Assembly: GCF_001549985.1 (NCBI RefSeq)
Contig: NZ_LROZ01000001.1
Coordinates: 372,001 to 436,000, forward strand
From: Myroides odoratus
GTDB taxonomy: Bacteria > Bacteroidota > Bacteroidia > Flavobacteriales > Flavobacteriaceae
Direction of reading: 5' to 3'
Length of the DNA stretch: 64,000 bases
Shown here: one piece after another, positions 1 through 64,000 of the stretch
Layout: each line of letters opens with the position of its first letter
How positions within the stretch are numbered: position 1 is the stretch's first letter
Made by a program: the position numbers and the translations under genes
The notes under the pieces: model-generated
Told to the model about the DNA's origin: nothing
Database searches by the model: none
The model's input: only the letters and a program-made list of their open reading frames with translations

Positions 1-716
1 AACAAATCATCAATGCTATTGATTTACAAGAAAATGCATTGAAGTTTTTCATGGGAATGGATTTACAAACCGCCATTCAATTGCCTGAAAACACGTTCAG
101 CATAGATGAGAGTGCCATTCTAGCTGAAAATAAAATTGACACGAGAACTGAAATACACTTATTGGAGAAGCAAAAAGAATTGTTAGCCTATAAACTCAAA
201 TCTATCCAAGCGGATTATTATCCTTCTTTAGCGGCCTTTGGTACGTTTGGTTATCAAGGGATGGGGGATAAATTCCCATGGGGAAATAAACCGAGTGATG
301 GTGTATTCTGGACAAGTGCTTCAGCGGTAGGAATATCATTAAAACTCCCTATTTTCAATGGTTTTGAAACCCGATCAAGAGTGAGACAGGCCAAAATTGA
401 CATCGAGAAAATTGACGTTCAATTAGATGATACCAAACAAGCCTTGGCTTTAGATTTTGCCAATGCACAGAAATCGATTGAAAATGCCTTGATTACCATC
501 AACCTCCAAAAAGAAAATGTGGATTTAGCGCATAGTATTTTAACGAATATGCAAAACAATTACAAGCATGGTTTAGCGTCCTTAACTGATTTACTGAATG
601 CAGAAAATGCCTATACAGAAGCAGAGAACAATTACACCACTGCACTACTTGACTTTAAACTTGCTGAAATTCAAATCATCAAATCACAAGGAGAATTAAA
701 AACCTTACTCGACTAA
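1..716 (+). CDS. TolC-family outer membrane efflux protein, 5' end missing
   Basis: The reading frame is already open at base 3 and runs off the left edge, so this is the C-terminal ~238 residues of a longer protein (the family is usually 400-480 residues). It shows the alternating helical pattern of an outer membrane efflux protein, with a typical closing segment around LTDLLNAENAYTEAENNY and an amphipathic strand region with the phrase GISLKLPIFNGFETRSRV. TolC-like proteins form the outer membrane exit duct of tripartite pumps. The adaptor gene starts 24 bp downstream and the RND pump follows, so the three genes look like one operon. Substrate cannot be read from the sequence. Confidence 0.9.
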   Translation, partial: QIINAIDLQENALKFFMGMDLQTAIQLPENTFSIDESAILAENKIDTRTEIHLLEKQKELLAYKLKSIQADYYPSLAAFGTFGYQGMGDKFPWGNKPSDGVFWTSASAVGISLKLPIFNGFETRSRVRQAKIDIEKIDVQLDDTKQALALDFANAQKSIENALITINLQKENVDLAHSILTNMQNNYKHGLASLTDLLNAENAYTEAENNYTTALLDFKLAEIQIIKSQGELKTLLD

Positions 717-740
717 TTCTTTATCAAATCTCAAACAACC

Positions 741-1802
741 ATGAAAAAAATAATAACAGCCTTAGTCCTTGTTGCCTTAATTGGAGGGACCATCTACATA
801 TTAAACCGAAACAAGACCAATAATGATGCTGAAACTGCTATTGTAGCAGAGCAAAATGCGACCATTACGGTTCGCGTGGAGCCAGCGACTGTTCGCGTAG
901 TTGATGCAACTTATAAAGCGAACGGAAACTTTGTTCCCTATCAGGAGGTAACCCTTTCAGCAGAGACAGCAGGTCGTGTAGTAAAATTACTAGTTGACGA
1001 AGGGGCACAAGTACGCAAAGGACAAGTAGTTGCCTTAGTTAATAGCGATCAAATCAATGTACAGGTGCGCAATGCTGAAGCTGCCTATGCCACAGCTAAA
1101 GCCGATGCTTCTCGTTTTGAAAGTGCCTATACAACAGGAGGAGTTACCAAACAACAATTGGATCAGGCGAAGCTGATGCTTCAAAATGCAGAAGCGAATT
1201 TGAAATCGGCTCAAATTACTGCAGGCGATGCTCATATCAAAGCCCCTATTGATGGAATTATCAATAAAAAACACGTCGAACAAGGAAGTTTTGTTGCGCC
1301 AGGAGCCCCTATTTTTGACTTAGTTAATGTCAATCAATTGAAACTGAGAGTAAATGTAGACGAAAGTCACGTAGCCAATCTAAAAGAAGGAGATAACATT
1401 GAGGTAAAAGCTAGTGTTTTCCCTAATGATCGCTTTGAAGGAAAAGTAACCTTCATTGCACCTAAAGCAGATGCTGCGTTAAATTATCCTGTAGACTTAC
1501 TACTAACCAACAACAAAGACAATAAATTACGTGCAGGGATGTATGGTTCAGCTTATTTTGATGCAGATCAGAATCAAGATACTCCCTTACTCCTTGTCCC
1601 TCGTAATGCATTTGTAGGAAGTGTAAGTTCTAATTTAATCTATCGTGTCATTGACAATAAAGCCGTAGCTACGACTGTAGTATCAGGTCGAAACCTAGGC
1701 GATTTTGTTGAAATTCTAGAAGGATTAAAAGAAGGAGAAATTGTTATTACCTCTGGGCAGATCAACCTTACCGATCAAGTTCCTGTATCCATTATTAACT
1801 AA
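741..1802 (+). CDS. RND efflux periplasmic adaptor (HlyD/MFP family)
   Basis: This 353-residue protein starts with a short membrane anchor (MKKIITALVLVALIGGTIYI) and then the membrane-fusion-protein layout: a beta-barrel/lipoyl half (VTLSAETAGRVVKLLVDEGAQVRKGQ), a short helical hairpin rich in Ala and Gln (residues ~105-140), the second lipoyl half (IKAPIDGIINKKHVEQGSFV) and a beta-barrel with the usual LRAGMYGSAYF phrase. Adaptors link the inner membrane RND pump to the TolC duct across the periplasm. It sits between those two partners, 24 bp after the TolC gene and 25 bp before the pump. The adaptor assignment is firm; the transported compound is unknown. Confidence 0.93.
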   Translation: MKKIITALVLVALIGGTIYILNRNKTNNDAETAIVAEQNATITVRVEPATVRVVDATYKANGNFVPYQEVTLSAETAGRVVKLLVDEGAQVRKGQVVALVNSDQINVQVRNAEAAYATAKADASRFESAYTTGGVTKQQLDQAKLMLQNAEANLKSAQITAGDAHIKAPIDGIINKKHVEQGSFVAPGAPIFDLVNVNQLKLRVNVDESHVANLKEGDNIEVKASVFPNDRFEGKVTFIAPKADAALNYPVDLLLTNNKDNKLRAGMYGSAYFDADQNQDTPLLLVPRNAFVGSVSSNLIYRVIDNKAVATTVVSGRNLGDFVEILEGLKEGEIVITSGQINLTDQVPVSIIN

Positions 1803-1827
1803 CGGCCTAAAAGAAAAGGATTGACAT

Positions 1828-4800
1828 ATGAAAATAGCCGAAATATCCATCAAGCGTCCGAGCATCATTATTGTGTTATTTATTGCACTTGTACTCGGAG
1901 GTATATTTAGTTATAAAAACTTGAGTTATGAGTTAATTCCCAAATTTGAAGTCAACGTAATTACTGTAGCAACAGTATACCCCGGGGCTTCACCTTCGGA
2001 AATCGAAAACACCGTAACCAAGAAGATTGAAGATGCTGTTGCCTCTTTAGAAAATGTAAAAAAAGTTGAAGCCCTTTCTTTTGAGAGCTTATCAACGGTA
2101 ATGATTTACTTAACTTCCGAAGCCAATGTGGATTTGTCATTGAATGATGCACAACGCAAAATCAATGCAATCCTCAAAGATTTACCCAAAGATGTAGATC
2201 CACCTTCTTTACAGAAATATTCGTTAAGTGACTTACCTATTATGACGTTGAGTGTAACAAGTACCTTAACGGAAAAGGAATTATACGATTTATTAGACAA
2301 GAAAATTCAGCCGATTTTTTCTCGTGTTGCAGGAGTTGCAAAAGTTGAATTAGTTGGAGGAGAAGAAAGAGAGATTCAAGTACTACTCGATCCAAAGAAA
2401 ATCGAAGCCTATGGATTAAGTGTACCCTTGGTCCAACAAGCGGTATTGAGTTCTAACTTAGACTTCCCAACAGGAAGCGTAAAATCAGGAGATAAGCAAA
2501 CCTTAATCCGTTTAGCTGGAAAATACAAGAACATCGAAGAGATGCGAAACCTTGTGATTGCTTCTCAAGGGGGAATTGACATTCGATTGAGTGATATTGC
2601 CGATGTCCAAGACGGAATTAAAGAAGTAGAAAAAATTGCTCGTTTGAATCAACAATCGACCATTTTAATGCAAGTGATCAAACAATCCGATGCGAATGCA
2701 GTAACGGTAAGTGAATTAACCCAGCAAGCAATTGCTGAAGTTCAAAAAAACTACGCTGATATCCAATTGAACATCAAAACGGCTAATGACTCTTCTCAAT
2801 TCACCTTAGAAGCGGCCAATGCCGTAATGTTTGACTTGTTTTTAGCTATTGTTTTAGTCGCTTTTGTCATGCTATTTTTCTTACATAGTTTTAGAAATGC
2901 ACTAATTGTAATGGTTGCTATTCCGCTATCTTTGATTGCTACTTTTATCGGAATTTACCTCTTAGGATATTCCTTAAACCTACTGAGTTTGCTTGCACTT
3001 TCTCTGGTGGTTGGTATTTTAGTGGATGATGCGATTGTTGTGATTGAAAATATTCACCGTCACATGGAAATGGGTAAAAACAAAGTACGTGCATCCTTTG
3101 ATGGTGCAAAAGAAATTGGTTTTACCGTTACTGCTATTACCTTAGTTATTGTTGTTGTATTCTTACCTATTGCTATGTCTTCTGGTTTAGTACCGAATAT
3201 CATTAAGCAATTCTGTGTGACTGTTATTATTGCAACCATGCTATCGCTATTGGTATCCTTTACCATTGTGCCTTGGTTATTCTCCAGATATGGAAAAATT
3301 GAGGTAATTCAACCCACTTCTTTCTTTGGAAAGATTTTACATGGATTTGAAAAAGGGTTAACCTCTTTTACTCACAGTATCTCTGGTTTATTGGTATGGT
3401 CCTTAAATTCAACAAAGAATACCATCATTGTATTACTCCTTGTGGTCTTTGCTTTCTTTGGATCATTAGCACTACCCTCTTTAGGTTATATTGGAGGAGA
3501 ATTTTTCCCTAAAACAGATAAAGGAGAATTCTTAGTCCAGTTGGAATTAGACAAAGATGCTTCTGTACAACAGACCAACCACATGACCCAAAAGGCAGAA
3601 GAATTTTTACGTACCAAACCAGAAGTAGTAGATATGATTACTACCGTTGGGCAATCTTCTGAGGGATATGGAGGAAGTCAGGCGACCAAATACAAATCGG
3701 AAATTCACGTTATCCTGACGGACAAAAAACAACGCAGTGAGAGTTCGTTCGTCTATGCAGCGAAGTTGAAAAAAGAATTAGCTCCGTTAATGGTGGGGGT
3801 AAAAGTTAAGACTGTTCCTGTGGGTCTAATTGGTGCAGAAGAAGCGCCATTAGCTTTAACCATAACAGGATCTAATTTGGATGATGCGATGGATTTTGCT
3901 ATTCAAGCGAAAGCCTTATTAGATGAAATACCAGGTACCATGGAAACGAAGTTGACTACAGAAACTGGAAGTCCCGAGATCAATGTACAAGTTGATCGCG
4001 ATAAAATGGCGGCACTTGGTTTAGATATGTATACTGTCGGGATGACGATGCAAACGGCATTTAATGGAAATACTGATGGGAAATATAGAGCAGGTGAATA
4101 TGAATACGACATCAATATTCGTTTTCAAGAATATGCTAGAACAACGATTGATGATGTAAAAACAATCAACTTTAAAAACAATCAAGGGCAAGATGTCAAG
4201 TTAGAACAATTCGCAACAGTAAGCTATAGTTCGGGACCATCTATCTTAGAGCGCAGAGATAAGAGTCCATCAGTAACCATCAAATCCCAAACCATAGGGC
4301 GTTCACCTGGTGATATTGCCAATGAATGGTTACCTAAATTCGATCAGTTGACCTTAAAACCAGGGGTAAAATACCAATGGACAGGAACGATGGAAGATCA
4401 AGAAGAAGGGTTCGGTACCTTGGGAATTGCCTTATTAGCGGCTATCATCTTGGTTTACCTTGTAATGGTAGCTTTATATGACAGTTTCTCAAAACCATTT
4501 ATCGTTATTTTCTCTGTGCCTTTATCCTTTATTGGAGCCTTATTAGCCTTGGCTATTGCCAATATATCCTTGAACATTTTCACCATTTTGGGGATTATCA
4601 TGTTGATTGGATTGGTTTGTAAGAATGCCATCTTGTTGGTTGACTTTGCCAACCACAGAGTAGAAGCAGGCGACAGTGTACACGATGCTTTAATTGCTGC
4701 CAATCACGCGCGTTTACGTCCAATCTTAATGACAACGATCGCTATGGTTATTGGAATGGTGCCCATTGCTTTAGCTAATGGAGCGGGTGCAGAAATGAAC

Positions 4801-4989
4801 AACGGATTAGCAGTCGTTATTATTGGTGGATTATTGTCCTCCTTGCTCCTTACGTTAGTTATTGTGCCCATCATCTACTCTATTTTTGACAAAATAGGCA
4901 AGCGATTTGGAAACAAAGAAAAAGTAGATTATCAAGCAGCTATGGAGGCGGACTATGAACCTAACCACAACTTTGTAGATCATCACTAG
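1828..4989 (+). CDS. RND efflux pump, inner membrane permease (AcrB/HAE1-like)
   Basis: The 1053-residue product has the standard RND length. It opens with the usual amphipathic start (MKIAEISIKRPSIIIVLFIA), has two large periplasmic loops, and twelve predicted membrane spans in two blocks (roughly residues 335-540 and 865-1035). TM4 carries the proton-relay motif VVGILVDDAIVVIEN with adjacent Asp residues, and the second half has the equivalent GLVCKNAILLVDFAN. These residues are conserved in proton-driven AcrB-type pumps. It completes the TolC-adaptor-pump operon, is preceded by a purine-rich AAAAGGA and is followed by a strong terminator. The drug, solvent or metabolite exported cannot be deduced. 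Confidence 0.95.
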   Translation: MKIAEISIKRPSIIIVLFIALVLGGIFSYKNLSYELIPKFEVNVITVATVYPGASPSEIENTVTKKIEDAVASLENVKKVEALSFESLSTVMIYLTSEANVDLSLNDAQRKINAILKDLPKDVDPPSLQKYSLSDLPIMTLSVTSTLTEKELYDLLDKKIQPIFSRVAGVAKVELVGGEEREIQVLLDPKKIEAYGLSVPLVQQAVLSSNLDFPTGSVKSGDKQTLIRLAGKYKNIEEMRNLVIASQGGIDIRLSDIADVQDGIKEVEKIARLNQQSTILMQVIKQSDANAVTVSELTQQAIAEVQKNYADIQLNIKTANDSSQFTLEAANAVMFDLFLAIVLVAFVMLFFLHSFRNALIVMVAIPLSLIATFIGIYLLGYSLNLLSLLALSLVVGILVDDAIVVIENIHRHMEMGKNKVRASFDGAKEIGFTVTAITLVIVVVFLPIAMSSGLVPNIIKQFCVTVIIATMLSLLVSFTIVPWLFSRYGKIEVIQPTSFFGKILHGFEKGLTSFTHSISGLLVWSLNSTKNTIIVLLLVVFAFFGSLALPSLGYIGGEFFPKTDKGEFLVQLELDKDASVQQTNHMTQKAEEFLRTKPEVVDMITTVGQSSEGYGGSQATKYKSEIHVILTDKKQRSESSFVYAAKLKKELAPLMVGVKVKTVPVGLIGAEEAPLALTITGSNLDDAMDFAIQAKALLDEIPGTMETKLTTETGSPEINVQVDRDKMAALGLDMYTVGMTMQTAFNGNTDGKYRAGEYEYDINIRFQEYARTTIDDVKTINFKNNQGQDVKLEQFATVSYSSGPSILERRDKSPSVTIKSQTIGRSPGDIANEWLPKFDQLTLKPGVKYQWTGTMEDQEEGFGTLGIALLAAIILVYLVMVALYDSFSKPFIVIFSVPLSFIGALLALAIANISLNIFTILGIIMLIGLVCKNAILLVDFANHRVEAGDSVHDALIAANHARLRPILMTTIAMVIGMVPIALANGAGAEMNNGLAVVIIGGLLSSLLLTLVIVPIIYSIFDKIGKRFGNKEKVDYQAAMEADYEPNHNFVDHH

Positions 4990-5026
4990 GAGAATATCCT
5001 CGTTGACCTAAATAAAACTAAACAGC

Positions 5027-5065
5027 AAAGAGGGGACCTTAAAAGGTCACCCTCTTTGTTTTTTT
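5027..5065 (+). terminator. Intrinsic terminator of the RND operon
   Basis: A 14-bp stem (AAAGAGGGGACCTT pairing with its complement, one bulged A) with a 2-base loop is followed directly by eight T. It lies 38 bp after the pump stop codon. Confidence 0.9.
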
Positions 5066-5094
5066 AGGCTTTACCATCAACCATAAAAAAGTCT

Positions 5095-5123
5095 GTAAAC
5101 CGTAAACCGTAAACTGTAAAACC
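5095..5123. repeat. Short tandem repeat of GTAAACC
   Basis: Four near-identical 7-8 bp units (GTAAACC, GTAAACC, GTAAACT, GTAAAACC) lie in the gap between the efflux terminator and the AraC gene. Role unknown; could be an operator for the neighbouring regulator or a chance microsatellite. Confidence 0.6.
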
Positions 5124-5306
5124 GTTCCGCTTATTGCTAGCACAACAAATCATCTTTTCCTTCCTTCTAAGCTAAATATCATCTAGTATACCAATTCGTA
5201 CTGAAATTTCTCCTTTTTAGGCACTTCTATTTTTTTTCTTAACCTAAAACAACTTTTTTATCCTTTGGACTTCTTATTTTTATCCCTTTAACTATGAAAT
5301 CATATT

Positions 5307-6203
5307 GTGAAGAATAATTACATACAATCCTACTCTATTTCCGACATCCTAAATCGATATGAACGTTTTATCGTGGATAAGCGATTAGCTGTGGTAGAGA
5401 TTGGCCCTAAACACAGTCAATATTTTGTTATTGGTAAACCGTATAAATTCGCTTCTTTTGGTTTGATTTTAATCACCTCTGGAGAATGTGAAATTACAAT
5501 CAACTTAGAACCGACCAAGGTAAAGAAGAACGATATACTTGTCGTTTTACCACAACAGTTCTTTGAGATTATCCAATACACTCAAGATTTTAGTGTTCAG
5601 GCTTTTTTCGCTAGTGGGGAATTGTTCCTAGATGCGGGATTTCATTTAAAATCCAACAACCTCATTCAATTCTTTTCTTCTCAATACCCTAAAATCTTAC
5701 CCTTAAACAATTATATCATTAAGGAAATTAAGTACCACTTGAAACGATTGAACAAACTCGTTTTTGCTAAGGACAATATGTTTACTCACCAATTGATCTT
5801 GCATCACTTTTCTATTTTGATGTATGAATTGGGACATTTTTACAACAAGAGAGTACTAGCCAAAACAGAGAAAAAGACACTTCGCAAGGAAGAATTAACC
5901 AAGAACTTTCTCTTACTTGTTTCTTCCCATTTCAAAAAAGAGCGAAGTGTACAGTTTTATGCCGATCACATGTTCATTAGTCGCAAGCACCTTACTAAGA
6001 TCATTGCGGATGTATTTGGCAAAGCGCCCAAAGATATTATCGTGGAAACTATCATCCTTGAAGCGAAAATTTTATTGAAAGATCCGAACAATTCAATCAC
6101 CCAAGTAGCCACTGAACTGAACTTTCAAGATGTTGCGCTTTTCAGTAAGTTTTTCAAAAATAGTACGGGTATCTCCCCTCGAGAATTTAAGTTAATAAAT
6201 TAA
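5307..6203 (+). CDS. AraC-family transcriptional regulator
   Basis: The 298-residue protein has an N-terminal cupin-like sensing half and a C-terminal AraC-type double helix-turn-helix (about residues 195-298). The second helix region ITQVATELNFQDVALFSKFFKNSTGISPREF matches the family signature (A..LGF.....FS..FK...G.SP..[FY]) when read piecewise. The start is GTG: the frame is closed by a TGA twelve bases upstream and no in-frame ATG occurs until mid-protein. The nearby ATG at 5294 is in another frame and stops after seven codons. It lies between the RND efflux operon and fabH on the same strand; control of one of them is a reasonable guess but not shown. Confidence 0.9.
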   Translation: MKNNYIQSYSISDILNRYERFIVDKRLAVVEIGPKHSQYFVIGKPYKFASFGLILITSGECEITINLEPTKVKKNDILVVLPQQFFEIIQYTQDFSVQAFFASGELFLDAGFHLKSNNLIQFFSSQYPKILPLNNYIIKEIKYHLKRLNKLVFAKDNMFTHQLILHHFSILMYELGHFYNKRVLAKTEKKTLRKEELTKNFLLLVSSHFKKERSVQFYADHMFISRKHLTKIIADVFGKAPKDIIVETIILEAKILLKDPNNSITQVATELNFQDVALFSKFFKNSTGISPREFKLIN

Positions 6204-6360
6204 CATTTAAATAAATTTATACGTCTTTTTGACAACTTGAACCGTTTATTTAACTACTAATATTTAGCTAAAAATAGCGAGATTTGAGTTCTTTATTAGG
6301 AAAACACAGCCTAAAGTGCAAGGAGTTATTATTTGCACATAAGACGCAAACTAAACAACA

Positions 6361-7353
6361 ATGTTGAAGAATAAACAACAATATGCTCAAATAACAGCCA
6401 TTGGGGGATATCTACCGACAACGAAACGTACCAATGCTGATTTAGAACGTTTGTCAGATACATCTGACGAATGGATTATGAAACGAACTGGGATCAAAGA
6501 GCGCAGAATTTTAGAAGATGGTTTAGCGACCTCTGATATGGCTGTTGCAGCCATCAAAGAACTTTGTTCTTCCTATCAAAAAAACGCAACGGATATTGAC
6601 GCCATCTTAATTGCGACTTCCTCTCCCGATATGCCTATGCCATCAACGGCTAATATCGTATGCGATAAACTAAACCTCAACAATGTATGGGCCTTCGACA
6701 TGAATGCAGCTTGTTCTGGTTTTCTATATGCCTTGGATATGGGTGCCGCTTTAATCGAGACGGGACGTTACAAAAACGTAGTGGTTGTAGGAGCGGACAA
6801 AATTAGTACGTATGTAGATAGCAAAGATCGTTCAACAAATATTTTATTTGGAGATGGTGCTGGTGCCGTTTGGTTAGAGCCTTCCGCAGAGACAGGCATT
6901 TTAGATGCTTTACTGTTAAGTGACGGCAAGGGAATTGAATACCTCAATATCAAAGGAGGAGGTGCTTTATTTCCTTATGATGTAGAAGATTGGAACGAGG
7001 AGCACCGTTATTTAAAACAAGACGGTAAAGTCGTATTCAAAAATGCTGTAACGGCTATGAGTGCTGCCTGCCAAACGCTATTAACCCAGAATAACTTAAC
7101 CGTTGATGATGTGAATTGGTTAGTTGCTCATCAGGCTAATAAGCGCATCATTGATGCTGTAGGAAAAGAATTAGAGATTGAGGAACACAAAGCCTTAAAC
7201 AACATTACTTATTCGGGTAATACAATTGCCGCAACCATCCCTCTTTGTATATGGGAGTTTAAAGATCAAATCAAAAAAGGAGATTTGCTTCTACTCACTG
7301 CTTTTGGAGCCGGTTTTTCTTGGGGAGCAAGCTTATTGCAATGGAACATATAA
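6361..7353 (+). CDS. fabH: 3-oxoacyl-[ACP] synthase III (KAS III)
   Basis: This 330-residue thiolase-fold enzyme matches FabH in length and motifs. The nucleophilic Cys sits in NAACSGFLYALD (about residue 120), the catalytic His in VAHQANKRI (about 257) and the Asn in NITYSGNTIAATIP (about 287). KAS III condenses acetyl-CoA, or branched acyl-CoA, with malonyl-ACP to start fatty acid synthesis; branched primers would fit a flavobacterium. The product is cytosolic. It is a single-gene unit: the upstream gap is 157 bp and a terminator follows the stop codon. A second KAS III-like enzyme elsewhere in the genome cannot be excluded, so this may be a paralogue rather than the main FabH. Confidence 0.92.
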   Translation: MLKNKQQYAQITAIGGYLPTTKRTNADLERLSDTSDEWIMKRTGIKERRILEDGLATSDMAVAAIKELCSSYQKNATDIDAILIATSSPDMPMPSTANIVCDKLNLNNVWAFDMNAACSGFLYALDMGAALIETGRYKNVVVVGADKISTYVDSKDRSTNILFGDGAGAVWLEPSAETGILDALLLSDGKGIEYLNIKGGGALFPYDVEDWNEEHRYLKQDGKVVFKNAVTAMSAACQTLLTQNNLTVDDVNWLVAHQANKRIIDAVGKELEIEEHKALNNITYSGNTIAATIPLCIWEFKDQIKKGDLLLLTAFGAGFSWGASLLQWNI

Positions 7354-7354
7354 A

Positions 7355-7382
7355 AAAAGAGGTCTCAAATGAGACCTCTTTT
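7355..7382. terminator. Terminator between fabH and the XRE gene
   Basis: A 12-bp perfect stem (AAAAGAGGTCTC and complement) with an AAAT loop sits between two convergent genes. A-runs and T-runs on the two sides allow it to act in both directions, mainly after fabH. Confidence 0.85.
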
Positions 7383-7433
7383 GGGTTATAAATTATTTAA
7401 AACGTTCAGGTTCAAGTGAAGGCTACACGACCA

Positions 7434-7745
7434 TTAAGCAAGTTCATCTGGAAAATCTACACCTTTTTCTTGAAGGTATTGAATCAGCTGACCATGCTTT
7501 GTCTGTAAATCCGAAGTACAATCACATGCAATAGGGCAAATTTGAAACGGAGAGATTTCTAAAATTATAGCAATCTCATTTAATACATCATTCTTCAATT
7601 TCGTCTTTCCGCTCTCAATATCAGAATACGCTTTTTGTGAAATATTAAGCTTCATCGCCACATATTCCTGAGAAAAGCCTAATTCTTTACGCCTTGAACG
7701 CATCTTTTCTGATTGAATCTTACATTTTTGTGCTGGTGTTTGCAT
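7434..7745 (-). CDS. XRE-family helix-turn-helix regulator
   Basis: The 103-residue protein carries a lambda-repressor-like helix-turn-helix at about residues 14-70: RSRRKELGFSQEYVAMKLNI then SQKAYSDIESGKTKL, with the usual 'S.....IE.G' recognition region. The C-terminal part (residues 72-103) has a Cys-rich bit, CPIACDC, and a short helix. A -7 element TAccTTTG lies on this strand about 35 bp upstream, and a second one points the other way at 7829, so the gene and a short divergent transcript share a control region. Target genes are unknown; self-repression is common in this family. Confidence 0.85.
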   Translation of the reverse strand: MQTPAQKCKIQSEKMRSRRKELGFSQEYVAMKLNISQKAYSDIESGKTKLKNDVLNEIAIILEISPFQICPIACDCTSDLQTKHGQLIQYLQEKGVDFPDELA

Positions 7746-7778
7746 AATAAACCTCGTAGTTTAATAAATTATCTCACA

Positions 7779-7786
7779 CAAAGGTA
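7779..7786 (-). promoter_or_regulatory. -7 element for the XRE gene
   Basis: Perfect Bacteroidota -7 box TAccTTTG on the minus strand, 34 bp upstream of the XRE start codon. No clear TTG -33 box is seen. Confidence 0.55.
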
Positions 7787-7828
7787 ACACTTTATTATAT
7801 TTTAGTTCATTTTTATTAAACTTTATCG

Positions 7829-7836
7829 TACCTTTG
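7829..7836 (+). promoter_or_regulatory. -7 element of a divergent short transcript
   Basis: Perfect TAccTTTG on the plus strand, 93 bp before a strong intrinsic terminator and with no credible coding region between them. It shares the same eight bases with the opposing XRE promoter. Confidence 0.5.
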
Positions 7837-7841
7837 ATTAA

Positions 7842-7952
7842 CATAAACAACAAAATCAATGTCAAGCTTAAAATGAATATAATGAAAAATTAATGTTCAC
7901 AGATTCATATATGCTTAACGAAAAACTGCTTTCCCCAAAAGCAGTTTTTTTT
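7842..7952 (+). ncRNA. Candidate small RNA, about 110 nt
   Basis: The limits are inferred from a TAccTTTG promoter element (7829-7836) and an intrinsic terminator (7921-7952). The enclosed ATGs open only frames of five or six codons, or one frame that runs through the terminator, so a protein is unlikely. It is divergent from the XRE regulator. Could instead be an untranslated relic; expression is not known. Confidence 0.4.
7921..7952 (+). terminator. Intrinsic terminator of the candidate small RNA
   Basis: Twelve-bp stem AAAAACTGCTTT with its complement, loop CCCCA, followed by a T-run. No plus-strand gene ends upstream, which is what makes it notable. Confidence 0.75.
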
Positions 7953-8054
7953 ATGTCCACTTTCGTCCTGTTCACTGTTCACAATCGAACACTCACCTTG
8001 AAGACAACTATTATAATATATTAATTTTCAATAAATTAAAAAAACATTAATTTC

Positions 8055-8071
8055 TTGGCACGCCTTTGGTT
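8055..8071 (+). promoter_or_regulatory. Sigma-54-like -24/-12 promoter
   Basis: TTGGCACG at 8055-8062 is an exact match to the sigma-54 -24 core, and TTTGGT follows with ten bases between the GG and the -12 dinucleotide, the required spacing. The -12 half (TGGTT instead of TTGCW) is imperfect. It lies 26 bp before the ATG of the beta-barrel receptor gene. No enhancer-binding site was identified. Confidence 0.5.
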
Positions 8072-8096
8072 TTCTAGTTAGTAAATAAAACTATTC

Positions 8097-10478
8097 ATGA
8101 AAACTAAACTCATCACCCTTCTTTGTTCCGTTGCATCACTAGTAAGCTTTGCACAAACTAAACTTTCAGGTTCTGTTGTTGACGCCACACAACAACCAAT
8201 TGACTTTGCAGAAATCTTATTGTTATCTCAAGAGGAAAAGCTAATCCAACATACCTATACTGATGAAACAGGTACATTCTCGTTTGAGTCTATTCCGTCC
8301 AATTCTTACAAGATACGCGTAAATAATTTAGGAACCAAACAATATGAAACTACACTAACAATTTCCCAAGATACCACCCTGGCACCAATCATGATTCAAA
8401 ATGATAAAATGCTAGATGAAATTGTCGTTGCTGCTCAAGCAAAGGTATTTGAACGCAAAGTAGACCGTACCGTATTCAATATTGAACAATCGGTACACGC
8501 CAACAATAGCAATGCAAAAGACCTATTAAAACTAACCCCTGGACTTAAAGTCGACAAAGATCAGATTTCTCTTATAGGAAAAAGCAGCATGCAAGTAATG
8601 ATTAATGACAAAATGTTGCCTCTGACTGGAGAAGAACTAATTAACTACTTACATACCATTCCATCGGAGAATATCCAAAAAATTGAGATCATCAGTACAC
8701 CCCCTGCCAAATATGAAGCGAGTGGAAATAGTGGATTAATCAATATTGTTTTAAAGCAAGCAAAACACAACGCGTGGAACAATCAAATCAGTACGGGTTT
8801 TGAGGCTGCAGATAAAGCAACATGGAAAATTAGCGATGTATTCAACTACAGCAAAAACAAAGTATCCATTGCAGCAGCTTTCAATGCGAGCACAGGGTAC
8901 AATCAAGAAATTGGAAAAATGGATTTGCACTATCCTACAGAAACATGGAATACGGTTTATCGCGAAACAAAGAAAAACAAAGATCTTTCAGGTAGTTTCC
9001 AATTGGATTATCAAGCTACACCGCGCACTGGGTTTGGTGTACAGTATAGAGGCAATAAAAACACACAACAAACAACAGACAAAAACCAAGTAGGTGTGTA
9101 TAACCTTGTTGATAACTTGCTTAAAAACATTGATACAAAAGGAAAATCAGCTCCAGATTTCAACAATCATGCAATCAATTTAAATTTAGCTCATAAATTT
9201 GATACTGTGGGAACTAAGTTAAATATAGACATGGACTACTTCAACTATATTACCAACAAATCACGAGTTTTCAACACAATTACAAGCGATGTTAATAACT
9301 TTGTTAACAAAGAACAACAAGCCCAAACAACAGGCGACCAAAAAATAGATAATTATAGTGCTAAAATCGATATCGAACAACCTTTATCTTTTGTTAACTT
9401 ATCCTACGGAGCAAAAGTGAGTTTTGTCAAAACGGTCAACAACGCCAACTCCTTTAATTTCAACAACCAAACGCTAGCTAATGAGATTTTACAGGCCGAC
9501 CACTTCATTTACAAAGAAAACATTCAGGCTGCTTACATCAGCGCGACAAAAACCATTGCCAAAAAGTGGGAAGCACAACTAGGCTTACGCGTAGAAAGTA
9601 CACAAACAACGGGAGAATCAGTTGCAACAAAAAACACTGAAAAAACAAATTATACAGAGCTCTTCCCTACGCTTTATGTGAGTTACAAAATTAACGACGA
9701 GAACAATTTAAGTTTCAGTGCGAATCGCCGCATTAACAGGCCTAGCTTTTGGCAATTAAATCCATTCAGATGGTATGTAAATGAATATAATTATGTGACA
9801 GGAGATCCGACCTTAAAACCAACCTATGTCAATGCAGTTAATGTAGGTTATACTTTTAAAAACAAATTGTTCATCAATGCCTCATATTCCAAAGTGACCA
9901 ATTTAGCTTCGCAATATTCTAACATTGATTCAGCAACAAATATTCAAATACTCAAACAAGGAAATATTTTTGATGCTGCAAGTACCAACCTGAGTGTCAC
10001 ACATTCTTTTGACACCTGGCATTGGTTGAATTCACAAAACACGATATCAGCGTTTTACAATTCAAGTAAATTAATCCAAGAGGTTAATGTAGAAACAAAT
10101 AACGGAATGGGGTATTATTTTAATTCGAATAATACGATTCAATTGAATGCAGACAAAACCTTTCAAGCACAGGTTGACTTCTGGTATCAATCGAAATTAA
10201 ACAATGGAAACTGGAAATTAAAACCGATGTACGGACTAAACTTAGGTTTAAAATACGCGATGTTAGACAAAAAATTAAATGTTTCTGCTTACATGAATGA
10301 TTTATTACGAACATCAAATTTACGCGCACAAGCAACATCTGATGGGGTAAAACAACAGTACAACATGTACAACGATAATCGCTATTTTACTTTTGGATTG
10401 AGCTATAATTTCGGCAATGCCAAAATCAAAGTAAAAGAACGCCAAGGAAGCAACAAAGACATTATCAACAGAAAATAA
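8097..10478 (+). CDS. TonB-receptor-like outer membrane beta-barrel protein (OMP_b-brl_3)
   Basis: The 793-residue protein has a signal peptide ending near SLVSFAQ, a carboxypeptidase-regulatory-like beta-sandwich (about 20-105, with GSVVDATQQPIDFAEI), a plug-like domain (about 110-225, with PPAKYEASGNSGLINIVLK) and a large C-terminal barrel with alternating aromatic strands. This is the flavobacterial 'outer membrane beta-barrel family' related to TonB-dependent receptors, usually involved in uptake or export at the outer membrane. The ligand is unknown. A paralogue of nearly the same length follows 219 bp downstream. The only promoter-like signal found is a sigma-54-like element 26 bp upstream, suggesting conditional expression. 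Confidence 0.88.
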   Translation: MKTKLITLLCSVASLVSFAQTKLSGSVVDATQQPIDFAEILLLSQEEKLIQHTYTDETGTFSFESIPSNSYKIRVNNLGTKQYETTLTISQDTTLAPIMIQNDKMLDEIVVAAQAKVFERKVDRTVFNIEQSVHANNSNAKDLLKLTPGLKVDKDQISLIGKSSMQVMINDKMLPLTGEELINYLHTIPSENIQKIEIISTPPAKYEASGNSGLINIVLKQAKHNAWNNQISTGFEAADKATWKISDVFNYSKNKVSIAAAFNASTGYNQEIGKMDLHYPTETWNTVYRETKKNKDLSGSFQLDYQATPRTGFGVQYRGNKNTQQTTDKNQVGVYNLVDNLLKNIDTKGKSAPDFNNHAINLNLAHKFDTVGTKLNIDMDYFNYITNKSRVFNTITSDVNNFVNKEQQAQTTGDQKIDNYSAKIDIEQPLSFVNLSYGAKVSFVKTVNNANSFNFNNQTLANEILQADHFIYKENIQAAYISATKTIAKKWEAQLGLRVESTQTTGESVATKNTEKTNYTELFPTLYVSYKINDENNLSFSANRRINRPSFWQLNPFRWYVNEYNYVTGDPTLKPTYVNAVNVGYTFKNKLFINASYSKVTNLASQYSNIDSATNIQILKQGNIFDAASTNLSVTHSFDTWHWLNSQNTISAFYNSSKLIQEVNVETNNGMGYYFNSNNTIQLNADKTFQAQVDFWYQSKLNNGNWKLKPMYGLNLGLKYAMLDKKLNVSAYMNDLLRTSNLRAQATSDGVKQQYNMYNDNRYFTFGLSYNFGNAKIKVKERQGSNKDIINRK

Positions 10479-10485
10479 AAACGAT

Positions 10486-10632
10486 TGTTTATAACCTAGT
10501 TAATAACTTATAGAATTCGCTGATTTTCAAGCAACAATTAGTTCTAAAAAATAAAAGTTATAAACAATTATAAAATAATAGTAACAAATGAGTTAAATGA
10601 ACTACTTATAGGTATCATTCAAGTTATAAACA
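10486..10632. repeat. Three copies of the decamer GTTATAAACA
   Basis: The decamer occurs inverted at 10486-10495 and direct at 10557-10566 and 10623-10632, the direct copies exactly 66 bp apart, in the 219-bp gap between the two receptor paralogues. The composition is AT-rich, so chance is not excluded, but the placement suits an operator cluster for the downstream gene. Confidence 0.45.
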
Positions 10633-10697
10633 GAAATAAGACCACTTGTTAACAACCTTATCAACATTGTTAATAAGTATACACCAACCTTATCACT

Positions 10698-13076
10698 ATG
10701 AAAAAGAACATTACCCTATTTATTGCTTTTTTTTGTGGACTTACCCTTATGCATGCGCAACACATGATAAAGGGTAGAGTCCTCAACAAAGACAAACAAC
10801 CTATTGATTTTGCAGAGTTGCACCTATTGAAAGAAAACAGTGATCAATTAGTTCTACAAGGCTTTACTACCGAGACAGGAGAATTCACCTTAAAGAACTT
10901 ACCAACTGAACAGTACAAATTAAACATTCACTATTTGGGAGAATTACTGTACACGCAAAATATTAAGCTAGATCAAACCCTTGATTTAGGTGATATTATT
11001 GCAGAATCTTCCACTCAATTGGGCGAAATTGTTGTACAAGCAGAGAAAAAACTTGTGGAACGCAAAGCTGATCGTTTGGTTTTTAATACCGCGCATAGTG
11101 TTGCCTCACAGGGAATGGATGCAATAGAGGCCTTAACCAATACTCCTTTAGTCAAAGTACAGAATGACAAAATCAGCATTGTTGGAAAAAGCAGTGTAAC
11201 CATTATGATTAACGATAAGATTGTACAATTACAAGGCGATGCACTGACTAATTACTTAAAAACATTGCGTTCTGACGACATTGAAAAAATTGAGGTAATT
11301 ACCAATCCCCCTGCTAAATATGAAGCTAGTGGTAATAGTGGACTTATCAATATCGTTTTAAAGAAGAACAAAACACTAGGGATGTATGGATCAGTAAGTA
11401 GTTCGTATTCCTATAACAACTACAATTGGTATTCGATGAATGGTAGTTTGAATTACCAGAACAAAAAATGGAATGTCATGTTAAAGGCCAATGGAGGGGA
11501 TGGTAAATATGGAAATAAAAACACCTATACCTTTCAAAATGATACGCGAATCTTAGATTCTCATGCCAATCCAACGGGTAGTTATACCTCAGGAGGAGTC
11601 AACTTAACGACCAACTATCAACTATCAGATAAAGATGTAATTGGAGCAACCTACGATTTATCCAAGTACAAAAACGACAACACTAACCCGCATACAGCAA
11701 AGTATATTGCCTTGCCGCAATACAAAACAGACTCGATTATCAAATCCATATCGGAGGCAACAAATAACAATATTTACCACACAGCTAATTTATTTTACGA
11801 TCGAAACTTAGACACACTAGGCAGTAAATTATCTTTAGGGGTAAATTATTTCTCTAATATTCCGGAGGGCTCAACAGATATGCGAGATTATAATGCACAG
11901 AGCAACATTCGAAACGCAACCTACTATACCAATGATTTAAAATACCAAGTATGGAGTGGAACCGCCGATGTGTCGTATAAATTACCTTGGGTGGATGTAG
12001 AGTTTGGAGGAAAATATTCGAATTACGACAACAAATCGAAAGTATTCTACTACAACCGCATAAACGAAGATTTAATTTATGACGACACCCGTAGTAACCG
12101 ATTCAATTACAAAGAAGATAATTTTGCTGGTTATGTAAGTTTACACAAAAAATTAACGGAACAATGGAGCGTTAAAGCAGGTATGCGATTTGAACAAACG
12201 GAGGTAACGGGTCATCTACTAGAAACGAATGAAACATTTAAAAAATCCTATGGCAAATGGTTTCCAACGGCTTATGTTTCCTATGATCCTAGTGAAAAAC
12301 ACTCATTTAACCTAAATTATTCGAAGCGAATTAATCGCCCATATTCGGGAATATTAAATCCATTCCGTTACTATGCCAATAGTTATTCATACAACAGTGG
12401 AAATCCAGAATTAGATCCTTCTTTTACGGATAATTTCGAATTGAACTATCTATTTAATGGTTCCTTATCTGTTGGTTTAAACTACTACCATATTTCAAAT
12501 TCATTCGATCAATACTCAACCTTAATCGACGATGTTTTTGTAAGTACTTATTACAATATGCTCAATAGCGACAACTATGGATTAAGTGTATCCTATAGCG
12601 ATAAAATAACAGGATGGTGGCAAACGAGTACAGGAGCAGATGCGAATTATTCCAATTCATTTTACCGCAATCAAATAGCCAATCAAATTCCGCAAAATGG
12701 GGTGTATTTTAGTTATTATTCGCAAAATACCTTTACCGTTAATACAGCTAAAACACTGAACTTATTTTTAAACTGGTATCACCAAGTACCACATAAAGAA
12801 GATAATTCTAAATATGGTTCATACCAAGCGTTGACTACGGGAATCAAAGCTAGTTTACTAAACAAAAAACTCAACGTCAATGTTACGTTATACGACATCT
12901 TCAATACAGGGAAATCGAACGGAACAAGTTACTTCAATGACAACGTACAAAAATTCAGCAATTCATGGAATAGCCGAAGATTATCAATTGGAGCCACGTA
13001 TACCTTTGGAGATAGTGCAAATAAGAAAAGTATCAAAGAAGCAAACTTTGAAGATAAAAGCAGAAGTAGTAAATAA
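10698..13076 (+). CDS. TonB-receptor-like outer membrane beta-barrel protein, paralogue
   Basis: The 792-residue protein repeats the architecture of the gene at 8097: signal peptide (ending near LTLMHAQ), regulatory beta-sandwich with the phrase KDKQPIDFAELHLL, plug with the matching PPAKYEASGNSGLINIVLK, and barrel. The N-terminal and plug regions are close to the neighbour while the barrel strands differ more, as expected for duplicates with changed ligand loops. It has its own upstream region with repeated decamers and lacks the sigma-54-like element of its partner, so the two copies may be expressed under different conditions. Function beyond outer membrane transport is unknown. Confidence 0.88.
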   Translation: MKKNITLFIAFFCGLTLMHAQHMIKGRVLNKDKQPIDFAELHLLKENSDQLVLQGFTTETGEFTLKNLPTEQYKLNIHYLGELLYTQNIKLDQTLDLGDIIAESSTQLGEIVVQAEKKLVERKADRLVFNTAHSVASQGMDAIEALTNTPLVKVQNDKISIVGKSSVTIMINDKIVQLQGDALTNYLKTLRSDDIEKIEVITNPPAKYEASGNSGLINIVLKKNKTLGMYGSVSSSYSYNNYNWYSMNGSLNYQNKKWNVMLKANGGDGKYGNKNTYTFQNDTRILDSHANPTGSYTSGGVNLTTNYQLSDKDVIGATYDLSKYKNDNTNPHTAKYIALPQYKTDSIIKSISEATNNNIYHTANLFYDRNLDTLGSKLSLGVNYFSNIPEGSTDMRDYNAQSNIRNATYYTNDLKYQVWSGTADVSYKLPWVDVEFGGKYSNYDNKSKVFYYNRINEDLIYDDTRSNRFNYKEDNFAGYVSLHKKLTEQWSVKAGMRFEQTEVTGHLLETNETFKKSYGKWFPTAYVSYDPSEKHSFNLNYSKRINRPYSGILNPFRYYANSYSYNSGNPELDPSFTDNFELNYLFNGSLSVGLNYYHISNSFDQYSTLIDDVFVSTYYNMLNSDNYGLSVSYSDKITGWWQTSTGADANYSNSFYRNQIANQIPQNGVYFSYYSQNTFTVNTAKTLNLFLNWYHQVPHKEDNSKYGSYQALTTGIKASLLNKKLNVNVTLYDIFNTGKSNGTSYFNDNVQKFSNSWNSRRLSIGATYTFGDSANKKSIKEANFEDKSRSSK

Positions 13077-13377
13077 AAAATAATACAATACTGATTTACA
13101 GTACTTTACATACTTAATAAAATTTAACAAAAAAATATTTTCAAAGACTGTAACAAAACAAATAAAAGAACTACCAATAGTTCACAAAACAAGCGAAACT
13201 ACTGGAGTTCGCTAAAAAAGTAAATTTTAATTCTCAGGAAAGTCTGTTTCACTTTTTTCTCTTCTTCACCGAAGAACAATAAAGCTTGAAGCACTTTTAT
13301 AAAAATGGAGTGATGACCCATTTTAATTGATTAGTTAGTTGAGCGTCCTTTGTATTTCCATACAAGGGACGTTCTTA
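13077..13377. other. Gene-free gap with a hairpin
   Basis: The only structure seen is a 14-bp imperfect stem at 13341-13374 (GAGCGTCCTTTGTA with its complement, loop TTTCCA) at the end of the convergent helicase gene. It lacks a good T-run in either direction, so it is a weak terminator candidate at best. No coding region is supported. Confidence 0.5.
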
Positions 13378-16185
13378 TTATAGCCATTGGTGTTCTTGTT
13401 TTACTCGTGGTTCTTCCATCCTATTAACAATAGCAAATGCACGAGCATGCAGGAGTTCTTTTCTTCCCTCTGGGGTTCGGGTATAAACAATGCTATTCTT
13501 TCCTACTTCTTGTGTCCATTGTTGCGCAAAGTAATTCACACGAGCTCTATTCACCCCAATACATTCAGGAACAGCATGAAAATCAGCTTCACTATCTTGA
13601 ATCGGCAACAGGGTTTTTCGCGCTAATACATACCGTGGATTTTCAATAGGCGATAAGATTTCTTTCATACAAGAAGCGAATACATGACTTTCTCTCAATG
13701 TTGCTCCGTCCAATGAACAAAATACACCTCCACCAAATTCCAAGGTAGTAACCACGCGAAGAGAAGTCCTTGGTGTAGTTAAAAGTTCAAAGGCACATAA
13801 GGTAGAACACAGCGCCTCCCCAATTCCTTGTACGTCTTTTCGCATATCACCAAACTTGCGATACATGCCATAATACTTCCATCCTTTCCAACCAAAGCGG
13901 AACCCTAAGCCCAGCACAAATGTTTGAAAAACCCAATATCCCAAAGACCATAAGCTCAATCCATGGAGCAAGATTCCCTTGCCTAAACCAATCATTTGAT
14001 AGGTCAAAAATAAAACTGCTGAACACACTAGCGTAAAAAAAGCAGAGACTAAGGTCTTATTGGTATAGAATTGCTTGGCTTTATTCACATCTCTTCTTTC
14101 TATGGGTGAAGAAAATAATACCTTGACTCCTTCTGCCAAATGCGTGCCATTTTGGATCGCTGTCAACCAACGCGCTTTCAACCCTTCTCTTTGTTGTGCC
14201 AGTTGTAAGGTTTTCTGATTTTGTTGTATGATATACTCCTCATCTCGGATTCTTTTTTTCTGTGTCCCCTCTTGTAAACGCTCAATGCCATTCGAAATAA
14301 ACGTTTGCTCAATTTGCTCACTATTTGATATTCCTACAAAAGTTTGAAAACGACGGTGAATAACCTCCCAATCTTTCCCTCCATCCGTTGCATACGCATC
14401 TACACAGGCTAAATGCCAAATATGTGCTGTTTTATTTGGGTCTTGAGGATTCACGCGAAACGCTCGTCCTCTCACCTGATTGGACGTAATATAAGCACCT
14501 ATTGAACTCGCCATCACCAAAGCATTCAATGCAGGTGCATCCCATCCCTCACCCAATAAGGCTTTTGTTCCTACCAATACTTGAATGGTTCCTTCCTGAA
14601 ACAGCGCAGTCATCCAATGAACAACCTGTGCGCGTTGCTGTGCAGTTAATTGCAAGGCGACATAATTGAGATCATAAGCTAAAGGTACTGCGGATATCCC
14701 TGATTCTTTTTCTTGGGCTACTTGATGTAAAGCCTCCAAGCAAGAAGTAGGAATAATCACCACGGAACCTGTTAATACCGCAATAGCCAGTTGGTTAGCA
14801 TTGTTGCGCCTCAGCGTTTCAAAAATGGATAGCACACCTAACTTAGACAATACCAAAGGGGGTGCTTCTGTGGTACTGTAGTATTCTTTTCGAATATAAT
14901 CTGTCAATACTGCTAAGCGTAAATCACGACCTAAACTAGCATATTCAAAAGCTAGAATCTCCACTATACTTTGTAATTTACTCAAACTAGAAAGTAGAAG
15001 ATCGTCGCCTTTATTATCTTGAACCAGTTGAACCTGTCGAAAGGCAATGAGTCCTTTCTTTTTCAGTTCAGCGGTCAATTCATTTTTACACGTTAGATAA
15101 TCAGGAACCGCTTGTAATAGATCCTCACCTTGAAAGCAGTAAAAATTAAGCATTTTTTCAAACCATACTAAATCCAAAGAAGGGATTTCTTCTTCTTGTA
15201 ACCCCAATACTTTCTTGTGTACTTTATCAATCACTCCATTGGCCTCTTGAAGAAAAACCAAACAAGCCACATAGGTTGTCAGATTCTCATAAATCCAATC
15301 CAAATGAGCTAAAGGCTGCTGAAAAACAGCAGATTGCTGCAGCGTTTGAATAAGCATCGGATGAGATTTAAATGTCGTATAAAAGGAATAGACTTCCGTT
15401 TTATGCAAGGCTATTTTTTCGCGTTCTTCCGCTAAAGGGGTACAATAGTAAATAAAATCTTGGTGAGGACACAAGTCTTCCACCTCTATCAAAGTAGGAA
15501 CAGCAATTTCTTCATCCACAGGCCCTGCAAGGGCCATATAGCGCTGCCATTCAAAACTAGACGCTCCATAAGGAGGAGTTGCCGTTAAGCCTACTACCGT
15601 TGATTTTAATTCATTATCTAGTAAGTCTAACGCTTTCCACCATTCTTTTCGCAAATGATGTACCTCATCCACCAATAAAGTCTTGATGCCTACGGCACGC
15701 AATTTGGCAATGATTTCCTGTGCATGTATATTGGTATAGGTCACAGTCGTGTCTCCAGGCATTTCTTCGTCAGTTTCCTCCTCGTCTTTCAGGTAATTAA
15801 ATGCTGCATGTAGTCCTTGATAGGTAGCAACGGTCAAAAACTTCGGCTGGGTTAGTTGAGTTGAAATCCAATCTGGGACTTCTTCCACTTGAAGAAAAAG
15901 AGAACAAAAACGGTCAATCCATTGATTTTTGACCGCCAATGTTGGAGCGAGAATCAAAGTTGGTTGATTCAGTCGTAAAATCACTTCCAATCCCAAAACA
16001 GTTTTACCTGATCCTGGTGGGGCTACTACATGCAATTTATCATCTTGCAGATGAGTATCTAATTGATCTAACACTTTTTTTTGGTAGCTACGCCAAGGAT
16101 ATTTAAATGCAATAGGAGTGGGAAACTTTTTCAATAGTATCAATATTTCTTCCTTAAAAATAAGCAAGCTTTTGGTAGGAAACAA
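13378..16185 (-). CDS. DEAD/DEAH-box helicase with membrane segments
   Basis: The 935-residue protein is a superfamily II helicase: Walker A APPGSGKT at 55-62, DEVH box at 173-176, motif III TATPP at 201-205 and a C-terminal helicase lobe with GEGWDAPALNALVMASSIGA and NQVRGRAFR (about 535-580). Unusually it then has two or three strongly hydrophobic stretches (about 705-775, for example FFTLVCSAVLFLTYQMIGLG) and a ~160-residue C-terminal domain I do not recognise. Such an arrangement would tether a nucleic-acid motor to the membrane. It is divergent from the clamp-peptide gene at 16292 with 106 bp between them. Substrate, DNA or RNA, is unknown; a defence role is possible but not shown. Confidence 0.85.
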   Translation of the reverse strand: MFPTKSLLIFKEEILILLKKFPTPIAFKYPWRSYQKKVLDQLDTHLQDDKLHVVAPPGSGKTVLGLEVILRLNQPTLILAPTLAVKNQWIDRFCSLFLQVEEVPDWISTQLTQPKFLTVATYQGLHAAFNYLKDEEETDEEMPGDTTVTYTNIHAQEIIAKLRAVGIKTLLVDEVHHLRKEWWKALDLLDNELKSTVVGLTATPPYGASSFEWQRYMALAGPVDEEIAVPTLIEVEDLCPHQDFIYYCTPLAEEREKIALHKTEVYSFYTTFKSHPMLIQTLQQSAVFQQPLAHLDWIYENLTTYVACLVFLQEANGVIDKVHKKVLGLQEEEIPSLDLVWFEKMLNFYCFQGEDLLQAVPDYLTCKNELTAELKKKGLIAFRQVQLVQDNKGDDLLLSSLSKLQSIVEILAFEYASLGRDLRLAVLTDYIRKEYYSTTEAPPLVLSKLGVLSIFETLRRNNANQLAIAVLTGSVVIIPTSCLEALHQVAQEKESGISAVPLAYDLNYVALQLTAQQRAQVVHWMTALFQEGTIQVLVGTKALLGEGWDAPALNALVMASSIGAYITSNQVRGRAFRVNPQDPNKTAHIWHLACVDAYATDGGKDWEVIHRRFQTFVGISNSEQIEQTFISNGIERLQEGTQKKRIRDEEYIIQQNQKTLQLAQQREGLKARWLTAIQNGTHLAEGVKVLFSSPIERRDVNKAKQFYTNKTLVSAFFTLVCSAVLFLTYQMIGLGKGILLHGLSLWSLGYWVFQTFVLGLGFRFGWKGWKYYGMYRKFGDMRKDVQGIGEALCSTLCAFELLTTPRTSLRVVTTLEFGGGVFCSLDGATLRESHVFASCMKEILSPIENPRYVLARKTLLPIQDSEADFHAVPECIGVNRARVNYFAQQWTQEVGKNSIVYTRTPEGRKELLHARAFAIVNRMEEPRVKQEHQWL

Positions 16186-16291
16186 AGCGTTTTAAATGTT
16201 TTTACGAACACCGTGTAAAGTCATATTTTTTTCATTATTTTGTAGAACTATCAATATTTGAAACGACTTAACTGGCTTTCCACTAATTACA

Positions 16292-17473
16292 ATGACGACA
16301 AAAATTCAATTTAAATTAAGTAACGACATCCTTCTTACTGTTATTCAGATGGTTGAAAAAACGGATGACTATGTTGTACAATCTATAAAAGACGCTTTAT
16401 TGGTTAGTATAAAAGAGGATTTACTTGCTAAACTTGAAGACAAAGCCAAGAATATTCAGAAACAAGTTTCTATTTTAGACCACAATAAAAAGCATGTCAT
16501 CGTTTTAAAGTACCACGAAGCGTACACGATGTACAAACTTTTAGAGCTCGTTTATGAAAAAGAGACCTTTGCGGATCATCCACATATCAAAAAAATCAAG
16601 CGTTTATTGGTGGACTTGGAGAACAAAGTAGAAAGTTTTACAACAGAAAATAACCCGTCAGATATCGCTCAAACTGCAACTCCTGCTTTGGCTGGTTTCC
16701 CTCGTTTAGGGGTCAATGAAATTATCATTGAAGAAGCTACCATTTTGGAAGGAGAGATGAATGAAGAAATACAGGCTAATATACAAGAAGAGGAGGCTAA
16801 TCCGACTTTGGATCCTGCCATCGATATCAATGAAATAGTGGTGAAAAACTATTCCATTTTTGACCTTTTGGAAGAAAGTCATCCGGCAGATACACAAGCT
16901 GAAGAAACAGCAAGTAAAGCTATAGAAGTTATTGCTGAACCAGTTATTGCTTTAGATGAAACACCTCAAGAGGAAGAGAAAACGACTAGTACTGAAGAAG
17001 AGTCAATGGATGTTTTTGTTCAAACTACACTAGAAGAAGAACAAAAAGAACAAGAACCACCATTAGAAGAAGAAACAGGCATACAAGCAGAAGAACTCAC
17101 AGTTCCTATACTAGAAACTAGCACGGAAGAACCCGTGTTAGAAGAAGCTGTAGTTGAAGAAAACGAAGAAATTGTCGAAACAGCAACAACAATTGAAACA
17201 GAAAAAGAGGAAAAAGAAGAAGATGTTGTTCCCTTTTGGGCTCAACAAGCTCCACCTCCAATTTTTGATGGTATAGTTACTAAAACCTCAATTTGTATCG
17301 AAGCGGAAGAAGAAACAATGGCTTGTACAGAAGAAGAAGAAACACTCCATCTCTTTGAAGATATGGCTCTTCCCATCCAACCCTTAGAAGAAAAAGCGGA
17401 AAAGGAGGTCAAAAAAGAAAAAAGAAAACCAGCAAAAGACAATACCCAACAGGGGCAAATTAGTCTTTTCTAA
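16292..17473 (+). CDS. Acidic protein with C-terminal clamp-binding-like peptide
   Basis: I do not recognise the family. The 393-residue protein has a helical N-terminal domain (about 1-115, alternating charged and hydrophobic, no signal peptide), then some 240 residues extremely rich in Glu, Thr and Pro that should be disordered, then a basic patch KKEKRKPAKDN and a last stretch ending QISLF at the very C-terminus. QISLF fits the QL[SD]LF/QxxLF consensus by which polymerases and repair proteins bind the bacterial sliding clamp. This suggests a replication- or repair-associated role; it is an inference from five residues. It is divergent from the helicase at 16185 and ends in a strong terminator. 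Confidence 0.8.
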   Translation: MTTKIQFKLSNDILLTVIQMVEKTDDYVVQSIKDALLVSIKEDLLAKLEDKAKNIQKQVSILDHNKKHVIVLKYHEAYTMYKLLELVYEKETFADHPHIKKIKRLLVDLENKVESFTTENNPSDIAQTATPALAGFPRLGVNEIIIEEATILEGEMNEEIQANIQEEEANPTLDPAIDINEIVVKNYSIFDLLEESHPADTQAEETASKAIEVIAEPVIALDETPQEEEKTTSTEEESMDVFVQTTLEEEQKEQEPPLEEETGIQAEELTVPILETSTEEPVLEEAVVEENEEIVETATTIETEKEEKEEDVVPFWAQQAPPPIFDGIVTKTSICIEAEEETMACTEEEETLHLFEDMALPIQPLEEKAEKEVKKEKRKPAKDNTQQGQISLF

Positions 17474-17485
17474 AATAAGTGAATG

Positions 17486-17520
17486 AAGAGAGGTAGTGCT
17501 GGCACTACCTCTCTTTATTT
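17486..17520 (+). terminator. Intrinsic terminator after the acidic protein gene
   Basis: Fourteen-bp perfect stem AAGAGAGGTAGTGC with a 2-base loop, followed by TTATTT. It begins 13 bp after the stop codon. Confidence 0.85.
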
Positions 17521-17529
17521 CATCTCCAC

Positions 17530-18068
17530 ACCTCACCATCTCATCCCCTCACCATCTATCTCACTTATTTTATACTTGTTTTGGTGTTCGATGAATATAT
17601 CTCACTTATTTTATATTTGTTTTGGTGTTCGATGAATCTTCACTGCGTTTCGATTTGCACTGCGTTTCGATTCCTCACCCCCTCACCATCTATCTCACCT
17701 ATTATATATTTGCTTTGGTATTCGATGAATCTTCACTGCGTTTCGATTTCACCACCTCACCATCTCACCCCCTCACCCCCTCACCATCTATCTCACCTAT
17801 TTTATACTTGTTTTGGTGTTCGATGAATCTTCACTGCGTTTCGATTTTCACTGCGTTTCGATTTCACCACCTCACCATCTCACCCCCTCACCCCCTCACC
17901 CCCTCACCATCTATCTCACCTATTTTATACTTGTTTTGGTGTTCGATGAATCTTCACTTCGTTCCGATTCCTCACCATCTCACCACCTCACCCTCTATCT
18001 CACCTATTTTACATTTGCTTTGGTGTTCGATGAATCTTCGTTTCGATTTTCACCTCGTTCCGATTTCT
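17530..18068. repeat. Pyrimidine-rich tandem repeat of promoter-like units
   Basis: Six copies of a unit containing GGTGTTCGATGAAT (starts 17583, 17624, 17717, 17815, 17938, 18022) alternate with runs of CACCATCTCACCCCCT. Unit length varies from 41 to 123 bp with the number of CCCCCTCA micro-repeats. Many units also carry one or two copies of CACTGCGTTTCGATT. Three units contain an exact -7 box TAnnTTTG (17612, 17705, 18010) and the other three have TATACTTG at the same place. Frames stay open through the array, giving spurious proteins rich in Pro, His and Ser; none has a plausible family. The array ends 17 bp before the ABC-F leader promoter. Confidence 0.85.
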
Positions 18069-18085
18069 CAATAAAAATAAATCCC

Positions 18086-18093
18086 TATCTTTG
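18086..18093 (+). promoter_or_regulatory. -7 element of the ABC-F leader transcript
   Basis: Perfect TATCTTTG box. A start site about six bases downstream gives a leader of roughly 215 nt before the ABC-F start codon, long for this genome, where most leaders here are 15-35 nt. Confidence 0.6.
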
Positions 18094-18192
18094 TCCTAGT
18101 ATTAACGAATAAATAATCCGATGAAATTATAAATAAGTATTTCGTTTTAGTAATACGAGTTGTTTTCAACTTGTAAGAGCAAACATTTTCTA

Positions 18193-18309
18193 ATGGCATC
18201 TATCTTCCCTAGAGCCACAATACTTATTTATTTATGTGAATTCATCTCCAATGCCGTGAGTAGTGGTGTACGGGCCACAATAGTATATTACTCATTCATT
18301 TACATTTGA
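18193..18309 (+). CDS. Putative 38-residue leader peptide of the ABC-F gene
   Basis: An ATG opens 38 codons that stop six bases before the ABC-F start, in a different frame. The peptide contains an internal echo, RATILIYL and RATIVYYS, produced by a direct repeat GCCACAATA at 18214-18222 and 18274-18282. Between them lies GAGTAGTGG (18258-18266), whose GTGG can pair with the CCAC of either copy, giving two mutually exclusive hairpins. Translated leaders with switching hairpins control many antibiotic-resistance ABC-F genes by ribosome stalling. That mechanism is known for the family; its operation here is inferred. Confidence 0.5.
   Translation: MASIFPRATILIYLCEFISNAVSSGVRATIVYYSFIYI
18214..18293 (+). 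promoter_or_regulatory. Candidate attenuator: alternative hairpins in the ABC-F leader
   Basis: Hairpin A pairs CCAC (18215-18218) and ACT (18222-18224) with AGT (18259-18261) and GTGG (18263-18266). Hairpin B pairs GAGTA-GTGG (18258-18266) with CCAC (18275-18278) and TACTC (18289-18293). Both use the same GTGG, so only one can form at a time. A ribosome stalled in the leader ORF would choose between them. Confidence 0.45.
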
Positions 18310-18314
18310 TTATT

Positions 18315-19904
18315 ATGTCTATCGTTATAAAAAATCTATCCTACGAACATTCGGATAAAACACCTTTATTTCACCAGGTTGACCTTGTGCTGAACAAAGG
18401 AGAAAAAGCCAATCTAATTGGTGCAAACGGAACAGGTAAAAGTACCTTATTGAAGCTTATTGCTACTACATCACTCCCAGCTATTCAGCTCGGTGGTACA
18501 GCCTATTATTTACCTCAAATTAACACCAATCAAATGACGGGGCAAACCATTCAGGAAGCCTTACAAACAGATAAAAAACTACAAGCCTTACATCGCATTT
18601 TACAAGGCTCTGTAGAAGAACAGGATTATGTTGACTTAGATGATGATTGGCAAATTGAAGAAAATATTGCACAAGCACTTCAATACTGGCAACTAGAAGG
18701 AAAGGATTTGGCCCTTCCCATGCACCAATTGAGTGGAGGACAACAGATGCGCGTGTATTTTGCCTGCATTCACATCCATCAACCGGATATACTCCTGCTA
18801 GATGAGCCAACCAATCACATTGATCAAGCTACGCGACAAATGTTGTTTGACTTTTTGGATCAATACAGAGGCACAGTACTTATCGTGAGTCACGATATCG
18901 AACTATTAAATCGACAATCGCTTACGTTTGAAATTACCACACAAGGGATTCAAGCGTACAAAGGCAATTATGACTTTTACAACACACAAAAACAAGAGGA
19001 ATTATCTTCCCTTCAACATCGCATTGATACCCTTTCTAAGGATTTACGTCAAGTAAAAACAGACCAACAGAAACTACTTCAAAAGCAACAAAAAGCAGTA
19101 GGTCAACACAAAAAGGCAGAGCAAAAAGGCGGTTTGCCTAAGATTGTTGTCAATACACTAAAAAATGCAGCAGAAAATAGCAGTGCGAAAAGCACAGAAG
19201 TACAAGTAGAAAAACAACAAAAACTACAAGGCGAACTTTGGGAGTTAAAAGATCAGTTGGAACAAGTCAAACCCTTTCATTTGAACTTCAACCCTTCGCA
19301 CTTACATCCCAATAAGGTGTTGTTTCAGGTAAAAGAAGTCAACTATCAATATGACGCAACAGTAGCAGGTATATGGTCAACTCCCTTAAATCTAGAAATT
19401 CGAAGTGGAGAACGCCTTTTAATTGAGGGACCAAATGGTTCTGGGAAATCCACGTTATTGCATCTATTAGCAGGAAATCTACAACCTACTACAGGGCAGG
19501 TTGAGCGATTGACTCCCAATATGGTTTACTTGGATCAGTTTTATACCCTACTCAATCAGCACAAAACAATACTAGAACAAGCCCAAGCATTTAACCGCAA
19601 CTTACTGGATGAAGCTAGTTTAAAAAACACTTTATTTCAATATGGTTTTCGACCTGAAAGCTGGGCCAAACCAATTATGCAATTAAGTGGTGGGGAATGC
19701 CTGCGCTTAACTGTTTGTTGTTTGAATCTTTCCTTGCCTTCTATTGATGTATTGCTATTGGATGAACCGAGCAATAACCTAGATATTTTTGGCTTAGAAC
19801 GATTGTATCAAGCACTAAACCTATACCAAGGAACCATTGTATTTGTCTCCCACGATATCAATTTACGTCAAGCGATTCAACCCAATCGCGTCATTGAAAT
19901 GTAA
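18315..19904 (+). CDS. ABC-F family ATPase
   Basis: The 529-residue protein has two ABC domains and no membrane part. Domain 1: Walker A GANGTGKST, signature LSGGQQMRV, Walker B LLLDEPTNHID. Domain 2: GPNGSGKST, LSGGECLRLT, LLLDEPSNNLD. The linker between them (about 230-320) is long and rich in Lys and Gln, as in ABC-F proteins that reach into the ribosome. ABC-F proteins act on ribosomes, either in translation quality control or in protecting from antibiotics. I chose ATG 18315 (MSIVIKNLS) over an upstream TTG at 18306, since the leader ORF ends between them. The leader arrangement favours an inducible, resistance-type role, but the class cannot be fixed by eye. Confidence 0.9.
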   Translation: MSIVIKNLSYEHSDKTPLFHQVDLVLNKGEKANLIGANGTGKSTLLKLIATTSLPAIQLGGTAYYLPQINTNQMTGQTIQEALQTDKKLQALHRILQGSVEEQDYVDLDDDWQIEENIAQALQYWQLEGKDLALPMHQLSGGQQMRVYFACIHIHQPDILLLDEPTNHIDQATRQMLFDFLDQYRGTVLIVSHDIELLNRQSLTFEITTQGIQAYKGNYDFYNTQKQEELSSLQHRIDTLSKDLRQVKTDQQKLLQKQQKAVGQHKKAEQKGGLPKIVVNTLKNAAENSSAKSTEVQVEKQQKLQGELWELKDQLEQVKPFHLNFNPSHLHPNKVLFQVKEVNYQYDATVAGIWSTPLNLEIRSGERLLIEGPNGSGKSTLLHLLAGNLQPTTGQVERLTPNMVYLDQFYTLLNQHKTILEQAQAFNRNLLDEASLKNTLFQYGFRPESWAKPIMQLSGGECLRLTVCCLNLSLPSIDVLLLDEPSNNLDIFGLERLYQALNLYQGTIVFVSHDINLRQAIQPNRVIEM

Positions 19905-20307
19905 TTTTTATTTGAGGGGAAATAGCACAAAAATGCTAATGCTAACAAAAAGAAAAGCAGCCTTACCACACCATATGTCCTACTGACGAAGGAAGTTTCG
20001 CATCCATTTATCAACGCTTGTCAAAAACAAGATTAAAGAAGCGCTGGATGCGACCCTTCCTCCGTCAGGGTGACATCGCGCGTGTGAGTGCGGTACAGTT
20101 AAAAAAGGATAAATAATTGATTTTCAAACTAAAGAGCATTCCTACAAAAAGACAGCTCCTAAAAAAAAAATCAAAAGAAAATGGAGATTCATAGAATGTC
20201 AAAACAAGATAGCAATCCTATAAGATAAAAGCAGACCTATCCTACTCTTCTATAAAGCTTGAAAAATTATCCCTTTTATTTTTCTAATGGTTATACAGTT
20301 CCAACAC
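19905..20307. other. Gene-free stretch holding palindromic element copy 1
   Basis: Apart from the 102-bp element at 19975-20076 I see no coding region, RNA gene or convincing terminator here. The stretch separates the convergent ABC-F and immunity-like genes. Confidence 0.6.
19975..20076 (+). repeat. 102-bp palindromic element, copy 1
   Basis: Two imperfect inverted arms of 32 bp (19975-20006 and 20045-20076; arm 2 reads TGGATGCGACCCTTCC then TCCGTCAGGGTGACAT) flank a 38-bp centre that has its own small hairpin CTTGT-caaaa-ACAAG. Copy 2 at 23787-23888 has the same length and orientation, with an identical centre and second arm and only three differences in the first arm. Looks like a REP/MITE-type dispersed element; it encodes nothing. 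Confidence 0.85.
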
Positions 20308-20646
20308 CTAACTATTCGCTTCTACAAAATCTTTAAAATCTTTTAGAAAATCAATAAAAGTGTCGTGAGGTAAAATCAAATCTGCATCTTTTTGTTGACT
20401 ATTCAAATCAAAAAACTGAACTCCATAGTCATTACTATATATATACAAATCGTCTCCCTCCGTCTGATATTTATATTCTTTATCCGTATCTTTGGTAGAA
20501 AGGATTCCATCTATCAGTTGCTGAATAATTTGTGGTGTCCAATATGAAAACCTTAATAAGGTGATTGGATAAAAATCATCATCTTCAACATCTATATCAT
20601 ACAGAACAGAATTAGATATCTTATACTTCGAAAATTTATATTTCAT
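20308..20646 (-). CDS. Putative immunity protein for the EndoU toxin
   Basis: I do not recognise the family. The 112-residue protein is acidic (many Asp and Glu), has no signal peptide or membrane span, and lies 11 bp downstream of the toxin gene on the same strand. That is the standard place for a cognate immunity gene in polymorphic toxin loci. Aromatic and acidic patches such as DIDVEDDDFYP and YIYSNDYGVQFFD would suit binding to a basic nuclease. Function rests on position and charge only. Confidence 0.6.
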   Translation of the reverse strand: MKYKFSKYKISNSVLYDIDVEDDDFYPITLLRFSYWTPQIIQQLIDGILSTKDTDKEYKYQTEGDDLYIYSNDYGVQFFDLNSQQKDADLILPHDTFIDFLKDFKDFVEANS

Positions 20647-20657
20647 ATTATTAAATT

Positions 20658-23132
20658 TTACATTTTTGGATAAGCATTTAAAATTTTCCCATAGTCATCA
20701 GTTTCTAGAACTATATCAAATCTACTTGTTGATTCTCCAATAAACTTATTTAATATTCCTTTCTTTTTTTTAGGAATTTGTCCTACTCCTTTCGCCACAG
20801 TATTTTCATAAACAAAAGCTATTTCTTGTTTAATCCGTTCTAAATCCCAATTACTTGGAAACATAGAACTCATTGCTTCTTTTTCTAACCAGCCATCTCT
20901 GTATTTTACATAAATTCTGGTTCTATACGGCTGATTAACTCTTGGAGGATTAGGAATCGGTTTGCCTTTAAGTCTAATTGTTTTACCTATTGCTGCTGAA
21001 CTGTGCCCCCCTTCTGAAACTAATACTTCCATTTTATAACCTGTTCGATGGCTTTCTATTAATAACGTATTAAACTCACCATTTAAGTGATTATAAAAAG
21101 TAGGATCTATCTTATCTCCCCATCTCCTCAAAGCATTTACACGTAGATAACTATTTTCTAAATTAGTTACAAGTTCCTTACTCTTAGCTCCAAAAACCTC
21201 ATCTAAACTATTTCTTACCGTTTTAGCATCTCCACTAGCGAGTACTTCTCCTTTATAAACGACAACCAGACCTTCTTTACCAGCTTTTCCACCAACCATC
21301 TCACCTTTAACAAACAACACACCCGCTTCTTGTAAACGACTAACCTCACTCATTCGAATTACGGTCGACGTGGTACGGGAGACTTCTTCACTTGTAGTGA
21401 GTACAGTAAGTGTATGCGTAGTAAAGTTAGGAATATTTAATTCCATTACTAAACGCAATAAGCTACTTCTTAGAAAGTTTTTTGTCGTTGTAGTAATTGC
21501 TTTGTTTAGCAATTTTACTCCTGTGGTAAATACACTACTTACAAGTAGAGGTCCTACTGCAGTGATACTTCCCGCTAAATATATCTTTTCCCAATTTGCT
21601 AAGAATTCCCTCCCCTCTTCTGTTTGCATTAAAGGATCTTGACTCACAGCAATCAAGGTATCTGTTGTGGCTAAGGAAATATCAATAAGACCTAACCCTA
21701 TTAAAAGCGGGCTACCAGAGCCTAATGTGGCAATACCTAATACAATTGCTAGCACATTACCTCCTATACGCAGTACTAAAGCAATATCTTGCCATTCTTC
21801 TTCATCGGCTATTGCCTTTACATAAATAGCGGGTACTTGATAAGGTATCCCCTCCCTTTCATCCATATTCATCAGCAATACAGCCGCTAAAGGATCATAA
21901 TAAGTACCTTCATTTTCAGCTGTGTAAGTAGTGATATCTACTTCTATTTGCTCCTTATATCGCGGAATATCCTCTAAAGGAGTTAGTGTTTTCTTCTCCT
22001 TTTCCCCTACTAATTGCTGCAAATAAATCTTGTCCTTAAATTTATCCGAACGAGCTAGCACATTGCTATTTAGCTTATAATCCGCTCCAATTTTAAATAC
22101 AGCCCCTGTCTTTATTGCTCCTTGGTATTGATTACTTAAACTCAACGCATATAAAAAGTCAGCAAAAATCATCCGATTTTTTTGTGTTATACCATCAATA
22201 GTAGAAACACCATCCATATTTTGATATAATTCCTTGACCAATATGGGATTATTTAGAAATAGATGGTAGACTAACTTGCTATCTCCTAGAACGCGTAACA
22301 AATTAATTATCGCTCCACTACTATCCCTAAAAGCGCTAAAATACCCCATATCATCGTAGCTTTTCAAAATACTAAGATGTTCTACAACAAGTTTAAATTC
22401 CAGGAATGGCCGTATCCATTCAAAAGCAAAATCAGGAATAGTTTCGTATAAAAACTTAAGTTCTGAAGCACTAGTTGCACCTAAAATCTTTTGAACATAC
22501 TTTTTTGCTATTTGCTGTCGGACATAGTTAGCCTCTCTTTTTCCTGCAATTACTTCAACCAAAGCACAAAAATCAGTAAAGTCCTCACTTGTTAAACTCA
22601 CTGCAATATATTTTTCTGCTATTCTAAAATCATTGATATCTATCGTATCAGAGGCATTCTTTCTATACTTTTCCGTGTTTTCATAATAAAAACACAGGCT
22701 ACCAGCTATATAATTTTTTATAGGGTCGAGATGCAACATAAATGCCCATCCTTCTTCTAGATAATCTATTCTTTTATTCAATAATGCAGCAATGGCTACT
22801 TCAATCTTTTGGTTATTTTCATTGGTATAAACAAAAGGTACATTATGTGCTATCACATTGATTCTGGGTATAAAGCCTCCCTCACCATCTCTCACATTAA
22901 CCGAAGTATAAGAAGAGGGTGCTGCAAATGCTGTCCAATTAAAAAGAAGGCTACTGTCAACAACAGTATCATGTAGAAAGCGGATTAACTGTGGAAATTT
23001 AATTCCTTCTCCTATTTTTGACCCGTAGAAATCTGCTTTATACTCACCTGTATCAGGCACAGGTTGCTCAAAAGCAGTACCCTCACGCATTTCTTTCCAA
23101 ACATCCCGTGAGAAATTATTAAAATTATTCAT
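20658..23132 (-). CDS. Polymorphic toxin with C-terminal EndoU-type RNase domain
   Basis: The 824-residue protein has a long N-terminal part I cannot assign (1-440), two hydrophobic stretches (about 450-496 and 518-541) that may cross or insert into a membrane, and a C-terminal domain (about 690-824) resembling bacterial EndoU nucleases. The latter shows a His pair (SHRTG at H695, GGHSS at H710), a Lys-rich middle, SSMFPSNWDLERI (about 755-767) and a final NAYP, as in that family. Bacterial EndoU toxins cut RNA, often tRNA, in competitors. There is no N-terminal signal peptide, so delivery by a contractile or other specialised system is likely. An immunity-like gene follows at once, and the locus is bracketed by palindromic repeats. 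Confidence 0.72.
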   Translation of the reverse strand: MNNFNNFSRDVWKEMREGTAFEQPVPDTGEYKADFYGSKIGEGIKFPQLIRFLHDTVVDSSLLFNWTAFAAPSSYTSVNVRDGEGGFIPRINVIAHNVPFVYTNENNQKIEVAIAALLNKRIDYLEEGWAFMLHLDPIKNYIAGSLCFYYENTEKYRKNASDTIDINDFRIAEKYIAVSLTSEDFTDFCALVEVIAGKREANYVRQQIAKKYVQKILGATSASELKFLYETIPDFAFEWIRPFLEFKLVVEHLSILKSYDDMGYFSAFRDSSGAIINLLRVLGDSKLVYHLFLNNPILVKELYQNMDGVSTIDGITQKNRMIFADFLYALSLSNQYQGAIKTGAVFKIGADYKLNSNVLARSDKFKDKIYLQQLVGEKEKKTLTPLEDIPRYKEQIEVDITTYTAENEGTYYDPLAAVLLMNMDEREGIPYQVPAIYVKAIADEEEWQDIALVLRIGGNVLAIVLGIATLGSGSPLLIGLGLIDISLATTDTLIAVSQDPLMQTEEGREFLANWEKIYLAGSITAVGPLLVSSVFTTGVKLLNKAITTTTKNFLRSSLLRLVMELNIPNFTTHTLTVLTTSEEVSRTTSTVIRMSEVSRLQEAGVLFVKGEMVGGKAGKEGLVVVYKGEVLASGDAKTVRNSLDEVFGAKSKELVTNLENSYLRVNALRRWGDKIDPTFYNHLNGEFNTLLIESHRTGYKMEVLVSEGGHSSAAIGKTIRLKGKPIPNPPRVNQPYRTRIYVKYRDGWLEKEAMSSMFPSNWDLERIKQEIAFVYENTVAKGVGQIPKKKKGILNKFIGESTSRFDIVLETDDYGKILNAYPKM

Positions 23133-23192
23133 AAACTATCTTCGTATAAGCTATTTCGGCTTAAAAACCGAAATAGCTATTAGACTTTTTTA

Positions 23193-23819
23193 CTAACGAT
23201 TCACAAACTCTGGTTCAGGCCCCGTATCTCCACCGATTAAATTATCATTGAGTACAAATGCATCACTACAAGGCACTTGAGACGGGTCTTCAAAATCTGC
23301 TGTATCATCACAGTTACACGGTAAGGCTTTTTCTACTTCTAGACCAGCACTTTTCGCTTGTAAGATGGTCAGTGAAGTCGGAATACGCGTAATCCATGCT
23401 TTCCCTTCTTTTACGGTTTCTGCTTGGCGTACCTCATCAATCAACGACAGGTACAACTCATCGCCAATCACAGGTATTTCACCTCCATTCCATATTTTTC
23501 CTGTACTCATATACAACTGTACGGCTTCCTCAAAGCCTGGACGCACGGTTGCCACAACACGAGCCATTCCCGATTGCATAAAGCTTCTGAAAATAGGATC
23601 ATCACTTTCGTCATAAGTATATAAATCCGCCCAATGTCCTTTGCTTCCCCAATAAAAAGGATAGAAATTGTAAGAAATCGCCTCCCATTCAAAAGCTTGT
23701 TCCATGAATTTCGCTAAACTGGCATAAGCTTCTAGCTCCTTATTTTGTTGTACGGCAAAATCTGCAATTGTTTTTCCGCACACCATATGTCCTGCTGACG
23801 AAGGAAGCATCGCATCCAT
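23193..23819 (-). pseudogene. C-terminal remnant of a larger protein, 5' end replaced by a repeat
   Basis: The open frame gives 208 residues, but its first dozen (MDAMLPSSAGHMV) are encoded by arm 1 of the palindromic element at 23787-23888. True protein-like sequence begins only at about CGKTIADFAVQQ. The body contains phrases such as FYPFYWGSKGHWADLY and VRPGFEEAVQLYMSTGKIWNGG, which I associate with the C-terminal end of very long Bacteroidota proteins of injection-system or toxin loci; that memory was not checked. The likely history is loss of the 5' part at the element. It could still be translated from the repeat-borne ATG. The toxin gene follows 60 bp downstream. Confidence 0.6.
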
Positions 23820-23888
23820 TTATCAACGCTTGTCAAAAACAAGATTAAAGAAGCGCTGGATGCGACCCTTCCTCCGTCAGGGTGACAT
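23787..23888 (+). repeat. 102-bp palindromic element, copy 2
   Basis: Same length and orientation as copy 1: arms at 23787-23818 and 23857-23888, centre identical over 38 bp. Seven bases preceding the first arm (CACACCA) are also shared. This copy overlaps the apparent start of the remnant gene. Together the copies bracket the toxin-immunity genes as 3.8-kb-spaced direct repeats. Confidence 0.85.
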
Positions 23889-23929
23889 GCCGTACGTGAG
23901 CACAATAGGGTTGGTGAAGCGTAATTCAC

Positions 23930-23961
23930 AAAAAAAAGGGAGCATCAACATGCTCCCCTTT
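23930..23961 (-). terminator. Terminator of the Hsp90/Sel1/TPR operon
   Basis: On the minus strand, a stem of ten pairs (AAGGGGAGCAT with its complement) is followed by a run of seven T. It lies 46 bp past the stop of the last operon gene. Confidence 0.8.
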
Positions 23962-24006
23962 GGTTTATTTTTTATCCACAACGAAAAATTTCATTCGTTT
24001 TTTTTA

Positions 24007-25065
24007 TTACAATGCGGCAATTTCCGTAGTGTAATTCGCATTCTTGTTTCTCGCATCGAAACGCGAAGCAAAGGCCTCTGCTTGTGCTTTGAAGTGGGTG
24101 TATAGATCCGCTAACTGATATACCCCATTCTCTTGGTAATACGGCAATTGAGGAGAAAGTTGCAAGGTTTTTGTTCCTCCTTGTTTCATAATCGGCATCA
24201 TATAGCGCGCAAAATTATAGCGGTGAATATCTTCTGCTTCAATATCCCATGTTGCGATACGTTCAAAGAACGACCAAGTTTCTGGGTGGTTGATTGCATT
24301 CATATACGACATCAACAAGCCCATCGAATACCCCACAGAACTATCATATTGATCGTGTGCTTCGTATTCCTCAATCGCTTTATTGAAGTACTGCTCTGCC
24401 GCTGCTATATCTCCGGCTAACCAAGAATAGTAAGTCAAGCTACAAAACGTCTGGAACGGCATCGAATAACAAGTCAATTTCTTGTGAATTAAGTCTTGAG
24501 CTTTCACGATTGCCTCTTCGAGTTTTCCTTGGAAAAGCAATAATTCTACTTCGGTATCCAATTCACAAGCCGAACAATTCGTCATATCATCTACCAACTC
24601 GCTATTTGCCGCGTCGATGTATTGTTTTGCCAAATCATAATCGCGCAAATGAAAAGCCAATCCCGTCATCACGTTGTGATACGCACGGGTACTGAATCCA
24701 TTTTTCACTAAGCGACGTTTCAAGTCTTCCCCAATTTTTTCAATTTCTTCCAACGGAATTAAAGCACTGCGGTAAGCCGAGCAAAACATCCATTTGTATT
24801 CCCATAAGAATTCAGATTCATCGAAATAATCTTCATTAGCATCACTGGTGTGTAAAATCCAAGCAAAAGCTGGAAAACTCTCATTACAACGCGAAGTATT
24901 GCGTTCTTGGCGGATTAAATCCAAACGCAAATCAAATCCCCAATCTATATCATTGTGCTGATCGGCCAATTGTATGGCTTCTTTCAAAGCAACAATCTTA
25001 TCTTCTAAACTCTTTAATCCTTCTACCTTAAGCAAGATTTTCTGGATTTCTAAATTGTAATTCAT
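24007..25065 (-). CDS. TPR-like helical protein, paralogue B of the Hsp90-like operon
   Basis: The 352-residue protein is all-helical in pattern, with TPR-like pairs (for example RDYDLAKQYIDAAN and GDIAAAEQYFNKAIEEY). No signal peptide or membrane span is seen. It is a clear paralogue of the 359-residue product upstream: both begin with LEIQKILL, share a Cys-containing SESEFLxEYxWM.CSAY block near residue 100 and a WDxxAED block near residue 275. Paired paralogues of this kind may bind each other or the Hsp90-like protein as co-chaperones; that is an inference from the operon. Last gene of four, followed by a terminator. Family not recognised by name. Confidence 0.8.
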   Translation of the reverse strand: MNYNLEIQKILLKVEGLKSLEDKIVALKEAIQLADQHNDIDWGFDLRLDLIRQERNTSRCNESFPAFAWILHTSDANEDYFDESEFLWEYKWMFCSAYRSALIPLEEIEKIGEDLKRRLVKNGFSTRAYHNVMTGLAFHLRDYDLAKQYIDAANSELVDDMTNCSACELDTEVELLLFQGKLEEAIVKAQDLIHKKLTCYSMPFQTFCSLTYYSWLAGDIAAAEQYFNKAIEEYEAHDQYDSSVGYSMGLLMSYMNAINHPETWSFFERIATWDIEAEDIHRYNFARYMMPIMKQGGTKTLQLSPQLPYYQENGVYQLADLYTHFKAQAEAFASRFDARNKNANYTTEIAAL

Positions 25066-25067
25066 AG

Positions 25068-26147
25068 CTATTTTTTTCTTTTATTTTCTTCTTCCATTCG
25101 CTTGATCTCCTCTTGAGCAGCAGTATTTCCGTTTCGGATGTCAAAGCGCTGAGCCCAATCATATGCACTTGCTTTATAAGCCGCTGACAATTCCTTTAGG
25201 TCATACCACCCGTCTTCTTGATAGAAGGTAACTCCTGGCGATAGCGTTAATTGTTTTTTCTCTTTTTGGTCTAGGACAAACATCATATGTCGACTCAACA
25301 TCAGTTTCAAGTCATCTTCGGCATCCATATCCCAACCTGCGATAATTTCATAGTAATGCCAAAGACTTTCATCTCCTAGTAGGTGTAAGGCGTAAATCAA
25401 GCGCGTTAACCCATAAAGCAAAGAGCTATTGACTTCTGGTAATTGTGTAAATTCTTCTTTGGCTTTCTCTAAATATACCGCAGCGCGATCATCTCCATAG
25501 CGAACCATAAAATACCCCATGGAAACATACGTTTCAAAAGGCAAGGAGAAATCGCGTATTTTTTTGTACTCCATTTGTTGCATCAAAGCAATCGCCTCAT
25601 CAAAATGCCCCAAACGAGAAGCACTTTCAATTTCATTGTCATACACCACCGCTTCCCCACAAATATCATCCATAGCCTCTTCTCTTGCTTTCACTACATA
25701 AGCTCCTCCAAGTTCATAATCCCCTAAATGTTGGGCAAAACCCGCCATGGTATAATAATAGCTTCGCTTAGAAAACTTAAAATGCTCTAACTTCTGTTCC
25801 AAATCTGCAGCAATAGCATGTACTTGTTCCAAGGGAATATTCACATTGCCATAAGCAGAACAGATCATCCATTCATATTCTTCCAAAAACTCAGATTCTG
25901 ATAATTGATCGGGATGCAAACGCGCTTGTTCCAATAACCAAGCAAAAGCCAACGGACTTTCAATGCAAGAGGAAGAGCAGCGTTCTTCGCGTATCAACAT
26001 GATGCGCAAATCAATGGCCCAACTCAAATCTGCATGCTTATCTGCCAAATAAATGGCCTGTTTCAATTGAGCAATACAATGTTTGGAATCGGTATATTCC
26101 TCTTGGATTTGCAACAGTATTTTTTGTATTTCTAAACGATGTAGCAT
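25068..26147 (-). CDS. TPR-like helical protein, paralogue A of the Hsp90-like operon
   Basis: The 359-residue protein shares layout and several motifs with the next gene (LEIQKILLQIQEE at the start, SESEFLEEYEWMICSAYG near residue 100, WDMDAEDD near residue 275). Helix pairs such as DDRAAVYLEKAKEEFTQL point to TPR-type repeats. A highly charged tail, RMEEENKRKK, closes the protein. The start lies one base beyond the Hsp90-like stop codon, and its own stop is two bases before paralogue B, so the four genes must be transcribed together. TPR proteins are standard partners of Hsp90 in eukaryotes; a similar role here is inferred only. Confidence 0.8.
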   Translation of the reverse strand: MLHRLEIQKILLQIQEEYTDSKHCIAQLKQAIYLADKHADLSWAIDLRIMLIREERCSSSCIESPLAFAWLLEQARLHPDQLSESEFLEEYEWMICSAYGNVNIPLEQVHAIAADLEQKLEHFKFSKRSYYYTMAGFAQHLGDYELGGAYVVKAREEAMDDICGEAVVYDNEIESASRLGHFDEAIALMQQMEYKKIRDFSLPFETYVSMGYFMVRYGDDRAAVYLEKAKEEFTQLPEVNSSLLYGLTRLIYALHLLGDESLWHYYEIIAGWDMDAEDDLKLMLSRHMMFVLDQKEKKQLTLSPGVTFYQEDGWYDLKELSAAYKASAYDWAQRFDIRNGNTAAQEEIKRMEEENKRKK

Positions 26148-26148
26148 C

Positions 26149-27927
26149 TTAAAATTCAGGTAAAAAATTAGTCATTCCCAAGATTACGAATTGATATAGG
26201 GCATGGTTAAAAATATCCATTTCTTGTTTGTTGATCGTATAACCTCCCAACATCAAGGCTTGCACATATAATACGTGAATCAAGGCTTCGAAAAGCTCGG
26301 GGTCTTTAATAACCAATAATTTCGAAACTAAGTCATTTTGTTGATTGAAACACAAGGTAGGTAATACTTCTTCTTGCTTTTTGAAATGCCCTAAAGCAGC
26401 AGCAAAAGGATTGGCACTTTGTGCTAAATTTTGCATGCTTTTATTACTCAAAGCTTCTTCATTGGCAATGTAAATAGCCGTAGTATCTTGCGGTTCAAAT
26501 CGCTTTACTTCTGCTTTACAGTATTGTGCTTTTAATATTTTATTGGCCTTCTCCAGAAAAACTGCAATGCGATCATCTTCTATCGAAGCCTCTTCAAAGC
26601 TATTTAATACATCATTGGGTTTTATTAATTCAATAGACAACCCTGGATTACTCGCTTTAATTTTTTGAATTAAATCAGCCTCATAGCTATAAGCCGCATT
26701 GATCACTAATTTCTTTTGAGAACCTGCAATACGTCGAATTTGTCTAAAATCATCCAAAGAAGGCGTATAGAAAATAGAACCATAATTCGTTCTAATATCT
26801 CTAAACAATAACGTGCCTTGATTGGTTTCAAAAGGCAAATAATCTTCAAACAACTTTAGAATTTCATTATCTGAAGCTGCCAAAGACTTGATATACAAGT
26901 GGTGAATTGAAATAATCTGTTCTAATTTATCCAAATTTGAAACAGACAATAATTTCAAATAATCTTTAAAACAAGTGGTCAATTCTTTTTTCGCCTCGAT
27001 GAGCAAGGCGTTATTCATCAGTGATTCTCGAGAAGCTGTAGGCTGTAAACTATTGGAATTCATAATACAACGCACAAAAGACGTCCATTCAGGCAACAGA
27101 TTAGTCGCTTGATCACACAAATACATGCGTTTCAAGAAAATCTTGTGCTCTTTAGACGTTGTTACATTCACCTTATTGGGAATCACATAAGCCATTCCTT
27201 GAATATCACCTGCTGCTGAAGCAATGGGAAATACATCTAAGAATTTGGTCTTAAATATTTCTTTTCCAAAAGCTAATAACTCTTCTTTTGACGCGTTGGG
27301 ATTCATCCAAATGGGCTTTCCATCCGAAATGATTTCTTCTTCGCCTTGTTCAATAAATTTTATTTCGATGGGCAAAGCACTACCGTAAAACAATACGTTT
27401 TGCTTCACTTCTTCTCTTTTGAACAGGGTTCTCCAGTTCTTTTTTGCTTGAAGAATTACGCGAGTTCCTACTTCTGGCAATAGCTCTATGATTTCTACAT
27501 CATAGGTTCCATCCGCTCTTCCAACCCAACGCACAGACTCCTCTTTATACAAAGAGCGAGATTCTACTACAATTTCTTCAGATACCACTAAACAAGAAAG
27601 CAAACCGATACCAAAACGTCCGATTAGATCTTTCTCGGCTAATTCACCTCGTTTAGAACTTTGTCCGATAACGGATAAAAACTGATGCATATCCTCTAGG
27701 GATAAGCCCACGCCATTATCTTGAAAAATCAACTGATCCTTATCAAAAAACAAGGTTATTTTACCCTGAAAACGTTCATCAATTCCCTTTCTTACTGTAA
27801 CAGCATCAACGCCATTTTGCAGTAATTCACGAATGAAAACCGTTGGCGAACTATAAATGTGTTCGCTCAACAGTTCTATCATTCCTTTCATATTTACTTG
27901 GAACTGATAATTCTTTTTATTGTCCAT
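26149..27927 (-). CDS. Hsp90-family ATPase, non-canonical
   Basis: The 592-residue protein has an N-terminal GHKL ATPase domain with Hsp90 motifs: FIRELLQNGVDAV (N-box), DNGVGLS (G1) and IGRFGIGLLSCLVVSE (glycine-rich lid region). A middle domain follows with NSNSLQPTASRESL, the counterpart of the catalytic-Arg loop of HtpG. The last ~200 residues do not look like the HtpG dimerisation domain. HtpG is about 620-640 residues, so this is a divergent relative, best named HSP90 family protein. It overlaps the Sel1 gene by one base and is followed directly by two TPR-like genes. Clients are unknown. The operon suggests a dedicated chaperone complex rather than housekeeping HtpG. Confidence 0.85.
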   Translation of the reverse strand: MDNKKNYQFQVNMKGMIELLSEHIYSSPTVFIRELLQNGVDAVTVRKGIDERFQGKITLFFDKDQLIFQDNGVGLSLEDMHQFLSVIGQSSKRGELAEKDLIGRFGIGLLSCLVVSEEIVVESRSLYKEESVRWVGRADGTYDVEIIELLPEVGTRVILQAKKNWRTLFKREEVKQNVLFYGSALPIEIKFIEQGEEEIISDGKPIWMNPNASKEELLAFGKEIFKTKFLDVFPIASAAGDIQGMAYVIPNKVNVTTSKEHKIFLKRMYLCDQATNLLPEWTSFVRCIMNSNSLQPTASRESLMNNALLIEAKKELTTCFKDYLKLLSVSNLDKLEQIISIHHLYIKSLAASDNEILKLFEDYLPFETNQGTLLFRDIRTNYGSIFYTPSLDDFRQIRRIAGSQKKLVINAAYSYEADLIQKIKASNPGLSIELIKPNDVLNSFEEASIEDDRIAVFLEKANKILKAQYCKAEVKRFEPQDTTAIYIANEEALSNKSMQNLAQSANPFAAALGHFKKQEEVLPTLCFNQQNDLVSKLLVIKDPELFEALIHVLYVQALMLGGYTINKQEMDIFNHALYQFVILGMTNFLPEF

Positions 27928-30440
27928 TATCTTCTTCTTTTTCTTGGGCCACCAATAATTTTCTGCGCATCTTCATTTCCATTTTCCGCAGCTTGTTGGT
28001 ACCAATGTAAAGCCAATTCATCATTTTGCTCTACACCTTCTCCTTTTAAATAACAATTACCCAATTCATACTGAGCCGAATCATACCCCGCATTAGCTGC
28101 TTGCTCTAAATAAGCAATACCCTCTGCTAATTCCTGAGCTACGCCTTCTCCTTTTACTAACATTACCCCTACATACCCCGCAGCTTCAAGGTTTCCACGG
28201 TCAGCTACTTCTCTCAAATAGTATAAGGCTTCGACGTAATCTTTTTCTGTTCCAATTGCATAATAATAGCACATTCCCAAACGGAAATAAGCTGCATCAT
28301 ATCCGCGTTCTACTGCAATTTTATAGAACTGGAACGCTTTTTTCTCATCGCGTTCTACGCCAATTGCAAATTGATAACAGATTCCCAATCCTTCCGAAAC
28401 ATACCCACGTTGTTCTGCTTCTCCATAATAAGGAAAAGCTAAATCATACGGCTGATCTTCTTCATATCCGTACAAATAGTAATCTCCTAGCGTCAACATG
28501 GCAAGTGCTGAGCCATTTTCTCTGGCTTTCTCTAACCAATATTTAGCTAATTCTAAGTCTTTCTCTAAACCATACGCATAGAGGTAATAACAACCTAGTT
28601 TATATTGTGCATAGCTGAATCCTATTTCGGCTGCAGTAGTCATATATTCAACTGCTTTAACAGCATTCTCCTCAACGCCTCCTGATCCTTCTTCATACGC
28701 TAAGGCCAAATCAACGTTTGCATCGTTATAGCCGTATTCTAATGCTTTTTCAAATAATTCAAAAGCTAAGGCGCGATCTTCTGCACCTCCGATTCCGTAG
28801 CGGTTGCAACGAGCAAATTGATATATCCCCTCTGCTAAATCTGCATTCGCCGCAATTTCAAAATGTGCTCTTGCTTTTTCAGCATCTACCTCACCTACTA
28901 ATCCATCTTCATACATATATCCTAAGCGAACTGCTGCAAATGGATAATTATTATCTAAAGCTTCTTGATAGAATTGTTCTGCTTGTGTTGGATTTGCTTC
29001 TAATCCATAGCCGCGTTCCAACATCATCGCTAATTCTACTTTACAATAATTTGAATTAAAAAGCTCTACTCCTTTTTCATAATAAGTGATTGCTTTGTCT
29101 AAATCTGGAGTTTCATGGTAACGGTAGTATCGTCCTGCATATTCAATTCCCAAACCATTGTTTCTTTCAGCAGCTACTTCATAAAATTCAATACATTTAT
29201 CAAACTCTTCCTCTGTGCCGAATTCTCCAACTTGGTACCCATATCCCAGGCGATAAGGAGCATAATCATCCCCTAATTCCATAGACTCTAGCAACAGTAC
29301 CTGTGCTTCTTCTACGTTGCGTTCAAGGTCTTGATGCTCCAGTAAAGCAACAGCTTTTTCATTTCTTGCACGTGTGGATTTAGCCGCAATAGCGCGATCT
29401 AAATACTCCATTGCTTTGTCTATATTCTTATAATCGTTGTGGTATAGATATAAAATAGCTAATTCTAACAAGGCCTCATTCGAGCAATACAATGCCGCTT
29501 TTTCAAGCGCTTGAATTGCTTTGTCAAATTGTGGTTCACTTTGATCCGCTGGGTATAGGTAATAGTATCCTAATACGAATCCAGCATAAGCGATGCCATG
29601 TTCAAAACCTACTTGTAAGTAAGGAGCCCCTTGTGCAATTTCATATCCTAGAGGAGCAAAACGCGTATTGCTTATCATTAATCCCAACATATAGTTGCAA
29701 TACCCACTGTTGTGTTCAATTCCCTCTAAATACGTTTCTAATGCTTTTTGATCTTCTCCTTCACGCAAATAATAATCCGCTAACACGTATAACCCTCGTT
29801 TTTCAACGTGAAGTAAATCGTGGTATTGTTCCAAAACAACTGCAGCCTCTTCTCCAGATCCACAGCTGTGAAATTTAATATTTAAAGCAAATAACTTCCC
29901 AACTCTATTATCCGGAGCATCCGAGCTTTCAATTAAAGCCAATCCTTTTTCCGCATCTTGTTCAAAACCTAAATTTCCATAATAGGTATTGTATCCAACA
30001 AAAGCTTGAGCCGTTTTATCTCCAGCTTCATAACCTTTGATGATGTATTCCGCTGCTTTAGCTTCATCTTTGAACCCATAACGAGCATTCATGTACAATT
30101 CATGCATGAACGTATAAGCTTTGGCATATCCTTTATCAATAAATAATTGATTCAGTAAAACCACATCATCAAACCAAAGTGCATAGTCTTTATCATTCAA
30201 GTAAAAGCTACTGCGTTCGCGATTAGAGTCTTCGTTAATTTGCTCGTATAGTTGTTGGAATATCGTTCCTTCTTTTCCAGTTTGTTGGGCTAACATACAA
30301 AGTGCATGTGCCTTGAACCAACGAATAGGATCCGCATAATCGTCTGCGTCAAAATACAGTTGTGCTGCTTGGGTTAAACTTTCTTGCCCATTGGCAAACT
30401 CGCTGATATAGCTCAAGTATTTTACATTAAACTCGCCCAT
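27927..30440 (-). CDS. Sel1-like repeat protein
   Basis: The 837-residue protein is made almost wholly of Sel1-like repeats of 35-37 residues, recognisable by A...LG.CY..G.G...D...A..YY..A...G (clear from about residue 130 to the end; the C-terminal copies such as YELGNCYLKGEGVEQND are closest to consensus). There is no signal peptide, so it is likely cytosolic. Sel1 solenoids act as scaffolds for protein assembly. It is the first gene of a four-gene operon with the Hsp90-like ATPase and two TPR-like proteins, and has a TAAATTTG promoter 25 bp upstream. A basic tail, GGPRKRRR, ends the protein. Confidence 0.88.
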   Translation of the reverse strand: MGEFNVKYLSYISEFANGQESLTQAAQLYFDADDYADPIRWFKAHALCMLAQQTGKEGTIFQQLYEQINEDSNRERSSFYLNDKDYALWFDDVVLLNQLFIDKGYAKAYTFMHELYMNARYGFKDEAKAAEYIIKGYEAGDKTAQAFVGYNTYYGNLGFEQDAEKGLALIESSDAPDNRVGKLFALNIKFHSCGSGEEAAVVLEQYHDLLHVEKRGLYVLADYYLREGEDQKALETYLEGIEHNSGYCNYMLGLMISNTRFAPLGYEIAQGAPYLQVGFEHGIAYAGFVLGYYYLYPADQSEPQFDKAIQALEKAALYCSNEALLELAILYLYHNDYKNIDKAMEYLDRAIAAKSTRARNEKAVALLEHQDLERNVEEAQVLLLESMELGDDYAPYRLGYGYQVGEFGTEEEFDKCIEFYEVAAERNNGLGIEYAGRYYRYHETPDLDKAITYYEKGVELFNSNYCKVELAMMLERGYGLEANPTQAEQFYQEALDNNYPFAAVRLGYMYEDGLVGEVDAEKARAHFEIAANADLAEGIYQFARCNRYGIGGAEDRALAFELFEKALEYGYNDANVDLALAYEEGSGGVEENAVKAVEYMTTAAEIGFSYAQYKLGCYYLYAYGLEKDLELAKYWLEKARENGSALAMLTLGDYYLYGYEEDQPYDLAFPYYGEAEQRGYVSEGLGICYQFAIGVERDEKKAFQFYKIAVERGYDAAYFRLGMCYYYAIGTEKDYVEALYYLREVADRGNLEAAGYVGVMLVKGEGVAQELAEGIAYLEQAANAGYDSAQYELGNCYLKGEGVEQNDELALHWYQQAAENGNEDAQKIIGGPRKRRR

Positions 30441-30464
30441 AATTTTTTTCTTTTTCTATTAAAA

Positions 30465-30472
30465 CAAATTTA
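30465..30472 (-). promoter_or_regulatory. -7 element of the Sel1/Hsp90/TPR operon
   Basis: Perfect TAAATTTG on the minus strand, 25 bp upstream of the Sel1 start codon. This is the only promoter-like signal seen for all four genes. Confidence 0.6.
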
Positions 30473-30627
30473 AGAAACACCCGCGACATAATTTGTTAAT
30501 TATTACAAAGTGTTCTTTCTCTAAATAAAAATCACCATTTATAGGGAAAGAAATAAAAAGATAAGAGGCCTCCTAGCAGTTGTTTACCGCCAAGATGATC
30601 TTATAATTCTGATGATTAAAGGAAAAA

Positions 30628-31833
30628 CTACGCGTGTAAGTACTTTTTATTCACACGAGTTGAGGCAATATACGACGCGATAAAACCTAAAATAAAAATA
30701 GAGAAAAACACCACAAAGATATCGCTGATGTTAAATTCTACAGGATATGCAAAACCTGGTCGGATTAAGATTAGCCCGAAATGTTCTTGAATCAACACCC
30801 CGATAATCCCTAAAGTAATCCCTAATAGTCCACCTACCGTACTGATGATTAACCCTTGTAAAAGGAAAATTCGCTTCAGTTGTTTCAGTGAAACACCTAA
30901 GTCGTTGAGCGTTTTGATGTTGTTTTTTTTCTCTAAAATAATCATGAGTAATGCTCCTACTAAATTGAAAAGAGCAATAATCACAACCAATAAAAAAATG
31001 AAGTAGACTACTGCATTTTCGGTATTCAACATGCGATACAAGCTATCGTTCAATTGAATTCGATTTTTGATGACTACAGTATCTCCGAGAACGTGTTGAA
31101 TGAAGGCAATCGCTTCTTTTTCAGTAACCCCTGGATTTAAGGCAAATTCTATATTTGTGTAGGCATTTTCATCCAAACTGAGTAAGTGTTGCGCCAGTTC
31201 AATATCGCAAAACACATATTTGCTATCCAACTCTTCATTGCGCAAAGAATAAATCCCCACCGCATGAAGATACGTACGTAAAAAAGCATCTTCTGGATTA
31301 CTTATCACACCCGATCCGGGTTTGATTGACAAGGCTTGCAAACTATGTTCAATATCAAACAGTCCCATGGATAGGTAATAAGCCATACCTAAACCGACTA
31401 CCACCTCATCTGAATCAGGTTGAATCCAATTTCCCAATTCTACTTTTTCTGGGAATTGACTGACTTTAGGAAAATCCGCATCCACACCCTTGAGTATAGC
31501 AACGGTTTGCTTTTCATTGTAGGTAAAAAGCAAACGGTCTTCTACTACTCGAGCCACCCCTGAGAAAAGAGGTGATTGACTCAATTCTTGGTATTGAGCT
31601 TGATTTACGACGAAATTTTTTCCTTGTTTGCTAAAGGCTTTTAGCTCTGGATCTAATTCGTTCGTAAACGATAAACTGAAAGATCGAAGTCCACTAAACA
31701 CAGCTAATACAATTAACATCGCCATAGCACTCACTACGATTCCCATAGAGGCAATCGCCGTAATGACGTTAACTGCTTTGCTCTTGCTTTTACTAAAAGC
31801 ATAGCGTTTGGCTATGTAAAATGCTATCTTCAA
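30628..31833 (-). CDS. FtsX-like ABC permease (LolC/LolE family)
   Basis: The 401-residue protein has an N-terminal membrane span after a conserved start (FYIAKRYAFSKSKSKAVNVI, SMGIVVSAMAMLIVLAVFSG), a periplasmic domain of ~220 residues (about 55-270) and three C-terminal spans with LGVSLKQLKRIFLLQGLI. This is the LolC/E topology; such permeases work with LolD in releasing lipoproteins from the inner membrane. Flavobacteria have several FtsX-like permeases, so the exact role is not certain. It starts four bases after rbfA and shares its transcript. Confidence 0.85.
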   Translation of the reverse strand: MKIAFYIAKRYAFSKSKSKAVNVITAIASMGIVVSAMAMLIVLAVFSGLRSFSLSFTNELDPELKAFSKQGKNFVVNQAQYQELSQSPLFSGVARVVEDRLLFTYNEKQTVAILKGVDADFPKVSQFPEKVELGNWIQPDSDEVVVGLGMAYYLSMGLFDIEHSLQALSIKPGSGVISNPEDAFLRTYLHAVGIYSLRNEELDSKYVFCDIELAQHLLSLDENAYTNIEFALNPGVTEKEAIAFIQHVLGDTVVIKNRIQLNDSLYRMLNTENAVVYFIFLLVVIIALFNLVGALLMIILEKKNNIKTLNDLGVSLKQLKRIFLLQGLIISTVGGLLGITLGIIGVLIQEHFGLILIRPGFAYPVEFNISDIFVVFFSIFILGFIASYIASTRVNKKYLHA

Positions 31834-31837
31834 CGGT

Positions 31838-32230
31838 TTACTTTTTCTTTCTCTTCGCTAATAAATCTGGGTTAGCAATTGGATTTTCGTCTCCTTTTAA
31901 TGCTTTGTCAATTTGATCGATATACTCCAAACTATCATCTACGTAAAACATCAAATCAGGCACTTTACGCATTTGGTTTTTCACGCGTTGCGCTAAGTCG
32001 TGCTTAATTAGCGGTGCATTGGATTGAATTGCTTTCAATAATTCTTTTCCACGTTCCGCTGGGAAAATGCTCAAAAACACTTTCGCGATTGATAAATCTG
32101 AGGTAATATTTACTTTAGAAACTGAAATAATCAAATTGCTTATTCCGTTCTTGCGCACTTCTCCTTGTAATATATCTACTAGGTCACTTTGTAGAAGTGC
32201 TCCCATCTTCTTTTGTCTATTTGTCTCCAT
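31838..32230 (-). CDS. rbfA: Ribosome-binding factor A
   Basis: The 130-residue product has the RbfA KH-like fold: METNRQKKMGALLQSDLVDI at the start, then VSKVNITSDLSIAKVFLSIF and MRKVPDLMFYVDDSLEY. RbfA binds free 30S subunits and helps mature the 5' end of 16S rRNA. An ATG five codons upstream (MYFCT) is possible, but METNRQKK is the usual flavobacterial start, so I use it. The C-terminal tail is basic (LLAKRKKK). Cotranscribed with the LolC/E-like gene, four bases apart. Confidence 0.93.
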   Translation of the reverse strand: METNRQKKMGALLQSDLVDILQGEVRKNGISNLIISVSKVNITSDLSIAKVFLSIFPAERGKELLKAIQSNAPLIKHDLAQRVKNQMRKVPDLMFYVDDSLEYIDQIDKALKGDENPIANPDLLAKRKKK

Positions 32231-32245
32231 GGTGCAAAAATACAA

Positions 32246-32896
32246 TTTTTTGCATCATATTTTTTTATATTTCACGCTTCAATTGCTTCTGTTCGATAAA
32301 ATTACTTCTTCTCCCTTGAAAAAGAAAAGTTCCTCCGTCTGAATACCTCAACGCTTTGATTTTATCCTAAAGCCAAAACCGCTTTATCCAAAGAGAAAAG
32401 CAAAGACTTCATATCCCCTCTGCCCTCTTTGCTCCATCATGGAATTGAAACAATAGAAGCCTGATGAAGTAGTCCAGACCAAATTGGAGGTTGAGTCGAG
32501 ATTCTTTTGAATCAGCTTGGAGATTCCTTCGAGTTCGCTTGGAGATTCCTTCGACAAAAAGGCCTTTTTTCGAGGCATAGTCCAAGGAAACTCCAAGGAA
32601 GGTCGAAGGAACCCTGCAGTATCTCTTTCTGAACAGTAAATCATATAGAAACAATGATCTCTCCTTCACCAAGCTATTGGATACTAAAAACGAAGGAATT
32701 ACGACTTCCATTCCGGGAATTGTATTCACCTGAAATAAGCCAGATGAAGGGATCAAAAAAATAAAAAAAAGGCAATACGAAAAACAAATAAGTTGAGGGA
32801 GTAAAAAAAGGGACTGAGTACAAATTAGTTACCTCAAAACGAGGGAATCAAGGAGTAAATAAGGTTGGGGAAATAATTATTTTTTGGTTGTATTTC
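32246..32896. other. Gene-free region with a short tandem repeat
   Basis: No credible gene. Two overlapping minus-strand frames (32384-32644 and 32409-32756) lack family resemblance, and both run through a 22-bp tandem repeat at 32493-32554. The unit GCTTGGAGATTCCTTCGA occurs exactly at 32515 and 32537, with a decayed third copy before them. Nearby there is a complementary-looking cluster around TCCAAGGAAACTCCAAGGAA and a palindrome AAAAAGGCCTTTTT. Possibly a decayed gene or an unstructured spacer. Confidence 0.5.
32493..32554. repeat. 22-bp tandem repeat
   Basis: Two exact copies of GCTTGGAGATTCCTTCGA (32515-32532, 32537-32554), plus a degenerate one just upstream, all with a 22-bp period. 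Confidence 0.65.
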
Positions 32897-32927
32897 TTGC
32901 AAAAACCAATAATACGCAGTAATATTG
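32897..32927 (+). promoter_or_regulatory. Possible promoter of the tRNA pair
   Basis: TTG at 32897-32899 and TAATATTG at 32920-32927 (one mismatch to TAnnTTTG), with a 20-bp spacer, 24 bp before the first tRNA. Confidence 0.4.
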
Positions 32928-32951
32928 CAACCGCTAATCGTCAATTTGACT

Positions 32952-33025
32952 GGTCCTATAACTCAGCTGGTTAGAGTAGCTGACTCATAATCAGCAAGTC
33001 CCTGGTTCGAGCCCAGGTGGGACCA
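32952..33025 (+). tRNA. tRNA with CAU anticodon (Met elongator or Ile2), copy 1
   Basis: A 74-nt cloverleaf: acceptor GGTCCTA/TGGGACC with one G-U pair, D arm with AACTCAGCTGGTTAGAGT, anticodon stem GCTGA/TCAGC with loop CTCATAA (anticodon CAT), T arm CCTGG-TTCGAGC-CCAGG, discriminator A, CCA not encoded. CAU can be elongator Met, or Ile when C34 becomes lysidine; the sequence alone does not settle this. Confidence 0.95.
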
Positions 33026-33048
33026 CAAATATTACAGTCAAATAGGCC

Positions 33049-33122
33049 GGTCCTATAACTCAGCTGGTTAGAGTAGCTGACTCATAATCAGCAAGTCCTT
33101 GGTTCGAGCCCAAGTGGGACCA
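33049..33122 (+). tRNA. tRNA with CAU anticodon, copy 2
   Basis: Same 74-nt cloverleaf, 97 bp after copy 1. The only differences are two bases in the T stem, CTTGG/CCAAG instead of CCTGG/CCAGG, which compensate each other and keep the pairing. Followed by a shared terminator. Confidence 0.95.
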
Positions 33123-33127
33123 CAAAA

Positions 33128-33169
33128 GAACCCCTCATTACCTTGGTAGTGAGGGGTTTATTTTTTTTA
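33128..33169 (+). terminator. Terminator of the tRNA pair
   Basis: Twelve-bp stem AACCCCTCATTA with TAGTGAGGGGTT (one G-U), loop CCTTGG, followed by TATTTTTTTT. Confidence 0.85.
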
Positions 33170-33448
33170 GGGGGTTGGTTAGGGGAAATGATAATTGTAC
33201 ATTATCACAATCAATAAACTACCTTGAGACAACTAAACGAGGTATTATGTAGCACGATGTAGTATCTTATGAAATACAAAATATCATATACATTCACTAG
33301 GATACACTTTTCAAAATGCTCTGAAAAACCATCTGTTTTTCAAACTTTTCCTTCTGACCTCGTAGATTTCTTTAAATTAAATTATTAATAGAAGCTTCAT
33401 AATGATTAATAATTTCATAGAGAAGTGAACTCAAACAGTAGTATTTTA

Positions 33449-33973
33449 CTAATAAAAATTTGTGTTTCGTAATAAAACACCAATAGTTCCAACTAATTCT
33501 CTTTCATGTTTTGATATATTATTCACACTTGTTATTTCGTTGAAAGAAAACTCAGCCCCTGAATCAAAACTATTAACAAATTCCTGACTATCAGTAATTG
33601 ACTGTTCTAAATTAGATAAAAACTCTTCAATACTTGTTATATCAATTTTTTTCTCACTGTCATTAATCAAATTATCATTAAGATCATTAATCAAATATTG
33701 AAAATGAGAACTCAAATATTTAATATCTTTCTTTAAACTAACACAAGTTAGTTCGTCGCTTCTATGACAGTTTTTGAAAAAATCAATATACATTTCTTTT
33801 ACTCTGCGTATCTCTTCAATATAATAATCCTTTAAAGCTCGTTGATTACTTTGCTTATTTTGTAAATTATTAATAACCCAAACTGCTAAAATAAGATTAA
33901 AAATAATTGCGAAAATATCAACAATATTTCCAGATTCTAAATTTTGAAAAAACGTTTTAATAAAATTACACAT
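33449..33973 (-). CDS. Membrane-anchored helical protein of the GHKL/STAS cassette
   Basis: Not recognised. The 174-residue protein has one hydrophobic segment near the N-terminus (about 18-36, IVDIFAIIFNLILAVWVINN) and then a charged, mostly helical domain (about 40-174) with many Asp, Glu and Asn, which should face the cytosol. It is the last gene of three, 9 bp after the STAS-like gene, so it probably works with the ATPase and STAS-like proteins, perhaps as the membrane sensor or effector. Base composition looks lower in GC than the surrounding core genes. Confidence 0.75.
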   Translation of the reverse strand: MCNFIKTFFQNLESGNIVDIFAIIFNLILAVWVINNLQNKQSNQRALKDYYIEEIRRVKEMYIDFFKNCHRSDELTCVSLKKDIKYLSSHFQYLINDLNDNLINDSEKKIDITSIEEFLSNLEQSITDSQEFVNSFDSGAEFSFNEITSVNNISKHERELVGTIGVLLRNTNFY

Positions 33974-33982
33974 AAGAATCGA

Positions 33983-34411
33983 TTATTCTGAAACTTCTAC
34001 AATCCACTTTTTTTTCTGAATTTCACCATCAATAAATCTATACCATGGACTATGCGAATTAGTCTTTTTAGGCACCTCACCTTTTATCCTTCTATCTTCC
34101 CATTCCTTATAAGTTTTCTTACTAAGCATAGTTATCCAATGCGGTTCATCTTTAGAGATAATTTTAACAAATTTCTCAACATTAACTAGTTCAAAATCAT
34201 ACACAAGATTACCAAAAGCTTCGTCTAAAAATGATGAAGCGTAACCATCAGTATCATCCAAATCAATAATCAATACTTCTCTTTTTTGAATAGCTTCAGC
34301 AAATTTATTATTTAAAAGAGTATGATAAAAATCCTCTCCAGACTTTTTACTAATATTACAATGTCTAAGACCTGTAAGTTCAGCATAATCTTCTTTAATC
34401 TTCAAATTCAT
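33983..34411 (-). CDS. STAS-like (DUF4325-type) protein
   Basis: The 142-residue protein resembles the STAS-like DUF4325 family: an N-terminal half with SGEDFYHTLL and a strand EVLIIDLDDTDGYASSFLDE followed by AFGNLVYDF (about 45-75), the usual acidic strand, then the SSFLDE helix. STAS domains are binding switches, classically the anti-anti-sigma partner of GHKL kinases. It overlaps the upstream GHKL ATPase gene by 17 bp, which strongly suggests that the two proteins act together. It lacks a membrane span. What it switches is unknown. Confidence 0.78.
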   Translation of the reverse strand: MNLKIKEDYAELTGLRHCNISKKSGEDFYHTLLNNKFAEAIQKREVLIIDLDDTDGYASSFLDEAFGNLVYDFELVNVEKFVKIISKDEPHWITMLSKKTYKEWEDRRIKGEVPKKTNSHSPWYRFIDGEIQKKKWIVEVSE

Positions 34412-35450
34412 CTTCTAGTTTACTAATATTATTTATACAATTTATATCTAATGTCCATTGAAAAAAAGTTCCTTCAAATTGAACATCATTTTGAAATGAC
34501 TTACAATTATTTATTTCATCAAAATCTAAAAAAGCATCATTAGTTATAACAATCAAATTATTAATTAAGCCTTTTTCATTATAACTTTTAATCCCTGGTA
34601 ATCCTTTATTTCTATTCACTTCTTTAGTTGAAGATCCATATTTCTTATTAAATGCATTTAACAAAACCGTATGTCGACTACTAAAAATATCCTTTATTTG
34701 TTGAAAAAACTTAATGTATAGTGATTTTAAAATACCTACACCTAAGTCTGTAAAAGTGAATATAACTTCATTGTCTTTAAATTCTAATCCTAAAAACCAT
34801 AACCTATCGTTAGTTTTTCCATGCTCTATTGAATTACCACAAATCTCCAACAAAATAGTCTTTAATGGTGAAAATGGCTTATAATTTCCTGTTAAATGTT
34901 TATTAGCCATTTTAATTTTTTCACTTAATAATCTATTATCATTTATTGTTAATTCCCCTTTACCATATTTAAAAATAAACATATCTGAATCAGTATTTGA
35001 TATCTTACCAAATTTATTTCCCTTACCATCGAACAAATTATTTAAAAAACCTGAACTAAGAAAAATTTTTTTAACATCATTATTTTCGGGTAAATCTCCA
35101 TGGATAAAAATGTGTTTTAATCCAAAAGAATCCATAACAGATTTCATAAGGCTTAGTGCTCCATAATCAACTTCCACAACATTTTTATAAGAGATATTGA
35201 TGTATTTTCGTCCTTTAAATCTACCAAACCTTTTATTTTTTCTAATTCGATTCAAGATTCTTAAAACACCTTCTAAATTAGATTTTATAGTTAAATTTGT
35301 GGGCATGTAGAAAATGTTCGGAACAGGAATATTAACGGTTCTTTTAATTTTAATACCATTCTTATTGTATATTTTTTTTTGCCTCTTCCTATTCTTACGA
35401 AGAATTTTATTCTGCTTTTTATGAATAAATTTAATCTCATTATATTTCAT
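34395..35450 (-). CDS. GHKL ATPase with N-terminal STAS-like half
   Basis: The 351-residue protein has a very basic N-terminus (HKKQNKILRKNRKRQKK), then a region (about 80-150) whose strand-helix order INISYKNVVEVDYGALSLMK and IFIHGDLPENNDVKKIF looks like a STAS fold. A GHKL ATPase domain follows with EICGNSIEHG (N-box, about 203), FTDLGVGI (G1, about 232) and a GLPGIK glycine motif (about 285). GHKL proteins with STAS partners act as kinases or ATP-driven switches. It is the first gene of a three-gene cassette, just downstream of a tandem tRNA pair on the other strand. A signalling or defence role is plausible; nothing here proves it. Confidence 0.78.
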   Translation of the reverse strand: MKYNEIKFIHKKQNKILRKNRKRQKKIYNKNGIKIKRTVNIPVPNIFYMPTNLTIKSNLEGVLRILNRIRKNKRFGRFKGRKYINISYKNVVEVDYGALSLMKSVMDSFGLKHIFIHGDLPENNDVKKIFLSSGFLNNLFDGKGNKFGKISNTDSDMFIFKYGKGELTINDNRLLSEKIKMANKHLTGNYKPFSPLKTILLEICGNSIEHGKTNDRLWFLGLEFKDNEVIFTFTDLGVGILKSLYIKFFQQIKDIFSSRHTVLLNAFNKKYGSSTKEVNRNKGLPGIKSYNEKGLINNLIVITNDAFLDFDEINNCKSFQNDVQFEGTFFQWTLDINCINNISKLEDEFED

Positions 35451-35608
35451 AAAGTATACATTATCTTTTTTAAATTCGTACTAATTCTATTCGCCCTAAG
35501 CTAAATAACAACTCATAAAAAAGGCTAAAATACTTATATTTAAAATAAGTTAAAAAAAATATCGCTATAATGACAAATTAAGACATTTATATTATTTTAA
35601 AAATTCCC

Positions 35609-35616
35609 TACATTTG
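35609..35616 (+). promoter_or_regulatory. -7 element of the structured RNA
   Basis: Perfect TACATTTG, about six bases before the predicted start of the rod-shaped RNA. No clear TTG -33 box. Confidence 0.6.
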
Positions 35617-35621
35617 TATTA

Positions 35622-35802
35622 GAAAATATTACGAACAAGCGTAATCTATCGTTATTGGTTTATCAGAAATTGCGACCTTCAGATGACAGCCAACATAGCG
35701 ATAGACTTACGCCCGTGCCTTATATTGGCGTGGGCTGAGTCTGTCTGGCTGTTGGGTTGTCGCAAACCCCTGATAAGAACTAATCTTAGTTCCACACTTT
35801 TT
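35622..35802 (+). ncRNA. ssrS: Structured RNA, candidate 6S RNA (flavobacterial type)
   Basis: About 180 nt, delimited by a TACATTTG promoter and a terminator. Five nested helices form one long rod: TTATCAG 35660-35666 with CTGATAA 35770-35776; TTGCGAC 35670-35676 with GTCGCAA 35759-35765; CCAACA 35690-35695 with TGTTGG 35750-35755; ATAGACT 35701-35707 with AGTCTGT 35738-35744; GCCCGTGCC 35711-35719 with GGCGTGGGC 35727-35735. The asymmetric gap of 13 and 3 bases between helices 2 and 3 makes a large central bubble, as in 6S RNA, which mimics an open promoter to bind RNA polymerase. Length and shape fit; identity is an inference, and the gene symbol is tentative. Confidence 0.55.
35777..35802 (+). 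terminator. Terminator of the structured RNA
   Basis: Seven-bp perfect stem GAACTAA/TTAGTTC with a 2-base loop (or six pairs and a 4-base loop), then CACACTTTTTATT. Confidence 0.65.
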
Positions 35803-36097
35803 ATTAAGTACTACCCATTATCAATTACTTCAAGAACAAAGGAGAAAAATTAAACAGAAAAAGGCACCTTAAATAAAAATTTTACATTACAATTGCTTAT
35901 ACTGTAATTGTAGTTTCTCTAGTTAATTTAATTTCGATAGGGAGTAATCATAAAAAATGAATACATCAGGTCATCTAATAGATATTCAATAGGATAATAC
36001 TTTCAAGCAAAGCAAATACTTTTACTAATGTGTTCATCAATTATTGAGAAGTAAAAAAACCTCTTTAATAGATAAACCTCACAAAGCACAAACCTTA
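35803..36097. other. AT-rich spacer
   Basis: No coding region or RNA seen. The sequence AAACCTCACAAAGCACAAACCT at 36074-36095 is noteworthy because the same words recur in the minisatellite at 54 kb. Confidence 0.45.
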
Positions 36098-36235
36098 CTA
36101 CTTCTTCCGCAGTTTATGCACTACATGACCCCCTAGTACCACTACAAGCATAAACCCCATCTGTATCAAATTGAGGACGAGGTTGGCTACGAGAGTCACA
36201 GCTACAAGGAGTTTATCTAACCACGATTTTTTCAT
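36098..36235 (-). CDS. Small membrane protein, 45 residues
   Basis: ATG at 36235 gives MKKSWLDKLLVAVTLVANLV at the start, one long hydrophobic stretch (about 8-38) and a basic end, VVHKLRKK. A longer frame from 36286 overlaps the upstream gene and would add an unlikely leader. The gene starts four bases after the 150-residue membrane protein gene, so the two are likely cotranscribed. Function unknown; the positive-inside ends fit a single-pass or hairpin membrane peptide. Confidence 0.5.
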   Translation of the reverse strand: MKKSWLDKLLVAVTLVANLVLNLIQMGFMLVVVLGGHVVHKLRKK

Positions 36236-36239
36236 TGTT

Positions 36240-36674
36240 CTACAAGAAATTAAACAATACAAATACCAGTATAAATATACTAGCAAATAAAAGTATAGCG
36301 GAAATCAAAGCCAATCCAACGGCGCGCCATATCGAATAAAAGGCATTATTTTCTTCCTGATGTTTTCGCAGTATATCCCCCTGCTTGACTTCTACAATCC
36401 AACTCACTATTCCGGTAAATAGCAGAGGAAAAATAAAATTGGGAATGCGATCTATAACCGTCGTAGGAACTAAAAAAAGTACACCAAAAAAAGCAACTGT
36501 TGAAACAAGCCCTAAGACTAGCGCTTGCTTGGCTTTTTTCTCCTCCTGCAAAGCAAGGTAGTTTTCGCGAATCAAATAGCCCGCGATTAAAGGCCCTCCT
36601 AAAAAAGTAGCCAACCGAATAGCATTCGGTGTATATAATTTTATATCTTGTGTTGGATTTTCTTGTGCTGTCAT
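36240..36674 (-). CDS. Membrane protein of unknown function
   Basis: From ATG 36674 (MTAQENPTQDIKLY) the product is 144 residues; an alternative ATG six codons upstream exists. Three or four hydrophobic segments are visible: AIRLATFLGGPLIAGYLI (about 18-35), LVLGLVSTVAFFGVLFLVP (about 52-70), FIFPLLFTGIVSWIV (about 79-94) and a C-terminal ISAILLFASIFILVFVLFNF. I do not recognise the family. It precedes the 45-residue membrane peptide gene by four bases. Confidence 0.65.
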   Translation of the reverse strand: MTAQENPTQDIKLYTPNAIRLATFLGGPLIAGYLIRENYLALQEEKKAKQALVLGLVSTVAFFGVLFLVPTTVIDRIPNFIFPLLFTGIVSWIVEVKQGDILRKHQEENNAFYSIWRAVGLALISAILLFASIFILVFVLFNFL

Positions 36675-36763
36675 GATGTTTATCTTATTCAAGGAAGTAT
36701 CCGTACTTATTTCCTTTTCGTTTTATTTTTAGAAAGGGGTGATTTTAAATATAGAACTAATAT

Positions 36764-37855
36764 TTATTCTTTCAATACATAATGTGTATTTCGACCAGAA
36801 CCTAACTTAACTAAAACCCCTTTATCCACTAAATCTGTGATATCGCGTAAAGCTGTATCTGAAGAGGACTTCGTTAATTTCGCCCATTTACTAGTTGTCA
36901 AATTACCTTCAAAATGATCGAGCAACTTAGTAAGAATATGATGTTGTCTCTCATTGCTAATATGCGCTCCATGGGTTATCCAAAATTGATGTTTTTGAAT
37001 AACCTTACCTATCACAACATTTGAAGAATGAATCGCTTTTTTCAAACACTCCAAGAACCAAATAATCCAGGCAGTGATATCCAAATCTCCTCGTTGTGTC
37101 AGTTCTAATAATTGATAATAGGACTTTTTTTCTTGTTTAATTTGAGCAGACATGCTGTAAAAACGTTGATTTACTTCATCTGCTTTAGATAATTGCATAT
37201 CTGTGATTGCTCGAGCAATACGACCATTACCATCACTAAAAGGATGTATAGTAACAAACCACAGATGAGCGATAGCAGCTTTTAATATAGGATCTAATAA
37301 ATCTATCGCATTAAACCACTGCAAAAACAAGTTCATATCTTTGGATAGACGATCGGCATGAGGTGCTTCAAAATGTATAATTTCTCGACCTAATCCTCCA
37401 GAAACGACTTGCATGGGCTCCGTTCGCCATTGCCCAACTTCAATTTTATACCTCCCACTTCTACCCGTCGGAAATAAAGCCGCATGCCATCCAAACAACC
37501 GCTCTGCTGTCAATATCTTATCTGAGGTTTGCGTTGCATCTAACATCATGTCCACTACACCTTCAACTTGTCGATCGACCAAATCAACTCCAGATTGATC
37601 TAAGCCTAATCGCGTTGCAATAGAAGAACGAACCTGATCAGGATTTAATATTTCACCCTCTATTTCAGAGGATTGAATCACATCTTGGATAAGCATTTCA
37701 AGATTGGCTTCATCCTTTAATTTAAAACCCAACAATTCCACACGCCCCATCAATCTACCTTGTAGATTACTCACCTCACTCAATAAGGTGATAAAGTCTT
37801 CTTCTTTCCATTGGAAAGAAGGCCATTTACGCTGTTGATGGATATAACTTGACAT
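36764..37855 (-). CDS. Fic-family protein with N-terminal DUF4172-type domain
   Basis: The 363-residue protein has the Fic core HPFSDGNGRIARAITDM (about 193-209), with the catalytic His and the nucleotide-binding loop intact. An inhibitory helix motif, SSEIEGE, near residue 62 makes it a self-inhibited class II Fic enzyme. The N-terminus (YIHQQRKWPSFQW) is typical of the DUF4172 group, and the C-terminus ends in a winged-helix-like domain (SKWAKLTKSSSDTALRDITD) that could bind DNA. Fic enzymes usually AMPylate proteins. ATG 37855 is preferred over 37894: the extra 13 residues would be encoded by the inverted-repeat array that looks like this gene's operator. Confidence 0.88.
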   Translation of the reverse strand: MSSYIHQQRKWPSFQWKEEDFITLLSEVSNLQGRLMGRVELLGFKLKDEANLEMLIQDVIQSSEIEGEILNPDQVRSSIATRLGLDQSGVDLVDRQVEGVVDMMLDATQTSDKILTAERLFGWHAALFPTGRSGRYKIEVGQWRTEPMQVVSGGLGREIIHFEAPHADRLSKDMNLFLQWFNAIDLLDPILKAAIAHLWFVTIHPFSDGNGRIARAITDMQLSKADEVNQRFYSMSAQIKQEKKSYYQLLELTQRGDLDITAWIIWFLECLKKAIHSSNVVIGKVIQKHQFWITHGAHISNERQHHILTKLLDHFEGNLTTSKWAKLTKSSSDTALRDITDLVDKGVLVKLGSGRNTHYVLKE

Positions 37856-37867
37856 GATTATTGGGTT

Positions 37868-37968
37868 TATGCGGGGATTAACTGGATTATTCACCGCAAA
37901 TTATGCGGTAAATATACAACTTAATCCCCGCAAAATATGCGGTGATTAAACGATTTATTCACCGCATC
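37868..37968 (-). promoter_or_regulatory. Array of GCGG inverted repeats, likely operator of the Fic gene
   Basis: Six half-sites of the type ATGCGGtGATTAA lie in 101 bp: a half-site at 37868-37881, an inverted pair at 37887-37913, a 29-bp near-perfect palindrome at 37921-37949 and a half-site at 37954-37968. The Fic protein carries its own winged-helix-like C-terminus, so self-regulation is plausible. Confidence 0.65.
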
Positions 37969-37994
37969 CTTTTCTATCCCATTAAATATCAGCT

Positions 37995-38031
37995 AAAAAA
38001 AAGCCCAATGAATAATAGATTCATTGAGCTT
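37995..38031 (-). terminator. Terminator of the YD-like secreted protein gene
   Basis: On the minus strand, stem AAGCTCAATGAA with TTCATTGGGCTT (one G-U), 7-base loop, then eight T. It lies 30 bp past the stop codon. Confidence 0.85.
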
Positions 38032-38060
38032 AACATAATATAGTTTGATTGGTTTTTGTG

Positions 38061-38837
38061 CTATTTTACAAGTTCTCTTTCGCGTAAAAGCGTTTTTTCG
38101 CCATTTTCCACTTTGTATTTTTTAGTCCAAATACAATCACCATCATACTCATAGGCAAATTCTTCTTTTTCCATAACAGGGCGTACGGGTGGTGTTTTAT
38201 CCTTTTTGCGTCTTTTCTGTTTGGTATAGTTCGGCGCAATGGTTGTACGCGTACTCACTTCACTAACATTCCCACAAGAATCATATTTGTATGTACTTGT
38301 GCGAATCTTCTTTTCTCCTTCATCAAAAAATGTAGTCTTTTCCAGGCGAATCGTCCCGCTCTCATTATAGGCACGAACTGTACTGAATCCACGTTCATAC
38401 TCTTCCGAATATTCTCTAGAAGTAACAATCATGGGCCTTCCTTTTACGATTTTTGTATACGTATGTTCTCCATCATCAATCAACACTCCCTTATCATCAT
38501 AGGTAAAAGAACTCTCAAAAACCACTTCACGCACTTGACCGCGATCCGCATCATACATCAATACCTCTTGATACACTTGACCTTGATCATTGTAAAACAC
38601 ATCAAATACTTTTCCAAGTTCATCATTATTATAATACAAACGATAGCTTTTAATTCGACCATCTTCTAATTCATATTCGATTCGATCATGAGGATATATA
38701 CTGGATGCATCACGTTCATAAAAATGGTCATATTGTTTCCATTTTGGATTTGCGTCAATTCGATCTAGTGCCATTTGAGCAAATGCACCAGTACTCATCG
38801 TTAACAAAAGTAAAGTAAGAATAGCTGGCTTTTTCAT
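38061..38837 (-). CDS. Secreted protein with YD-like repeats
   Basis: The 258-residue protein starts with a signal peptide (MKKPAILTLLLLTMSTGAFA, cut before QMALD). The mature part is a string of beta-strand repeats of the type Y.YD..G.V.E....., for example FTYDDKGVLIDDGEHTY and YKYDSCGNVSEVSTRT, related in style to YD or MORN-like repeats. A basic stretch, KQKRRKKDK, interrupts it near residue 210. No enzymatic motif is visible. Single-gene unit with its own terminator; function unknown. Confidence 0.75.
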   Translation of the reverse strand: MKKPAILTLLLLTMSTGAFAQMALDRIDANPKWKQYDHFYERDASSIYPHDRIEYELEDGRIKSYRLYYNNDELGKVFDVFYNDQGQVYQEVLMYDADRGQVREVVFESSFTYDDKGVLIDDGEHTYTKIVKGRPMIVTSREYSEEYERGFSTVRAYNESGTIRLEKTTFFDEGEKKIRTSTYKYDSCGNVSEVSTRTTIAPNYTKQKRRKKDKTPPVRPVMEKEEFAYEYDGDCIWTKKYKVENGEKTLLRERELVK

Positions 38838-38987
38838 TAATCATTGGAGTTTTTGTTGTACATTTTTCCCTTAGGAGTACGCAAAGTAGAAAAAAAACCA
38901 GCCATTACAAAAAATAAAGCCAACGAATACAAAAAATTAACTTAATACACCGCTCTTTTTTAGCAGGATAACATGCCCTTCAGCAAG

Positions 38988-39452
38988 TTACAATAAGTCC
39001 ACGTGTAGCTGTTGCTTTTGATAAAGCAGTTCTACTTCAATCAATAAAGGGGCTCGACGCGACTGATCCAACCAAAATACTTGTTTACTTGCATTGGGAT
39101 ACGTAAGTGTTGTCTCAACGTGAAATTCAAGCAGTGCATGGGTATAAACATAGCGCACCACTAACTCTCCTTTTTTGTTGATTTCCTGTAGATACAATTG
39201 GGTAACACTCGCAGGTTTTTGGGGGCTATATTCTTCAAAATAACTTTTTACTTCCAAAAAGAGTCCTCCTATTTTAGCGGACTGTACCCGAATAGAATCT
39301 ACTGTTGTTCCTTGCTGTAGCACTTTCATTTGTTGCTTCGATACCTGACTTCGTACTGGTACACACCAACCCAAAACCAAAAGGGCAAGAAAGATGACTC
39401 TCTTTACATCATAATTTTTCCTTAAAATTAAAAAAAGGCACACATCTTGCAT
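38988..39452 (-). CDS. Hypothetical exported protein
   Basis: The 154-residue frame contains a hydrophobic export signal, VIFLALLVLGWCVPVRSQ, at residues ~19-36, preceded by a 17-residue leader that may be partly untranslated. No better in-frame ATG exists, so the start is uncertain. The mature part is beta-rich, with a tail rich in Leu, Glu and Gln (LLIEVELLYQKQQLHVDLL). Unrecognised. Confidence 0.6.
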   Translation of the reverse strand: MQDVCLFLILRKNYDVKRVIFLALLVLGWCVPVRSQVSKQQMKVLQQGTTVDSIRVQSAKIGGLFLEVKSYFEEYSPQKPASVTQLYLQEINKKGELVVRYVYTHALLEFHVETTLTYPNASKQVFWLDQSRRAPLLIEVELLYQKQQLHVDLL

Positions 39453-39718
39453 ATAACAATAATAAGATTAATTATCATAAAAGTTTAGAAAAGTACAACA
39501 ATCTAAAAAAATAAGAGGAGGGCAACATCTAGAATTCAAAGAAATATTTTCACAAAATGCCACGAATAACAAAACAAAAATGGGGATTTAGCGTTTATTT
39601 TAAACAATGAACTTGACTATATCACACAATGAAAGCAGCAAAACAAATAAAAACAAAGATATGCGCTAGGAAAATTAATTTTTTAAAAAAATTTAACTAT
39701 TTTTAATAAACATATGTT
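39453..39718. other. Gene-free AT-rich spacer
   Basis: Divergent intergenic region; no coding sequence, repeat or clear signal seen before the -7 box at 39719. Confidence 0.5.
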
Positions 39719-39726
39719 TAATTTTG
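39719..39726 (+). promoter_or_regulatory. -7 element of a possible short transcript
   Basis: Perfect TAATTTTG, 100 bp upstream of a terminator-like hairpin, with a second perfect box for the coding gene only after that hairpin. Confidence 0.4.
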
Positions 39727-39731
39727 TAGGT

Positions 39732-39855
39732 GATAAATAATCTCCTCATAACGAAAAGAAAATAGTAGGTTTAGGCTTCTAAAATAGCCTTGGAGTTGAA
39801 CCGTTAATCAGAGTGTAATACGAAAAAAAAGCAGCGCTTTATCCTGCTCTTTTTT
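39732..39855 (+). ncRNA. Candidate small RNA upstream of the 241-residue protein gene
   Basis: Predicted from a promoter element (39719-39726) and a hairpin with flanking A- and T-runs (39822-39855: AGCAG paired with CTGCT, outer A6/T6). No good ORF inside. Weak: the hairpin stem is short and could be an attenuator for the next gene instead. Confidence 0.3.
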
Positions 39856-39890
39856 AGCTACACTTCGAAAGGAAAAAGATTATTTTATAT

Positions 39891-39898
39891 TAAATTTG
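39891..39898 (+). promoter_or_regulatory. -7 element for the gene at 39924
   Basis: Perfect TAAATTTG, 25 bp before the ATG. Confidence 0.6.
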
Positions 39899-39923
39899 CA
39901 ACTGAAAGAAATAAAGAAAAGAA

Positions 39924-40649
39924 ATGAAAAAGATTATCTCACTATCCATTCTACTATTGGCTTTTTCGGTGTCCTATGGGCAAAAAAAACCAGTAATCCA
40001 AAGTAGCATTGATGTCATTGTTTATAAAGATATAGAGAACATCCTTCAGCACAAAGCCGAATTGGGATTAAGTCACAAACAAGAAGCTTCTTTTGTCGTA
40101 AAAAACGAATACATCAAAAGAGACCTGCAAGCGTTAAACGACAGAACAGATATGTTACCTGTCGAGAAAAAAGAAACGGAAAAAAAAGTAAAAAATTCCT
40201 ATCAACTATTTATAGAACGCACATTAACCAAAGATCAAATGGCTATTTGGGCACAAAAGAAAGTGGAATTAGACTTAGCTAATATCAAAGATGACGGTTT
40301 AAAAGCGGATTTAAAAGCATTGGATGCTGTTTATAAAGCGGATCAAAAAGAGATTTACAGAAAATACGGTATGGATCGTGCAATTTATGGGGCTCAAAAA
40401 AATACCCTTCGCAAAAAATATGAGACAGATCGCCTTAGACTAATGGAATATTACAATGCTTCTGGAGAAGAAAGCGAAGTAATGTCTTTAGAGGAAATTG
40501 CGAACTTGGTCAAAGAATTTGATGATTACTACAGTGGAGAAGCACCATCTAATCCTTTAAAGTATTTGAACATTAGAGAAACTACAACAAATGAAGGTGA
40601 AGAAGCGGTAGAAGAATCAACCTATATCGAAGAACAATCAGCGGAATAA
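39924..40649 (+). CDS. Secreted charged helical protein of unknown function
   Basis: The 241-residue protein has a signal peptide (MKKIISLSILLLAFSVSYGQ) and a mature part rich in Lys, Glu and Asp that looks helical (about 30-185, with coiled-coil-like stretches such as KKVELDLANIKDDGLKADLK), followed by an acidic tail (EEAVEESTYIEEQSAE). Heptad-like spacing in the middle suggests a periplasmic chaperone-like or Spy-like protein, but no family motif is convincing. Own promoter and terminator. Confidence 0.75.
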   Translation: MKKIISLSILLLAFSVSYGQKKPVIQSSIDVIVYKDIENILQHKAELGLSHKQEASFVVKNEYIKRDLQALNDRTDMLPVEKKETEKKVKNSYQLFIERTLTKDQMAIWAQKKVELDLANIKDDGLKADLKALDAVYKADQKEIYRKYGMDRAIYGAQKNTLRKKYETDRLRLMEYYNASGEESEVMSLEEIANLVKEFDDYYSGEAPSNPLKYLNIRETTTNEGEEAVEESTYIEEQSAE

Positions 40650-40665
40650 TACTACTTTCCCAATC

Positions 40666-40701
40666 AACAGCAGTAAATCAAGGTTTACTGCTGTTTTTTT
40701 T
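40666..40701 (+). terminator. Terminator after the charged secreted protein gene
   Basis: Twelve-bp perfect stem AACAGCAGTAAA, loop TCAAGG, then a run of at least seven T. Confidence 0.9.
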
Positions 40702-40895
40702 ATCCTGACTTTATTGTCCTGTATCAATGTCCTAATGTTTTATATCTTTTTCAAGACAATCAACGCGATAGCGATAAAATAAAACAACAACAAATACGAA
40801 AACAGGAACTAAAATGTCTGAATTATACCAAAATACAGCATTTTAAAACCTATACAATTCAGTATTTTTACTTTACTTTGCATAAAAATTATCTT

Positions 40896-41264
40896 ATGTC
40901 ATACATATCAAGAGTTTTAAGTGGAAAATGCCCAAACTGCGGCAAGGAAGATTTATTCTATGATAAGGGAAATCCCATTACAATGCGCATGCCTAAAATG
41001 ACGAAAGAGTGTTCTCATTGTCATTATAATTTCCATAGAGAAACAGGTTTTTACTTCGGAGGGATGTATGTAAGCTATGGTCTTACAGTTGCAGAAATGT
41101 GTGTGGTAATGGTATTGAGATTAATCATCAATGCACTTTTTGATGTGCATATTACTCTCCTTCAAACCTTTATCGCCATTGTAGTGGTTCTACTTTTATG
41201 TTGGACTTTTAACTACCGATTATCCCGCATAATTTGGTTAAACATATTTTATAAAAAAGAATAG
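40896..41264 (+). CDS. DUF983 membrane protein
   Basis: From ATG 40896 (MSYISRVLSGKCPNCGKEDL) the product is 122 residues. It has two CxxC pairs, CPNCG and CSHCHYNFHRETGFYFGGMY, typical of DUF983, and two membrane spans (about 55-75 and 82-105). The upstream TTG at 40878 would add six residues and is less likely. DUF983 proteins are widespread in Bacteroidota and alphaproteobacteria; the function is not established. No terminator before tRNA-Trp. Confidence 0.85.
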   Translation: MSYISRVLSGKCPNCGKEDLFYDKGNPITMRMPKMTKECSHCHYNFHRETGFYFGGMYVSYGLTVAEMCVVMVLRLIINALFDVHITLLQTFIAIVVVLLLCWTFNYRLSRIIWLNIFYKKE

Positions 41265-41283
41265 TTTCTTTCAAAAAGTTATT

Positions 41284-41291
41284 TATCTTTG
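41284..41291 (+). promoter_or_regulatory. -7 element of tRNA-Trp
   Basis: Perfect TATCTTTG, 17 bp before the tRNA 5' end. Confidence 0.65.
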
Positions 41292-41308
41292 CACCACTTG
41301 AAACAAAA

Positions 41309-41379
41309 ACGGGTGTAGTTCAAGGGTAGAATAGCGGTCTCCAAAACCGTTGATGGGGGTTCGAATCCCTCCACCCGTG
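41309..41379 (+). tRNA. tRNA-Trp (CCA anticodon)
   Basis: A 71-nt cloverleaf: acceptor ACGGGTG/CACCCGT, short D arm, anticodon stem GCGGT/ACCGT with loop CTCCAAA (anticodon CCA), T arm GGGGG-TTCGAAT-CCCTC, discriminator G. CCA end not encoded. Confidence 0.96.
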
Positions 41380-41382
41380 CAA

Positions 41383-41413
41383 AAAAGTCCTTACTCGTGT
41401 AAGGACTTTTTTT
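41383..41413. terminator. Bidirectional terminator, tRNA-Trp and AraC gene
   Basis: Twelve-bp perfect stem AAAAGTCCTTAC, loop TCGT, T-run on the plus side and a matching run on the minus side. It sits between the tRNA and the convergent AraC stop codon. Confidence 0.9.
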
Positions 41414-42287
41414 ATTGGTATCGTTTAAAGAATTCTTTGGGCGTTTCTCCTTCTCTTTTCTTGAACAACTTAGAGAAATAAGAGTAATCATCATAGCCTA
41501 AACTAGACGCAATATCATTGAGCGGATAATCCGTATAAATCATCATGCGTTTTGCCTCTAAAACCACGCGATCTAGGATAACATCTGTCGTTGTTTGATT
41601 GACCATTGTTTTACACACGCGATTCAAGTGTTTTTGTGTCATATTCATCCAATTGGCATAAACAGCAGCTGACTTTTCTTCGGCAAAATGTTTTTCGATC
41701 AATTCCTCAAACAATTGCAAATGGCTCGCATACAAGTTATTGTTAATCGTTTTAAAGGTTTCTCCTTGCAACAAAATGCGATTGGTTTCAATGTAAAACA
41801 ACAGCGTCAAGCTCACCAACTGCTGGTTGCGTTTCCACTGTTCTTGTCGAACCTCTTTCACCATGCGATTCAAAACAAAAGCCAATACTTGCGTGTCCGC
41901 CTCATCTAAACAGACATGATTGGGATAAAAAGCAGATCGAAATACCGGGTAATCACGTAATGTCTCCTTCAATAAATACAAATCCAAGAAATTCTGTGTA
42001 TGAAAAAAGATATACCCTTCAATATCTTCTGATAATTCCCAACTGTGCGTTTGCCCAGGAGCTAACATAAAAACTGATCCTGGTTTTACTTCATAGCGAT
42101 TAAAGTCAATTTCGTGAATGCCCTCCCCTTTGGTAAACAAAACACCTACATAGAAGTTATGCTTGTGAGGTCGTTCAATATGGCTATGATTATCAATAAG
42201 ATGCTGAGATAGTGTATTTGCATAAAAATCAGTTTGTAAATTATTATGCGTTATATCATTAATTTGTAAAATAGCTATTTCATCCAT
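41412..42287 (-). CDS. AraC-family transcriptional regulator
   Basis: The 291-residue protein (from MDEIAILQ) has an N-terminal cupin domain with FYVGVLFTKGEGIHEIDF and PGSVFMLAPGQTHSW (His likely in the binding pocket) and a C-terminal AraC double helix-turn-helix ending LGYDDYSYFSKLFKKREGET-PKEF. The longer frame from 42335 is rejected because a TACTTTTG promoter box (42305-42312) would lie inside it; a purine-rich GAGGAGGG precedes ATG 42287. Sensing domain type suggests a small-molecule ligand. It is divergent from the lipoprotein/ATP-grasp operon at 42439. Confidence 0.9.
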   Translation of the reverse strand: MDEIAILQINDITHNNLQTDFYANTLSQHLIDNHSHIERPHKHNFYVGVLFTKGEGIHEIDFNRYEVKPGSVFMLAPGQTHSWELSEDIEGYIFFHTQNFLDLYLLKETLRDYPVFRSAFYPNHVCLDEADTQVLAFVLNRMVKEVRQEQWKRNQQLVSLTLLFYIETNRILLQGETFKTINNNLYASHLQLFEELIEKHFAEEKSAAVYANWMNMTQKHLNRVCKTMVNQTTTDVILDRVVLEAKRMMIYTDYPLNDIASSLGYDDYSYFSKLFKKREGETPKEFFKRYQ

Positions 42288-42304
42288 ACCCTCCTCTTTT
42301 GTAG

Positions 42305-42312
42305 CAAAAGTA
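42305..42312 (-). promoter_or_regulatory. -7 element of the AraC gene
   Basis: TACTTTTG on the minus strand, 18 bp before ATG 42287. It decides the start codon choice. Confidence 0.6.
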
Positions 42313-42438
42313 AAAAGAAATCCCTCGCATCCCAATTTAATTAACTATCTTACAAGAACTTTCATTTTCTAAAATAAGCATTGCATAAGCAAATTTTATT
42401 TTCAAACTTTGTTACTCAATCTAAAAATAATTGCTCCA

Positions 42439-42735
42439 ATGAAAAAAGCAATCGGAATAGCGAGTTTTATTGCTCTTTTAGCGACAGCTTGTACGCAACA
42501 ACAAACAACACAAAATTTAGAATCTCTAGATAAAAAATCAGCCCGAGAGGTTACTTTAAAAACGGTAATTTCAGGTGATAGCATCTACCATATTACAGCG
42601 CAAACGATTTGGGTAAATGGTAAAATGGTGCAACAAAAAACAGACACCCTCACCACTGCTAAAAACTTTAGTGATTGGGGGGATAGTCAACCAACTAGTT
42701 TAGAAAAAATACCAATTTACGTAACAGTAGAATAA
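42439..42735 (+). CDS. Small lipoprotein of the YgiBC-like operon
   Basis: From ATG 42439 the 98-residue product has a lipoprotein signal, MKKAIGIASFIALLATAC, with lipobox LATAC. The mature part is short and Gln/Thr-rich at first, then beta-like. An upstream in-frame TTG at 42409 would add residues before the signal and is rejected. It is followed one base later by a second lipoprotein and then by a YgiC-like ATP-grasp protein, so it probably belongs to the same envelope function. Family unknown. Confidence 0.75.
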   Translation: MKKAIGIASFIALLATACTQQQTTQNLESLDKKSAREVTLKTVISGDSIYHITAQTIWVNGKMVQQKTDTLTTAKNFSDWGDSQPTSLEKIPIYVTVE

Positions 42736-42736
42736 T

Positions 42737-43108
42737 ATGAAAAAAAGTAGTAAAGCCGTTTCATTAGTTTTAATCACAGCCACTTTAGCTTCTTGTTCTA
42801 AACCTACTGAAACGAAAGAAGAACAACAACGCGTTTTTATGCGTGCAGACAGCAGTGCGCCTTATACGGAAGTAACAGATCAATACCAACAACAACGCAG
42901 TAGCGGTGGAGGAATGGGTATGGGGAGTGCTTTATTATGGTATATGGCTTTCCGTCCTATGATGGGAGGAGGAATGGGCTATACTAGCCCTGGTATTTCC
43001 CCACAATCAAATGTTGGAACAAACACATCTAAAGCTGACGCTTATAAAAAGCAAACTGCACGTGGTGGTTTTGGCAACACAGCCAAAAACAATACTGTGT
43101 CTTCTTAA
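42737..43108 (+). CDS. YgiB-like (DUF1190-type) lipoprotein
   Basis: The 123-residue protein has a lipoprotein signal with lipobox TLASC (Cys at residue ~20) and a mature part with a Gly/Met-rich centre (SSGGGMGMGSALLWYMAFRP) that could insert into or lie on a membrane. In enterobacteria ygiB (DUF1190 lipoprotein) precedes ygiC; here a lipoprotein of similar style directly precedes a YgiC-like gene, ten bases apart. The analogy is by position and composition; direct homology to YgiB is uncertain. Confidence 0.6.
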   Translation: MKKSSKAVSLVLITATLASCSKPTETKEEQQRVFMRADSSAPYTEVTDQYQQQRSSGGGMGMGSALLWYMAFRPMMGGGMGYTSPGISPQSNVGTNTSKADAYKKQTARGGFGNTAKNNTVSS

Positions 43109-43117
43109 TTGTAAAAC

Positions 43118-44260
43118 ATGCAAATAAAATATATCACACCGCAATCCAATTGGCAAGATCGATTGGAACAAAACGGTTTTGGTTATCATACAGACGAGCA
43201 TAATACCCCGTATTGGGTCGAAGATTATTATTATAGTATCTCCGAATCTTTCGCAGATGAAATCTATGCGGCTACGGCTGATTTATGGGAGATGTGCCTC
43301 AAAGCAGTGGATCATGTCATCACCAATAAATTATATGATCAATTTCAAATTCCCCTGTTCTTCCACGAGCACATTGAGCGTTCTTGGGAAAATGATGAAT
43401 TAAGTATTTACGGTCGTTTTGACTTTGTGTATGACACAGTTGAACGTCAACTAAAAGTACTCGAATTTAATGCTGATACGCCAACTTCTTTATATGAAAC
43501 AGGCGTAGTACAGTGGCAGTGGATGAATACCTATTTTGGCAACTCAAAAGATCAGTTCAATTCTGTACACGATCGACTGATCGAAACGTGGAAAGAAGCA
43601 AAGGCTCATTTGAAAGGGAGTACATTACACTTCTCTTGCATGCGTGAAACCCTAGAGGACCTAACGAATATTGAGTATTTACGCGATTGCGCTATCCAAG
43701 CAGGTATTCAAACAAAACTCATCTACATTGATGACATTGGTTGGGATGGTGAAACATTTACCGATTTAGAAGATGAGATGATTACCGATATTTTCAAACT
43801 ATATCCTTGGGAGTGGTTAATCTATGAACGATTTGCTTTACACATCCCTAATGATATGGCCCAAGCGCAATGGATTGAACCTTCTTGGAAGATGATCCTA
43901 TCCAACAAGGCGATTCTACCCATTTTATGGGAACTATATCCGAATCATCCCTTGTTGTTAGAATCGTATTTTGACGAACCTAAAGGCATGCAAAACTTCG
44001 TTAAGAAACCCTTATTATCTCGCGAAGGAGCCAATGTAACCTTGTATATCAACAATCAGATTGTAGAGGCAACGAAAGGCGATTATGGAGATGAAGGTTA
44101 TATTTGTCAAGCCTTAGCTAATTTACCTAATGAAGGGAAAGGTTATTTTATCCTAGGTAGTTGGCTTATTGGACAAGAACCTTGCGGAATTACCTTTAGA
44201 GAAAGTGATAAGCGAATTACCACAGACAAAAGTAGATTTGTACCCCATATTATTGAATAA
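43118..44260 (+). CDS. Glutathionylspermidine-synthase-family ATP-grasp protein (YgiC-like)
   Basis: The 380-residue protein matches YgiC-type members in length and sequence: EFNADTPTSLYETGVVQW (about 107-124), LYPWEWL (about 228), KAILPILWELYPNHPLLL (about 266) and KPLLSREGANV (about 301). The group belongs to the ATP-grasp synthetase half of glutathionylspermidine synthase, but lacks the amidase, and likely ligates an unknown peptide or amine. No signal peptide, so cytosolic. Last of three genes with two lipoproteins; followed by a terminator. Confidence 0.85.
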   Translation: MQIKYITPQSNWQDRLEQNGFGYHTDEHNTPYWVEDYYYSISESFADEIYAATADLWEMCLKAVDHVITNKLYDQFQIPLFFHEHIERSWENDELSIYGRFDFVYDTVERQLKVLEFNADTPTSLYETGVVQWQWMNTYFGNSKDQFNSVHDRLIETWKEAKAHLKGSTLHFSCMRETLEDLTNIEYLRDCAIQAGIQTKLIYIDDIGWDGETFTDLEDEMITDIFKLYPWEWLIYERFALHIPNDMAQAQWIEPSWKMILSNKAILPILWELYPNHPLLLESYFDEPKGMQNFVKKPLLSREGANVTLYINNQIVEATKGDYGDEGYICQALANLPNEGKGYFILGSWLIGQEPCGITFRESDKRITTDKSRFVPHIIE

Positions 44261-44265
44261 CATAG

Positions 44266-44296
44266 AAGCCTAATTCTTTTTCATTAGGCTTTTTAA
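44266..44296 (+). terminator. Terminator of the YgiBC-like operon
   Basis: Nine-bp perfect stem AAGCCTAAT/ATTAGGCTT with an 8-base loop and a T-run. Confidence 0.85.
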
Positions 44297-44308
44297 TTTT
44301 ACTATCCT

Positions 44309-44881
44309 ATGACCCCTGATTTTATATACGACCAAACCTTTGAAAATATTACTTTTGAACCGAATAGTATTTCGTTTAAAGAGTATGAAAATTGTAAGTT
44401 TATCAACTGTGATTTTAGGGCGTGTTCCTTTCTTTCGACACTATTTATTGATTGTGATTTCAAAAACTGCAACTTTAGAAATGCAGCCATTAATTACGTA
44501 GGATTGCGAAATTGTCATTTTCAAACGTGTAATTTCACACAGGTAAACTTCACCATGATGGATCAAACCATTTTTGAATTTTCATTTACTGATTGCAATT
44601 TAGAGCTATCTTTATTCTACGGTTTGAACTTAAAGAAAACAGCTTTTATCAATTGTAGTTTGATTAGTGCGGACTTTATGGAAGCGGATTTATCGCAAGC
44701 CATGTTCGACAATTGTAATTTGTATCGCGCTAATTTCACCAAAGCCAAAGCGGAGAAAGCCGATTTTTACACCAGCTACAATTTTGATATTGACCCAGAT
44801 TCAACCAAGCTGAAAAACGCCATCTTTGCCAAAGAAGCTTTGGATGGATTATTGAAAAAACATCAATTGATTATACGATAA
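44309..44881 (+). CDS. Pentapeptide-repeat protein
   Basis: The 190-residue protein is built of A(D/N)LXX-type pentapeptides with Phe or Leu at the centre, for example FINCDFRACSF, FKNCNFRNAAI and ADFMEADLSQAMF. It should fold as a right-handed quadrilateral beta-helix. Qnr proteins with this fold protect DNA gyrase from quinolones and are 214-218 residues; this one is shorter and lacks an obvious Qnr loop pattern, so a Qnr function is only a possibility. Many Cys residues are regularly spaced. Single-gene unit with a strong terminator. Confidence 0.85.
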   Translation: MTPDFIYDQTFENITFEPNSISFKEYENCKFINCDFRACSFLSTLFIDCDFKNCNFRNAAINYVGLRNCHFQTCNFTQVNFTMMDQTIFEFSFTDCNLELSLFYGLNLKKTAFINCSLISADFMEADLSQAMFDNCNLYRANFTKAKAEKADFYTSYNFDIDPDSTKLKNAIFAKEALDGLLKKHQLIIR

Positions 44882-44920
44882 GCATAAAAAAAGAGAACCA
44901 ATGGTTCTCTTTTTTTATGC
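44882..44920. terminator. Bidirectional terminator between convergent genes
   Basis: Near-perfect 18-bp stem GCATAAAAAAAGAGAACC with its complement around a 3-base centre; T-runs face both ways. Serves the pentapeptide gene and the membrane protein gene at 44946. Confidence 0.9.
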
Positions 44921-44945
44921 TTATCGTAGCTTCGTTTACTCCCTT

Positions 44946-45380
44946 TTAAATCCACGTTTTCTGTGATTTGAAAAAAGCAGCCTGAATAGCAGCATAATTT
45001 TCAACAATGAGATACAGATTAAAAACTAAGACCAACAAGTCAAAATAAATAAAATCAAGTGCATGACTGATGTAAACATGAGTCAAGAACATCCCCACTG
45101 AAATAGGAAACAACCAAACTGCGCCAAAGAAATAAGTTCTTCGAAACAAGAGTAATAGTCCTCCAACCAATTGAGCAAAACCAATCACTTCAATAAAGTT
45201 TGTTCTTTCCCAAATCAAATAAAAATCCAAGAAATCTCCTCCTAATCCAAAGTCGATATACTCTTGTTGACTAATTGTTTCTGTCAATTTTTCATAGCCA
45301 TGTGGAATAAATACATAGGCTAGAAAAGCACGAAAGAGATAGCTTATGAATAGGCCAATTCGCTGAACTACTTTTTCCAT
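44946..45380 (-). CDS. DoxX-like membrane protein of the iron-uptake module
   Basis: The 144-residue protein has four membrane spans (about 8-24, 60-78, 85-103, 110-130) and DoxX-like features: LFRAFLAYVFIPHGYEKL near the start and VIGFAQLVGGLLLLFRRTYF in the second span. It is the last gene after a TonB receptor and a DUF4374 lipoprotein, eight bases apart, so a role at the inner membrane in the same uptake process is likely. DoxX membership is suggested, not certain. Confidence 0.7.
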   Translation of the reverse strand: MEKVVQRIGLFISYLFRAFLAYVFIPHGYEKLTETISQQEYIDFGLGGDFLDFYLIWERTNFIEVIGFAQLVGGLLLLFRRTYFFGAVWLFPISVGMFLTHVYISHALDFIYFDLLVLVFNLYLIVENYAAIQAAFFKSQKTWI

Positions 45381-45388
45381 TATCCTAT

Positions 45389-46642
45389 TTATTTTTTATC
45401 CATAATATGGAAGCCCATTAAACGTCCACTTCCTTTTAAACGAAATGTTTCTTTAACTTCTCCTGACTTCGGATTGTATTGATACGCTCCTGCAAAATTT
45501 TCTTCTGAATTATTTGAGATGAAGTAGATACTTCCGTTGTGGTAAAATGGATTTTGATACGAATAGAAATTATCCGGTAACATGTCTAAACGAGTTGCTT
45601 TTTTTGTATGTACATCAATTTCGTTCCAGTACCAAATATCTTTTCGATACGAAACACCATGTTGACCTCCGCCATAATACGAAGTTGGACGGCTTGAAAT
45701 TGTTGTATACACCTTGTTGTTGTGTGCAAAAATTCTGTTGAAATCACTCGGATATTGATAATCCGAAATCTTCAATTCAAAAGTAGGGTCGAATTTAATT
45801 TCTCCTTTTTTAATACGCAGGATTTTCGATTCTGGTTTTTGAACAGTCATATCACCCACTGCAATCACGTATAAATCTTGTGTAACTTCATCTAAACTCC
45901 ACAAAACATGGTCTGCAAATAAACCTAAGTTAGTTGCTCCTTCATAAGAAGTAACTCCTTCTATTTTATTTGTAGTCAAATCATATACTGCTATTTCTAC
46001 TTGTTGAACATTCGGTTTCACTTGCCAAGCGGTACTACGTGTTCCGTGTTGAATATCCACATACAGTTTATTGTCTCGTTTCGCCAAAATCAACTGACCT
46101 GCTGCTTCATAAGAACTCCCATCAGAAAGAGAGGAGAAATCTACTTCACCTATACGCTGCATCGTTTGTGGATTAAATTTTTGTACTTTTAATCCTCCAG
46201 CTGCTGAATCCCAATAATATCCTTCTGTAGTACTCACAACTAGATAGTTGGTTTCATACGTATTATTTGGTGTACTAATGAATCCATCGGTACTAAATTT
46301 ATTCCCTTCCATTTTATATTTTGATAGTCCTACTTCACTCGCTAAGGCTCCATCTTTTTTGTACAATACATTATCCACAACACGGCCTCCCGCTGAATAT
46401 CCCAACTGATAAAAAGGAACTGCAGACAAATCAATCACGCGAGATTTTGCATCATCTAAAGCATAAATACCGCCTGCCCATTTTTCTGTTCCATTGAAGA
46501 TAACCCATAACTCGTCTTTTGGTAACTCATCTGGATTAACAGGTGGTGTTGGTTCTTGTGAATTGTCATCGTTACTACACGAAAACAGCAAAAAAGTAGC
46601 CAAGAAAGCCGCAGCTATCCCGTTGAATGTAAGTTTTTTCAT
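45389..46642 (-). CDS. DUF4374 lipoprotein
   Basis: The 417-residue protein has a lipoprotein signal (lipobox LLFSC, Cys at ~22) and a Bacteroidota-style acidic start to the mature chain (SNDDNSQEP). The rest looks like a beta-propeller, with repeated short strands and phrases such as KWAGGIYALDDAKSRVIDLS and YAAGQLILAKRDNKLYVDI-like segments. DUF4374 genes often accompany TonB receptors for siderophores or haem. It lies between such a receptor, 12 bp upstream, and a DoxX-like gene. Probably displayed on the outer membrane or in the periplasm. Confidence 0.82.
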   Translation of the reverse strand: MKKLTFNGIAAAFLATFLLFSCSNDDNSQEPTPPVNPDELPKDELWVIFNGTEKWAGGIYALDDAKSRVIDLSAVPFYQLGYSAGGRVVDNVLYKKDGALASEVGLSKYKMEGNKFSTDGFISTPNNTYETNYLVVSTTEGYYWDSAAGGLKVQKFNPQTMQRIGEVDFSSLSDGSSYEAAGQLILAKRDNKLYVDIQHGTRSTAWQVKPNVQQVEIAVYDLTTNKIEGVTSYEGATNLGLFADHVLWSLDEVTQDLYVIAVGDMTVQKPESKILRIKKGEIKFDPTFELKISDYQYPSDFNRIFAHNNKVYTTISSRPTSYYGGGQHGVSYRKDIWYWNEIDVHTKKATRLDMLPDNFYSYQNPFYHNGSIYFISNNSEENFAGAYQYNPKSGEVKETFRLKGSGRLMGFHIMDKK

Positions 46643-46654
46643 GATTTTGAATTA

Positions 46655-49024
46655 TTAAATGATTTTGTAAACAATTTTAAATTGAACAGCACGTCCAGGT
46701 TTTTGTACATTGAAATTATCGTAGCGCTTTACATTTCCTACATTAAGTAGTTCTAAGGCTAGATTAATCTTTCGATGACCAAAGTGATAATACACCCCTA
46801 TATCATGGGTAAACTGCCCTAATCTCCCATCATTGGGGATAATTAACTTCGAATCCACCATATCCGCTTTTCCAAAAAGACTAGGTTCTTGTTTTTTGGG
46901 AATATCAGTCAGATAAAAGCGATGTAAATAGTTGAGATTCCAGTTCACACTCACTTTATCTCGAGTGGAAAATAGGCTGTGAAAGTGACTGGTGAAAAAT
47001 GCATTTCCAAAAAAGAAAGGAATGTTGGGCACACGAGCGCCTTCATACATCTTAAATTCTGCTCTTTCATTGATGCGTCTAATATCTTGATAGGTCATAT
47101 TCATCCCCAAGTCAAACTGCTCTTTAATGTGATGGGTTACCTCTACCTCCACTCCCTTAATCGCTACTTGGTGAAAATTAATGTATCGGTTATACGGAAT
47201 ATCAGGTTGAAGAAAAATAGCATCTTTCACACGGCGATAAAAAAGAGTAAGCCCTACTGTACCCTTATGTGTAGATTTCCCATAGGCATAAGCAGCATTT
47301 ACATTGATATTATGACTCGTCTCCGGAAGTAAATCTAAATTTTCCTTGATCAAAACTCCATCTCCAAACACCTCCATCTCATCGGGTAAACGAGTAGCAT
47401 ATTCATAGGACAACTTGAGTAAATACGGTTTTGCATCCCATTTCAAACCACCGAGATAGCCCCATTGGGTATTGGATTGAGAAGATTGCCAAGCGAAATT
47501 GAATTTATCTGTCGTAAATCCTTTCGATTGACTGTTGTACTGTTTTAGTGAAATCATACTTTCTAATTGATCACCCAACCAAAGTGAACGCAGGGCTAAA
47601 GCAGTAATACTTTTTTGATACGTTGCAGGAATCGTCAATACATCGACTTGTGCAACAGGAGAAACCGCTCCTAATGGATCACTCCCTTTTCTGCGTTGAT
47701 AGTAGATCAATTTTCCAAACTCAAGAAAATGATTGGGATTGACTTGAAATGCAGCGTTAATTCTACCTGAAAGTAAATTGTAATGCAACTGCTGTTGACT
47801 TCCTCCTTTGTTTATTTCACCTATTACTTGATCGCTCAAGATAATCTCATTGTCCCAATTGTATCGAACTGTAGCTGTATCCGTGAGTTTGGTATTAAAA
47901 TGGCTCCAGCTTAATACTGCATTTACCTGTAGTCGTTGATCCAAAAAACCTTTCTTATACGATAAAATAGCCGCATAATTTTGCTCGGAGCTATCTGCTT
48001 CTCCAAATACCTTTCCCATCTCACTATCATGCTGTATTTCTTTGTAAAAATCGGAAAATACAAATGTAAAACTCAAATCATCCACCCAGCCTTTATCTCG
48101 AACCCCAGCAACTAGTTCTCCATAATACGAAGAGGTTCCATCGTGAAATCGACGTACTTTTTTTGTGTATTGTTCTCCGGTAGTTGCATCAACAAAAGGA
48201 GCGTCAATCTTATAATTATTGGCAGAAGTATTATACATTGTATTCATTCCAAAATAATACGCTGGATTCTTCCCTACCAAAAACAAATTAGCCGTCGCTC
48301 GATGGGTGCGAAAGGACCCCATTTCATACGAGAGTTCGACCAAATTAGATTTGGGTTTTCGCGTTACTAAATTCACCCCACCACCTAGTGCATCTGAAGC
48401 TAAGTAAACAGGCATCGCGCCTTTGTAGATTTCAATGCGTTCTAACATATTGGTGGGAAGGGTGCTCAATGAAAAACCATGTCCAAATAACTCTATGGGA
48501 ACGCCATCTTTAAACAAGCGAATTGCTTTACCTTGTAGTCCACCTAAATTCAACTGAGTTTCAGCCCCTAGACCACCATTAGATCGAACCTTAATTCCCG
48601 CTGAGCGATTCAATTGGCTACTGATATCTCCTCCCTTATTATGGACTTGTTTCATATCCAATACCTGAACTGAAAATGGCGTTCGCTCTATTTTTTGTTG
48701 TGCCGTTTGGGCATGAATCACGACCTCCTCTAATTGCTCATTCTTCTCCCTTAGTATCAAGGGATAATGTACGAGTTGACAATCAACCTCAACAGATTGG
48801 CTGTCAATAGGCCTTCCATTCTCATATACTTGTATGGTATAGGCTCCTGCGGGTAAATCTATACGTTCACTATATCCTTGTTCATTCAATCCATAGGTTT
48901 GTTGATTCACTACTAAGGTAAAAGCCGAAAATGATCGGGTTTGATTTCGTTGAACAGAAAAAGATACCTCACAAGCCAAAGCCGTAGAAGAGCAACATAA
49001 CAAAAAGTATAAATATTTAACCAT
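46655..49024 (-). CDS. TonB-dependent receptor, siderophore-type
   Basis: From ATG 49024 (MVKYLYFLLCCSSTALAC) the product is 789 residues. It has a signal peptide, a small N-terminal carboxypeptidase-like domain, a plug (about 100-220: VLDMKQVHNKGGDISSQLNR, IRLFKDGVPIELFG, MLERIEIYKGAMPV) and a barrel. The plug motifs fit ligand-gated iron or cofactor receptors. The longer frame to 49087 is rejected because a TATTTTTG promoter box lies at 49064-49071. It heads an operon with DUF4374 and DoxX-like genes, and a divergent AraC gene is 109 bp away, the usual arrangement for substrate-induced siderophore uptake. Confidence 0.88.
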   Translation of the reverse strand: MVKYLYFLLCCSSTALACEVSFSVQRNQTRSFSAFTLVVNQQTYGLNEQGYSERIDLPAGAYTIQVYENGRPIDSQSVEVDCQLVHYPLILREKNEQLEEVVIHAQTAQQKIERTPFSVQVLDMKQVHNKGGDISSQLNRSAGIKVRSNGGLGAETQLNLGGLQGKAIRLFKDGVPIELFGHGFSLSTLPTNMLERIEIYKGAMPVYLASDALGGGVNLVTRKPKSNLVELSYEMGSFRTHRATANLFLVGKNPAYYFGMNTMYNTSANNYKIDAPFVDATTGEQYTKKVRRFHDGTSSYYGELVAGVRDKGWVDDLSFTFVFSDFYKEIQHDSEMGKVFGEADSSEQNYAAILSYKKGFLDQRLQVNAVLSWSHFNTKLTDTATVRYNWDNEIILSDQVIGEINKGGSQQQLHYNLLSGRINAAFQVNPNHFLEFGKLIYYQRRKGSDPLGAVSPVAQVDVLTIPATYQKSITALALRSLWLGDQLESMISLKQYNSQSKGFTTDKFNFAWQSSQSNTQWGYLGGLKWDAKPYLLKLSYEYATRLPDEMEVFGDGVLIKENLDLLPETSHNINVNAAYAYGKSTHKGTVGLTLFYRRVKDAIFLQPDIPYNRYINFHQVAIKGVEVEVTHHIKEQFDLGMNMTYQDIRRINERAEFKMYEGARVPNIPFFFGNAFFTSHFHSLFSTRDKVSVNWNLNYLHRFYLTDIPKKQEPSLFGKADMVDSKLIIPNDGRLGQFTHDIGVYYHFGHRKINLALELLNVGNVKRYDNFNVQKPGRAVQFKIVYKII

Positions 49025-49063
49025 ATTGTTATTTAGAATAGATTTAAATACTGTATTTTTACG

Positions 49064-49071
49064 CAAAAATA
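49064..49071 (-). promoter_or_regulatory. -7 element of the TonB receptor operon
   Basis: Perfect TATTTTTG on the minus strand, 39 bp before ATG 49024. It lies in the divergent control region shared with the AraC gene. Confidence 0.6.
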
Positions 49072-49133
49072 GAGGGAGGACGTGCAATACGCCTTACGAA
49101 TTTGAGTGTAAGATTTACGTAAAAAGGTTTATT

Positions 49134-50141
49134 ATGAGCTATAGAATGGATATTGTGGACTTTTTAGACCTGGTGGATTATCCATCGACTCACGAAACTA
49201 ATTTTGCCCCTAAAAAAGAGAAAATTAAAGCCCTCCTACCAGAGAAAATAGCCGTTGAACAGGAAATCATCAACAAGCATTTACGAGTCGTTTCCCTTCA
49301 GTACACGACCAAACAAACCATAACCTTAGATTGTTTGGAAAATGATCCTTTTTTAGAACTGCATTTCAATTTATCTCCTCAAGCGATTCAATACAAAAAC
49401 TCATTTTCTTCTTCCAAAGAAGTTCCTCCTATGACTGGAAATATGATTTATTTAGCTTCTAGTGGAGAGAAATCAGAACTATCTTTCCATCAAGGAGTAG
49501 ACTATGAAACCTTTGATATCCATTTACCCTTAAGTATGATTAGTCAATATGCAGGAGAAAATCGTCAGTTGGATCATTTTCTCCAACAAATCATCCTTGC
49601 TAAAAGTGCTGGATTAACTGAAAATTGCATCTCAATCACTCCTTCTTTATATCATGCAATCCAACAGATTAAACAATGCACTTTTGAAGGATTGATGCGA
49701 AAAATCTACTTAGAATCCAAGATTTACGAGATATTAGCCTACTGTTTTGCAGATCAAGTAGCGGCTCAAACCGTTAAATTAACGACAAGAGATATAGAAT
49801 CCATTCATTTTGTAGCGCATATTATTCAGTCGAATATAGGTCATCCTCTGACCATAGAGGAAATATCCAAAAAAGTAGGCATCAATCAAACCAAACTCAA
49901 GATAGGATTTAAGCAACTATATGGCACAACTATTTTCGGTTACTTACAAGAATTGCGAATGAATCAGGCTCAAAAGTACTTGCTGAATACAACCGATTCC
50001 ATTGAAGAGATTAGTATAAAATGTGGATATATCAATACCTCCAATTTTAGCAATGCCTTTAAGAAACACTTTGGATATGCACCAAGTAGTTGTCGCCAAA
50101 ACAGTCTGACTCCCCACTCCTATTCAAAACTTAATCCATAG
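49134..50141 (+). CDS. AraC-family regulator of the iron-uptake module (PchR-like)
   Basis: From ATG 49134 (MSYRMDIVDFLDLVDYP) the product is 335 residues. The N-terminal two thirds resemble the sensing part of PchR-type regulators, with HFNLSPQAIQYKN-like strands; the C-terminal third is an AraC double helix-turn-helix (TIEEISKKVGINQTKLKIGF and a second helix ending CGYINTSNFSNAFKKHFGYA). PchR-type proteins activate siderophore receptors when they bind the siderophore. Divergence from the TonB receptor operon supports that role. An upstream in-frame ATG at 49026 would overlap the opposing promoter and is rejected. Confidence 0.85.
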   Translation: MSYRMDIVDFLDLVDYPSTHETNFAPKKEKIKALLPEKIAVEQEIINKHLRVVSLQYTTKQTITLDCLENDPFLELHFNLSPQAIQYKNSFSSSKEVPPMTGNMIYLASSGEKSELSFHQGVDYETFDIHLPLSMISQYAGENRQLDHFLQQIILAKSAGLTENCISITPSLYHAIQQIKQCTFEGLMRKIYLESKIYEILAYCFADQVAAQTVKLTTRDIESIHFVAHIIQSNIGHPLTIEEISKKVGINQTKLKIGFKQLYGTTIFGYLQELRMNQAQKYLLNTTDSIEEISIKCGYINTSNFSNAFKKHFGYAPSSCRQNSLTPHSYSKLNP

Positions 50142-50214
50142 AAAAACAAGTTCTTACCTGATGTAAGACCAAACAAAATTGAAACATCTTTACACAAATA
50201 AGTAACTAAAATGG

Positions 50215-50222
50215 TATCTTTG
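50215..50222 (+). promoter_or_regulatory. -7 element of the AsmA-like gene
   Basis: Perfect TATCTTTG, 25 bp before ATG 50248. Confidence 0.6.
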
Positions 50223-50247
50223 AGTAAACAGTTTTTAACACCTAACT

Positions 50248-52536
50248 ATGCGATTGAAAAAGAAACATAAAATAATAGGGGGTATTTTCATCCTTATTGT
50301 GGTTGTATATTGTTCGGGTCAGTGGATAATCAATTATGTCCTGAATCAGTATTTACCTACAATCATAGCAGAAAAAAACGACTCTCCTTATGATTTAACT
50401 TATCAATCCGTTCACTATTCGATTGCCGAGCGAAAGTTAACTATCCAAGACATCGACATTCAACCCAAAGCCACAACTGTAACCGATACCCTGTCCTACC
50501 TCAAAGGTAAATTAAAGCAGATTGAAATCCAGCATGTAGCCCTATGGGATTTAATCAAAAGGCATCACCTCGCAGCACAGGGAATTACTATTATTCAACC
50601 TGATATTCAACTGTTCCAACACCAAACTGCAAAAGATACAACCCCCACGCCACCCCTTCAGTTTATTCAAGCCATTGATATCAAAACGATTGCGGTAAAA
50701 CAAGCCCATGTTTTGATCCATGATGTGGAAAAAAATCTTCGTTTACATGAAGTACATAACTTTAGTGCGCAACTGAAAGGCATTCACTTCGGTGTTGAAA
50801 CTCAAGATAAACCCATTCCCTTTACCTATAAGGATTATATTATTTCTTGTGATTCTGTCCGTAGTTTAGTGTCAGATTCGCAACAGCTAACGATTCATGG
50901 AATTCAAGTCAATCCTACTCAAATTAGCACTACGCGCCTTTTACTTCAACCGTTGACAACGGTTAAGGATAAAGCCGATTTACCCCATCGCCTCTTAACC
51001 ATAGATACCCCTTCCTTGGTGCTAAAAGGAACCGATTGGGGATACAAAAATCAGGAGGATTTCTACTTGCATATTGATCAAATTCAGACACCTGCTGTGG
51101 ATGTAGTGGTAGAAGAAAATACATTATCTACCCGTAAAAAAGAAATTAAAACTTCCGTCAATCCAAAACTTTTACCTTTTGATTTGACCATAGCAGCCAT
51201 TGATATGGATAGTATTACTATTAATTCCCTCAATCAATGGTTAATTAAACGAGGAAGTCTACATCTCAAACGCGTAGTAAACAAAGCCAAAGAAGAGTTA
51301 CACATTGGAGCCATTCAGGTATTACAGCCGGATATTCACTTGCATCAATCCCAACAAAAAGCAAAGCCTAAAACCCAAAAAGTCGACGTGTTTTTTGACG
51401 ATTTAGTACAAATTGATACCCTATCCCTCCAACAGGGAAGCTTTACATCGACAAAAGGAAAGGATCGTACGGTTGTCTTGCAGACCAAAGGGGTGCAAGC
51501 TTCTATTGAGCAAATTCACCTCGATGCACAAACCTTAGCTTATAAGATTCCTGTACGCTACAAAGAAATCTCGTTTTCAGCTGAGGCAATTCAATGGAAT
51601 ACTGGGCGTTTTTACGATATCAAAATTGATAAAATACAAGGACATAATACAACATTAACTTGTAGTAATTTGGAACTAACTCCTAAATATAATCGCAAAA
51701 CGATGGTGCGCATGTTCACCTATGCGGATGATATTTTTACAGTTAAAACCAAAGCCATTACTCTTTCCAATTATACTTGGGGATTTGACCCTCAAGACGT
51801 TCTATTCTTCAAAGCGGATCACGTTCGCTTAGACCATATTAATGCCAATATATTCCGCGATAAAACGCCTACATTTAATATGAGTATAAAACCGTTGTTT
51901 AGCAAAAAACTACGCGACATTCCGTTTACATTGGAGCTAAAAAAGGTAGATATTGTCAATTCTACTTTAGAATATGAAGAATACGATCAAAAGGCAGTTG
52001 CACCAGGAAAATTGACGTTTGGGAATTTCAATGCTTCCATTCAACATGTATACAGTGGTTATAAACAAACAAAATTACCAACCACCACATTGGCTATTCA
52101 GGCTAGTTTTATGAATGCTGCACCATTACAAGTCAATTGGTCTTTTAATGTTTTGAACCGTTCAGACGACTTTCGCATTAGTGGAACCATTAAAAATTTC
52201 CCTGCTACAGCCATGCAATCCTTCTTACAACCCTATGTAAAAGCCTCTACCGAGGGGAATTTAGATTTGGTTAAATTCAATTTTACAGGGAATAACAAAG
52301 TAGCAACGGGAACTTTTGGTATGAATTATAAGGATTTAAAGGTAACTTTATATCGAAAAAATGGAGAAAAGAAAAGGAAAATACTCTCTAAAATAGGTAA
52401 TTGGTTCATTCACAAAAACTCAGCAGGGGAGTTCAAAGAAGTTGAGATAAAAAAGGTCAATCGCATAGAAGAAAAGTCTTTTTTCAATTACCTTTGGTTA
52501 TGTATTTTACAAGGTCTAAAACAAACTATTTTATAA
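50248..52536 (+). CDS. AsmA/DUF748-like membrane-anchored protein
   Basis: The 762-residue protein has a basic start and one N-terminal span (KIIGGIFILIVVVYCSGQWI), then a long periplasmic region of repeated beta-strands with phrases like LTIQDIDIQPKATTV and KLLPFDLTIAAIDMDSITI. This is the layout of AsmA-like or DUF748 proteins, which are implicated in lipid transport between the two membranes. There is no recognisable enzyme motif. The C-terminus (EKSFFNYLWLCILQGLKQTI) is hydrophobic, which could touch a membrane. It is followed 11 bp later by an SDR gene on the same strand. Confidence 0.7.
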   Translation: MRLKKKHKIIGGIFILIVVVYCSGQWIINYVLNQYLPTIIAEKNDSPYDLTYQSVHYSIAERKLTIQDIDIQPKATTVTDTLSYLKGKLKQIEIQHVALWDLIKRHHLAAQGITIIQPDIQLFQHQTAKDTTPTPPLQFIQAIDIKTIAVKQAHVLIHDVEKNLRLHEVHNFSAQLKGIHFGVETQDKPIPFTYKDYIISCDSVRSLVSDSQQLTIHGIQVNPTQISTTRLLLQPLTTVKDKADLPHRLLTIDTPSLVLKGTDWGYKNQEDFYLHIDQIQTPAVDVVVEENTLSTRKKEIKTSVNPKLLPFDLTIAAIDMDSITINSLNQWLIKRGSLHLKRVVNKAKEELHIGAIQVLQPDIHLHQSQQKAKPKTQKVDVFFDDLVQIDTLSLQQGSFTSTKGKDRTVVLQTKGVQASIEQIHLDAQTLAYKIPVRYKEISFSAEAIQWNTGRFYDIKIDKIQGHNTTLTCSNLELTPKYNRKTMVRMFTYADDIFTVKTKAITLSNYTWGFDPQDVLFFKADHVRLDHINANIFRDKTPTFNMSIKPLFSKKLRDIPFTLELKKVDIVNSTLEYEEYDQKAVAPGKLTFGNFNASIQHVYSGYKQTKLPTTTLAIQASFMNAAPLQVNWSFNVLNRSDDFRISGTIKNFPATAMQSFLQPYVKASTEGNLDLVKFNFTGNNKVATGTFGMNYKDLKVTLYRKNGEKKRKILSKIGNWFIHKNSAGEFKEVEIKKVNRIEEKSFFNYLWLCILQGLKQTIL

Positions 52537-52547
52537 CACAATCGCAT

Positions 52548-53303
52548 ATGAAAACAGTATTTATCACAGGAGCATCTTCAGGTATTGGACAAGCTACAGC
52601 CAAAGCACTAGCGCCCAATCATCGTTTAATACTTTGTGGAAGAAGAAAAGAGCGATTAGAAGCATTAGCCCAAGAATTAAATCAAACCACTGAAACACAT
52701 ATCTTAACCTTTGAAGTTCGTTCTAAAGAAGAAGTTTTTCAGGCTGTTGCTTCCTTACCTGATGCTTGGAAAGACATTGATATCCTTATCAACAATGCTG
52801 GAAATGCACATGGTTTATCTTCCTTTCAAGACGCCGCTATCGAAGATTTAGAAGCCATGATTGATATCAATGTAAAAGGGTTAATTTATGTAACTAAAGC
52901 TGTTTTACCCTTGCTATTACAACACAATCGAGGGGGACATATTGTAAATTTATCTTCGATTGCAGGTAAAGAGACCTATGCTAATGGATCCGTATATTGC
53001 GCTTCAAAAGCCGCTGTTGAGTCCATTTCAAAAGGCTTGCGCATTGATTTAAACACCAAGGGAATCAAAGTTACAAATGTTGCACCAGGTGCTGTTGAAA
53101 CAGAGTTTTCTATGGTGCGCTTTAAAGGAGATCAAGCAAAAGCAGATCAAGTATACAAAGGATATGATCCATTAAGTGCAGATGATATTGCACAAGCAAT
53201 TGCATACGCAATCAATCAACCCGATCACGTACAATTAGCAGATATGACCATTTTTCCGAAAGCACAGGCTAGTGGAACAACTTTTTACAGAAAACCTGAA
53301 TAG
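52548..53303 (+). CDS. Short-chain dehydrogenase/reductase (YdfG-like)
   Basis: From ATG 52548 (MKTVFITGASSGIGQATAKA) the product is 251 residues, the normal SDR length. It has the cofactor motif TGASSGIG, the LINNAGNA motif (about 80-87), the catalytic Ser in VNLSSIAGKETY and the YCASK pair (about 148-152). The RRKERL stretch after the second strand favours NADP. A YdfG-like role (3-hydroxy acid or serine dehydrogenase) is suggested by overall similarity. An upstream frame start at 52494 overlaps the preceding gene and is rejected. Confidence 0.92.
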   Translation: MKTVFITGASSGIGQATAKALAPNHRLILCGRRKERLEALAQELNQTTETHILTFEVRSKEEVFQAVASLPDAWKDIDILINNAGNAHGLSSFQDAAIEDLEAMIDINVKGLIYVTKAVLPLLLQHNRGGHIVNLSSIAGKETYANGSVYCASKAAVESISKGLRIDLNTKGIKVTNVAPGAVETEFSMVRFKGDQAKADQVYKGYDPLSADDIAQAIAYAINQPDHVQLADMTIFPKAQASGTTFYRKPE

Positions 53304-53330
53304 GGTAAACGATTTAAAATCAATCATTTT

Positions 53331-53993
53331 ATGAAATACCTTCTTGCAATTAGTCTCTTTGTTGGACTTCATTGCACCTTTAGTTCTCCGCTTCAAGCGA
53401 GTGAAGCTAAAAGCACTTGGAAAGAAAACCTTACCCCTTTACTCCAAGCGACTTCGGATACCGTTTTTATTGATTTAAAAAACGATCCTGATTTTAAATT
53501 TGCCAACAATTTACGTTGGTTTCAAGACCCAGAATTATCTCTTTTTGGGATTAAAACAAAAACAGGGGAACTGTTTATTGAACCTTTATTTCATCAAATC
53601 GAATCTTTTGTTGATAATGTTTCGATTGTAACCTTTGAAGGTTATCAAGGCGCCATCAACGACAAAGGTGAAATTGTAATTCCTTACATCTATGAAGAAT
53701 TACAAACGAGTAGTGAAGAGCGAATTGCTTACTATGAAGGTGGTTTATGGGGATTCTTCTCCAACACCGGAGATAAAGTAATTCCCGCTTCGTATGAGTT
53801 TGTAGGTAATTTTTCAGAAGGCCTTGCTTTGGCCTCTAAAGACAATTTATTTGGCTATATCAATAACCAAGGGAAAGTTATGATTCCCTTTCAATACGAA
53901 TATGCCAGCAATTTTGAAAATGGACAAGCACAAGTGGAGGTTAAATTCCGCGCTTTTACCATCAATAAAAAAGGAATAAAAATATCGAATTAG
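53331..53993 (+). CDS. WG-repeat secreted protein
   Basis: The 220-residue protein has a signal peptide (MKYLLAISLFVGLHCTFSSP, cut near QASEA) and several WG/KWG-type repeats of ~40 residues: GYQGAINDKGEIVIPYIYEE, GLWGFFSNTGDKVIPASYEF and LFGYINNQGKVMIPFQYEYA. WG repeats form beta-hairpins; function is unknown but often envelope-related. It lies 27 bp after the SDR gene, so the two may be cotranscribed. Confidence 0.82.
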   Translation: MKYLLAISLFVGLHCTFSSPLQASEAKSTWKENLTPLLQATSDTVFIDLKNDPDFKFANNLRWFQDPELSLFGIKTKTGELFIEPLFHQIESFVDNVSIVTFEGYQGAINDKGEIVIPYIYEELQTSSEERIAYYEGGLWGFFSNTGDKVIPASYEFVGNFSEGLALASKDNLFGYINNQGKVMIPFQYEYASNFENGQAQVEVKFRAFTINKKGIKISN

Positions 53994-54014
53994 AGAGGGT
54001 GAGGCGATAAGAAG

Positions 54015-54310
54015 ATGAACAAAAGAGCAAAACCTCACAAAGTACAAATCTCACAAAGCACAAACCTCACAAATAACAAAGCACAAAGAGCAAAGAGCAA
54101 AGTACACCCCTCACATCATTACAAACGTTGCGTGACGGATGCGACCCCTCCTTCGTCGGGGTGACATACTGGGGGGATTATGGGAAGGTGATAAGCAAAC
54201 CTCACAAAAAAGCAAACCTCACAAAAAAGCAAACCTCACAAAAAAGCAAACCTCACAAAAAAACAAACCTCACAAAAAAACAAACCTCACAAAAAACAAA
54301 TATCCCCCAT
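54015..54310. repeat. Minisatellite of CAAACCTCACAAAA units
   Basis: The region starts with irregular words such as CAAATCTCACAAAGCACAAACCTCAC and becomes a regular 17-bp tandem repeat, about six units of AAGCAAACCTCACAAAA, at about 54190-54300. The same words occur once at 36074-36095. The frame through it (54128-54322) is low-complexity Lys/Thr and not a gene. Confidence 0.8.
54136..54167 (+). repeat. Solitary arm of the palindromic element
   Basis: CGGATGCGACCCCTCC then TTCGTCGGGGTGACAT matches the second arm of the 102-bp element (TGGATGCGACCCTTCC then TCCGTCAGGGTGACAT) with a few changes; the centre and first arm are missing. It sits just before the 17-bp minisatellite. Confidence 0.7.
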
Positions 54311-54420
54311 AAACCTAAATAGAAAATGGGAGAAAGAAATAAGAAAAAAGTAGGACGTACTCTTTTCATATTGCTCTTCTCCCATCTTCAATAAACAACT
54401 AACTCAAACATTCGTATAGT

Positions 54421-56304
54421 TTACAGCCCATCAAACTTTATTCCTAAAGTGAACCATCTACCTGGCATTGGCACAGCGCCAGCCTCAATATAGGTTGTGT
54501 CAAATATATTCTGAGCATCTATATAGAACTTTAGCTTATCCAAGGCATAGTTCAGACGAATATCTGTAATCCAATAACTCTTATACGTCAATCGTTCATT
54601 GAATCGATTCGCTAAGGTTACACTAAACTTATCATAGGTATAGTTTACAGTTCCCACCACTTGGTGTTTCAAACTTTCTAAGGCATATTTAGAAAGCACC
54701 CCTGCATCTGCTGATTTGTTTTCAATAGTTGGAGACAGGTAGGTATATGAAATCCCTAAATTCCACATATTCAACTCATCACCCAAACGATAACGCAAGG
54801 CTGTATTGACTCCTTTTGTCTTATTTTTAGACGCATTATACGGTTGGTACGGTTGATTCATATCCACGCGAATCCAATCAACAAAATCATCAATATCGCG
54901 GTAGAATACAAAAGCTTCTGCTTGAAAGCGATCTGTTCTATACTTCCCTCCCACCTCAACTTGATAAGCTTTCTCTGGAGTTAAATCAGGATTTCCAATA
55001 TTACCTGGACGTTGGTCTAAGTATAAATCCGTAAACGAGGGAATTCTACTCGCCGTACCAGCGTTAAAAGTAGCTTGCCAATGCGGATTGAAATTATAAC
55101 TCGCATCAATTCCAGGAAAAACTTCCCATCCGTATTTTGTGTTATAATTGACATAAGCGCCAATATTCACATCTAACTGCTCCAACCAATTTCTTTGAAA
55201 GGCAGCAAAGAATCCGTAATTACTTTTGCTGTGATCGCCAATGTTGGTTGAATTAATTTCTTCGTAACGCATTTCACCGCCAAACGTGAATTTCCCATAA
55301 TCAGCGGTATACTCTCCATTGACATTTGAGGTAATCGCATGAGTATAATGTCTACTTCTTGCTACATCTAAACGCTGGCGATAATAGCGGTAATCATCAA
55401 AATTATAGCGATACGCTACACTAGGCATAAACGTTAAACGATCGGATAAATAATGACGAGAACTCAAATTCAACATCGTCGTACTGACAATTTCTTTCGA
55501 TTCTTTATCCCCTGGTGCAGCATAATAGCCATTGGCTCCAAAAGAACTATTGGCATGCCCTGCTAAAATCATGATGGTATTTTGATCATTGGGAACAATA
55601 TTTCCTTGATAAAATACTTTATTGTTATGATAGGCTGTATTATAGCGATATCCATTTCCAGAATCATGACTGGCAAATAGCAAGTGATTATCTTTGGCAC
55701 GTACTAGTGTTCCTCCTACTTGAACTCCTCGGTTGTTGTAGGTTTCATTGTGATCCTCTTCTTTGTCTTTTTTAAAGCTCGTACCTCCGTACACAGCCGC
55801 GAAGACTCCATCCTTCTTTGGATTTTTCGTCACAATATTCACTACCCCAGTCAAACTATTTATTCCATACAAGCGAGCCGAAGGTCCACGTACAATTTCA
55901 ATGCGCTCTACAGCTTCTAATGGAATGGGAATATTCAGTGAATTATGTCCCGTTTGGGGATCCGAAATCTTTTGACCATTCAACAATAAAACATTCTGCT
56001 CAAAACTTCCTCCATCAATACTCAAATCGGCTTGCGTTCCATTAGGACCACGCTGTCTCAAATCCACTCCAGCTACAAAACTCAACAACTCATTAACTGA
56101 ACTTACAGGTAACTGCTTGATTTGATCCTGCCCAACGACCGTAATATTTCTATTCTTTAAAGTACTTGGAAGCTGTAATCGCTGGTTGTAAATTACAATT
56201 TCTTCCATATTATCCTCAACTGTTGTCGTGCTTTTTTCTTGTGCATAACCTGATGCAGTTACAAAGCCACAAAGCGTTAAGGCTACATAAAATTGACGTT
56301 TCAT
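54421..56304 (-). CDS. TonB-dependent receptor, BtuB/FepA-like plug
   Basis: The 627-residue protein has a signal peptide (cut near GYAQEK), a TonB-box-like start (NMEEIVIYNQRLQ), a plug with VNELLSFVAGVDLRQRGP and RIEIVRGPSARLYGINSLTG (about 65-150), and a 22-strand barrel ending in a Phe-rich last strand. Size and motifs resemble BtuB (B12) or small siderophore receptors; no cobalamin riboswitch is visible upstream, so B12 is not supported. Two direct repeats (56363-56395) lie upstream of its promoter. Single-gene unit. Confidence 0.85.
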   Translation of the reverse strand: MKRQFYVALTLCGFVTASGYAQEKSTTTVEDNMEEIVIYNQRLQLPSTLKNRNITVVGQDQIKQLPVSSVNELLSFVAGVDLRQRGPNGTQADLSIDGGSFEQNVLLLNGQKISDPQTGHNSLNIPIPLEAVERIEIVRGPSARLYGINSLTGVVNIVTKNPKKDGVFAAVYGGTSFKKDKEEDHNETYNNRGVQVGGTLVRAKDNHLLFASHDSGNGYRYNTAYHNNKVFYQGNIVPNDQNTIMILAGHANSSFGANGYYAAPGDKESKEIVSTTMLNLSSRHYLSDRLTFMPSVAYRYNFDDYRYYRQRLDVARSRHYTHAITSNVNGEYTADYGKFTFGGEMRYEEINSTNIGDHSKSNYGFFAAFQRNWLEQLDVNIGAYVNYNTKYGWEVFPGIDASYNFNPHWQATFNAGTASRIPSFTDLYLDQRPGNIGNPDLTPEKAYQVEVGGKYRTDRFQAEAFVFYRDIDDFVDWIRVDMNQPYQPYNASKNKTKGVNTALRYRLGDELNMWNLGISYTYLSPTIENKSADAGVLSKYALESLKHQVVGTVNYTYDKFSVTLANRFNERLTYKSYWITDIRLNYALDKLKFYIDAQNIFDTTYIEAGAVPMPGRWFTLGIKFDGL

Positions 56305-56331
56305 AAGTATTCAATATTCATTTGTATGCTG

Positions 56332-56339
56332 CAAATGTA
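56332..56339 (-). promoter_or_regulatory. -7 element of the BtuB-like receptor gene
   Basis: TACATTTG on the minus strand, 27 bp before the start codon. Confidence 0.6.
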
Positions 56340-56362
56340 GGAGAGGATTTTTCTCCGTTTCT

Positions 56363-56395
56363 AGTCCGGTTTAAAGATAGAAAACAGTCCGGTTT
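56363..56395 (-). promoter_or_regulatory. Direct repeats AAACCGGACT upstream of the receptor gene
   Basis: Two exact copies (56363-56372 and 56386-56395, read on the minus strand), 23 bp centre to centre, at about -35 and -58 from the predicted start. This is the geometry of a dimeric activator such as an AraC- or LytTR-type protein. Confidence 0.6.
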
Positions 56396-56489
56396 GAAAC
56401 TTTCTAAAAAAAATATTTTATTTCTTTCATTTTAGGACTTCTACTTAAACTCGCATGATTATCATATCTTAAATGTAAATTATTTTCAT

Positions 56490-56497
56490 TATTTTTG
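56490..56497 (+). promoter_or_regulatory. -7 element of the L,D-transpeptidase gene
   Basis: Perfect TATTTTTG, 17 bp before ATG 56515. Confidence 0.6.
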
Positions 56498-56514
56498 GTC
56501 TATAATCTTGCTAT

Positions 56515-58107
56515 ATGATTAAGAAATTAGTACTTCCAACCGTATTGCTTACTTGTGTGCTCTCCTCTTGTGGTGAGCGAAGCAAACAAGCCATGCGAGT
56601 CGTCTATGGTGAAAATGAAGTGGTTGAGGCTTTGAATGAAGTCCCCAGCATCCAATTTGACTCTTTACAAACTAGTGCGCTTCAAGAAGAAGTTCGCCTT
56701 TTTTACAAAACCAATGACTACCATCTAGGCTGGTTCAATGCAGCGAATAGGCAGCAACTCTTAGAAAGTGTTCGCGATCTCCAAAATGATGGAATCAAAA
56801 TTGCATCAAAAGAATTACACAAACTCATAGCGTTAGATGCTACCTATGAACAACTCCCTGAAGCAGATAAAATTCAAGCGGATTTTTTATTTTCTACAAT
56901 GTATGTCAATACGTTAGATCATCTATTCAATGGTAGTGTTAGAGCGAAGCGTTTGTATGGAGATTGGGAAATAACGCCCAAACCATTAAATACCAGTGCC
57001 ACAATGCTTTTGGCTTTAGAGCATGAGAGTATTACATTAAGCTATGACAGTATTCGAACCAAACAACCGGTATACACACAATTAAGAAAAAAGCTATCCT
57101 CTTATTATGCCTTAGAAAAAGACAGCCTAAAACCGTTTAAACAAGGTAAAATTAACGATACAATTCCAGAACTTGTTGCCCTCAAAAAGCACTTGATTTT
57201 CTTAAATCAATTGGCAGATAGTCTGCAGACAGATGCGATTTACAATCAAGCAACCGCTCAATCCATTAAGGCTTTTCAAAAAGAAAAGAAACTCAATGTT
57301 ACGGGCTTTACCGATACAAAAACCATTGATGCTATTTTGCGAGATGAAAATGCTTTAAAGGAAAAAATAATTGTCAATTTAGAACGTTGGCGTTGGTTTC
57401 CGAGAGAATTTTCATCCCATTATATTTTGGTGAACATTCCCGCTTACAGCTTAGTTTCTGTGTCCAATCAGGATACCATTCGACAACACAAAGTTGTTGT
57501 GGGAACAGCAGCGCGTAAAACACCTATTTTAAGCTCGACCTTGACAACCGTTGTATTGAATCCTACTTGGACAGTACCACCAACCATCAAAAAAAATGAT
57601 TTGGTGCCTAAGGCAAGTAACGATTTGTCTTATTTTTCAAGGTTGAATTTTACTATTTACAATAGTCAAGGAAAAGTGGTTTCCCCAGAAAATTGGGATG
57701 CAAGCAAAGGTACTTCCTACCGTTACGTACAAAAAGGAGGACCAGGGAATACGTTGGGACGTGTCAAATTTCTGTTTCAAAACAACCATGCGGTTTATCT
57801 ACATGATACCCCAAGTCAATGGGGGTTTGCCCGTAACGACAGAAACCTAAGCTCAGGATGTGTACGCGTACAAGATCCTTTTGATTTGACGGCCTATATT
57901 TTTGAACTTGCGGCTCCAAATTTAACCAAAGAGGAAGTGGATAAGATTATCGCTTCTCAAGACACCAAAAGTATCAAAGTAAGTGAAAATCCAATTGATG
58001 TCCATTTGTTGTACTGGACGGTGCAAGTTGATACGCAAGGAAAATTCACCTATTTCAAAGATATCTATAAGTATGACGAAGAACTTTATAAGCGTTTAAG
58101 CAAATAA
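56515..58107 (+). CDS. L,D-transpeptidase, YcbB-like lipoprotein
   Basis: The 530-residue protein has a lipoprotein signal (lipobox LSSC near residue 19), a helical N-terminal domain (about 45-215), a peptidoglycan-binding domain (about 240-285, ATAQSIKAFQKEKKLNVTGF) and a YkuD catalytic domain (about 295-480). The active site shows YLHDTPSQWGFARN and SSGCVRVQDP, with His and Cys in the expected order. YcbB-type enzymes make 3-3 cross-links in peptidoglycan. It is anchored to the inner or outer membrane, facing the periplasm. Own promoter, and a terminator shared with a convergent gene. Confidence 0.92.
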   Translation: MIKKLVLPTVLLTCVLSSCGERSKQAMRVVYGENEVVEALNEVPSIQFDSLQTSALQEEVRLFYKTNDYHLGWFNAANRQQLLESVRDLQNDGIKIASKELHKLIALDATYEQLPEADKIQADFLFSTMYVNTLDHLFNGSVRAKRLYGDWEITPKPLNTSATMLLALEHESITLSYDSIRTKQPVYTQLRKKLSSYYALEKDSLKPFKQGKINDTIPELVALKKHLIFLNQLADSLQTDAIYNQATAQSIKAFQKEKKLNVTGFTDTKTIDAILRDENALKEKIIVNLERWRWFPREFSSHYILVNIPAYSLVSVSNQDTIRQHKVVVGTAARKTPILSSTLTTVVLNPTWTVPPTIKKNDLVPKASNDLSYFSRLNFTIYNSQGKVVSPENWDASKGTSYRYVQKGGPGNTLGRVKFLFQNNHAVYLHDTPSQWGFARNDRNLSSGCVRVQDPFDLTAYIFELAAPNLTKEEVDKIIASQDTKSIKVSENPIDVHLLYWTVQVDTQGKFTYFKDIYKYDEELYKRLSK

Positions 58108-58128
58108 GAAATCGTAGTTCTACCATAA

Positions 58129-58163
58129 AAATAGCCTCTGATGCATCAGAGGCTATTTCTTTT
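58129..58163. terminator. Bidirectional terminator between convergent genes
   Basis: Fourteen-bp perfect stem AAATAGCCTCTGAT with a 2-base centre, T-rich on both sides, between the L,D-transpeptidase and the lipoprotein gene at 58162. Confidence 0.9.
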
Positions 58164-58620
58164 ATTTCATTAGCTGAAAAGTTCCTTGAATAAAACTTGC
58201 ACTTCTCTTTCCTTGACTACTTGTTTCATCCGCATAGCTTAAAAAAGCATCGACACTTCCCTTCTGTGTATCAATAACTTGACTAACCGTTAACCCATCG
58301 CTTTCAATCCAGTTAATAAAAAACAGGTGATCCCCTATTTTTTTATAATACATGGTTTCCGTTCCTTCAGAAACCACTCCCTCTGCATTCGTGGTTTTCC
58401 AATGTAACTGATTTTCTGATACATACTCTACCTCCGCTTTAAAATCAGGATAGGTTAAAATTCCCTTGTGTCCAATTAGTGATTCCTGCTCTTGCGTTGA
58501 TGCTGTATGAGTAGCTTCGGTTGTTTGATTGATATCTGCTTCTTTTACTGTTGAACCTCCTTGTTTGCAAGCCAAGAACAACAAAGGAGTTGCAAGTAAA
58601 CATAGACTGATTTTTTTCAT
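58162..58620 (-). CDS. MoaF-like lipocalin-type lipoprotein
   Basis: The 152-residue protein has a lipoprotein signal (lipobox LFLAC, Cys at ~18) and a beta-rich mature part: GKILTY-like strand, FKAEVEYVSENQLHWKTT, MYYKKIGDHLFFINWIES and LTVSQVIDTQKGSVDAFLS. The strand order resembles MoaF-like lipocalin folds, which bind small molecules; no function is proven. Single-gene unit. Confidence 0.65.
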   Translation of the reverse strand: MKKISLCLLATPLLFLACKQGGSTVKEADINQTTEATHTASTQEQESLIGHKGILTYPDFKAEVEYVSENQLHWKTTNAEGVVSEGTETMYYKKIGDHLFFINWIESDGLTVSQVIDTQKGSVDAFLSYADETSSQGKRSASFIQGTFQLMK

Positions 58621-58740
58621 TGCTTCATTTTTTAAATTATAAGATTTACCCTACAAAGAATGGCATGGTATTCCAACTTGTATTCCACTTAAAAGTAACA
58701 AAAAGTAGGCCTAATTCCATCAAAAAATCATTTTTTTAAA

Positions 58741-58780
58741 TAAAAATGTCCAACGCACCGTTGTACGTTGGACATTTTTA
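58741..58780 (-). terminator. Terminator of the YkuD_2-type transpeptidase gene
   Basis: Fifteen-bp stem TAAAAATGTCCAACG with its complement, ten-base loop, T-run on the minus strand. It starts 26 bp past the stop codon. Confidence 0.85.
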
Positions 58781-58805
58781 GCAACTACTAGTTGAATCTT
58801 ATTTT

Positions 58806-59561
58806 TTAGATTAAATATTTCGATTGTTTTAAATAATCTTGTTGTGTAGAGTAAATAAACAAACAAGACTCCTCTTTAATTAATTCGATTAATTCTCTAT
58901 TTACTTCATTTGGAACAGCAGGACAACCGTAGCTTCTACCTAAACGTCCTTGTTTTAAGGCTAATACAGGAGATGCATAATCTGCGCCATGTACAACAAT
59001 CGCACGTGTACGTGCATTGTCATTGATTCCTTTTTCCAATCCATCTAAACGCATAGAAAAACCATTGCTTCCTTGATACGTTTCACCCGTTTTATAGAAT
59101 CCTAAACTACTCATATGAGAATTGATTCGGTTTGAAAAAGCAGTAGCAAATTCATCCCCTGTTTTTTTCCCATGGGCCACTACAGATTCCAATAGCACCG
59201 TATTCTTCTCCATATCAATCACCCATAGGCGTTTTTGTGTAGAAGAAACACTAAAATCAACAATAGTCAATTTATTATTCTTGATTAAACCTTCTTCTTG
59301 CATCTTAAAATAGCCTTTCAACGCCATCGTAAATACTTTCTCTGAAGGAGCATTAAACGCTTTTAAATCTAACGTATGAAAAAGTGTATTTGCTTTTAAT
59401 GCAAAACTTTCTTCTGCGGTTAGTTCTGTTTTTTCTACTTTCTCTGTTATATCAGCATCCAACTGAATGGATGAACTATCAAATTGAATTGAATTCTTGG
59501 CAATACCTGCACCAACTAATACCAAAGCCGCCGAAGCCACTATCCACTGCTTATAATTCAT
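58806..59561 (-). CDS. Murein L,D-transpeptidase-like protein (YkuD_2 type)
   Basis: From ATG 59561 (MNYKQWIVASAALVLVGAGI) the product is 251 residues, with an N-terminal signal or anchor. The catalytic region has VVHGADYASP and GRLGRSYGCPAVP, the His and Cys of the 'murein L,D-transpeptidase catalytic domain family' (a YkuD relative common in Bacteroidota). It probably acts on peptidoglycan in the periplasm. The longer frame from 59648 adds 29 hydrophobic residues before the natural signal and is rejected. The second transpeptidase gene is 0.7 kb away on the other strand. Confidence 0.88.
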   Translation of the reverse strand: MNYKQWIVASAALVLVGAGIAKNSIQFDSSSIQLDADITEKVEKTELTAEESFALKANTLFHTLDLKAFNAPSEKVFTMALKGYFKMQEEGLIKNNKLTIVDFSVSSTQKRLWVIDMEKNTVLLESVVAHGKKTGDEFATAFSNRINSHMSSLGFYKTGETYQGSNGFSMRLDGLEKGINDNARTRAIVVHGADYASPVLALKQGRLGRSYGCPAVPNEVNRELIELIKEESCLFIYSTQQDYLKQSKYLI

Positions 59562-59819
59562 TGTAATATCTTTAAAAAAGGGGTTATTTTTAATTACGAA
59601 GTCGTAAAAATAAAAAAATATTTTTACCAAACAAATGATAATCACCAAAGTAAGGATATAATTATGTTTTTTTTGTACATTCTTTGCGAATTGAGCATTT
59701 TTCGTATCCTAAAATCACAATTTCCTTAAAACCTCAAAAGTCAGAAGCGAAAACTGTCTTTTTTTTAAATAAAGTGCAGGAATATCCCCTCAAAAAGTAG
59801 AACTTAGAAATACAATCTG

Positions 59820-59827
59820 TAAATTTG
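59820..59827 (+). promoter_or_regulatory. -7 element of gpmI
   Basis: Perfect TAAATTTG, 36 bp before ATG 59864. Confidence 0.6.
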
Positions 59828-59863
59828 TCTAAGGAATAATTCAAACGACAAAAACACACAGCA

Positions 59864-61381
59864 ATGAATAAGAAAGTAATTTTAATGATATTAGATGGTT
59901 GGGGAAAAACGCAAGATCCCAAAGTTTCAGCCATCGCATATGCTCAGACTCCCTTTATTGACAGCCTATATACACAATACCCGAATACCTATGTATTAAC
60001 GGACGGATTAAATGTAGGATTGCCAGCAGGTCAAATGGGAAATTCTGAAGTTGGTCATATGAACTTAGGTGCAGGTCGAATTGTGTACCAAGATTTAGTC
60101 AAAATCAATATGGCGGTTGAAAACAAAACCATTGCTCATGAACCTGCCTTGCAAGCAGCCTTTGCTTATGCAAAAGAAAACCACAAGAACGTTCACTTTC
60201 TAGGTTTACTTTCTGATGGAGGTGTTCATTCACATGAAAAACACTTATATGGCTTACTTGATGCAGCAGTAGATTACGGTTTACAAAATTTATTTGTTCA
60301 TGCTTTTACAGATGGACGAGACGTAGATCCGAAGTCGGGAGTAAAACACATTGCTAAATTAGAAGAGCACATTGCCTATTCTCCAGTTCAATTGGCTTCT
60401 GTTATCGGGCGCTATTACGCTATGGATCGCGACAAACGTTGGGAAAGAATTGCCAAAGCCTATCACTTATTAGTAGAGGGAAAAGGAATTCACTCAACCG
60501 ATGCAGTAAAAAGCATCGAGGCGAGTTATGCAAATCAAATTACAGATGAATTCATTGATCCTATTGTTATGGTAGATAAAGACAATCATCCTGTTGGTAA
60601 AATTGCAGCCGATGATGTAGTGATCTTTTTTAACTTTCGTACCGATCGTGGGCGTGAATTAACCCATGTTCTATCACAAGATAATTTCCCAGAATACGAA
60701 ATGAAAGCCTTGCCTTTGTATTTTGTAACCTTAACCAACTATGACGATACCTTTAGACGTGTGCATGTTGTATACGACAAAGAGAATTTACATCATACGC
60801 TTGGAGAAATTATCGCTCAACACGGAAAAAAACAAATCCGCATTGCCGAAACGGAAAAATATCCACACGTAACCTTTTTCTTTTCAGGTGGAAGAGAATT
60901 GCCTTTCGAAGGAGAACAACGCATTTTATGTCCTTCGCCTAAAGTGGCAACCTATGATTTAAAACCAGAAATGAGTGCCTATGATTTAAAAGATGCGTTA
61001 ATTCCAGAATTGCAAAAAGGAGAAGTTGATTTTGTGTGTTTAAACTTTGCCAATGGAGATATGGTTGGGCACACTGGAGTCATGGAAGCAGCAATTAAAG
61101 CCTGTGAAGCAGTAGATCAATGCGTCAAAGAAGTAGTTGAAGCAGCTTTAGCAAATAATTATACCACCATTGTATTAGCCGATCACGGAAACTGTGAAAC
61201 CATGCTAAACGAAGACGGTAGTCCGAATACCGCTCACACTACGAATCCCGTGCCAATTATTTTGGTTGACAAAGACATCAAAACCATCAATCACGGCGTT
61301 TTAGGAGATATTGCCCCAACGATTTTAAAATTAATGGGATTACCTCAACCGGAAGAAATGACGAGACACTCTTTGGTTTAA
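59864..61381 (+). CDS. gpmI: 2,3-bisphosphoglycerate-independent phosphoglycerate mutase
   Basis: The 505-residue protein has the full iPGM layout: N-terminal metal site VILMILDGWGKT, the phospho-acceptor Ser in MGNSEVGHMNLGAGR (about residue 63), a transferase insert with HAFTDGRDVDPKSG, and the second metal site near VLADHGNCETM. It interconverts 3- and 2-phosphoglycerate in glycolysis and gluconeogenesis with manganese. Single-gene unit with its own promoter and terminator. Confidence 0.97.
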   Translation: MNKKVILMILDGWGKTQDPKVSAIAYAQTPFIDSLYTQYPNTYVLTDGLNVGLPAGQMGNSEVGHMNLGAGRIVYQDLVKINMAVENKTIAHEPALQAAFAYAKENHKNVHFLGLLSDGGVHSHEKHLYGLLDAAVDYGLQNLFVHAFTDGRDVDPKSGVKHIAKLEEHIAYSPVQLASVIGRYYAMDRDKRWERIAKAYHLLVEGKGIHSTDAVKSIEASYANQITDEFIDPIVMVDKDNHPVGKIAADDVVIFFNFRTDRGRELTHVLSQDNFPEYEMKALPLYFVTLTNYDDTFRRVHVVYDKENLHHTLGEIIAQHGKKQIRIAETEKYPHVTFFFSGGRELPFEGEQRILCPSPKVATYDLKPEMSAYDLKDALIPELQKGEVDFVCLNFANGDMVGHTGVMEAAIKACEAVDQCVKEVVEAALANNYTTIVLADHGNCETMLNEDGSPNTAHTTNPVPIILVDKDIKTINHGVLGDIAPTILKLMGLPQPEEMTRHSLV

Positions 61382-61405
61382 TACTTAAATTAAATCACAA
61401 CATAA

Positions 61406-61446
61406 AAACAGCGCTTTGTAAAAATACAAAGCGCTGTTTGTTTTTG
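61406..61446 (+). terminator. Terminator of gpmI
   Basis: Fifteen-bp perfect stem AAACAGCGCTTTGTA with an AAAA loop, then GTTTTTG. Confidence 0.92.
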
Positions 61447-61491
61447 ATTAATTCGCTATATTCGTTTGGCTTAACACCAACGAACCAACCT

Positions 61492-62067
61492 ATGAAATAT
61501 AAACTACTTGCATTAGCAGGTCTTGCCCTATTATGCAGTTCTTGTATTCAAATTACTAGACTCACTAGCGATTACAAAAAATTAGACCCCGCATTCCGCC
61601 CCTATCTTGCTACTTATGAAGAAGGAAAAGATACCCTACCCAATCGCGTCTATTCCATAACAGGAGAACAGATTCGACACCAAATGGAACAGCATGATAA
61701 AATTCTGGTCTACACCTTTACAAATGGCTGTTCAGGACCAACTTGTTATCCCCTAGCAACTTTTAAACGCTGGGCAGAGGAGAATGGATATAAACTTTAT
61801 TTAGTCACTACAGGATATGATCACTTAGGTCACACACTGAGTCAACAAATAAACCTACCACTTTATGTAATCAACTACAAAGCATACAATACCAATTGGA
61901 GAGGTAAATATTACGATCGTTTTCTCTTGGATTTACTTCAAAATGAAGCTAACTCAAAAGCTATCGTCAAAGATTCGTCTATCAATCTTTATACTTTTGA
62001 AAAGGGAAAACTCACACAAGTTTCTAGTGATTTACTACAACTTGAACCTAAATTCATTCACTTATAA
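61492..62067 (+). CDS. Thioredoxin-fold lipoprotein
   Basis: From ATG 61492 the 191-residue product has a lipoprotein signal (MKYKLLALAGLALLCSSC, lipobox LCSSC). The mature part looks like a thioredoxin-type fold: ILVYTFTNGCSGPTCYPL (Cys pair separated by four residues), then YKLYLVTTGYDHLG and LPLYVINYKA. A CxxxxC instead of CxxC means it may not be a classic thiol-disulphide enzyme. The upstream frame start at 61438 lies in the terminator tail and is rejected. Own terminator. Confidence 0.7.
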   Translation: MKYKLLALAGLALLCSSCIQITRLTSDYKKLDPAFRPYLATYEEGKDTLPNRVYSITGEQIRHQMEQHDKILVYTFTNGCSGPTCYPLATFKRWAEENGYKLYLVTTGYDHLGHTLSQQINLPLYVINYKAYNTNWRGKYYDRFLLDLLQNEANSKAIVKDSSINLYTFEKGKLTQVSSDLLQLEPKFIHL

Positions 62068-62072
62068 TAAAG

Positions 62073-62103
62073 AAAAAGAGGCTTTTTATCGCCTCTTTTT
62101 TAT
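62073..62103 (+). terminator. Terminator of the thioredoxin-fold lipoprotein gene
   Basis: Ten-bp stem AAAAAGAGGC/GCCTCTTTTT with an 8-base loop, then more T. Confidence 0.88.
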
Positions 62104-62201
62104 TGTTTTTATCTATACTTCTATTTTTTTATTCCATCGCAATTGTTTACAAAAAAGCGCAGTTCCACCTACCTTTACTTTAAACAAATACAAAATAGAT
62201 C

Positions 62202-62867
62202 ATGAAAATAACAACCTTAACCTTAGAAACAGCAAACCTAAATAATATCGTCCATTTTTATCAACATACCTTAGGTTTAACGCTTGTAGAACAAACACAA
62301 AACGAAGTTCACGTTCAAGCAGGTGATACCAAATTGATTTTTCAAGAGAAAAAAGACAGCCCTGCTTTTTATCACCTAGCGTTTAATATTGCTACCAATC
62401 ACCTAGCGCAAGCTATTGCTTGGGCGGAGGCGCATAACCTTGAGCTACTTCCTTCTCCCAAAGCTGAAGTTATTACCTATTTCGATGCTTGGAAAGCACA
62501 ATCGATTTACTTTTGGGACTTGAATGGTAATTTACTTGAATTCATCGCGAGAGAAGATATCCAAACAGTACTCAATCAACCTTTTTCACCCAAAGAAATG
62601 TTGAATATTAGCGAAATCGGTATTGTTACTGCTCAACCGATGCAAACAGCAGAAGGGATTATGCAACAAACGGGATTACAGTATTTCGACAAAGCGCAAC
62701 CTCTACCAGAATTCTGTGCAATTGGTGATGATGAAGGATTACTTATTTTCGTTACCCCTGAAAGAAACTGGTATCCTACTGCAATAAAAGCCCAACCAGG
62801 CAATGCAACAATTCAGTTAGAAGTCAATGCTAACTCTTATACCATTCAGGCTTCAGATTGGAAATAA
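62202..62867 (+). CDS. VOC-family (glyoxalase/extradiol-like) protein
   Basis: The 221-residue protein has a typical first beta-alpha-beta unit, LETANLNNIVHFYQHTLGLT (about 8-27), a His in YHLAFNIA (about 64) and Glu in YFWDLNGNLLEFIAR (about 107-121), which fit a VOC metal site. A second, weaker unit follows (about 130-221, starting at ISEIGIVTAQPMQT), so it resembles the two-module CatE-like members. Substrate unknown; no neighbours give a hint. Confidence 0.85.
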   Translation: MKITTLTLETANLNNIVHFYQHTLGLTLVEQTQNEVHVQAGDTKLIFQEKKDSPAFYHLAFNIATNHLAQAIAWAEAHNLELLPSPKAEVITYFDAWKAQSIYFWDLNGNLLEFIAREDIQTVLNQPFSPKEMLNISEIGIVTAQPMQTAEGIMQQTGLQYFDKAQPLPEFCAIGDDEGLLIFVTPERNWYPTAIKAQPGNATIQLEVNANSYTIQASDWK

Positions 62868-62954
62868 GCCAATTATTTTGCAGTTCAACAACATAGAACT
62901 TCTTTATTTCTAAAATTCCATTTTCATCCATTTTTTAGATTCAAAGGAATACCG

Positions 62955-62962
62955 TAATTTTG
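62955..62962 (+). promoter_or_regulatory. -7 element of map
   Basis: Perfect TAATTTTG, 21 bp before ATG 62984. Confidence 0.6.
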
Positions 62963-62983
62963 TAGTTCTTAAATCAATAAAGT

Positions 62984-63802
62984 ATGATCATTCCAAAAAC
63001 TCTAGAACAAATTGAGTTGATGAGACAAAGTGCCCTTTTAGTTTCTAAAACATTAGGGATGCTTGCAACAGAGCTAAAGCCAGGAGTAACGACTTTAGAA
63101 TTAGATAAAAAAGCAGAAGAATTTATCAGAGATCACGGTGCAGTACCGGGATTCAAAGGATTATATGGATGTCCTTCTACTATTTTGACTAGTGTAAACG
63201 AGCAAATTGTACATGGACTACCAACAGATAAACCCATTGTAGAAGGTGATATCGTATCGATTGACTGTGGAACAGTCATGAATGGATACTATGGGGACCA
63301 CGCCTATACCTTTGAAGTAGGTGAAGTTGCACCTGAAACAAAGCGTTTATTGCAGATCACAAAAGAATCACTTTACGTAGGAATTCGCGAATTCAAATTA
63401 GGTAACCGCGTAGAAGATGTAGGAAGTGCTATTCAGCGTTATTGCGAAAAAGAAGGCTATACTGTAGTACGTGAATTAGTAGGTCACGGACTAGGAACAA
63501 AAATGCACGAAGCTCCTGAGATGCCAAATTACGGTAAACCAGGAAGAGGGAAGAAATTCGTTGAAGGGATGGTTGTTGCGATTGAACCGATGATTAACTT
63601 AGGAACAAGAAACATCAAACAACTGAATGACGGATGGACCATCGTGACGCGTGATGGAAAACCATCGGCACACTTTGAGCACGATGTGGCTTTAGTGAAT
63701 GGTAAGCCAGAATTGTTATCTACGTTCCAGTACATTTACCAAGCCTTGGGAATCCAAAGCAATGAAGAAGATGAGTTTAGAGCTAAACCTTTAGTTTTAT
63801 AA
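62984..63802 (+). CDS. map: Methionine aminopeptidase, type I
   Basis: The 272-residue enzyme shows all five metal ligands in order: Asp in VSIDCGTVMNG (~92), Asp in YYGDHAYTF (~103), His in LVGHGLGTKMHE (~168), Glu in VAIEPMINLG and Glu in SAHFEHDVALV. It removes the initiator Met from new proteins. A short C-terminal extension (after YIYQALGIQS) is common in Bacteroidota. It precedes a methyltransferase gene by 13 bp, a usual flavobacterial pair. Confidence 0.96.
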   Translation: MIIPKTLEQIELMRQSALLVSKTLGMLATELKPGVTTLELDKKAEEFIRDHGAVPGFKGLYGCPSTILTSVNEQIVHGLPTDKPIVEGDIVSIDCGTVMNGYYGDHAYTFEVGEVAPETKRLLQITKESLYVGIREFKLGNRVEDVGSAIQRYCEKEGYTVVRELVGHGLGTKMHEAPEMPNYGKPGRGKKFVEGMVVAIEPMINLGTRNIKQLNDGWTIVTRDGKPSAHFEHDVALVNGKPELLSTFQYIYQALGIQSNEEDEFRAKPLVL

Positions 63803-63815
63803 TTCATTTCCTCTA

Positions 63816-64000
63816 ATGAAGAAACTTTTCAAAACAATACTGAACATTATACCTCGACCGATTTTAATTCGGTTGAGTTATCTTGTTCGACCTATTTTTG
63901 CCTGGTACCTCAAAGGAGATCGCTATACCGATCCTATTGATGGCAAAAGTTTTAAGAGTTTTTTACCTTATGGCTATGCTAAACAACGAAATAACGTGCT
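63816..64000 (+). CDS. SAM-dependent methyltransferase, 3' end outside the window
   Basis: The frame from ATG 63816 is open to the edge (61 complete codons). It begins MKKLFKTILNIIPRPILIRL and continues with FAWYLKGDRYTDPIDGKSF and LPYGYAKQRNNVL. This N-terminus is familiar from the class I methyltransferase that follows map in flavobacteria; the SAM-binding motif lies beyond the edge, so the call rests on the N-terminus and position. Confidence 0.7.
   Translation, partial: MKKLFKTILNIIPRPILIRLSYLVRPIFAWYLKGDRYTDPIDGKSFKSFLPYGYAKQRNNV

Follow-up and report, generated by a model that had tools for sequence, protein, structure and literature searches.

Minimal and start-stop reading frames in the leader of a ribosomal-protection-like ABC-F gene of Myroides odoratus point to translational attenuation

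In the stretch of Myroides odoratus DNA that we analyzed (64,000 nucleotides, here called the window), the gene of an ABC-F ATPase is preceded by a long leader, which raises the question of how this leader might control the gene. The initial annotation of the window had proposed that antibiotic-stalled ribosomes on a 38-codon leader ORF switch hairpins formed by a duplicated GCCACAATA and one shared GTGG. Our analysis leads to a different set of parts. We consider that the gene is controlled by ribosome-mediated translational attenuation through a minimal or start-stop upstream ORF (uORF), which probably senses drugs of the peptidyl-transferase centre, and we assign this reading a probability of roughly 0.7. 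That the ABC-F start is controlled by a leader combining a short reading frame with mutually exclusive pairings, the general idea of the initial annotation, is very probable, and the gene may well be antibiotic inducible, as it had suggested. The features on which the argument is built are compiled in Table 1.

Table 1. Features of the ABC-F leader and gene in the window
Feature	Positions	Strand	Basis or remark
-7 box TATCTTTG	18086-18093	+	Fits flavobacterial sigma-A consensus TAnnTTTG
5' arm AACGAATAAATAATC	18104-18118	+	Complementary to ABC-F start region (18308-18327)
uORF1 ATGAAATTATAA, Met-Lys-Leu-stop	18121-18132	+	Same position in 11/11 class A leaders
uORF1 tail (5' side of helix H1)	18128-18142	+	Predicted to pair with 18218-18232
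38-codon ORF of the initial annotation	18193-18309	+	In 2/11 class A leaders; outside the proposed mechanism
Segment S, uORF2 approach, H1 partner of uORF1 tail	18218-18232	+	Duplex energies; fall in opening cost under uORF1 mask
uORF2, start-stop ATGTGA	18234-18239	+	Start-stop in 10/11 class A leaders
Near-invariant core CCGTGAGTAGTGGTGTACGGGCCAC	18254-18278	+	11-leader alignment; GTGG/CCAC stem, possible second pairing CCGT/ACGG
ATTACTCA	18287-18294	+	Possible partner of TGAGTAGT in core (helix H3), in two clades only
ABC-F start region, predicted to be masked by 5' arm	18308-18327	+	Folding, RNAalifold, duplex tests
ABC-F ATPase, 529 aa, ribosomal-protection-like	18315-19904	+	NF000355 353.9 bits; Vga 239.5; Sal 235.4

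The promoter and the extent of the leader read much as annotated. The -7 box fits the consensus TAnnTTTG, reported to span -12 to -5 of flavobacterial sigma-A promoters (PMC9723704), which places the start of the transcript near position 18098 and results in a leader of ~217 nt (~215 nt in the initial annotation). In all 11 leaders of the window's type, the TTTG of this box ends 27 to 28 nt upstream of uORF1. The segment from 18101 to 18380 folded better than 200 out of 200 shuffled sequences (z = -3.36). The leader upstream of the ABC-F gene is conserved and structured. An intrinsic terminator was rejected as one of its parts, since the scan of the window leader returned no terminator-like site between 18000 and 18400, and inspection by eye upstream of the window ABC-F ATG revealed no stretch resembling a Shine-Dalgarno sequence.

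By sequence, the encoded protein is probably an ABC-F of the ribosomal-protection-like kind. The top curated family was NF000355 (ribosomal protection-like ABC-F, NCBIfam); as its score of 353.9 bits lies below the curated cut-off of 380, the protein is named ribosomal-protection "like" and is not given the status of a member. On a set of 30 members, the best E value obtained with NF000355 was 4.9e-118. A sequence search of the PDB placed human ABCF1 on top, followed by VmlR and VmlR2 and, after these, by Uup. The predicted structure (mean pLDDT, 86.6) contains a long helical linker at residues 219 to 318, and Foldseek ranked PoxtA first and EttA next, with YbiT and Uup close behind, so that resistance and housekeeping ABC-F proteins were not separable for this protein by this approach. 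Because housekeeping ABC-F proteins are this close in the structure search, and human ABCF1 and Uup are among the top sequence matches, "resistance protein" is a likely name, based on sequence and a predicted model. The protein would protect the ribosome against peptidyl-transferase-centre drugs. A plasmid search returned no match.

To compare leaders, protein searches were run over 60, 398 (genus draw), and 395 genomes. In the genus draw, the ABC-F protein was found at E values of up to 1e-70 in 98 of the 398 genomes, at 99 places. All 99 leaders were read and fell into two types, namely, class A, which is that of the window (11 leaders), and class B, which precedes a sister group of ABC-F genes (88 leaders). 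A single branch divides the two classes in a quick ABC-F tree of 63 rows (53 of class B), for which long-branch warnings were issued.

The class A leaders allow a direct judgment on the 38-codon ORF. This ORF exists in the window, where it ends 5 nt upstream of the ABC-F ATG, and both copies of GCCACAATA as well as the GTGG are present; the ORF is intact in the relative at 94%. An ATG or GTG ORF with its start 5' of the core and its end no more than 15 nt from the ABC-F start is limited to these 2 of the 11 leaders. It is missing from the nine others, including the relatives at 86% and 82%, and one other leader has a 71-codon TTG frame in its place. The first CCAC is missing from the same nine leaders, whereas the second CCAC is kept with its GTGG in nine leaders and is replaced by CCAT with ATGG in two. 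The leader ORF is thus broken in relatives, the outcome that the initial annotation itself had named as speaking against it, and the internal echo RATILIYL/RATIVYYS, which it had considered a potential stall module, falls together with the ORF. As a conserved mechanism, the switch made of 38-codon ORF and CCAC is refuted by its presence in just 2 of 11 leaders, and ribosome stalling by this leader peptide is very improbable as the trigger of a hairpin switch. Covariation, expected there for both CCAC hairpins, was found elsewhere, namely, between the 5' arm and the ABC-F start and between the uORF1 tail and the uORF2 approach, the first CCAC copy being unconserved.

What is conserved are four elements absent from the initial annotation: the 5' arm, uORF1 (from 18121), the start-stop frame uORF2 (from 18234), and the core (from 18254). 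(i) uORF1 comprises 3 or 5 codons in all 11 leaders, and its codons vary between a fixed start and a fixed stop; the peptides are MKL (two leaders), MDI (two), MKI, MYTSK, MYTAK (three), MYIAE, and MIITE. (ii) uORF2 is a start-stop frame in 10 of the 11 leaders (ATGTGA in six, GTGTAA in three, and ATGTAA in one), the eleventh being GTGTATATATAA, and its start precedes the core by 19 to 22 nt. (iii) The core, of 25 to 26 nt, is nearly invariant in all 11 leaders, and the relatives that carry it include Myroides albus and M. pelagicus; in two species, ATGG/CCAT takes the place of its GTGG/CCAC stem. We rejected a coding role for the core because its GTG frame reads VR-stop in two species. A search of 338 genomes with a sequence model of the class A core matched once in each of 10 genomes, plus one borderline match (E = 0.0096) that was left uncounted, and gained no new member.

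Two pairings connect these elements. The first links the 5' arm to the ABC-F start region. RNAalifold, applied to 8 of the 11 class A leaders (L126 and the two with a 160-nt insert were left out), predicted this pairing unprompted, and for 6 of its 16 pairs one or more leaders carry a change at both positions, although covariation contributed a small term (-0.73 kcal/mol) to the complete fold. When arms and starts were swapped among 10 of the 11 leaders (L126 omitted), matched duplexes had a mean energy of -12.1 kcal/mol, compared to -7.1 kcal/mol across clades, with the exception that arms of the second clade fit starts of the first clade as strongly as their own. The two species with the 160-nt insert before the gene still keep the fit between arm and start. 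The second pairing, helix H1, links the uORF1 tail to the uORF2 approach, with matching letters such as CTAAGTA with TACTTAG and CTGAGTA with TACTCAG. The own-clade duplex means were -11.0, -10.7, and -13.5 kcal/mol and those of foreign combinations -2.9 to -11.4 kcal/mol, third-clade tails fitting second-clade partners better than the owners' tails do. Two further candidates were set aside: helix H3 fails as a general class A pairing, given that its own-clade means of -8.3 and -6.2 kcal/mol drop to -1.3 kcal/mol in the third clade, and a competing helix between segment S and the core was dropped since its energies vary little between own and foreign partners.

We then calculated the cost of opening each start with a ribosome-sized mask placed on the leader. 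A mask on uORF1 lowered the predicted opening cost of uORF2 in all 11 class A leaders, from 7.4 to 13.2 kcal/mol down to 2.6 to 4.6 kcal/mol, whereas masks elsewhere gave mean costs of 5.6 to 10.9 kcal/mol. In the window the cost fell from 8.6 to 2.6 kcal/mol, compared to an average of 7.1 kcal/mol with other masks. The predicted effect on the ABC-F start was smaller: the uORF1 mask reduced its opening cost by 1.6 to 4.7 kcal/mol in 9 of the 11 leaders, the exceptions being reductions of 0.1 and 0.7 kcal/mol, and the window value changed by a modest 1.6 kcal/mol (7.1 to 5.5 kcal/mol). Masks elsewhere caused little average change in the ABC-F start cost, and a better single mask was found in L034, L035, and L126. 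The folded leader also hides uORF1 itself, at 8.0 kcal/mol, which implies that ribosomes would have to load during transcription.

Class B leaders are shorter, and their uORF is very short in all 124 distinct leaders (a count that leaves aside L228 and L229, both ATGTAG and read later). In 121 of them, an ATG or GTG is immediately followed by a stop codon (TGA in 77, TAG in 30, and TAA in 14); the remaining three read ML-stop (two) and MLV-stop (one). The uORF starts 22 to 30 nt behind a TAnnTTTG box in 122 of the 123 distinct leaders counted; among 420 boxes of this kind in flanking DNA, 3 have a start-stop frame at that distance. Directly behind the start-stop frame lies an arm, usually AATTTCTTTC, which can pair over the ABC-F start, usually with GAAAGAAATT before the ATG. 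The label that combines stop codon and uORF length switches five times among the 53 class B rows of the quick tree, to which the long-branch warnings apply. A covariance model of the class B leader, at E values of up to 0.01, matched once in each of 87 of the 398 genus genomes; of these matches, 86 immediately precede one of the ABC-F places, and the remaining one precedes a broken copy of the gene. As this search was run with Infernal's stricter filters, L005 and L139 were missed. Within these 398 genomes, the class B element belongs solely to this ABC-F gene.

The class B structure was derived in two steps. RNAalifold on a MAFFT alignment of 72 leaders predicted no pairs, which we attribute to misalignment of the middle hairpin, and the structure was therefore set by hand on 35 of 69 representatives; a model built from it was then used to align 73 loci, of which 71 matched and two (L214 and L215) did not. 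In the 71-leader alignment, which was fitted to the structure and exceeds the weaker signal of the unfitted 35-leader alignment, 90.3% of the cells are paired, and the covariation of 0.320 compares with 0.151 for shuffled and at most 0.077 for slid structures. In the same fitted alignment, both partners have changed in 9 of 9 pairs of the hairpin between arm and start and in 3 of 10 pairs of the highly conserved helix between the arm and the ABC-F start; in the unfitted 35-leader alignment, no pair of this latter helix changed on both sides. Among 500 shuffles, the hand-set structure on 35 leaders was reached by 1 for cells paired, 5 for covariation, 86 for pairs changed on both sides, and 218 for further pair types. 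With the class B uORF masked, the predicted ABC-F start cost fell by over 1 kcal/mol in 125 of 127 leaders. Other mask positions likewise brought it down on average in 120 of 127, and the masking calculation is therefore unspecific for the uORF in this class.

The comparison of the two classes bears on the idea that the leader is a riboswitch-like RNA which binds a ligand or senses temperature through the near-invariant core, the uORFs being incidental. The conservation of a noncoding core throughout class A would suit such an RNA. By inspection, no core was seen in the class B leaders, in which the start-stop frame and the arm persist, and a core-based device leaves the conserved start and stop codons unexplained. 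Rfam returned no match at the gathering score across eight sources, and with E values of up to 1 the window segment 17400 to 20660 gave three weak matches, all outside the leader, for which reason a known Rfam family was rejected as the identity of the leader. We therefore consider a riboswitch-like RNA distinctly unlikely. A further suggestion is that TGA leaders use the overlapping GTG (AUGUG) as their working frame. ATGTGA does hold a GTG in another frame, and initiation at AUGUG has been reported in Escherichia coli (PMC9841429). Against this, the length of the GTG frame, judged by eye, differs among TGA leaders, and 44 of the 121 start-stop leaders, those with TAA or TAG, lack the overlap, which makes a working GTG frame hardly credible.

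Leaders from further afield show the same arrangement. In a further draw of 395 genomes, a homologue was found at E values of up to 1e-60 in 32 genomes, of which 17 lie outside the order. Inspection by eye revealed a uORF of 1 to 5 codons upstream of 12 of these 17 homologues: M-stop (four), MK-stop, MKI-stop from ATG, an MKI frame from GTG (four), MRI-stop, and MKISK-stop. In 11 of the 12, an adjoining arm pairs with the gene's own start, often with new letters, as in ATCTTTTC with GAAAAGAT and ATATAAACTC with GAGTTTATAT; the 5-codon uORF of L210 has no fitting arm. For nine of these 11 arms, no more than 2 of 30 foreign arms give a stronger pairing, and for L214 and L219 the numbers are 9 and 12 of 30. 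For the other 5 of the 17 homologues, none was seen, the gene is apparently leaderless, or the contig ends; no such leader was seen at L216, L218, L226, and L227, and L224 and L230 were unreadable (contig edge, fragment). Across 31 diverse leaders, hand-picked to contain odd arms, matched arms and starts had a mean energy of -14.33 kcal/mol, compared to -9.19 kcal/mol for foreign combinations, and none of 20,000 permutations reached a value as low.

We propose the following mechanism for the window. The transcript would begin near 18098 and expose uORF1 first. Without drug, ribosomes would complete Met-Lys-Leu and depart; the 5' arm would then pair with the ABC-F start region, made ~190 nt later, and the uORF1 tail with the uORF2 approach, closing both starts. 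A drug that arrests ribosomes at initiation or shortly thereafter would keep a ribosome on uORF1, where it would shield both the 5' arm and the uORF1 tail, leaving the starts of uORF2 and ABC-F free. In the sister group, this job would fall to a start-stop uORF that is followed directly by the masking arm. The uORFs are thus presumed to be translated and a drug to be the signal, most plausibly a peptidyl-transferase-centre inhibitor such as a pleuromutilin, a lincosamide, or streptogramin A; for the Gram-positive ABC-F uORFs MIN, MK[L/Q], MR[I/M], and MLV, arrest by such drugs at the start codon is described as the proposed or shown trigger (PMC9226507, PMC10201436, PMC12421871). For start-stop frames, the drug, by occupying the peptidyl transferase centre, would also have to block release at a stop codon directly after the AUG. 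Flavobacterium mRNAs are reported to lack Shine-Dalgarno sequences, with initiation tuned by secondary structure near the start (PMC6847099), so that masking of the start codon would be a natural form of control. The observed part of the attenuation model consists of the conservation of the short frames, the complementarity and covariation of the arm, and the association with ABC-F.

The same well-supported pairing of arm and start would also serve plain masking, in which the folded start sets a low constant level or a response to cold or stress and ribosomes on the uORF merely compete, with no sensing of drugs. The reported tuning of Flavobacterium translation by structure near the start (PMC6847099) is in line with this reading. 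Plain masking, however, does not call for a start codon followed by a retained stop codon, whichever of the three it is, at a constant spacing next to the arm; moreover, the gene is ribosomal-protection-like, and its Gram-positive counterparts use uORFs of 3 to 4 codons as drug sensors. We consider plain masking unlikely and retain attenuation by the uORF as the preferred reading. In its widest form, in which start-stop attenuators occur throughout the phylum, need no peptide beyond formyl-methionine, and read whether the initiating 70S ribosome leaves the AUG, while Myroides adds a two-stage relay with uORF1 occupancy opening uORF2 19 to 22 nt before a rigid core, we regard the proposal as evenly balanced. 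For the core, a role in a second, relay stage at uORF2 is a guess.

If the attenuation model holds, drug-responsive uORFs can work without any peptide, the logic of vmlR extends to a phylum that initiates translation without Shine-Dalgarno sequences, and inducible intrinsic resistance of many flavobacteria could be explained mechanistically. The model raises a clear question, namely, whether a peptidyl-transferase-centre drug can hold a ribosome on an AUG while the A site contains a stop codon. The leader would also provide a simple reporter for drugs of this kind.

Several known systems invite comparison. In attenuators of the ermC type, a ribosome on the leader ORF controls exclusive pairings, and a specific stalling peptide is required. 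The present leaders differ in having no conserved stalling peptide, with 0 to 4 unconserved residues after Met overall and none in 121 of 124 class B leaders. The tetQ leader of CTnDOT, which Wang et al. studied in 2005, reportedly encodes a short leader peptide. In this Bacteroides element, which belongs to the phylum of Myroides, a ribosomal protection gene is subject to translational attenuation (PMC5418344), although the case concerns tetracycline, another protein family, and another leader. Short ORFs in leaders have also been reported for Bacteroides. In Flavobacterium psychrophilum, of the same bacterial family, leader ORFs are reported to control amino-acid operons, and the published map lists 64 structured 5' regions (PMC9723704); as described there, these attenuators serve amino-acid biosynthesis via transcription attenuation. 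In Arabidopsis NIP5;1, ribosomes are reported to stall on an AUG-stop uORF (AUGUAA) that serves as a sensor (PMC11915504); according to this source, the case concerns boron and mRNA decay in a eukaryote, and no kinship is implied. The open-access literature searched yielded no bacterial start-stop drug sensor and, in agreement with the view of the initial annotation that such a leader was undescribed, no description of a uORF for an ABC-F gene of the Bacteroidota.

Closer likenesses exist in other bacteria. The E. coli toiL-topAI uORF is reported to sense several ribosome drugs, a drug-stalled initiating ribosome freeing the downstream start (PMC12121999), as proposed here; in that account, toiL is longer, has conserved residues, relies on a Shine-Dalgarno sequence, and serves a toxin-antitoxin target rather than ABC-F. 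The vmlR, vmlR2, cplR, lsaA, and vgaL leaders of Firmicutes, as reported, also put an ABC-F gene behind a uORF of 3 to 4 codons (MIN, MK[L/Q], MR[I/M], and MAGN), and the MKL of the window uORF1 is one of the VmlR2 uORF forms given. For vmlR, the start codon of the uORF is reported to be essential, several peptide variants work, and initiation arrest opens the downstream gene (PMC9226507, PMC10201436). The vmlR and cplR leaders possess an intrinsic terminator and a hidden Shine-Dalgarno sequence, whereas in the present leaders the arm is predicted to hide the start codon and its neighbours, and the uORF of the sister group consists of start plus stop only. The logic is as in vmlR and cplR, and the parts differ: there is no terminator in the window and no visible Shine-Dalgarno sequence, the start codon is masked directly, and the uORF can be reduced to a start plus a stop.

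The intergenic region 5' of the ABC-F leader is filled by six copies of a 98-nt unit, with identities to the reference copy of 66 to 100%. The motif of this unit, TTTTGGTGTTCGATGAAT, was found at 68 genomic places at a tolerance of at most 1 mismatch, as compared to 0 for the reversed control; the unit is a dispersed repeat. Inside the repeats are CTCACCCC runs with a strong GC skew (-0.55), and similar runs are also present 5' of the same ABC-F gene in the 94% relative (L031).

Coordinates of the repeat features and of the leader insert
Feature	Location	Positions
98-nt unit array	window	17517-18053
CTCACCCC runs	window	17500-17999
Region with the insert	L035 and L037	about 1308-1500

Genome G382 harbors two such ABC-F genes (L033 and L085), one preceded by a class A leader, the type found in the window, and the other by class B, the leader type of the sister ABC-F group. 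Another class B leader lies ahead of what reads as a broken ABC-F copy (L208, from genome G107 with a completeness of 89%), reflecting either gene decay or an assembly error. The homologue L216, from outside the order, is apparently leaderless, since its -7 box lies 7 nt upstream of the ATG. In the class A leaders L035 and L037, an insert of ~160 nt separates the core from the ABC-F start, and the fit of this start to the 5' arm is retained despite the insert.
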